This document shows, piece by piece, positions 1 to 64,000 of a stretch of DNA of 64,000 bases (positions within the stretch are counted from its first letter, which is position 1; each line of letters opens with the position of its first letter). The notes under the pieces are model-generated. The model was not told where the DNA came from and searched no databases. It saw only the letters and a program-made list of their open reading frames with translations. Position numbers and translations under genes: made by a program. Source of the stretch: Todiramphus chloris collaris (taxonomy: Eukaryota > Chordata > Aves > Coraciiformes > Alcedinidae); contig JANVCC010000011.1 in assembly GCA_025345505.1 (NCBI GenBank), forward strand, positions 60,055 to 124,054, given 5' to 3'.

Positions 1-21
1 TAATAATATAACTTGAACATC

Positions 22-93
22 GGTCCTTTAAACTTGATTGGATCAAATGTAAATATTGGTCTTTTAAACTTGATAGGTTCAAACTTTTGTCTA
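22..93 (+). repeat. Two-copy 36-bp tandem duplication
   Basis: GGTCCTTTAAACTTGATTGG at 22 and GGTCTTTTAAACTTGATAGG at 58, period 36. Confidence 0.6.
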
Positions 94-3000
94 AGAAGCA
101 AGCAGACCGCTAGAACAATTGATATAATAAAACCAACCCCAACCAAAACACCACCCAGTTAATAAACAAACATGCAGTTAAAATTACAGGCAGAGTAAAT
201 ATTTAATGGACCAGACTTTCCTTTTGGCTTTATCCCCTGAATCTAGTTTAGAAACCATTGCTTGAGCTAGAAGTGACTTGGCATTCAGTATATATTGCAT
301 GTCTCAATAATAAATTGGTTTCTTCACCACACTGCTTAGCAATATAACTTTGAATCGGGTTGTTTCAAAAAGAACTTGTGTAAAGTCTAAAGCCTTTTGG
401 TGAGGATTAAGTTATCTTGGCATTTGCAGTGTGCGCTAGTGTGTTTACACTGTAAAAAATACACAAGAATTTGAACCAAAATCCTAACTGAAATTTTGTG
501 ACATTAATGCATAACAGTAGAAATATGTTGTCTGTTATGTTATATAAACAGACATAATTTGGGTTTTCTTTGTTTGTTCTCCAAGCACCTTATGAAGTGT
601 TGATGTAATTGCATTTCTGCCTGGACTGAAGACTTTGTAAGGATGAGGAGTCTCTAAACATTGAAGTTGGACATGCTCACAGCAAAGCTGTATGGATTTT
701 ATCACTGAATAAACTGAAACAAAGTTGAGTTGTTATGAAATTTCAACCTGAATGCCATGATCCAAAATTCTTTGCTCAAAAATTGCATTATTAACCAAGT
801 GTTTAGCCAGAGTGGTGTGGGGACTGTTGGAGGAATAACGGGGTGTTTTGGTAAAAAGCAAATACTAAAAGTCATCTGTCCTGACGTGAAACTCCTGTTT
901 ACCAGCTTCAGCTCAACCCTTACCACTTTGAGGACATCTGAACTGGAGCCCAGAGGATGTACCTCTGTAGTATGAGCACTCTGACATATTTTGTGTAAGC
1001 CCTATCAGTGTCACTTTAGAGCCTGAATTAACTTTTAGTCACTGACCTGCTGAGAGTATGACATTAATTTGGTCTTTCTTCAATGGTACTATCTAGAACC
1101 CTATTCTACCCATTTACCTTGATACTATTTTGTTCTCTGATTTTTTTTTTTTAGCTGAATCTTGTAAATCCTCATACTCTGGCTCAAGGACACAAAGCCG
1201 TTCCCAAATAAACTACAACAATAATGAAGAGGACTTTACTGTCCACAATCTAGTATTATTCTTCCTCTTTCCCTTTCCCCATCCTCCTCCTACTCCCCTG
1301 CCTCCCAAATCTGGTCTTAAATGTATTTGGGTTTTGTTGGATTTATTTTTTTTCATAGAAGTGTAAATACAAATATAATGTAGCTTATTATTCAATACTA
1401 ATAGTATTGTTAGAGCCTGATCACATGAACTTCTGTACTACTTCGTCTTTCTTCTTCCTGGTCATCCAGACTTGATCCGTGGGACATGTTTTACAGTATT
1501 TCCCAAGCTCTCATAGAGGCGCTGCTTTGTCCTATCAGTATTTATGCTGAGGCTTAAAGAGCCTGGCTTCTGAAGCATTTTATGAGCAGTTAAATAAAGT
1601 CCTTTGGAGACTATTTTAAGCCTAATTGAAAACTTGTTTTAAAAAGCTTTAACTATAAGATAAGGAAAGCTAAATCTTCAGGCTGTGGTGAAAAATATCT
1701 TTTCTGAGTCTGTAAATGTTGGTGTTTTTTTCATTCCTGGCAAATAATAAGAGACTGTGCAAGTAGTCTTTGAAATGTAAAGGTGATTTGTGAGTACCTT
1801 TAACTAAGCATAATACCTCTTCCCCCCTGCCCTGTTTTCCTGGGTATCTCACATAGCAAACATGAGCATGAAATTTCTCTTTCCTGTTCTCCGGTTTTAA
1901 ACTCCTCTGCTTCAGACAAGAGTAGTTACTCTTTGAGATTTATATTTTTTTTTCCCCAAGATGCTTTCAATGAGTATCATCAATGTGAGGATTTTATTGT
2001 CAGGAATATTTAAAGGGTTAATGTGCTCATCTGGGACTCCTCCACGTGCTTCTGAAATATGTTCTTTTTTCTAAGAACACAATTTGTGGTGAGTATATAT
2101 AAAGGCAGTCCTGTAGCTTTCTGCTGCTTCTAATACAATGAACCAGTGACTAGAAAAGTCAGGAATACAAAACAACTTCCAGAATCCATTCTTGAGAGCC
2201 ACAGTGGTAACCAAACCATGTAACAAAACTCAGCGCAGGCCTGTATGGCAATGGAAGGAGTTGTTTGTTTCCAGTTGAACAGTTTTTCACTCACAGTCAC
2301 TCTAGCTTAGATTTTTTACTTGCATGGGCTCTCATCCGTGTCCTCAAAAGGATTGAGGTGCGTGCCCAAGTGCTACGGCCAGAGTCCTCGTCATGTCTCT
2401 TGGATTCTTCTTGATTTTATTTATTCATTTTGTGTCACTGAACTGGTACTTGTGGACTCTACTGGTACTTCTACTGTACCTGAAATGGTATGGGACTGGT
2501 CTCATCCCTCTTACAACTTGGGCAAAATTTCTGAGTCTCCTTATTCTTTTGTTTTGCTTATCTGGTCATTTATGGCTCATGTTCTTGATCTTTTTGCTAC
2601 CTTATCTTCAGTTTTATTCTTCCTCTTCTTGCTATCTGGTCATTTGAATGAAACCGCATTTACCACACTGTGTAGCAATTGGCCTGTGCAGTTCTGTTAA
2701 TCCTCCTTCTCCTGTTGCCTGTTGCACATGTTTATATGCCTAGTTCATTCGTACCATCTTCGGGGTTTTTTGTTGCGAGTCTTTACAAGATTATAAGAGC
2801 CTTCCCCCACGGAATAGCTCCTCACTTGATCTGCTGTAGCTGTAGAAGACAGTTTCTGGCTTCCACACCATCTCCAACGGTGTCTGTTGTACAGAAATGG
2901 GCAGGATTTCACTTCTTCAAATTTGGTTTGCTTTCAGGCATATTGAAGCAGAACACTTGGCCCTTCTCTACAAAATGTTGGAAAATTCAGAGCCCTGAAT

Positions 3001-5169
3001 GTGAGATGACATGTTCTCCCTAAAAGAAAACTGGAAGTCCTTCATAAAGCGGCATTGTGTAACTTCCCAGATGCTTGGTGTTACACTAGATGAGGAAAAC
3101 TGAAATTGCCTGAAGGTCCTCCTCTTTGTGACGCTAATTTTGTCTTTGTGTCGTTTTTAGAAGTCTTTTAAACTGTGAAAATAGCACTGGTAATGTTACG
3201 TGGTTGACTCAGAACTCCTCTTCGGAAAAGTAGACAAGTGGCTTCATCTTCAGAACACGAGGCCTATTTAAATATTTTAAAATGTAATTTTTTTTTATAG
3301 CTGTGCTTAAGAGGTAACATTTCCCTGCCTTTTAAAATTTTACTATCTTGACAGAATAAGCGAACTTAACATATTTCGTTTGCTGTAATTTTAATACACT
3401 TGCATTTTCCTGTTCAGTAGTGAGGGGCTGGCTCTTGTTTATTCTTTCTACAGGTTAGTGAATGTGGTAGGCAAAAATCCCCCAGATGTTAGCTGAAAGA
3501 TTTTTGAAGTGTGCGACTTCATTTTTTTTTAAAAACAGCCAGAGCTGCAAAGTCTGTAAACAGAGCGCTTATGAGATGGAGCTAAAGGAATGACCCATGG
3601 TCAGTGTTTTATTTCTTTGTGGCCATGGCTGAGAAAATGGAACAAGATTTTTGGTGTTGTGCTCTTTCATGTATTTCCTATTTTGGGAGGAAAAGGAAAG
3701 CTAACTACTGACAAAACCCCCAAGAGGTAATGAAGCTATTTATCACCATGTATGTTCGTCCCTGTCAGGAGGCTTGGTGTCTATCCCAAAGGCAATCTTG
3801 CCCCATGAATTAATAATCAGTTATATTGTTCTATTTTTACCAACTATGCCAGAGCTTATTAGGCTTTACTTAGTGGAAGAGGTACTGAGGTTCAGTCATT
3901 AAAGTTGTGATTAGTCTCCACAAATTTTTATTGATCTGTGTGAACCTCTCACACACCAAAATACAGAGGGAGAAGCCTTGTCCAGCTTTACCTGTGAAGG
4001 CCATGCCTTCTACTCTGGCCTGCTACAGGCCGTTAATGATCAGTCTCAAAATGGGGCTTAGTTTATTACTGACAAATAGATTTACCTGGAGTTTGGTTTA
4101 TCTTGTATCTCCCTCAAGAAACGTAAGTGTGGCTCACAAACCAAGTACAAAGTAAAATGGGATTCTGATACAGCTAAAGAAAGCAAACAGGCTAATGTTG
4201 ACTTGGGGGGGGGGGGGAAGAAAGAAAAACAGAAGATTGGTAATAGAAAATACCTTTTTCTGCCTCTTTTCCCTTTAGCTACTGACAAACTTTAAATACA
4301 AGTGACAATTCTTTGCTTCTCTTGCTTGTCTTAAAATGCCTAGAGACAGCATAAAGTACATCCATATGCTGCTGAATACTTAGATCAGTGGCCCAGCAGG
4401 CTTTTATCCAGTCGGCCTTCAATATCTAGCTGTCAGCTGTAAAACTGCTTTTTTGGGTTTTTTTTTTTTCTTAGTGTGACATTTGGATCTTGGTGGAATG
4501 GTTGCATAAAAGGTAGGATCCTTCGGGAGAATTGTTACTCTGCTTGTTAGAGGCAATTTCTCCTCCATTTTCTATCCCTTGGGAATGTGTATGTGAGGCT
4601 TCACATAGGCTGAGCATTACTTCAGAGTGCATCGTGTGAGTCCGTGGGGTAGTTTTTTCAGGAGCTGTGGCGTCACGGCTGCTGGGGCTGGCTGGAGTGA
4701 GATTTGGGGTGTGCTGCTCAGAAGCAATTAGAGAAGATTGTAACGAGGATGTTCTGGCAGGCGTTGTGCAAATGGACCCTGGTGCCTGAAGGACTGGTGT
4801 TTCATGTTCAGGAGAGGTTCTTCTCTGACACGTGTAGGGAGGCTATTAGGATGCTTTTATATATGTACATATTTTGGGCTCTTCCTTGTGACACTAAGGA
4901 TGTTCTTTCAAGTGTTTCCTGTTGGCTGAGAATTGTTCATTCCCTTCCTGTAGCAGAGATGGTCTGAAAGTGCTTCCTGGAGTTGGTGTCCCACCACTGC
5001 ACCCTGAAGTCAAGAGAGAGGCTCAGCAGCCAGTTGCAAGTGTGTTTTTACATACCTTTCCTGGTCCACGGTTCCCCAAAAGGCTTCCAGAGATGTTAAT
5101 AGATGATATTGATCAGCAGAGCCTGGTTCTTGACAGAAAACACTTGAACATAACACTAAGTATGTACTA

Positions 5170-5755
5170 GGATGCATAACAAGCAGAGTGGGCAGCAGAT
5201 CAAGGCTGGGGGGATTCTGCCCCTCTGCTCTGCTCTGGGGAGACCCCCCTGCAGTGCTGGGTCCAGCTCTGGAGTCCTCAGCACAGGAGAGACAGGGACC
5301 TGTTGGAGCGGGGCCAGAGGAGGCCACAGCAATGCTGGGAGGGCTGGAACCCCTCTGCTGGGAGGCCAGGCTGAGAGAGCTGGGGTTGTTCAGTCTGGAG
5401 AAGAGAAGGCTCTGGGGCGACCTTGTGGCCCTTTCAGTGCTGAAAGGGGTCCATCAGAAAGATGGGGACAGACTTTTTAGCACAGTCTGTTGTGACAGGA
5501 CAAGAGGTGCTGGTTTTAAACTAAAAGGGGTCAATTTAGACTAGAGAGGAGGAGGTAATTTTTGATGCTGATGGTTGTGAGATCCTGTCCCAGGTTGCCC
5601 AGAGAGGTGGTCGATGCCCCATCCCTGGAACCATTCCAGGTGAGGTTGGCTGGGGCTGTGAGCAACCTGCTCTAGTTGCAAATGTCCTTGCTCCCTGCAG
5701 GGGGGTTGGACTAGATGAGCTTGAAAGGTCCCTTCCCACCCAAACCATTCTATGA
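5170..5755 (+). mobile_element. CR1 LINE, 5'-truncated
   Basis: 3' part of the reverse-transcriptase ORF plus the 3' end CCCAAACCATTCTATGA. Contains the 184-bp invariant block (5210-5393). Confidence 0.9.
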
Positions 5756-6107
5756 AAGGATGTGAAAATTTGAGAAACCTGGAGATGCTTAACTGTGAAA
5801 ATATCAGAATGAGCCAGCTCAGCTGTCAAAGTGGAAGACAGAATCTTCTAGACAGATATTACCATAAGACCTCTCCCAAAGGAACAGGTGGCTTTTCTAC
5901 TAGACTGCTTGTCCACTCATTTTTTTTGGCCATTTCTGCTACTCTTTTTTTTGAGTGGCAGAAATGATGCTGTCTCGTGGTTCTTTCCTGAGGTTTTTGG
6001 GGTTTTTTTTGTCCTCAGCATTAAGAGCAGTTTCTGTTGGGGAAGTCTAACCTGAGATTTTTAGAATGAAAGCTAACAAATTTGTTACTAACCAACATCT
6101 AGTGCTA

Positions 6108-6184
6108 GATGTCCTTGACCATGGCTGAAGGGTTAGGACTAGAGGGTCTTTAATGTTCCCTTCCAACCCAAACCATTCTGAGAT
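6108..6184 (+). mobile_element. CR1 3'-end fragment
   Basis: Only the last ~75 bp, ending TTCCAACCCAAACCATTCTGAGA. Confidence 0.7.
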
Positions 6185-9100
6185 AGCTCTTTGGCCACAT
6201 GTGTGCAGAAACTGAAATACTGTACAGTAGAAATTAGCCTGGGAGAGTTTATAGTGCAAGACTGAGAGTGTAATTTCACAGAGCTGATGTTTTCTGTGGA
6301 TCTCCTGTAGTAACATGGGGGGGTGGAATTCTGGACTAGAAACTTGACACAAACTAATTCTGCTATTAATGCAGGAGCAGAACCTCTCCAATTCCCTTCA
6401 GTATATTCATGGTTGTCTTGTGACAGACTGAATTCAAAGGATAGTTTTCTCATGGAGCATAGTACTCCTGAAAATGTGATACTTGGGCCAAAATCTACTG
6501 CAGAATCCTACTGGTAGACGGTTGCTATAACCAGGGCAGCTTTTCAGTCTTTGGTTCCACCAGTCTTCCATGATACATATTATCCCTCTAAATGAAGCAC
6601 CTAAAGCAAGTGTTTCAGCATAAATAATCTGCTGTCTGCACGGCTTCACTAGCGAGTATGAGTCCTTTTCCTACCATACAAGTCAATAAATGAAATATAT
6701 ATTGGCAGGGCTGTCAAAAAACATGTTTTACTGTTAAGGCAGGATCCTTTCCAGTTGAAGTCTGAGCGTGTTGCACCAGAGCTGGTGGTTTTCCTTAGGA
6801 TGAATTTAAGAAGCCAGGTTGGAAAAACTGTTGTTACTTAGCCAGTTGTTGAAATGTTGCAGGCCTTGCTGGGTAATGGTTATTAGCAAGCCCCTGGGAA
6901 AAAATTCTTTCTAGGTCAGAAGAGTGCTTCAACCTCAATTTCCTTCTGTCTTGGGTGAAGTATTTTGGCACAAGCAGGGCCTCATTGCTTCTGTCAGGGA
7001 AAGAAACAGTGCTGTGTACATAGTCTTCTGAGGTACTCAAAAGAAAAGACTGAATGAAAATTGATGTTAATGAGCTTTTCAGACTAACGTGTATTTTCAT
7101 AGTCATCTTTTTTTATAAGGCAGTTACTGAAGTGTTAATCATTTGATTACTGGTTGTTGTAGATAAGGGAGTAATTGGTCCCCTTTTGTACATTACAGAA
7201 GGGCTTGACAGGAAAGAGCAGTCGGCCAGGCAGCAGGCATGAGAACTCTTGTTTGTGTGGGTTATTGCCCGGAGAGATTGACTGGCACTAAAACCGCTTT
7301 GCTGTGATGACATCTGGGTTGTGACAAAATTATAATTCCTATTTGTTTCTCAGCAGCAAGGTCCCAAATGCTTGTGAAGCTTGGGTAATTTTGGCCATCA
7401 CTTGAAATGCATATTCATCAGTTTCTATTATAAGCCATTAAAAATTAATCTTTGGCTGTGGCCAGGGAGGAGTTGAATTTTTGCCCAAGTGACAAATAGC
7501 TTTAGTGTGGGGTCTAAGGAGATATTTCACTGAGACTCGAGATGCAAATTTCACTGATTTCCCGGGGTTATAACAATAGTCGATATTTTTCTGTAACTCT
7601 TTATAATCCTTTAGGAAAATCATACCATGCCCCCTGTCTCTGAAAGGAAAAGTGAGTCAATAGCAATGTGTGTGAAATGAAGGATGGCTGCATTTATTAT
7701 TTTTTAAATTTTTCTTTTTTTTTTATCCCCTCCATATACTCAGTGTTTAAAATGGTGCGACTGAAAATGAACTCGCTTCCTTTCTTTGTGTCCCTGGTAT
7801 TGTAGCACGCGAGAAGAAGCTGCAGATGATATCAGCCATTCACATAATAGCTTTATGTGTGCTCATCTGCTAGGTAGGTGTCATTCCTTGTTATATCACG
7901 CTCGTTCACTCGACTCTGTTGCTTCCCTTCCTGCTGTTCTGCACCAGACAGTCATAAATATTCATGCAGGCTTCCTACCATCCATTTAGGCATGTATACC
8001 TAGCTTATGGTCTGTTCTAGTTTGTTAAATGCAGGCTTTTTTTAACACCGGAGTGCTGAAGGCTGCCTAGTGAGCTAAAAGGCTGATGTCACAGGTTCTG
8101 GCTTTGTGAAGTTGCTGATAACTGCTGAGATATTGAGGCTTTAAAATATTTTGCTCGGAAATTCTTCTCTCGTAAAGAGTTGACTGAAGTTCAAGGTGCT
8201 TCGTTGTTAGATGGTAAAAAATGGAAATTTCCACAGTGGCAAAATTCTGTCCCTATTGTTTCTTACTTAACTGTAATAAGGTAATTGTAGTAAGGAGTCT
8301 TTGCACCCCCTAAGTAGATGCTCTGCTGTAATAAAACTGTCTCGGTTTGCCTTGACAGTCTGGGTTGGATAAAATCTTCATAAGGACTAAGGGAGTCAAA
8401 TTTGCAATGAGAAAATCAGTAGCTTTTGTTCAGGATCTTTCAGTAATTTAAAATACTTGGGGCTCTGTACAGAGGGGGAAGGGTGTTTCTGTCGCAAATT
8501 CCTGCCATGGTCATTTCCCTGGTTCGTTGCTCAGATGCTGTATCTCATTAAATTCATCACCATTTTGTGTAGAGCCCTTGCTCTCAGTGTTCTTAACTGG
8601 GGCAGTGCTATTCCTGTTCATCTGGGAAGGTGTTAAAATGTGTGTTTAAAAAAAAAAAAAAAAAAAACGACAAATCACACATTAATTTTTAAGAGGATCA
8701 GCCCCCCCTCCCAGTACTTTCCCTGAACTGGAGCTAAATGATGAGAAGCACATCTTAACCTGAGCCAGAGGATTGGGCCCTGATATTAATTCACATTAGG
8801 AATTTGGGACGTCAGAGTTTGTAAAAATGTTAAGATTGTGTGTAAGGTCCAATGCTTCAGGACTACCAGGGGCTTCCAAAAGTCTCTCATATTTTCAAGT
8901 TGGTTAATTTCTTTAGAGTTATTAATTTTGATTGCTTCCAGTATAAATAGTCTCTGAGCAACTACAGTGATGACTGTGATTAGTTATCTCTTACTAGCTT
9001 GGTCAACTGGTGGCTAAGAAATGGAAAATATGAGCATGCAAAGCACACCTTGCCCTGTGGTTCACTAAGGCTGGACAGGTTGCTGTGGGAATGAAACTGG

Positions 9101-9635
9101 ACGATGGGAATCCTCTGCTGACAGTTCCTGAGGACTCATCTGTCTTAAAACTTCGGGTAAGAAGTAACACCCGGTAAATCCAAGCTGCCACAACAGAGTG
9201 TGATGTGAAATGGCTCTGCCACAAAGGCAGATGTGAAAGATGTGCAAAGGCGAGACCTTCATCAGGGAAGGGTGTAGCATCTTTTCAAAGCTGAGGAAGG
9301 AAGAGGTGGTAGAGAAAATTCCAACTGACCTTACACTAGTGAATTTTAGTGTGTGTTTGCTTGTGTTTTACTGTCTTGATCAGTCACACTTTTAATTTGA
9401 AGAGGAAAAGGAAGAGAGAAGGTCTAAGGGCAGGGTGGTGTTGATGGCAGCTTGAACTTTCTTCTTCCTTCACCTCCAGTTGTAAGAGGCTACTGGATGG
9501 AGATACTGTTTTGTCTGAAATAACATACTAAGGGCACGGTTAGTCCTTACACTTCTGTTTCCTTCAAATTCGAATCAAAAGAAACTCACTGCCATACATC
9601 TGCTACCTTGTAGATACTACAGTGCTGGTTTTTGC

Positions 9636-9872
9636 ACAGAATCACAGACTGGGAGGGGTTAGAATTGACCCTTCAAGGTCACCTAGGCCAGCCACCCTGC
9701 AGTGAGCAGGGACATCTTTAACTGAAGGAGGTTGCTCAGAGCCCAGCATAGCCTGACCTTGTACACTTCCAGGGATGGGGCATTGATCACCTCTCTGTGC
9801 AACCCGGAACAGGGTCTCACCACCCTCATAGCGAAGAAGTTTTCCTTATATTTAACCTAAATCAACGCTCTT
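9636..9872 (-). mobile_element. CR1 3'-end fragment
   Basis: Reads on + as ACAGAATCACAGACTGGGAG at its 3' terminus, then the GGCCAGCCACCCTGCAG and GGTCTCACCACCCTC signatures. It lacks the RT core. Confidence 0.85.
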
Positions 9873-12800
9873 TGCAGACTTGCAACTGCTGATTTTGACT
9901 ATTATTGGAATTCCTGAATAGCATGATACAAACATGGCAGTGTGTTGTACAGATGTGTGGATGGACACAGCTGTGCTCCAGCATCCAGGGTGTAGGTTGT
10001 GTACCTTGGGAGCAGTCAGCTATTACCAACTCTGCTTTGCGGGGACAAGGCAATGTTTCTCAAATGGAGAGCTATAGACTACCAGCAATCCCCGAGGCCA
10101 AAATAATTGATCCAGGACTGTATCAAACAGTTTGCAATAGGGCTTTTAATTAAAGGAGAAAAAAAAGTGCTTTGTTGTGGGTGGTGACCTGAAAAGAAAT
10201 TAAAGATTGGCAGGGATTCATTAGCCTAAAAAGGTCAGCTACAGTTGTCTGACACTGTTATTGATTGTCTGCCTTTCTAGAATTACTTTTCGAGGTAGGA
10301 TGCCATAAAGCCTACACAAATAAACTGCCAAAAACCCCTTGCTGAATTGGTTGCTCTGTTGTCTGTCCTTCTTTCCCCCCGACTTCGATCACGTACAAAC
10401 TGCTGGCCATTGCCAGCGGCGTCTTTGCCGCTGTTTTTCCCTGCGTGACCATCCACTGTTCACAGAGCAGCTGTTGGTTTTCTGTGCTCGCTGCCCGTCG
10501 TTTCCTGGGCTTGGAGGTTTGTGGACTTCAGTCATCTGCAGCCCGTAGAACCTGCTTTTAAGCTCTTGATGGACTTTGTCTTTTTTGTTTTTTCCCCTTC
10601 ATTTTAGGAGTAGCCTTATGATTGACCAAAATATCTACCAGACTGCCAAAGAAGTACATAAATATCGATGTTTTCCATCATCAAGTTATCTGCAGATCTT
10701 CACTGGTCCATAGTTCCTGTGTAGAGCAATGTAGCTGCAAAATTTCTTTTGGCAAAGAAGTCGCAACAGAAGTAGGAGTGACAAAACTGCTGGAGGTGTA
10801 TTAAAGGGGCTTTCTGTTCAGAGTATGCTCCTTGCTCATGGCTCCCTGTGCTTCATCAACTGTTTGAAGTTGATGGATTCACTGTAGGTACTTTAATTTC
10901 TTTTGCCTGATCTTCATGTGTTTGATGCAGACTTCAAGCTTGAGCTCATTGTTTGTTCCATTTCAAATGAATATGAAAAGTACTATCAGTAAAAATCGAG
11001 GTGAGTTTCCTCTGTTCTCTGGGATGAGTGAAATTAAATATGTTTCAAATAGAAAATGATGGAACATCTCTAATGACTAAAATTATTTAAACCAAAACAA
11101 AACAATTTTTATGTTTTTCTAAGTCTTGTTTGTTGCCCTGTAACTCTCTGGCTATTCTACATTAACTTCCTAAACAGAACGTTAAATTTCTTCTTAAAGA
11201 AGCAAACCTGTTTAAAAGGACAAGAGTATCATTTAGATCTTAGATCTTTAACTAGGCTGGGAATAAATTGTCTTCAAAAGGGGCCATCGGAACCATTTTG
11301 TTTGTACATAAAGGAGCCATTGCTGCATCAGTATAATGCAGGAACCACTGAAGTAGCACCAAAGCCACTTGCACAATTTTTGCAGTGTTAGCAGTACAGA
11401 ATGGTTTTATTTCCTGGAATCAATGGGGGCAGCCGTTCCAGTTCGGCAACCGGGCTGGGAGGGCATCCTTCAGCTAGCCTTGTATTGTGCAGCCAAAATG
11501 TGCCTTGAAAATGTCTGATAAATGTGCATTTAATATTGCCCTTGGCTCTTAAAAAAAAAAAAAAAAAAATCTATAACCATACTTTTTTGCATTAAGAGTA
11601 ACTTACTTGGTTTTTGTTACTTTTTACTTGTAAACAAATCTACTTACAGAGCATAGGGCCATGGATGCTATTTCAATAAGTTTTATTCTTTGCAGGCTTT
11701 CTTATATATTTTGTTTAATTTCTTGGGGACTTGGGGATGCAGAGAATTGGCTCAGATGGTCCTTTGTTCTGATCTCATCTGGCATCTTGCATCAGCAAAG
11801 AAATGGCAGAATAAAAGAGGTTTGACAATAGAGCAGAATTGGAATCAATGGGGGAAGAGAAGAACTGTGGAGTTAAAAAAGAAAAAGTCTTTAATTAGAG
11901 CAAGAAGGCGAGACCGTGTCAACTCTGCCTTTTTCCTCTGCTCTCTGTGCCTAGACTCAATGCTGTCCTCAGAGTTTCTCAGCTGTGACTGTGGAGAAAC
12001 TTCATCTTACTGGGAATTTGAGAATTTGTCAGATGAATGCAGTCTGCAGGCTCTGTCAGTGTCTTTGGGATAATGAATGAGTTTTGTTTCTTGCTTTGGG
12101 GAACTGGGTGAAATTTCCATAGCTTGACAGTGAAGAGCAGAGGAGGATTTTTTATTTTTTTTTTTTTTTTAAATAGAAGCTGCTTTAATCACTGTAATAC
12201 AACATTTCTGTTTTAAGAGCTCAGGCTGACATACCTAAAAATACTCTTCTTGATTACTGGGTCATACAGATTGTTTTAAGTCAACTATGAACATCCTCCT
12301 TTGGGGGCTGCTTTTTAAATAAAAATCTAAAAATGGTTTTCATGCTTTCATAATTCAGTAATTTATTTTTTTTTTACCAGTACTTTTTCCTCTTGTTGCC
12401 TTGGGCTGTTTTTCCAGATCTGGACTAGTAAGTTCTCTGATCCTAAGCTTTAAATAGTTGAGTTTCAGTAACTTTTTTTTAAACATTGGGTCTGAAGCAC
12501 CAGCAAAACTGAGCATGGTGTGCTGCTGGTAGTCAGTAGATCTTGGAGCAGTAACTTTCAACAGGACTTCTTGGGTGGAATCGGGTCATCTGTTTTGAGA
12601 GCTGAGGGCAGAACGGAGTTTGACTTCTCAGTAAGAAATACTGTTCCTTGTCATCACCTCAGTTATTGTTGGATAAGCTGTTCTGGGCCGTGTTTAGTAA
12701 AGGAAATGGCTCCAGTGAAGACTTTTGAGGTGAGCTTATCTGTGGAAGGAAGTTGGAGTGTCACTGGGATTTATCCTTCAAGCACATCTTAAAGGAGTCT

Positions 12801-15800
12801 CGCAAAGGGCAAGTGACATTTTGGGATTACACTGTGCTGTATCTGTGTCAGGTATGTGCGATGAGAAGGCTTTCTTTGTGGGCTTCTCTTTAACTTAGGC
12901 TTTTAGCACATTGGATCTCAGTTAACCATGTCTGCCTTTGAGAACTGGGAGAGGTCGAGTGGAATTTTTCAGCTTTACAAAGAAAAGGGCAGATTGATTA
13001 TTTTTATGATTATTTTGCTTTGCAGATTTTTTTTATTGTTGATGCTTTGAAAGTGCTAAACAAGCATGAACTCAGATATTTAGGTATGACTTTTCTGGAA
13101 GAATCGCTGAACAAGATGTGAATCTCTAGTATAAATAGGCAAGCACATGCCTAAGAAAATGAATTGGGGATGTAAGGCCTGCTCCTTGTGCATGGTACAG
13201 TAGAAGTAGCACAACCCCAATCACTTTTCCTTTGTAGGTCACTCTTGACTGTTGCCTGAGCCCTTTGTGGACTCTGCCTGGCAATAGCTGACCTTCTAAT
13301 CCCATGCTGGCAGGGGGATGCTTTGTATTATTTAACTGGTCTCTTCCATCTCTGTCTCTTGTGTGAGTCTCCCCAGTGACTCGTTATGACACATGGTGTG
13401 AAATGCTGCTCGCAGAGCTGCCTGTAGCATGTACTCTGCGTGTGCTAGCGTGGAGGAGCTGTTGGTACCCACCATTAATCACTGACATTAGTGGTGGTTG
13501 GTGTTGGACATGCAAGCCTCCATCATGTGAGGCCCCAGAAGTGGGACAAGGCGCTCTTCAAGAATCAGGTGAATGACCTTGAAATCTCTCCCGTCGCTGC
13601 TGTCAGATCAAAGCTGCTGGAACCATGAGATTAGTGTATTGATTTCATCTTGCAGATGAATGCTCTTTCTAAAATAAGTGCTAGGCAGTGGCTCAAGGCT
13701 TCCAGACAAAGAGTATCGATCAGGTTGACTCAATTAGCTGTTGAAGGCTTTGAATCTGGGCCCTCGTAGTTAATGGCAATTTCCCTGATAGCAACTTCAC
13801 GAGTTCCTGTCTTTTCGCTCCGTTCTGTGTTGTGGATACTTTGCTGCCACTGATTCAGTTGCTGATTTAGGAGGATGTTAGTATTTGGCTATCTACTTGG
13901 TTTTGTGAGAACCAGTGATCAAACTCTTTCCTTGAGGAGTTTCCAATTTTATGTATCCTTCCCCATAATGTATTACAGCATTGCAACTTATCAGAATTCA
14001 TGTGGACGAATGCTTCCACTAACAGCAGAACACTCACTCCTCTCTCTGCTCATCCCCCAGCCTTCCACAAAAAATCACCAGGCAGGCTCTGCCCTGTGTT
14101 GTACTGCACGCTCTTCAGGTTTGAGAGCTAGGAGGGTGAGTAGCTAGCTCAGTATGGGAGCCACTTGTCATTTCTATGTCCATATTTTTCCCACAGCAGG
14201 TATAGTTGAAGAAAACTATCTGAGCAAGTCAGATACGAGCTTTAAAATTCCCCTTGGAGCTGGTTTCCTTCCCATCCAGGAGTGTATGTTGATAATCTAT
14301 TGCGTTTAAGCTGTGGTGTCTGAGCCACAGCTGTGTGTTTAAGAGCTGGGTATTGGGGACTTTGTTTTTCTTAGATCAAAAGCTTGAAGGAGCAGAAAAC
14401 ACATCTAAGAAACCCATGCTGCCGCTGTTGTTCAGACACTTGCTGACGGAAGAGTTTCCAAAACTGATGTTCAGGTGCAGTGGTGGAACGAATGGTTTCT
14501 TTGGTTAATCACTTTATTTTCTTAGCTTCCCTCTGCTTCAAAAAAATTTCTCAGATGCCTTGCATGTAGATTCCTACAGTGGAATGACATCTGACAACTC
14601 TGTGAGCCAAGGAACGGAAGAAAATCCCCTGCCCAGCTAAATAGGTTATTTCAGAGCTTAATTACCCTCACTTTTAAAGTTCCATGCTGGTAGGACTTTC
14701 TTTGGACATGGCTTTTAGCTGTTAGATGTTGATCTGCAGAAAGAAAAGAGACTGGAGACCACATTTGCTTATCAGTGAATTAATTCTCAGCTGTCCGTCA
14801 CCTTTCAGTTATACTTTGTAAACTACTCAAACTGCTTTTCTTCTTGCAAAAAAAGCTCCTTCCTAACTCCTGTTTTCTTCTCTTCCTGTAATGTAGCTGT
14901 CAGTGTGTCCAGAAGCAACCCCCTTGCTGCTCCAGCCAAAGCTGTGCTCTGCAGTAAAACCCCATGTGCAGCATTTCCTCCCCCACCTTTATTCCTTCAA
15001 GGATAATGTTAACTTTTTTTTTTTGGTCCCAGCAGCATACCAGAGATATTTTGGCCTAAAGGATGCCGTATGTTACTGCATCGCTGACTAATGCTGCTGT
15101 GGACATATTTGTGTGTTGACATTTTTCCAAGAGATTAAATTAACCCACTAGATTTTAAAAAAAAAAAAAAGCAGCTTAATGAAAGAAGGCTGAAGTCTTG
15201 ACTGTCTTATCTGCTGCCTTTGGCTAAAACCCCCAGATTGCTTACCCCCTTGCTTGCAGTTGGTATTTGAAGCAGCTAGTTGTTCTGGTCTGCGTGTATT
15301 ACCTTGTGCTACTTCTCCCTGCTGAGCTTCATTTTCCTCTTGAAGTCACTTCTGCATTTCCCAAGATTATTTTGTATTCTGATTCTGTTCTCTAACTCTC
15401 TTGCAATCAGTCCCAAATTAATGCCTTCTGTGAATTTGATAAGCATAGAGCCAGTGAGATGGAATAGAAAGCAAGTGAAAATATGTAACAAAATGGGATT
15501 CAAACTCTGCTGCAGATCCTCAGTCAATAAATTGGTTCTTATTTTTCCAGTGTTCTTTACTGTATTTTTATATATTTTTAAAGTCATGCACGTAGAGCCT
15601 TGCACTGCGTTATGGCATTCTGAATAAGAACTGATTTAAAAACAAAACTCATCCAAGAGCGCGGGCTCAACTCCAAAAGCAAATGGTGAGCTGTGGCTCC
15701 ATGGCCTGCCATGGGTGAGAAAAAGATCAGGGAGCTGCGTGATGAGGTTTCGCTTCATAAGGGATTTTACTGACTGGGAATGTAGTTTGTAACTGTTGTG

Positions 15801-15849
15801 TGAGGTCTGTCATAAATAGACTTAGCATGTTTACTTGGTGTACTCACAA

Positions 15850-16785
15850 AATCAAAGAATGGTTTGGGTTGGAAGGGACCTTTCAAGCTCATCTAGTCCA
15901 GCCCCCCTGCAGGGTTGCTCAGAGCCCCAGCCAACATCACCTGGAATGTTTCCAGGGATGGGGCATCGACCACCTCTTTGGTCAACCTGGGACAGGGTCT
16001 CACCACCATCAGCACCCCCAAAAAAAAAATAAAAAAAAATCTGTTCTCTCTCTACTCCAGATTTCCCTCTTTTGGTTTAAAACCATCACACCTCATCCTG
16101 TCGCTAAGATCCTTGTAAAAGAGTCCCTCTCCATCTTCCTGACAGGTCTCTTTCAGTACTGAAAGGCCACAAGAAGGGCTCCCCAGAGCCTTCTTTTCTG
16201 AACAAAGCTGAACAACCCCAGCTCTCTCAGCCTGGCCTCCCAGCAGAGGGGTTCCAGCCCTCCCAGCATTGCTGTGGCCTCCTCTGGCCCCGCTCCAACA
16301 GGTCCCTGTCTCTCCTGTGCTGAGGACTCCAGAGCTGGACCCAGCACTGCAGGGGGGTCTCCCCAGAGCAGAGCAGAGGGGCAGAATCCCCTCCCGGACC
16401 TGCTGCCCACGCTGCTCTGGATGCAGCCCAGGATGCCACTGGCTTTGGGGCTGTGAGCATACGTTGCCAGCTCATGTCTAGCTTTTTACCCCTCAGCACC
16501 CCTGAGTCCTTGTCCGCAGGGCTGCTCTCCATCCCTTCATTCCTCAGCCTGGAGTGATACCAAGGCTTGCCCCAGCCCAGATGCAGGACCTTGCCCTTGG
16601 GGTTGTAGTGCCTCATGAGATTCCTACAGGCCCACTTCTCCATCTTGTCCAGGTCCATCTGTTTGACGTCCTGTCCCTTAGGCATGTCACCTGCTCCGCT
16701 CCACTTGGTGTCATCTGCAAGCTCGTTGAGGGGGCCCTCGATCCGTCTGTCTGTGTCATTGATGAAAATATTGAACAGCACTGTT
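15850..16785 (-). mobile_element. CR1 LINE, 5'-truncated
   Basis: About 0.94 kb. The minus-strand translation shows RT pieces (FNIFIND..., ADDTKWSG). Includes the invariant block (16208-16391). An A-rich expansion (16018-16040) interrupts the 3' part. Confidence 0.92.
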
Positions 16786-18559
16786 TACCATCACATCTGA
16801 TGGCACTTTAGCGCCAAGCAGCCCAGGGGCCTGTGCTGTGCCACTGTACAGGAGAAATGTGATCAACATAATTGACTGTAATAGATCAATTTCTGTGGGT
16901 TTTCATTCTCAGTTCAAGCTCTCTGAAGTGGGGCTTACAGCAGCACAGCTTCCCCAGGAGAATCAGCATATGCATCCGCATCGCTTCAGCGTGCAACAGA
17001 TGGTATATGAATCTGAAGGTGATTCATCCGGCTATTTTTTGTAGGGCTGGGGATAGTTTGGGCCATTGACAGGCAGGGTGGGGTGCGTGGGGAGGCTGGG
17101 GAGAGGAGAGGCAGTGTTGGGTATTAGGAGACAGCTTGTAAAGATGGAATTTTTACAAGCCTGTAACCCTCTGGACAAGGTGTCTGCTTTATATAATCTA
17201 AATTAGTGCATTTCTGAAGAGAAGATTCACTGACTTTTCCTTTTAATTATAGATACAGTGGGAATTGTGGGCTTTCACATCTGCTGGGATTTTTAAAGCC
17301 AGATGTTTTGGGGTTTGTTTTTTTGGTTTTTTTTTTTGGTTGGGTTTTCTTTCTTAGAAATTATGGTGCTTCAGTAGGCATGGTGGAATTAAAACTGTAA
17401 GCAGTTGAGATTAATACTGACTTGATCTAGTGCCTGTTGACATACTCTGTAAAGAAAACCATCATCCGTTTGGAAAGAAAATGTCATAGAACTGAAGTGC
17501 ATGAAGACACTCTCCAAATGTTGGTTGAAGCAGATACTTAAATAGAAGCAAGCCAAGCGACACCTCATTTTCCCCTTCTTTTTGTGAAATGACTGAAAGT
17601 AGGGTAGGGAAGCTCAAGGAACGTGGAATAGAACATCTCTTCAGATTTTATAGTTTCTAGACCAACTCCCTCCGAGGTATCTCTGCATACAGTGAGAAGG
17701 GAAGTGATTTTTACAGAAAGCTTTGGTGTTCTTCAGGGGTTGTGACTTACCCAAGCAAATGATTTCATGGGTTTGATTACATCCCTTAGCACTCCTAAAG
17801 AATTAAATTTGACTGCACTGGTGGGGAAAAACCAGCTTGTTTGTAGTGTTACAAACTCACTACTGGGATTTGTAATGTGTGCTGCAGTGGGAAGGTACCA
17901 GTTTTGCTAATCTTTATCTCTAGAGGATTGTCTCTGGGTCTGGAGTGAAACCCTCCTCCTCTCACAGCCCGTGGATGTTTGTCCTGCACCAGCTTGTGCT
18001 GTTTGTTTTTCAACACATGTGTGGGGCCCTGGGACAAGTTTGAGTAAGGGATTCAGGAATCCTGCCCATCTGAGATGTGCTGCTTCTGAAAATCTACTCA
18101 CCAAAGGAAATGTTTGCTCTGCCTTTGCGAAGGCAGCTTTTTAACTTTGTGGGAAACCTGATTACGTCTACAGAGCAGAATATGTTGAAGATTCACACGG
18201 GAATTCAAACTTTGACTTGGGAAAATGTTCTCAAAAGCGGTCTACTGGGGTCCCGTTAGTTTAGCACTTCTACAGAGTTAACTAACTAGAGAACTAACAT
18301 CTCTGAAAACTTATTTGAAGAACACAAGCTTTGCCTTGTACACATCTAACTGCCTCTTATCTGTACCCGCAGTGTTTGATGGCCAGCAGAAGTCATAACA
18401 GTTGTTCTCACCTGCCAGTGTGAGATAGCAGATTCCACCAGCAGGGAGGTTAGAAGAAAACAGCTGGAAGTGATGTATTCTTCAGTAATTTCAGTTGTTT
18501 CCTGAAGAATTTGCCTATAATTATCGTGAGCTGCATCCAAAGCAGCGTGGCCAGAAGGT

Positions 18560-18827
18560 TGTGATACCACAAGGGATGATGGTTTTAACTAAAAGAGGGG
18601 AGATTTAGACTGGAGAGAAGACATAAATCTTTTACACTGAGGGTGGTGAGAGCCTGGCCCAGGTTGCCCAGAGAGGTGGTCGATGCCCCATTGCTGGAAA
18701 CATTCCAGGTCAGGTTGGCTGGGGCTCTGAGCAACCTGCTCTAGTTGCAGATGTCCCTGCTCCCTGCAGGGGAGTTGGACTGGATGACCTTGAAATGTCC
18801 CTTCTGACTCAAACCATTCTATGATGA
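18560..18827 (+). mobile_element. CR1 3'-end fragment
   Basis: Starts near the ACAAGGGATGATGGTTTTAA segment and ends CTCAAACCATTCTATGATGA. Confidence 0.88.
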
Positions 18828-20043
18828 TATGGAAATGAGGCAGGTTGAGATGTTCCAGATCTTGCATAAGTTGCTGGTCCCTTTCATTTCAAGATGGCAT
18901 GGGGTAGGAAATGGTTGTCCCCTGGGTACGAGTTAGGCTTTGTCCCACCTCAGTTGTATTGTTAGTCTTACAGAAATAGAAAGTAACTTTTGCAATGGTG
19001 ATTATTTTAAAAGGAAGCTCATGTTTCGTGTCTTTTAAGGAAAATGAGATTGCAAAGTAGTCTGATACCTGGCTGGAATGCTACAGCACACACCATTTAT
19101 GTTGCTCTCAGTTATGAAATGAGGATTTTGTTGTAGTTGGACATAGGTTGTGCCTTAACCTGACCAGGCTGAGTTGCAGTTGTGGAGGAGCTGCAGCATC
19201 ACAAATGGCTGCGTGGAAAAGGCTTTGCATGTGTCCCTGTGACTATCGGCTGCTCCTGCCCATGCTGCAGTGACAACTTCTCATTGCAGTGCTGTCTGAC
19301 TTCCTCACAAATTCCTGTATTCCAAGTGAAGATACCTGTCAGGAGCTGCAGCCATTCCTGGGGCAGAGAATGGCATTTCTAACAGCGTGCAGACCTGCTT
19401 ACAGAACGAGATAGAGTGAATACGTTGTCAAAGGAAGGGTGAAGTTAATGGAGTGATAAGGACTGCAGGCATTGTGGGCAGATGGGAAACAAGCCTCTCG
19501 ACGATGATGCTCTTCAATCTTGTCTTGTGCTCCAGTGCCACTACAGCGGGGACTGCCATTCATGTGACAGATACAGGAAGAGTGACATTGAGGAGATGCG
19601 CAGTGAGATGTGTTTGAAAGCAGCACAGCTACCTTGTTTTCGTGAGCGAGCAGAGCCGTCTTTTGTATAATACTTTCTCGTGGGGGTTGTCAGACCTACT
19701 ACATTTGTTCGTGTAGTTCAACTAAGACTTCTGAATGACTGTAGAAACTGGAATGATCACGTTATTTCCAGTTTCATCTCAAGTCACAGATGTGCAAGAG
19801 TAAAACCGGTGTTGGGGAATGATACAGGGGCGAACCTTTTTCAGAAGAAAGTGTGCCTGATAATGACTTAGCAATTGTGAAGTCAAACAGCTGCTCTTTT
19901 GCTTGTAGGAAGTTTAATTGTGCGGTACAGATCTGTTGGACCCAGAGTAAAACTCCTTCTGACACCATTTATAAATCACTTGCTTAAAACTTGCACTTGA
20001 ATTGTTCCTTCAATCTATGTTTTTTCTTTTTTATTTCTTTTAG

Positions 20044-42054
<22,011 letters not shown>

Positions 42055-42221
42055 TACCATGTGGCTTCTACCTTCCTCCAGAACATCACTTGCTTTCCCT
42101 CCCTTTACTCTTCATTGACTGCAGTGTGAATATTGGCTTGAACCTTCCCCTTTCAGTAATAACGTATTTGCAGTTCATCATCGCTGGCTGTCTCGTGGAG
42201 ATGATCTATTAGCTTCACAAG

Positions 42222-42237
42222 CACACACACACACACA
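42222..42237 (+). repeat. (AC)n microsatellite in RAB6A 3'UTR
   Basis: About eight CA/AC units followed by AAAG. Confidence 0.9.
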
Positions 42238-45200
42238 AAGAAAATGTCAGTGTCTTCATTATTTATAAGAAAAAGAAAAAAAAAAAAGCCAAAATATTCC
42301 AGCATATTCTAGTTATAACTTTAAAAAGGAAAAAGAAAAAAAAAAAAAAGGAGAATAGGTACAATTTCTTAATATTTGTTCCTTTTTTAATATGTTATGA
42401 TATTGCACTTTGAAAGGATGGAACCCGAGTAAGTTTTGAATTGGACTTAGAGCTGTACGTGCAGAAGAACGCTTGTGAATCTCACCCATTTGATTTCTCT
42501 AACAAACTGGAGGTGACTAGGCGGCAGTCAGAAACGCAAGCGGAGGGGACGTGTGCCGAGGGTTAAACACTTATCCTTACAATAACAAAACAAAGAAGAA
42601 AAAAAAGAAATTAAAATAAAAAAAATTAAAACCAAGCTCTTAATCTTTTGAGCCGAGATAGTCTGACTGGTTTTCAAACCCCCCCCCCCCTCCCCCAACC
42701 CAACCTTAGCGGGGGTTTTGACACCATGAAAGGCTACTGGGCGTTTTAGTTCTTGCAGAGGGAATGTGAACGCATTTCCAAGGAAGCGTTTTGAGATAGA
42801 GGAGATGTCTTTCCGAACGGGATGAAGGGCTTCTGGAGGATCCAGGGAGGAGGGGGAAGGAAAGGGTGGATGTGCATTAGCAAAACACTTGCAGGAAACA
42901 GGGAAAATAACGTTTCGAGTGCAAGATGAGTTTGAAGAGCATTTTTTTTTTCCTTTTACGTAGAACACCACTGAAGTGAATTATTGCAGCCCCAGAGATG
43001 GCAACGTACCGTTTCAGCAGTTTGGAGGAGAAAAGCGGGTTGCTTCTGCTATTTAGGGGAACTCTTAAGGCGCTAAAACCCACCGAAGCAGTTTGAAACC
43101 TTTTAGATTGGGAAGAAAGAGGGGAGAGCAGCCGGATCACCCCGCTGAGAAGCTGCGCTCAGAGGTCAGGTCAGGGGGAGAGGGAGCGGCCGAAGGGGGA
43201 ATCGCACCCGCTTTGCCGCAGCATGCTCCTAGGTCAGCTGGGGAAGGGGGTGTTTACTTTGATCATCCAGAAATCTAGTTGCAAGATCTCAGATGGAAAA
43301 GGAGGGAGTTGAATAGGATGGAAACCAACTTATGATTCTGCAGATTTATGCCTTTATTTTTTAGCATTTTTTAATGTTCAGTTTTCCAAGTTCATTTAGT
43401 TTGTTTCACTAGAGCTGTATAGTTTGATTAAATAACTAGTAATTTAGTTTTCTATTTAACTAGGCTTACAATTAACCATTTTTCTTTGATATTTATTTCT
43501 TTGCTTAATATTTTTTTACTCTTTTCAGTCACAGTTGGGTTTTTTTTTTCTTTGGGTTTTGGTTCTGTTTTGCTGAGGAATCTGTTTAGAGCTTTGCCGA
43601 TGTTCGCGAGATGTAGCTACCCGAGAAACACGGAATCGAACACACTAGAAGTGCACCCTTTTAATCTTTACTAGTCATTGTGAAGTTGCTGTGTAAGTTA
43701 ATAAACACAATTGTAAATACATTGTTTGCTGGGCGAATTATGGCTGAGTTACAGTGCAGGAAGGAATTCTTGAGTCTGCGTTGCGATTGCTACTTAAAGA
43801 AAACAATCGCAAGCAAATATTCAGGCTCCTCCTTTGTTCTCTTCTGCCCCTCTTACCATCTAAACCAAATGACTGGGGAAGAGAAAGGGAATCGTCCTCA
43901 CCACCACTTTCCACCAGGAAACGGGCATAAAAAGTTTTGGAGTTCTTCATTTCTCAAATGAATGGTAAACTCATGCCCTGCCCTGGGGTTTAGAGCAACT
44001 CTGCACAACAATAACTTTAAAGGCAGAATGAGATGTAAAGCGCTTTTATAATGCAATATTAAAGGCGAGGTTTGGGTGGGGTTTTTTTTTTTGGTTGTTA
44101 TTTTGGTTTTTTGGGGTTTTTTGTTTTTTGTTTTTTTTTTCTTTTTGACGTGGCATGTCTTGAAATAAACATCAATGATATGTGACAAAGGATCGTTCTT
44201 TATTTAAAAGAAACTCCTGGGGGGAAAGGAAACTTGGCTGCTTTTCCTGTATCGTACTGTTCGTAACTGTGCAAAAATGGTTCATCTTGCTGCTTTTTTG
44301 GTTTGGTTCGGTTTTTTCTTTTTTTCTCCCTTTTTGGTTCTTCATGCAGCTTATGTTGTTCTTCATTTGGCTGTTTTCTGCAAGCTCATACTTTTTTTTT
44401 TTTTGCTTCTGCTATAACCAAACCCGTTGCATTTCCCACAGTTACAAGCTTTAAGCACTGGATTTGCAAGGAGCTGGCTTGGCACACACAGGTACGACGG
44501 ACAAGCAGCTCGGCTGCTGTTCACGGAAGCTGCTTGTGGGGGGCAGCTGCAGGTCTGCGAGAAGGTTTGGTCAGCAGGCCCATTAGGACTTGCTCAAAAG
44601 AAAAAGAAAAAAACCAAAATCTAGAAAGGAGTGAGCTCACGAGCTCTGTGTTCAGCACAGCCTGATGGCCACAGGAACAAGGACCAGTCATCAGTGGCTT
44701 GGTATTTATCCCCCAGGAAGTCCCTGAGGTCTGCTCGGGACAGCCAGGTATGTTTAACGTATTTCCTTGCTGTTAGTCAGTGCTTAACGTGACTGCAGGG
44801 CTCAATCCTGTCCTGATCCCACTTTTCCAGAGAAAAGACACTTCCAATGTGAGCACAAGAGCAACACAGCCTTAATTTATTTCTTCCCCCCCCCCCATAA
44901 TTCCTCACACCATCCATCTCTCAGATTTTAGGTTTTGATTTTACTTTGCTCCATCAGTGTGGCCAGTAGAACCACAGGAACAGACACTTTATTTTTCCTT
45001 TTTTTTTTTTTTACAATAATCTTTGTAAACAGTGAAGGTTTCTGCTGTTTCTTTTCTCCTACCCGCTCTGGCTTGATTGTTGTACAGTACATGACGCAGC
45101 TATTCCATTACTCACCTTTTGTCTTGGTACAAGTAGTTGAAGAAATTGTATAAGGGGAAAAAAAGGTTCCTTTTCTTCATGTTGGAATGTCACTGGTACC

Positions 45201-45273
45201 TCAGCTCTGTTTGATAATATGAAACAACGACGACGACAAACAAACAAAAAAATAATCCTTAGCGCTTGAACTA

Positions 45274-45279
45274 AATAAA
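45274..45279 (+). terminator. Candidate RAB6A poly(A) signal AATAAA
   Basis: AATAAA inside CTAAATAAATACC, 3.2 kb after the stop. The earlier signals at 43700-43705 and 44164-44169 could give shorter 3'UTRs. Choice of this one as the distal site is inference. Confidence 0.35.
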
Positions 45280-46745
45280 TACCTGTCTCATTGGAAACCT
45301 CTGGGTCTCTTCTCTAAGTATGTCCATCAGAACACAGGGTTCTGGGGGTGCTTTTGGGGTTTGGAGTTCTGCTGGAGGCTTTTTGAACGGTAAGAGTAAG
45401 TTGGGGGGCTGCTTTTTTTTTTCCTTTTGTTTTTTTGGAGGAGGGATGGTAAAATGGTGTCCCTCTGGTTCTATACGGTGTCTCTGCAATTGTTCCCAGC
45501 GATCAGCAGGTGATCTCGAGGACAGGTACAGCGGGAGCACGTCCTCTGCCTGCTGCAGCTGGGCTGTTCCGCGCCTTTCTCACTCAAAATCCAGCTGTTT
45601 CCTCCGTTCCCTTTCGCAAAGGTGCTTGGGGCGCGTTGCGCGGCCTCACCGCTGCCTGCTTCGGCGTCCCTGGGTGCCTGCTCTGCGGGTGGACCGACCC
45701 CACCTTCCTTGAGGAGGAGCCTCCTTAAGCCTCCATCTTGGTGAAGATGGCAGACGAGGGCTGCGGGGATGGGTAGGTGAGTACCAGTAACAGATACTCT
45801 TTGATGGAGTTATCCTTGTATTGTAGGGGAATGAACTTGTTTGAGTCTGGGAAAAGCCCTGCCCCCCCCAGCCGAACCTCTGTCACTTGTTCAGGCTTTT
45901 CCATGTTAAAAGGACCACCAATAAACGGGTCGTGAAATTTGACAAGGAATAAACTTGAACGTGGTCTTGTAGCTGTGGAGATGCGCTGGAGTTGGTGATA
46001 TGGGGAGAGGTCACTGAGAGAAGGCTTTTGTCATTGGAGGGAGCTTCTGTTCCTCATACCTGGCACTTCCAAGTCCTGCCCTGGGTTGGAGCACCTGGAA
46101 ACAACACTTTCCCCTTTCAAAAGGGGGCTTTAGGATAGATTTTGTTGGCAGGACTTGAAGTTAATATAAGCAGGTGTTGTCTCTTGGGTAGCACTGAAGC
46201 ATGATGGTCTTGGTTCATCCTTCCTGTTGCTGTTGTTACCGTCACACCACTGCTGTACATAACTGTGGGGCTGTCATCTCAAATACTGGTACCTCTGTTT
46301 CCCACCTGTAAAAGGCAGCTGTGTTGAACTGGAAAGAAGGGGCTGCCGTTGAGCAAGGCGTGGTCTCGGGGCACCCATCAGTTCCGCCATAGGATGTGGG
46401 TCCTGGCCGCTGGCTTGTGGCTGTAGCGGCTCAAAGTCCACCCGCAACCTTGCTGGTGTTTGTTAGCTATTTAGTCAGAGAGGGAGGGTCTGGCTCGGAT
46501 TAGAGGGTGCCTCACGCTGCTGTTTGCCGATGGCTGCTGCAAGGGTCGGCGCTGATTTTGCTGGGCTGGAGGAGCCGCCGCATCCTCGTAGCAGCTGCAG
46601 CAGCTGATGCCAGCCCCTTGCTGCAAAGCGTCCCTTTTTGCTTCCAGTGCTCAAATCCTCAGCAGCCAAGACCGTGAGGGCTCTACCTGCTGCAGCAGCA
46701 CTTTTTTCCATGCTAGGCATGTCCCAGACCGGGAGGAAGAGGATT

Positions 46746-46764
46746 GGGGGGGGGGGGGGGGGGG
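46746..46764 (+). repeat. G19 homopolymer
   Basis: Uninterrupted G run in the intergenic region. Length is prone to sequencing error. Confidence 0.9.
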
Positions 46765-48979
46765 CAGCGGGTTGCTTCGCTCTGTGTTACCTGCAGCAGA
46801 GGCTGCCAGAAAGCAGCTGCAAACACCTGGACTTCAAACCAGCCTCTCCCGTCTGCGCTGCCATAGCGCTTGCTGCTCAACCACCGCACCTGCCGCTCTG
46901 CTGTTGCCCAAAATGGTGTTTCCAGGCTTACTTGACTTTTCCTTGTCTTGAATACTGATCTTCAAAAGGACCTATTTCCCCACAATTTTTAACCACCCCT
47001 GGTCTGAAGGTGCGCCAAAGTCAAACACAGCATCCTAGAAGGGATTCGGGATCTTGTTGTAGGAGCTGAACGTAACCGGCTGCCCAGGCTGATGCTGTAA
47101 ACGCCTGGCTCAGGCGTGTTGGGAGTTAAACACTGGCGATGGTGATGACAGGAGCAGCTCTGCCCTTCCCTGGAGGATGGGCAAGAGGGCAGGGCTGAAG
47201 GCAGCTCCTGGTGGAAGCAGCTGGGTGGTGCTCCTGCTGTCCCCACTGGGTTCAGAGGGAGGAGGCTTTTCCTGACTCGAATCTTCCAGGCTTGCCACCT
47301 GTTTCCAAGGCTTTGGGTATAAATTAAAGCCGTTTCGAGTGTTTGCTGTCGGCCACCCATAGAGCGCATCTGGGATGACGGATTGCGTTCAAGGCTTGAT
47401 TAAAGTTACTGCTAATTGGAGCACTGAAATCACACTCTACACCACCGACTACCACCCAGCTCTGCGGTTCTGTACATCCTCGGATACAGGCTGTTGAAAG
47501 GAGAAAATGGTGTTTATTGATGCTTCTGGGGCTGGAAGTGGACTTGGCACTGACCTTTCCCATGTTTATCCGAGCTCAGGAAGAGGAGATGGGTAAAAAT
47601 TGGAGCCTTGATCCTGACATTTGCCAAGGCGTAGCAGCCCATGATGCAGCTGCTTTATTTCCAGAGAGGTGGGTTTTGGTCACAGCCAGGGTCACAGTGG
47701 CCTCCAGCTGCTTTCTTTGCTGTGACATTTGGGTGGGGACTCAGAAGGCTGTTTGTGGACATGCTTGGCTGTTAACCTCGTGAGCCTGGTCCCTGCTGCA
47801 GATCCTACTGTGTTAATCCTCGTTCCAGAGGGTTCAGGGGTTTTTTTGGGCTTCTGACAGTGTTTGGGGCTTCAGCAGCTCTCCCTGCTGGGGGTCATGC
47901 CAGTCTGTATTTGAGTGCAAGTGGAGTGGGTAAACCCTCATTTCTGGGTTTCGGCACTTCTCCCTCTGGTCCTGCACAGTGTTGGTCCCAGTTGGCACCA
48001 AAAGCCCCCTAGAAGTCCTTCTCCTGCAGACAAAGGTCTCAGTGGAGTGAAAACCAAACCAGATGGTTTTGTGGATGATGGTTTCTATTTTTTGCACTTC
48101 CAGATTTCTTTTTGACCTGCTTGATTGCTCCCTCGTTTAGCTTCCTAGTGAAGGGGCTGGCTGCCATCAGCTGCTCCCACCCAACAGTATGAAGACCCCA
48201 GGAATTGCTGCTGAAGGCACCTGCTGGTCCATCACTGCCCTTCTTGGTGGCCTTGTCTGGATCACTTCGTGTCCCTGGGTCTTTGGGAGACTGGCGTAGC
48301 CTCGTTCGGTGGGAGAGAAGCAGGATCAGCCCTGGGATGCTCAGGTACTGCAGGGGTGGGGAGCGTGAGGGTTTGTCTGAGCTGGGAAGAAGGAGCTTTT
48401 GCAGGTCAGCAGCTGGACGTGGCATGGAAAGGACGGCAATTTCTGTGTCCTGCTGCTCTGGGCAAAGCATTTCCAGATGTTTCTATCTCCAGTCGTGTCT
48501 CACCCTTGGGTTATGCACCTTGTGCAGTAAATGCCTGCCAGCAATGCTGGAGATGAGCTTGGCCAGGAAGAGCTCCAGCTTTTCCCAGATCTCCCAGCTC
48601 CTGGTATTGCTGAAGTCCCTGAGAAAAGGTTTAGGAGAGGTCCCCCTGGTTGCTGTGTCCCTACAACTGTCTCTCCCTTGCCCAGGCCAATCCATCTGGT
48701 ACCCTCAGGTTACCCTGTTGAGACTTGGGTGCTTTATCTCCACTGGGGCTGGGTTCAATTCCTGGGTGCTTTTGGGTAGCAGACAGACATGCTGCTCTGC
48801 TTCCTGACGGATGGAACAGCATCATGGAGGAAAATAAAACGGAAAGCAGGACAGTGGCCCTCACATTAGCTGGGGATAAATGCAGATCCAAAACAGAATG
48901 GGGCCAAGTGCTGTTCAGCCTCTGCAAGGCTCGTTCGCTATCTGATGCGCATCCTAAAAGCAGTAGTGGGTTTGTTCTC

Positions 48980-49915
48980 TTAAATGTCTTTGTCAGTCAT
49001 CTGGATGAGGGGATCAAGGCACCCTCAGTAACTCTGCAGATGACACCACGTTGGGTGGGAGTGTTGATCTGCTGGAGGATCAGGAGGCTCTACAAGAGGG
49101 CTCAGGATGGATCGATGAGGTGAGGCCAATGGGATGAGGTCCAAAAAGGCCAAAGGCTGGGTCCTTCTCCTGGATCACAACAACCTCCTGCAACACTCCA
49201 AGCTTGGGGAAGAATGGTTGGAAAGTGCCCAGCAAAAAGGGACCTGGGGGTGTTGGTTGACAGGTGGCTGAAGATGATCCAGCGCGTGCCCAGGTGGCCA
49301 AGAAGGCCACCAGCATCCTGGCTTGGATCAGCACTAGTGTGGCCAGCAGGACTAGGGCAGGGATCATCCCCTTGTAATGGGCATGGGGGAGGCTGCCCCT
49401 CAAATGCTGGGTTCAGTTTTGGGCCCCTCACTCCAAGAAGGACATTGAGGGGCTGGAAGGTGTTGACGGAAGGGCAACGATGCTGGGGAAGGGTCTAGAG
49501 CACAAGTGTTTTGAGGAGCGGCTGAGGGACCTGGGGTTGTTGAGCCCACAGCAAAGGAGGCTCAGGGGAGACCTTCTCACTCTCCACAACTCCCTGCAAG
49601 GAGGTTGGAGCCAGGTGGGGGTCGGTCTCTTCTCCCAAGGAACAAGTGACAGAACAAGAGGCAGTGGCCTCAAGGTGTTTCAAGGGAGGTTCAGGTTGGA
49701 CAGAAGGAACTTATTTCTTCTGCAAAAGGGTTGTGAAGGGCTGTCCCAGGCTGCCTAGTGCAGTGGTGGAGTCCCCATCCCTGGAGGGGTTTCAAAGCCA
49801 TGGAGCTGTGGTGCTGAGGGCCATGGTTTAGTGGTGACCTGGCAGTGCTGGGTTAATGGTTGGACTGGATGATCTTAAAGGTCTTTTTCTGACTAATATG
49901 ATTCTGTGATTCTAT
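48980..49915 (+). mobile_element. CR1 LINE, second subfamily
   Basis: Opens with the RT segment CATCTGGATGAGGGGATCAA and the GCAGATGACACCA (ADDT) codons; ends GATTCTGTGATTCTATTT, showing the terminal 8-bp repeats typical of CR1. Confidence 0.92.
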
Positions 49916-50809
49916 TTTTCTGTCCCCCCCCCCACCCCATTATAGCAGAAATAACCACAGGGGTCTGGGGATCAGAGGCAGAAGAGCACGGGGCGGTGTA
50001 GAGGTGAGTGTTCCAAATGTGGGACCTGGCCCGTGAAATGGGAGAAGGGATGAGGGCACAGAGGTGTGTACAGGGACAGAGCCTTCTTCTTTCCTCCCCT
50101 TCTTGAAAGCTGGGGTTTGATGGTGGGGCTGCAGGAGAAAGAAAACCTGAAACCCTGTCTTAGAAACTGCTAATTTTTTTCTAAAAGCAGGGGGCAGACC
50201 AACCTCAGCTTTAATGATGTGCAAATTACACAGACCCAGGGATGCTTTGAAGACATCTCCGAGTTTAAAACGGGGCTGGCGGGGCCCTTCACCGCACAGG
50301 GCCCTTCCCAAGTGGAGACAGAGTCTGATTTTGGGACACAAAGGAAGGAGCTGCTCTGCTGGCGCACCATCCTGGTCCTCTAGCACCACGATGGAGCTGC
50401 CGTGAGCGGGGATTCCTGGGTGGCTTTTTCCCTCCTGTGCCTTTTCAGGGCCATCCTGCCGTGTTCAGAGGCTGCGAGCGGGGACCTCGGGTGCCTGTGG
50501 TGCTGGGGACAGCATCTGGGTGCTACGAGTTCTGCTCCAGCCCATTTTTAGCAAGAAAAAGGTGGGTTTGATCTTACCAGTGGTTTTGCCTCACCCCTCC
50601 CCTTGAGATGCCCTTGAAGCTCCTGCTTGAAAAAGCAGGAGGAAAAAGGATGCCAGAGGAGATGCGGGAGCTGGTGACATCCACACACAGTTCTGCAGGG
50701 GCACCCAAACCTTCCCTACACACACACACCCCCCCACCCCAGAGATCACTGAGGATGAGCAGCCCCCTCCTCATCCTCACTCACAGGCTAGGTCTCATTT
50801 TTCATTGCC

Positions 50810-50815
50810 TTTATT
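50810..50815 (-). terminator. Candidate PLEKHB1 poly(A) signal AATAAA
   Basis: TTTATT on the + strand reads AATAAA on the minus strand, followed on that strand by CCTGTGAGTGAGG, a typical GT-rich downstream element. The alternative is the signal at 51582-51587. Confidence 0.4.
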
Positions 50816-51441
50816 AGACTGCAGATAGCTTTTTATTATTATTATTTCTTTTTTTTTTCCTGTTTCTCTTTTTTTTTTTTTTTTCCTCTCCAAAAAAATC
50901 GATGCAGTTGACAGGAATGGGTTTGCAACAGCAAGAGATGGGAGACTGGGGGAGGATGAGGATGGTGGTTTGGGATATCCCGATCCCCGTAGGCACAGGG
51001 ACGAACAGGTCCCAGGGCTGTAATGGCCCAGGTGGGCTGGGGCGCTGGTGTCACTTCTTTTTTAGTTTAGTGGGTTTTTTTAATCTAGCTGTGCTATTGG
51101 TTTGTACTTCTTGATTTTGCTTAATATTGATGACTCCTCCAGGGTAAAATCGTGGCTCTAAGGGTGATGCTCAGCAGCTGCGCCTCTCCCCTTGCCCTTG
51201 ATGTCTTCCTGGTGCTGCAAAAATGTGAGCTGCCCCTTGTCCCCACCCAAAGGGACCACGTAACCCCCTCAATCCCAGATCCCTGCTTTGAAGATTCTGG
51301 CTTAGCTGCCAGAAGGGGTTCCTGATCCTCTGGGAGAACTGCCCCTTGTCCCCCATGTGTGATTCCTCCCCTTCTCAGAAAATCAGAGTGAAACTCAACA
51401 TGCTGTGTGTCCTTCCCCAAGTGGCTTCTGCTTGGCTCTGA

Positions 51442-51520
51442 TATTCCCAGGGCTCTTCCTAGCCCAATTCCCAGGCACTTAGCCCCATTTCCCTGGGGTT
51501 TAGCCCCCATTCCCAGGGTG
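51442..51520. repeat. Short degenerate tandem repeat in PLEKHB1 3'UTR
   Basis: Three to four copies of about 20-23 bp around the core ATTCCCAGG...TAGCCCC. Confidence 0.5.
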
Positions 51521-52208
51521 TTCACACCCTTTCTCCAGCCCAGGGGACCAGTGCAAGGCTGGAAGAGGTCCTGCAAAGATTTTTATTCTTGTTAATCTCC
51601 AATCTAAACTGTCTCTTGAGCATCCCCAGGGTTGTCTCTGCTGTCAGCACCCACTCTGGGTGCTTGGACCATTACCCCCCCCCCCCCCAAAAAAAAAAAC
51701 CCCTTAAATAGCAGTGCTGCTGTGAGCTTCACCTGGCCAGGCTGGGTCTGCAAAAAACAAACCCATCCACTTCCCCCCAGATAACTCCCTCTTGCTTCAT
51801 AAAAACAGGTATTTCTGCAGCCAGCTCCCTGCAGAGATTTGGGGTGGGGCATTGAGCTGGGCTTTGGGGGCTGAGGCACTGTGCCCTCCACTCTGCTGCT
51901 GGCCCTGGCAGCTCCCCAGGCCCTTGGCGGATGGGAATCGGGCACTGTGAGGTTTTGGGGTAGTTCTTCTGGGGAGGGGGTGGTCTCTGAAGCACATCAG
52001 GGTTATTTAATGCAAAAGCCAGGGCTGGGAGGAGGTTATGGGGTGGGTTTGGGGCTGGATCTTTGTCCCCAGGGTGTAGGTTGCCAAGCAGGTTCTTTTC
52101 AGGAGGCTGAGGGTGGGTACCAAGCCAGGGGTGTAGAATTAAACTGGGCTTGGGGGGGGGGGAGGGGAAGAGAGGAGGGGAAAGGGGAGGGGCTGTGACC
52201 CAGCTTGC

Positions 52209-52223
52209 GGGGGGGGGGGGGGG
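52209..52223 (-). repeat. C15 run (mRNA sense) just after the PLEKHB1 stop
   Basis: G15 on +, so C15 in the PLEKHB1 transcript, about 18 nt behind the TAG. Confidence 0.9.
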
Positions 52224-52241
52224 CTGCATCCTGCAGGGCTG

Positions 52242-52378
52242 CTAAAACCAGCACGGCATCCACATGAAGGAGCCCAGGGCAGCGCCGGTGGCCGCCCCGG
52301 CCAGCAGCCCCAAGGCCATCTGGTCCCCAGAGACCCGGTAGGGATCCTCGCGCACGATGACGTGGGTCACCCCAGGAG
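52242..52378 (-). CDS. PLEKHB1: PLEKHB1 coding exon 6 (last)
   Basis: 137 nt after acceptor CCTTGCAG. It encodes PGVTHVIVREDPYRVSGDQ, the hydrophobic tail and PCWF, with stop TAG at 52242-52244. Confidence 0.96.
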
Positions 52379-55300
52379 CTGCAAGGCAAAAAGGGTGAGG
52401 GGTGAGCTGGGGGAGGTGGTTGGGGGGACACCATCCTCTTAGCCCGCCCCCTCCCTCTCCTCCCCCGGCCAGTGACAGTTGAGGGGCACCAATCCGTGGA
52501 GTGGGGTGGAGGGTGACTCCCATCTTTGGTTGTCACCCCAGCCAAATTAAGCATCCCTGGTACTAAAGCATCCAACAAATATTGGGGAGGGATGGGGTGA
52601 ATCGCGATGGGGCGAATCGGGATGGGGCCACCCACCTCCGTATTGGTGGCCGTAGTGCCCGGAGCTGATGTAGGCTGTCTGGTGGGAGTCGAGGGGCACC
52701 GTCTGGTAGTAGTCGTCATCGTAGGGGTCATAGACGTGCACCTGGGAATGCAGCACGAGGCTGGTATGGAGCGTGGTGGAGCCACAACCCAGCTGGTGTG
52801 GTTGGGCTGGTGACATGTGTGTTTTCCCCCATGTGTGATGGGGGCCTGAATCGCTTGGGTTCCCCTGACACTGCTGAAAGGGGGGGGGGGCAGAGTGTCC
52901 AAAAGGCCTTTGCTTGAGGATCTGAATCACCTGCCTGTGCTCAGCTCATCTGAACTGTGTCCCCTGTTACCTTAACTCTGTCCCCATCACCTTAAATGGA
53001 TTCTCCATCATCTCAAATTCTGACCCTGTCACCTTAACTGTGTCCCTAATACCATAACTCTGCTTATCACCTTAACTCTGCCCCTGTCAACCCCAACCAG
53101 GGGGTACCAGGAGATACCTGTGAACAGAGTCACCTTCAGTCAGTGGCATCATGAGCAGATGGCTCTATCACTACCCCTTCTCAACCTTCGTCCCTGTCTG
53201 CTCCAGGGACTTTACTCCCTGTGCCTCGAGGCTGCCCTGATGGGTGCAGGGTCTTGGGGGGGGCACCCTGAGCTCAGCATCAGCGCTGGGGTGGAGACTG
53301 GGGTTGTGTAACCTCCACCCCCCCCCCCCCCCCCCCCCCGCCTGAAGCCCAAGCTGGGTCAGTGTCCCTCTTTTGGGGATTGGAGCCTTACCGGGGTGGC
53401 TTTAGCTTCCAGCACTGCCATCTTCCAAGCGCTGCAAAGAAAACAGAGGGACCCAGGTTTGGGGTGTGCTGGGAGGGAGTGGGAATTATCCCCGTGGGGC
53501 ACACACGTCCCCCTTCCTCTCCCCCCTCTTGACCTGGATGTAAGCTTTAATTCCTGATTAGCCAGCATGGGGTTACTGGGTGGGGATGGGAAGGGGGTGG
53601 GAGGCCCCCAATGCCACAGGGATGGGCATAAGGCTAAATAATCTCCCTGGGAATGAATCAGGCTGAAACAAGGGCAGGCAGGAAAACGGCATCAAATTGT
53701 GGGGAAAAAAGTGGGTAAGGGGTGAGTTTCTATTCAGCTGGGGTCAAGCTCAATTGACCAAGGTCAGTTTGGCTTAGGCTGAACATCTCCCTCCAAATAC
53801 CTTCAGCTGAAGGTTTCCCACATTTTAGTTTTCATATTTTAACATGTTTTGTTTAAAAATTCAATATTTATAAAAATCAGAATTTTTATAAACAGAACAG
53901 TGCTAAAAAAGGGGTGTTTCCTCCTTTAAGGCAATCAAGACTTCACTTGCATACTATTTATCACCAAATACTGATGACCCTTCCCCAGTGATCCTCAGTC
54001 GGGCCAAAAGGTGTTTTCTCATCTGGGAGGGAAATGTGCCCCGCAGGAGACTGACTGCTTCAAAAGAGTTGCTTTTGGCTCTGAATTATTCAGTGGGGAA
54101 CCCAAAATTTCTGTCTGCGCCTCCCGCCCTGCAAGCGAACACGAGTGTTTGAGAAAACAGGGGCTGTGGGGAGGGGTTTATCTATGGGTGGGATGTGGTG
54201 GGAGCAGGAACGGGCTTCTCGTGTGGCTGAGGCCCTTTCCAGGCATGAATCATTCAGCTGGAAAAAGCCACCGCTGGGGTTTCGGTGCCACCAGGGCAGG
54301 ATTTGAGCTTACATGGCGTCATCCTCGCTCTCGGCGCACAGCGTCGTCTTGGAGCCGTCTCGCAGCACGACGGTCAGCAGGCAGTCGCGGCTCTTCCCCT
54401 CGGGCGGCTGCACGTCTGGAAAGGGAAGGGGCAAGATCCAGCCTCGGTGAGAAAGATGCCCCAGAGAGTACCTGTAGACCCTCACAGGAGAAGGCCCAGG
54501 CTCTGAATTACCCCTGGCAGGAGCAGCTCCCCCTGTTTGCCGCTGAGGGGTGCAACCCATTAAAATTCTGCTGAGTGTTGAGGTTTAATTTCAGCTCCGT
54601 CAGTCAGGATCTCAAAAGGTTAAAAGGCAACAGGAACCAAGAGCTGGCAAGCAGAAAATTCCACCCCCGCGCGGCAGAAAGAATGTGGAAGGGCAGAAAA
54701 TTGCCAAAACATCCAACTTGAGGCCACAAGGCTGAGCTGCGTTTGCTTTAATCATAGAATCACAAGAATCACCTAGGTTGGAAAAAAATCTTCAAGATCA
54801 CTGAGTCCAAGCATCACCCCTACTCTACAGGTCCCCTGCTCCCCCCTGTCCCTAAAATATCCCCTTATATTTGCCAGGTTGCAGTGAGCACCCTAGAAAC
54901 TTGTGCTGCTCACCGCTGGATCATGAGCTTGAGCCAGAGCAAAATCTTATAATCTGTTGAGATTTGTGCATCTTCCCCTACTTTTGGAGCCGGTGGGACC
55001 CTCTGGGGAGGATAAACCTTTGGGTCCGTGCTCCGACCGCAGCACGCCGGCTTCGCCACCACCACGGGCAGCCCAAGAAAAGCGCTTTGTGTGGCAGCCG
55101 TGGGCCAGCGGGGCCGAGCCGTAGCTGCTGCTTTGTTCTCCTTGTTTGTGCGAGACGTGAGGGATGAGTCAGGGCCGTGGGATCGTGTTTTCAACAAGCG
55201 CAAAGCAGGAGGAGAAAACTGAGTTTCTCCTTCCTTCTCCGTGGAAAAGCAACGGAAGAGAAGATGCAACATGCGTTGCGTGGGGGGGCAACCTCGTGCT

Positions 55301-56108
55301 AGCTGGGAGCTAGAAAGGGGTGAATTGAGCAGCCTGGACTCTTTTCGGGGTGTCCTAGACCAAGCAGCATTTCAAAGGGTTGTAGCTACACAAGAGAGCC
55401 CTGCAGAGGATGGGGTTGGGGTTGCGGAGGCACAAGCCTTTGCTCACCTCTGCACTCACGGCCGATCTTCACATCCCGGCAGCTGTATTTGATGTGGATG
55501 CGGCCGTCCATGTCGCGCTGCGTCTCGTCATGGTAGTAAACCAAGCTGCCATCCAGGTAGAGGACGAACCAGTTTCTCTTCCAGCGGCGCAGGATGGAGC
55601 CTGACAGGATGAGGAAGAGCCCGGTGGGATTGGGCCAGCACTCTCACGAGACCCAGTTTGCAGACGGATCCCACCGCCGCCTGCAAGAGCCACTGTATCC
55701 TGCAGAGCACCCGTGGCTGGCGTGAGCATCGGGGGCAGCGTGGCCAGCTGGCTTTAAATTAAAAAGAGTTGCCAAAAAAGCCACCTTGGTGCTGTCCTGC
55801 TGTGTGTGCGGGACCAGCTCCAGCCCCGGAGCCCTGTGCCTGTTTTCATGGCAGACGGCCTCTCTCTGCTCTTATGTAAATCCTTGAGCGGCTGAGCCAC
55901 GATTTCCTGGCTGCCGTGGATTAACCGCCCAGGTTGGGCCTGTTCCCCCCCGCCTTGGTGCATCCTCCCAACATCCTGTAGCCTAAACCTCTCCAGAGTT
56001 GTTATTTTTTTTTAGGGGGGCAGGGTGGGGGGCTGGTCTCCCAATCTGGAAAGCTGGAGGGTCACACTTACTCTGCCGCCAAAGCCAACCGCTCTTCACC
56101 AGTGCCAT
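52242..56108 (-). CDS. PLEKHB1: PLEKHB1 (evectin-1), PH-domain protein with C-terminal membrane tail
   Basis: Six coding exons on the minus strand: 56108-56072, 55600-55448, 54415-54313, 53431-53392, 52741-52636 and 52378-52242. All boundaries are AG/GT and the lengths sum to 576 nt, giving 191 aa plus TAG. The N-terminus MALVKSGWLWRQ sits in a strong Kozak context (GCAGCCATGG). Residues about 3-109 form the PH domain, with basic WKRNW near residue 20 and the final helix around AWKMAVLEAKA. A Tyr/Asp-rich linker (VYDPYDDDYYQTVP) follows, then PGVTHVIVREDP and a hydrophobic tail LGLLAGAATGAALGS ending PCWF. Family members sit on post-Golgi and recycling membranes and are abundant in photoreceptors and brain. 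PLEKHB2 is excluded because its linker and C-terminus differ and because RAB6A is the neighbour. The long mammalian form carries about 35 extra linker residues not found here. Confidence 0.96.
52636..52741 (-). CDS. PLEKHB1: PLEKHB1 coding exon 5 (linker)
   Basis: 106 nt, acceptor CATTCCCAG, donor GTGGGT. It encodes VHVYDPYDDDYYQTVPLDSH and onward to HQYG, matching the Tyr-rich linker of the family. Confidence 0.95.
52950..53092. repeat. Degenerate ~20-bp minisatellite in PLEKHB1 intron 4
   Basis: About seven copies of a unit like CACCTTAACTCTGTCCCCAT, with substitutions and 1-2 bp length changes. Confidence 0.75.
53318..53339 (+). repeat. C22 homopolymer
   Basis: C22 on + (G22 in the PLEKHB1 transcript), 53 nt downstream of the exon 4 donor in intron 4. 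Confidence 0.9.
53392..53431 (-). CDS. PLEKHB1: PLEKHB1 coding exon 4 (end of PH domain)
   Basis: 40 nt, acceptor TTCTTTGCAG, donor GTAAGG. With the split Ile codon from exon 3 it reads IAWKMAVLEAKATP, the conserved Trp-containing C-terminal PH helix. Confidence 0.95.
53432..54312 (-). other. PLEKHB1 intron 3
   Basis: 881 nt without recognisable repeats or exons. There is an AT-rich patch near 53815-53900. Confidence 0.85.
54313..54415 (-). CDS. PLEKHB1: PLEKHB1 coding exon 3 (PH domain)
   Basis: 103 nt, acceptor CCTTTCCAG, donor GTAAGC. It reads DVQPPEGKSRDCLLTVVLRD and onward to CAESEDDA, a segment very close to the mammalian protein. Confidence 0.96.
54416..55447 (-). other. PLEKHB1 intron 2
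   Basis: 1.0 kb. It contains a short minus-strand CR1 3' fragment of an older type (about 54751-54890). The rest is GC-rich unique sequence. Confidence 0.85.
54751..54890 (-). mobile_element. CR1 3'-end fragment, older type
   Basis: ATCATAGAATCACAAGAATC, then ACCTAGGTTGGAAAAAAATC and GATCACTGAGTCCAAGCATC on +. About 140 bp. Confidence 0.75.
55448..55600 (-). CDS. PLEKHB1: PLEKHB1 coding exon 2 (PH domain core)
   Basis: 153 nt, acceptor CATCCTGTCAG, donor GTGAGC. It reads SILRRWKRNWFVLYLDGSL and onward to KIGRECR, the first strands of the PH domain, including the basic lipid-binding loop. Confidence 0.96.
55601..56071 (-). other. PLEKHB1 intron 1b (between coding exons 1 and 2)
   Basis: 471 nt, no repeats or exons recognised. 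Confidence 0.85.
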
Positions 56109-56134
56109 GGCTGCGGGAGGGTGTTCCGGACCTG
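56072..56134 (-). CDS. PLEKHB1: PLEKHB1 coding exon 1 with short 5'UTR
   Basis: The coding part is 56108-56072 (ATG to donor GTAAGT), reading MALVKSGWLWRQ. The exon probably begins at 56134 or 56131 after acceptor TTCCTGTGCCAG(CAG). The human long form starts about 19 residues earlier. I see no in-frame upstream ATG in this exon, so the bird protein should start at MALV. Confidence 0.9.
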
Positions 56135-57610
56135 CTGGCACAGGAAGAATAATGAGGTTAAAATAGCAGCTCTTTTCTCATCTGCGGCTTTTCCCCCAGC
56201 TCTTGTCTCCTTATGTCTCCGGGAGCAAAACTGGATTGGGATTCACCCTCGTTGGCCCTTGTTATTTTTGGGGGGGGGGGATGAGTCAAGCGCATGGGTT
56301 AATCGGGGTTAGACACAGAATTTCATCATCTAGGAAACATTGCGAAGGCAGGGAGGAGGAACTCCGGCCACCTTTCTTTCTGCCTTTAATCTCATCGGGA
56401 TTTAGGGATTATCATCCCACAGAGGTAAGTGGAGAAATCCGGGCCATGTCTGAAAACAGGCAGTAACTCCCCACAGCCCCAGTAACTTTCCACGGCAAAT
56501 GACAGCCACGCTTGTTTATTTTCCCTGCCTGGATGGAAATTAGTCGTTAATAAGGCCATGAAGTCATTGCTCCCCGGGTCCCCAAGCAGAGTCAACACCC
56601 CCGGGCCAGGCAGGAGCTGTTCCCCACCCATGCACCCCCAGTCAACCAGGGACCCCAGGATGGCCTCCAGACCTGCCTGGCTGGGTCCTCTCCTGGTTTT
56701 GGGGCACACTGAGGCACAGGCCGCCCAGCCAGTTCCTTTATGCCTCAGTACCTCTGGTACCCAGTGCCCAAATCCCTGGATATTCACATCCCTCTGGCAT
56801 CTGTATCACCTGGCACCTGTCTCCCCTGGTACCCACATGTCTCTGGTACCTGCAGCCCCTGGCAGCCCTATCCCCCTGGCATCCACATCCCCCAGAAATC
56901 ATAGCCTGTGGCACCCTCATTCTCCTGTACTCGCAGCCCCCAGGTACCCCCATCCCTCTGTACTCACAACCTCATGGCACATTCATCCCCCTGTATTTCC
57001 ATCTCCCTGGTATCCACAGCTAGTGCTCTCACCCCACGTTGCTTGGTACTCACAACACCTGGCATCTTTTTCCCCCTGTATCTTCACATTTTGGGGTACC
57101 CCCTTTCTGCATCTCTCTGATACCCACAGCTCTCAGTACTGGCACCTTGGTATCTCCAGTACTCACATTCCCAGTATTACCATTCGCTGGTCTCCCCCAT
57201 CCCCTGGTACCCCCCATCTCTGGTAGCTGCACCCTCCTGCTTCCCCCCATCCCTGATACTCTCATCCCTCAGTTCTGATACCCCTTGGCAACCCTGTCCC
57301 CTGATACTCAAATTCTTGGTTCCCCCCCCCAACCCCAGTACCCACATCCCTCGGTACTGGCACCCTCCGGTACCCCCATCCCTTGGTCCTCATATCCCTT
57401 AGTGCTTGGCACCTCCTGGTACCCCCATCCCCGGTACCCCCATCCCTCAGTACCGGCATCCCCGGTATCCCCATCCTCTGGTACCTGCATCCTTGGTCCC
57501 CTCTTTCCCTGGTACCCTTTGTACCCGGTCCCCTCTGTGCTCCCCCCCACCCCCCCGCAGGAACCTTTCCCCAAACCCCCCCCCCCGGAGCCGCCCCCCA
57601 CATCCCTCAC
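56135..57610 (-). other. PLEKHB1 first intron
   Basis: 1.5 kb between the noncoding exon and the first coding exon. More than half is the minisatellite at 56745-57540. Confidence 0.75.
56745..57540. repeat. Degenerate 16-17-bp minisatellite beside the PLEKHB1 promoter
   Basis: About 48 copies of a unit like TACCCNCATCCCTCGG or TACCCNCATCCCCTGG over roughly 800 bp. Unit length wobbles (mostly 15-18 bp), and TGG/CGG/CAG precede the next TAC. It explains the long open frames on both strands here. Confidence 0.85.
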
Positions 57611-57745
57611 CGGGAGGAGGAGGAGGCGGAGGCGGCGGCGCGGCAGGTCCCCGCTGCGGGCAGAGCTGCGCTCCGCTCCCGCTCCCGCTGCCCGGCCCTG
57701 CCCGCTGCTGCCCTCCCGCACGGCCCGCCGGGAGCTGTAGTCCGG
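57611..57745 (-). promoter_or_regulatory. PLEKHB1: PLEKHB1 promoter and noncoding first exon
   Basis: GC-rich block with CpGs. On the minus strand it ends in CTCCTCCCG followed by GTGAGG, a good donor at 57610. A ZNF143/Staf-like element (ACTACAGCTCCC on the minus strand, 57722-57741) lies at the expected transcription start. No TATA box. The start site itself is inferred. Confidence 0.65.
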
Positions 57746-59964
57746 TGCTGGCGGGATCGGCTGGCTAGAAGCATCCGCAGGTGCTGGCCAGAGGGGAAAA
57801 CCTCACTTTCTAGTAACCTACTCCAAAAAGAACCAGATGGCCGGCGCTGGCGTGGCTGGGATGCTGCTGGGCTGGTGCTACCAGTGATGCTTGTGGGTTG
57901 ACCTCCTGAGAAGTCAGGATCCAGCAGCTCCCAAAGTCCCACTTTCCCTCTAGAGCTCTCCCTTTTTCTTCCAAAGGTGGAGCTGCTGCACGGCTGGGAC
58001 ATCAAGGGGGTCCAGAGCACAACTATGGGGGCTGTAAGTGACCCATGCACTGGTGGCAGTGGTGTGAGCAGCTTTGGGAGCACTCAACCCAAACACGAGC
58101 CCCAAAGCCGTGCCCAGGGCGTCAAGGCCTGGGAGTCTCCTGCCCCACACAGAGGTGAGATGGGGAGATGAGATGTTTGAGGGATGCAGGACCTTCCTCT
58201 GGTGCGAGGGATGGGTCCAAGGAGGTGTTTAATACCACAACAGGATCTTGCTGGGGGTGAGCACCAGGCTCACACCACTGACAGGAGCATACATCAGTAA
58301 CAACACAAATTTTAAGCATCTAAGTGCTCGTCTGAATTGAATCTCTGAGTGGAGTCAGTTATCCTGTGGGTTAAAAGCAAGGTCTGACCTGACTCCTGCT
58401 GGAGGTAAGAATGAAACTATTATCAGCTCTGGAGACAGATGGGCTTAAGTCTCCCGTGCTCAAAGGAAAAGCTTCTGGAGTTGTTGCTGACCATATTGGA
58501 ACCCTTGGCTCTGCTCAAGACATCCGAGGCTTGGCAAACCTGTTGGGAAAAAAAAAAAACCCCAACAAACACAGGAGGTTAAGAGCAGAGGGGAGCCTGG
58601 GATACACTCCTGTGCCGGGCTGGCTGCCGGCAGAGACACGGTCCACGGTGCCCAGCCAGATTTGGAAATCACAGACTGTGGGGAAACTGGGAGGGCAAAT
58701 TACTCAGGGAGATCAGGAGCCAAGAATCATCCAACCACTCCTACCCACTCCCCTTCTTCCGTGAAGCAAGGGCCAGTCAGGAATAGCTGTATGTTCTATA
58801 TCTGTATATCCATGCGCAGATGTGGGGTGTGCCCGGGCAAACGCGGCGTGTTGCCTGCAGCAGGCAGGATTTGGACGTGGGCAAGGATGTGTTTCTATCA
58901 AGCCAAGCCTGAGGTGGGAGCCCGGAGCCTCTCCCAAAGCCTTATTTTTGCTGCTGGGGGAAGGAAATGGTACATTTCCTACAGCTCTGCTTGCTCCCTG
59001 GAAACCATCAGGCCTGAGACAACTTGGGAAGCGCGTTCGCCAGTGGCTGGCTGGCGTTACTCAGCTTAAAATACGAGCCAGGTTATTTATAATCAAGGCC
59101 GGCCTGATAATAAAAATGTTTATCAAGCACATGGCAGCCCTTCATAGAGAAACCCCTCAGCTATTCCAGCAGGCTTTTCAATGTAAAGCCCTTTTCCCTC
59201 CCCTCCCTCCCGTTCTGGCTTTACTGTGGGGAACGGCAGAAGGAAATAAATTAATCCAGCAGCACACGGGTCAATTAGGAAGGAGTTAAACTGAGATCAC
59301 CCCATCAGCCGGGGCACAGCGCAGCCCGCGCGGCCCTCCACGCTGCTTATTGGGCTGCGAAACAGCCCGGTCACCCTAAATATTTCAGAGGCATGCTATT
59401 TGGAAATCAGGGGTTGAGGCAGATACTTTGTTCTGAGATGAATTACAAAAAAAGCTCCTTTAGGAAGAAATTTGGTTGGAAATTTCGATTTACTCTGGGC
59501 TACCCACCGCTGTTGGGCTGCCCCTCTGTAGGTCGACATCTGCCATAGTTGGGTGTAAACTATTCTCAAAGCTTTTCTGAGGTGTTATCGTGAGCTCTGC
59601 CATGGGGCTGGCATAATTTGTCTCCTTGACAGCAAAAGGACATGCTGCTGAGTGAAATAAATAGATGCTCTGTTTAAAATGGCAGCGCGTTTTCATGGGG
59701 TGCAAAATGCAGAGCGCTGCACTGATGGGTTCCGCTTGGCTGCAGTCCCTGGCCGGCTGGCAGATAAGACATCAAGTTTATTCCAAGAAGGAAAAGTGGG
59801 AAACAACAACAAAATAAAGAACAGAAATAAAACACCCCAGGGAGGAAACGTCAGCGCAGCGCATGTGTTTGTGACAGACGGGCGGAAATGGCAGGAGGAT
59901 GGGATTGCAAACTGGGAGAGGTACCATTAAAACTGAGTGGTGCAAGTGACATGTCTGAGGGACA

Positions 59965-60789
59965 GGATCCATCCAGAGTGATGTGGACAAGCTGGAGAAG
60001 TGGGCCTCTGTAAACTTCCTGGGGTTCAACAAGGCCAAGTGCAAGGTCCTGAACATGGGTCAGGGCAACCTCTGGTATCAGTCCAGGCTGGGGGATGAAG
60101 GGGTGCAGAGCAGCCCATGGAGAAGGACTTGGGGGAGCTGGGGAGTGAAAGGCTGGATGTGAGCCGGCAGCACATGCGCACTCACAGCCCCAAAGCCAAT
60201 GGCATCCTGAGCTGCATCCAGAGAAACGTCAGGGAGGGGATTCTGCCCCTCTGCTCTGCTCTGGGGAGACCCCCCTGCAGTGCTGGGTCCAGCTCTGGAG
60301 TCCTCAGCACAGGAGAGACAGGGACCTGTTGGAGCGGGGCCAGAGGAGGCCACAGCAATGCTGGGAGGGCTGGAACCCCTCTGCTGGGAGGCCAGGCTGA
60401 GAGAGCTGGGGTTGTTCAGCCTGGAGAAGAGAAGGCTCAGGGGAGACCTTCTTGTGGCCTTTCAGTACTCCAAGGCACCTGTCAGAAAGATGGAGACAGC
60501 CTTTTGAGCAGGGCCTGTTGTGACAGGACAAGGGGTGATGGTTTTAAACTAAAAGAGGGAGATTCAGGCCACAGAGAAGGAAGAAATTTTTTATGCTGAG
60601 GGTGGTGAGACCCTGTCCCAGGTTGCCCAGAGAGGTGGTCGATGCCCCATCCCTGGAACCATTCCAGGTGAGGTTGGCTGGGGCTGTGAGCAACCTGCTC
60701 TAGTTGCAGATGTCCCTGCTCCCTGCAGGGGGGTGGGACTGGATGAGCTTGAAAGGTCCCTCCCAACCCAAACCATTCCATGATTTTGT
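59965..60789 (+). mobile_element. CR1 LINE, 5'-truncated
   Basis: About 0.82 kb ending CCCAAACCATTCCATGA. Includes the invariant block (60236-60419). Its 3' part closely resembles the copy at 5170. Confidence 0.92.
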
Positions 60790-61776
60790 GAAAGGGTGTA
60801 AAAAATTAATATGAAACCTTTTAAAAGGGGCCAGCAGCACCCACCAATGCATGTGGCTACGAGGTGTGTGCAGACTGCATCTCCACAGCTCAGTACCTCT
60901 GTTTTATGGCAGGAAAATGTTATTTTGGGAAAGTACTTGTATCTGGGAGAAGAATAATTAAATTTTTATGGGTCTTCACCCTGGGAAACGATGGCCTGGG
61001 AGAGCTGTGAAACCCATGTCAAAGGAAATATTTGTCCTGGCATGTTTCTCCAGCAGGTTGGAGGATGCTGGTGCCACCCATGGGACATGTACAGTAAAAG
61101 GAGCCTCCTGTGAGACCTGGGGGCTCTTCCATCACCCACCATGGAGGTTTTATCTTCTCTATGTGGCCTTCCCCAGATTCAAGCACAGGGACACTGAGAC
61201 TGAACCCCCAGAGCTTCTGCCTATCTGCCTCCACAGCAGCAGTAGCCATGGGAGACCCTCTGTGGGAGATGCTGGATTCCTGTGTCATGTGAGACATGGG
61301 AAGAGTTTCAAAAATCCTTTGTTTCATACCCAAAACCCAAGGCTTTGGCTAGGACAAGGGAAATCTCCACCACGCACTGAACCTCTGCTCCGTGACAGCT
61401 TCTCGATGTAACGACCCCTCGGGGGATTTTTCAATCCATGGAGAGAGCCCAGATGGAGGAAAATCTGTAAGTTTCAGTCTCTGCTCTGAATTGCATCTGA
61501 TTGCTACCGAAAATGGAGGGAAATCCGTGATTTGGCTCCCCTGAGCCAGGGGCTGAAGCTGTTCCCTTGTCGCATCCTCTCTCTTGTTCCACCTGTTCAG
61601 CTTTGCTGGCTGGAAATAACCTCCTGGCTCCTCAGCTCACTATTTCCACCCAGTGTCACCAAGATTCATACCATCTCACAAAAAAAAAACCACCCCACCA
61701 GTTCACAAACAAATAAATACACCAAGCCCCACAAATCCTGTGTCGGCATCAATTTCTTACCCAGAGAAAACATTTC

Positions 61777-62675
61777 CATAGAATGACAGAATGGTTTGGG
61801 TGGGAAGGAACATTTCAAGCTCATCCAGTCCAAACCCCTTGCAGGGAGCAGGAACATCTGCAGCTAGAGCAGGTTGCTCAGAGCCCCAGCCAACCTCACC
61901 TGGAATGTTTCCAGGGATGGGACATCAACCACCTTTCTGGGCAACTTGGGACAGGGTCTCACCACCCTCAGTGTCAACAATTTCTTCCTTCTCTCTGGTC
62001 TAAATCTCCCTCTTTTAGTTTAAAACCATCACCCCTTGTCCTGTCACAACAGGCCCTGATAAAAAGTCTGTCCCCACCTTTCTTACAGGTCCCTTGGAGT
62101 AGTGAAAGGCCACAAGAAGGTCTCCCTGGAGCCTTCTCTTCTCCAGGCTGAACAACCCCAACTCTCCCAGCCTGGCCTCCCAGCAGAGGGGTTCCAGCCC
62201 TCCCAGCATTGCTGTGGCCTCCTCTGGCCCCGCTCCAACAGGTCCCTGTCTCTCCTGTGCTGAGGACTCCAGAGCTGGACCCAGCACTGCAGGGGGGTCT
62301 CCCCAGAGCAGAGCAGAGGGGCAGAATCCCCTCCCTGACCTGCTGCCCACGCTGCTCTGGATGTAGCCCAGGATGCCATTGGCTTCTGGGTTGTGAGTGT
62401 ATGTTGCCAGGTCATGTCCAGCTTTTCACCCCCCAGCTCCCTCAAGTCCTTGTCCACAGGGCTGCTCTGCATCCTTTCACATCCAGCCTGGACTGATTCT
62501 TGCACTCAGCCTTCTTGAACTTCATGAGGTTCACAGTGGCCTTATTCTCCAGCTTGTCCAGGTCCCTCTGGATGGATGCTGTCCCTTCAGTGTGTCAACT
62601 GCACCACACAGTTTGGTGTTGTCTGCAAACTTGCTCAGAGTGCCTGCAATCTCACTGCCCATGTTGCTGACAATA
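61777..62675 (-). mobile_element. CR1 LINE, 5'-truncated
   Basis: About 0.9 kb, beginning CATAGAATGACAGAATGGTT on +. Includes the invariant block (62148-62331) with two substitutions. Confidence 0.92.
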
Positions 62676-62969
62676 ATTTATCTGCGTGGAAGGTTTCCTG
62701 CATTGGAAATTAGAGCTTTCTTTTGCATTCCTGGAGAAAGGTGCTTTCCCCATCTCTGGGCCACAGGGGGTCAGCAGCTGCCTTCCCCAAATACTGAGGG
62801 GGTGGCTTCCCTCCCAGGCACCCCCCTGCGATGCTGGAGGAAAGGGTCTCGACAGTGAAGGGGTGAAGGGAGAAGGGGCAGGCTTGGATCTGTGCCAGTG
62901 CTAGAGAGGAGGAGCAGGAACGATTTTTTGGGGGGGTGCAATAGAATGGGCTGTTTGTTGGTGCGGAAG

Positions 62970-63185
62970 GGGGTGAACCAAGGGAGAACTTCTTTGCTGT
63001 GAGGGTGCCAGAGCCTGGCCCAGGCTGCCCAGAGAGGCTGTGGAGTCTCCTTCTCTGGAGAGATTCCAAACCCCCCTGGACAATGCGATCCTGGGCAGCC
63101 TGCTGTGGGTGACCCTGCTGGGGCAGGGGGGTTGGATGAGATGATCTCCAGAGGTCCCCCCAGCCCGCACTCTGCTGGGATTCCG
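62970..63185 (+). mobile_element. CR1 3'-end fragment
   Basis: GTGCCAGAGCCTGGCCCAGG, then GGTTGGATGAGATGATCTCC, ending GGGATTCCGTGGG. It directly abuts the CpG island. Confidence 0.82.
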
Positions 63186-63447
63186 TGGGGGTTTGGGTGT
63201 GAGGAGAGAGGACAGGGCAACGCCAGGCCTCAGCGGGAGGTGCCGGTGGGGGACACGCAAGGCCGGTCCCCGGAGCTCTCTCTTCCTCTCCCACGGCGAG
63301 CCCGGCTGCTGTCGGCCCGCAACCCTGCACTCGGTCAATGGGCCGGTGGACCGGAGACCAGGCCCCAGGGCCCCATCAGGCCCCGCCCGGCAAGGCCCGG
63401 TGCAAGAATCCCCGCCGAGGCCTGCGCTAGCGCTTCGGCCCGCTTAG

Positions 63448-63707
63448 ACTACATCTCCTATCGTGCCCTGCGCCGACTACGGCTCCCGCCATGCCTTGCG
63501 CCCCAGCCCTCGCACGGCCCCCGGCCCGTACTACGGCTCCCAGCACCCTCCGCAAGGGCACTACAGCTCCCAGAGTGCCCCGTGCCCGCCGAGGCCCTGT
63601 CTCCCCTCCCAGCCCGCCGTCTGGACTACCTTACCCAGCGTGCCCCGCGGCGGGCGTCCGACTACGAGCAGTGGCGGCTGGGCGCGCGGCATTCTGGGAG
63701 CGGTAGT
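63448..63707 (+). promoter_or_regulatory. Cluster of six ZNF143/Staf-type (SBS) elements
   Basis: 20-bp elements begin at 63448, 63476, 63530, 63560 and 63625 on + and lie at 63688-63707 on -. Compared with the known consensus ACTACAAYTCCCAGMATGC they have 4, 4, 4, 2, 4 and 2 mismatches. All keep ACTAC and most keep CTCCCA. Such sites bind ZNF143/ZNF76 and position RNA polymerase II at CpG promoters. Confidence 0.65.
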
Positions 63708-63799
63708 TCCGGCGGCGCCTGTAACGGTCCCGCTGGTGGTAGTCGGCCCCCCCCCTCCCCCTTCACCCCCCCCTTCACCCCCCCTCCCGCCCGCCCGCC

Positions 63800-63950
63800 G
63801 CCGCCGCCGCCCCCTCCCCCACCGGCTGGCGGCTGCGGGCAGAGGCAGAAGCCGCGGAGCAGGCAGCGGGAGGAGGGGGAGCGTGTTGCCGCTGCCGCCG
63901 TCGCACCGGCACAGGGGACGCCGTCGCCACCGCCGCCCGAGCAGCCGCAG
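63800..63950 (+). other. Noncoding first exon (5' boundary unknown), probably FAM168A
   Basis: GC-rich leader with CCG repeats ending at a consensus donor (CCGCAG followed by GTGAGGCGGG). The donor is clear; the start is a guess. No convincing coding frame. FAM168A in mammals also has a noncoding first exon at a CpG island. Confidence 0.45.
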
Positions 63951-64000
63951 GTGAGGCGGGGAAGGGGGGGATCCCCAGAGGGCGGCCGCTGAGGGGGGGG

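Follow-up and report, generated by a model that had tools for sequence, protein, structure and literature searches.

The units of chromosome-specific satellite DNA evolve in concert, being homogeneous inside a chromosome or region and different between them. Non-allelic gene conversion is a known process with a comparable signature in dispersed repeats, as described in two sources (PMC6598467, PMC4384637). On the neo-X of Drosophila miranda, two linked mutations form a derived ISX haplotype that spreads under selection for dosage compensation complex binding (PMC4384637), and conversion between Alu elements is reported to be elevated at distances below 10 kb and at particular hotspots (Aleshin and Zhi 2010, as cited in PMC6598467).

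The CR1 elements of Todiramphus chloris collaris may offer a further case. Comparison of their sequences suggests that a segment of ∼185 bp has been homogenized separately in at least three scaffold regions, probably through repeated non-allelic gene conversion between copies that lie near one another. The likeness to ISX (Ellison and Bachtrog 2015; PMC4384637) lies in dispersed transposon copies on one chromosome and in the probable non-allelic gene conversion; unlike ISX, the CR1 segment is homogenized in at least three regions, has its own version in each, and has no assigned function. As with neighboring Alus, nearby retrotransposon copies are more alike than expected, but the near-identity in CR1 spans megabases and involves a single segment of the element, the 3' flank showing nothing similar (compared with PMC6598467). 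The segment resembles chromosome-specific satellite DNA in being homogeneous regionally, with versions that differ between regions, but its units are interspersed single segments, and no head-to-tail junction of blocks was present in the window or in the extracted loci. The literature searched, which included few subscription journals, held no description of region-specific homogenization of a CR1 segment.

Results

A nearly invariant 184-bp block in five CR1 copies

The window is the whole stretch of 64,000 nucleotides that was analyzed, corresponding to positions 60055-124054 of scaffold C2 in an assembly of 1.17 Gb and 889 contigs. A first-pass annotation had marked within it a 184-bp block shared by five copies of an element that, following that annotation, we take to be CR1; the element is homologous to 91 proteins, some of them named as bird RNA-directed DNA polymerases and some carrying PF00078. 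The annotated coordinates, strands, and length were correct (Table 1): the block spans 184 bp without indels in all five copies, four are identical throughout, and the fifth is set apart by substitutions at block positions 165 and 171. The diverged flanks that had been reported were also confirmed, with the right flanks of the five copies differing by 9.0-26.6%. The window blocks contained 2 private substitutions, compared to the 58 expected at the right-flank rate (Poisson P 8e-23), and the proportion of variable sites among the five copies was 2/184 in the block versus 128/306 in the right flank (Fisher's test, P 3e-29). The first CR1 copy has only ∼40 bp of CR1 sequence 5' of its block, and the 3' flank of the third has the most private substitutions of the five. 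Two of the CR1 copies, with right flanks otherwise ∼12% apart, have an exact run of 97 bp in common (5584-5680 = 60612-60708), and a second part of CR1 may have been locally copied too. Two older CR1 copies share an exact 84-bp run (22788-22871, minus strand, = 49760-49843), the element coordinates of which are nearly equal to those of the 97-bp run.

Table 1. CR1 copies, their blocks, and the assembly gap in the window (window positions).
Feature	Position	Strand	Remarks
Homogenized block, copy 1 (C2-C5 version)	5210..5393	+	Identical to three other window copies
CR1 copy with block 1	5170..5758	+	From BLAST and alignment to other copies
Homogenized block, copy 2	16208..16391	-	Identical
CR1 copy with block 2	15850..16700	-	Ends approximate
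Homogenized block, copy 3	41053..41236	+	Identical
CR1 copy with block 3	40780..41600	+	Ends approximate
Homogenized block, copy 4	60236..60419	+	Identical
CR1 copy with block 4	59950..60819	+	Ends approximate
Homogenized block, copy 5	62148..62331	-	Two substitutions
CR1 copy with block 5	61788..62600	-	Ends approximate
Similar sixth CR1 copy with an interrupted block site	33770..34250	-	From alignment; 5' end approximate
10-N assembly gap replacing the block of the sixth copy	34129..34138	.	Also on scaffold C3

Region-specific versions of the block

When the window block was used as query against the whole genome, 25 of the 40 best-scored matches (3734 candidates) were 100% identical over 184 bp, and all 25 were located on scaffolds C2-C5, both members of scaffold pairs included; with ∼40 matches scored per search, the counts from these whole-genome searches are lower bounds. 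A version distinct from that of C2-C5 was found on scaffold C23, where two copies 1.08 Mb apart have blocks that differ at 1 of 190 positions, indels common to both, and right flanks that are 12.4% divergent. Among the best 40 of 3323 matches to the C23 block, 17 copies (the query included) were 96-100% identical, all of them on C23 between 5.5 and 7.8 Mb and all covering the entire 190 bp or all but one base, and the top match on any other scaffold was 92%. As a control, the adjoining 191 bp from that C23 copy were used as query and identified no other copy above 92% among the best 40 of 4640; the 39 non-self matches were distributed over 16 scaffolds, with 5 on C23. Eleven of the 91-92% matches to the C23 block cluster on scaffold C38. 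Nine of these, which were retrieved via likeness to the C23 version and not to one another, have blocks that differ mutually by 0.56% on average; their divergence is 0.0% at block positions 1-120, compared with 15-40% in the part of the 3' flank that starts at position 221. The corresponding within-region block divergence for C23 was 0.93%, and differences between regions averaged 3.9-7.0%, plus indels. The regions C2-C5, C23, and C38 thus each have their own version, marked by region-specific substitutions and indels and near-identical among copies 1-3 Mb apart. The listed copies are grouped in parts of scaffolds, a clustering seen at scaffold level, and the median spacing of the C23 copies is ∼95 kb (22 places). 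Scaffold C21 was left out of the count of regions, since its copies L051 and L105 have similar flanks as well (2.6%). Copies L058 (C5) and L071 (C2) have a common 5-bp expansion near the block start in otherwise identical blocks, and in the CR1 copies L066, L072, and L075 the apparent 3' end directly follows the opening portion of the block, or hardly more than its start, as in internal deletions.

Divergence of the block and its flanks

Divergence was plotted by position, a check suggested in the first-pass annotation, for the main set of 50 distinct copies (29 on C2-C5, 12 on C23, and 9 on C38). In 15-bp bins the within-region divergence was 0-4.7% across positions 1-195, low values being favored by the selection of some C2-C5 and most C23 copies on block similarity. 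Over the block as a whole, divergence was 1.82% within regions and 5.61% between them (a contrast equaled in 0 of 500 label shuffles), and the nearest neighbor came from the same region for 50/50 copies. In the 3' flank (positions 205-480) the values were 23.4% versus 23.9% (196 of 500 shuffles); the nearest neighbor there was still regional for 36/50 copies. The 5' side (positions -40 to -4) gave 15.9% within and 22.7% between regions (7 of 500 shuffles) with regional nearest neighbors for 46/50 copies, a weaker signal than that of the block. Both the 5' structure and the 3' nearest neighbors count against the conversion reading. Trees of the block and of the 3' flank conflict in the same copies, the former requiring 2 changes of region, the minimum, and the latter 9. 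The 3' edge is sharp and lies near position 195, with within-region divergence increasing from 4.7% at 181-195 to 15.6% at 196-210; from that bin onward the divergence is similar within and between regions. The 5' edge is less abrupt (within regions, 3.6% at 1-15, rising to 13.9% at -19 to -1 and to 21.6% beyond). The regional versions are most apparent at positions such as 121-135, where divergence was 0.76% within regions versus 19.3% between them, while positions 61-90 are low between regions too (1.1%). The tree set excludes right-flank-selected copies that do not span the block (L031, L032, L035, L040, L042, L044, L045, L056, L057, and L059-L062), the left-flank-selected copies L066, L069, L072, L075, L078, and L080 were left out (internal deletions, a gap with inversion, or a partial or absent block), and L006 was dropped as the other haplotype of L001.

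Copies selected solely by their flanks (19 on C2-C5 and 5 elsewhere) behaved similarly. Their divergence at positions 121-135 was 0.7% within C2-C5 versus 16.4% against other scaffolds; the values were 3.05% versus 6.96% for the whole block and 21.1% versus 18.0% for the right flank. With the right flank of a C2 copy as query, the best copy besides its C3 counterpart was 92% identical among the matches listed, so the copies are old. Of the 19 copies chosen by their right flank, 18 had a right-flank distance to the consensus of 4.6-8.7%, and the remaining one had 11.3%. Flank-selected copies that span the block had 0 to 13 substitutions relative to the window version, mostly fewer on C2-C5. Three C2-C5 copies had more differences, and these count against conversion: L039, L052, and L070, with 13, 8, and 8 substitutions, respectively, were omitted from the C2 consensus row of the AT-to-GC test described below and kept in the divergence, bin, tree, and flank-selected analyses. 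When each copy was assigned to its best-matching version, 23/23 flank-selected copies on C2-C5 matched that of C2, L031 and L032 only narrowly and at lengths too short for a firm assignment; L059 and L079 matched the C23 version, L078 that of C38, and L057 that of C21. The version of the copy's own scaffold was thus matched wherever one is known, and L043 (C57), L067 (C124), and L056 (C30) have none. Truncated copies varied. L031 retains the last 94 bp of the block and is 15% divergent, L032 retains the last 55 bp and is 9% divergent, and these C2/C5 copies are not homogenized; a C23 copy with 115 bp of the segment is homogenized (2 differences), and L062, which is missing the initial 18 bp, differs at 1 of 166 positions.

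A sixth copy, assembly gaps, and the second haplotype

The window holds a sixth CR1 copy in which the CR1 sequence ends ∼10 bp ahead of the block and restarts directly after it, the interval being occupied by the sole N run within the 64-kb window (Table 1). Scaffold C3 apparently represents the second haplotype; it differs from C2 by 109 SNPs across the aligned window, or 0.17%. The C3 counterparts of the five window blocks have 0, 0, 1, 0, and 2 differences, respectively, the one in the third being an A/G difference at block position 74, and the gap in the sixth copy is identical. A second 10-N gap lies inside the block of a C38 copy, which makes at least two copies with an assembly break at this site; a third gap, beside L047/L053, is outside the block. 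In L078 taken with L083 (C38:10308000-10310041), a block is followed by 10 N and then by an inverted block with its left flank, the gap being located between two CR1 copies of opposite orientation. N runs of 243 (L011:6936-7178) and 988 (L015:4013-5000) adjoin the window-matching region on C3. The scaffold pairs C2/C3, C4/C5, and, by match positions, C14/C15 look like two haplotypes side by side. One version is common to C2/C3 and C4/C5, which may belong to one chromosome. Drop-out of GC-rich sequence was considered as a cause and rejected: stretches of 70-81% GC were assembled in the window, and GC-rich blocks (0.62-0.69) are also found on other scaffolds (L043, L051, L055, L067, and L079).

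Base composition and protein relatives

The GC content of the block is 0.66, versus 0.50-0.52 in the flank, and differences from old copies in the AT-to-GC direction appear overrepresented in the block when compared with the flank. The P values for this excess were 0.0014-0.096 in nine non-independent rows (above 0.05 in 2/9) and, for a second set, 0.0016-0.063 in seven non-independent rows (above 0.05 in 1/7). The reverse-transcriptase reading in the block is split across different frames, whereas penguin and pelican proteins carry it unbroken. At the protein level in other birds and metagenomes, the block stood at 46% against the query versus 52% for the right flank, pooled over 50 hits, and the block was the better of the two in 13 of the 50 hits with enough of both; the block thus shows no greater similarity to the query than the right flank does, a result that we count against the conversion reading. 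Pairwise comparison of eight crane proteins gave less divergence in the block than in the left part for 19/28 pairs, or for 15/15 pairs when P0038 and P0078 are removed. Three pelican and four penguin proteins gave, respectively, a block that differs less than either side in 3/3 pairs and a mixed outcome; all three of these groups are small. Bird-like CR1 proteins are also encoded on public metagenome contigs (JGI, ENA), which are apparently host DNA. Pattern scans of viral and genome collections yielded no bird CR1 DNA, and scans for tRNAs and tandem repeats revealed nothing relevant.

Discussion

The results fit a segment that evolves in concert inside a region and independently between regions, and the 3' part of the same copies does not do so. 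The first-pass annotation had offered gene conversion, a constrained RNA element, and gap filling with a repeat consensus; the first of these is the best supported, with the added feature of a separate homogenized version for each scaffold region. The copying would consist of the repair of a break in one copy with another copy of the same region as template, and breaks or strand exchange may be concentrated in the GC-rich segment. GC-biased repair could have raised the GC content of the segment, although the AT-to-GC signal is weak. A minimum length of homology might be needed, which would fit the non-homogenized L031 and L032; the C23 copy with 115 bp is contrary to it. Near-identity at a spacing of ∼95 kb, compared to less than 10 kb for Alus, would imply a high rate of conversion, a point against this reading. 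The within-region divergence on C38 and C23 is several times the difference between C2 and C3, so we infer that the turnover is recent and continuing. More speculatively, and with low confidence, the CR1 segment could be a built-in conversion hotspot, in which frequent breaks lead neighbors within 1-3 Mb to be repeatedly overwritten and give each region a CR1 barcode; the donor would perhaps be an unassembled chromosome-specific array of blocks, for example at a centromere.

The foremost alternative, which we consider improbable, is an assembly artefact, in which unresolved repeat reads were collapsed, one sequence was written into many loci, and the hole in the sixth copy was left as 10 N. 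The gap at the same block on both C2 and C3, the second gap inside the C38 block, and the 25 exactly identical places on C2-C5, haplotype pairs included, are in its favor, but such gaps are also expected where repeats of ∼200 bp are truly identical and reads are short. Our own first conclusion was filling of gaps with one repeat consensus, and it was abandoned once region-specific versions appeared: instead of a single genome-wide sequence there are at least three, and different regional versions are not expected from either constraint or genome-wide consensus filling. Similarly, a version with its own indels in each region over 1-3 Mb is unexpected from a genome-wide collapse or a gap filler, and flanks that are equally or more divergent were assembled free of gaps at nearly all loci compared. 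The variation inside the block also resembles real mutation, as its only CpG (positions 100/101) varies in at least 9 of 28 aligned copies, with position 171 varying more, and the one A/G difference between C2 and C3 in the five window blocks is about that predicted from the 0.17% difference between these scaffolds. A subtler assembly effect is possible, and the exact identity may be overstated. If the pattern were an artefact, it would warn that interspersed repeats can acquire a spurious, region-specific identity during assembly.

Purifying selection on a functional RNA, a protein part, or a binding site within the block is very unlikely. The very low divergence within regions and the low values at positions 61-90 between regions are what such constraint would produce, but the regional versions differ from one another by substitutions and indels, the reverse-transcriptase frames are broken in the block, and the two C2/C5 copies truncated inside it diverge normally. 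The constrained RNA element that had been proposed thus gains no support: the predicted fold of the block is no more stable than those of shuffled sequences (z-scores of +0.55 with RNA and +0.28 with DNA parameters), and an Rfam search of the block gave no match at the gathering threshold. Least credible of all is a set of local young subfamilies, with recent insertions of a region's own CR1 variant, for although the listed copies cluster in parts of scaffolds, have a regional version in common, and show some regional structure on the 5' side, a new insertion brings its 3' flank along, and the mean divergence of that flank is without regional structure, which contradicts local transposition, as do flank queries from C2 and C23 that identified no copy above 92% besides the C3 counterpart among the matches listed.

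If region-wise gene conversion is the correct reading, dispersed retrotransposon copies do not merely decay independently of one another, and neighbors can keep one part of the element young. Dating on the basis of divergence would then be wrong for the homogenized CR1 segment. Bird genomes are reported to be without PRDM9 (PMC10781513), and a short sequence that focuses conversion at numerous mapped sites would therefore provide a direct handle on the sites of breaks and on the reach of non-allelic repair in birds.
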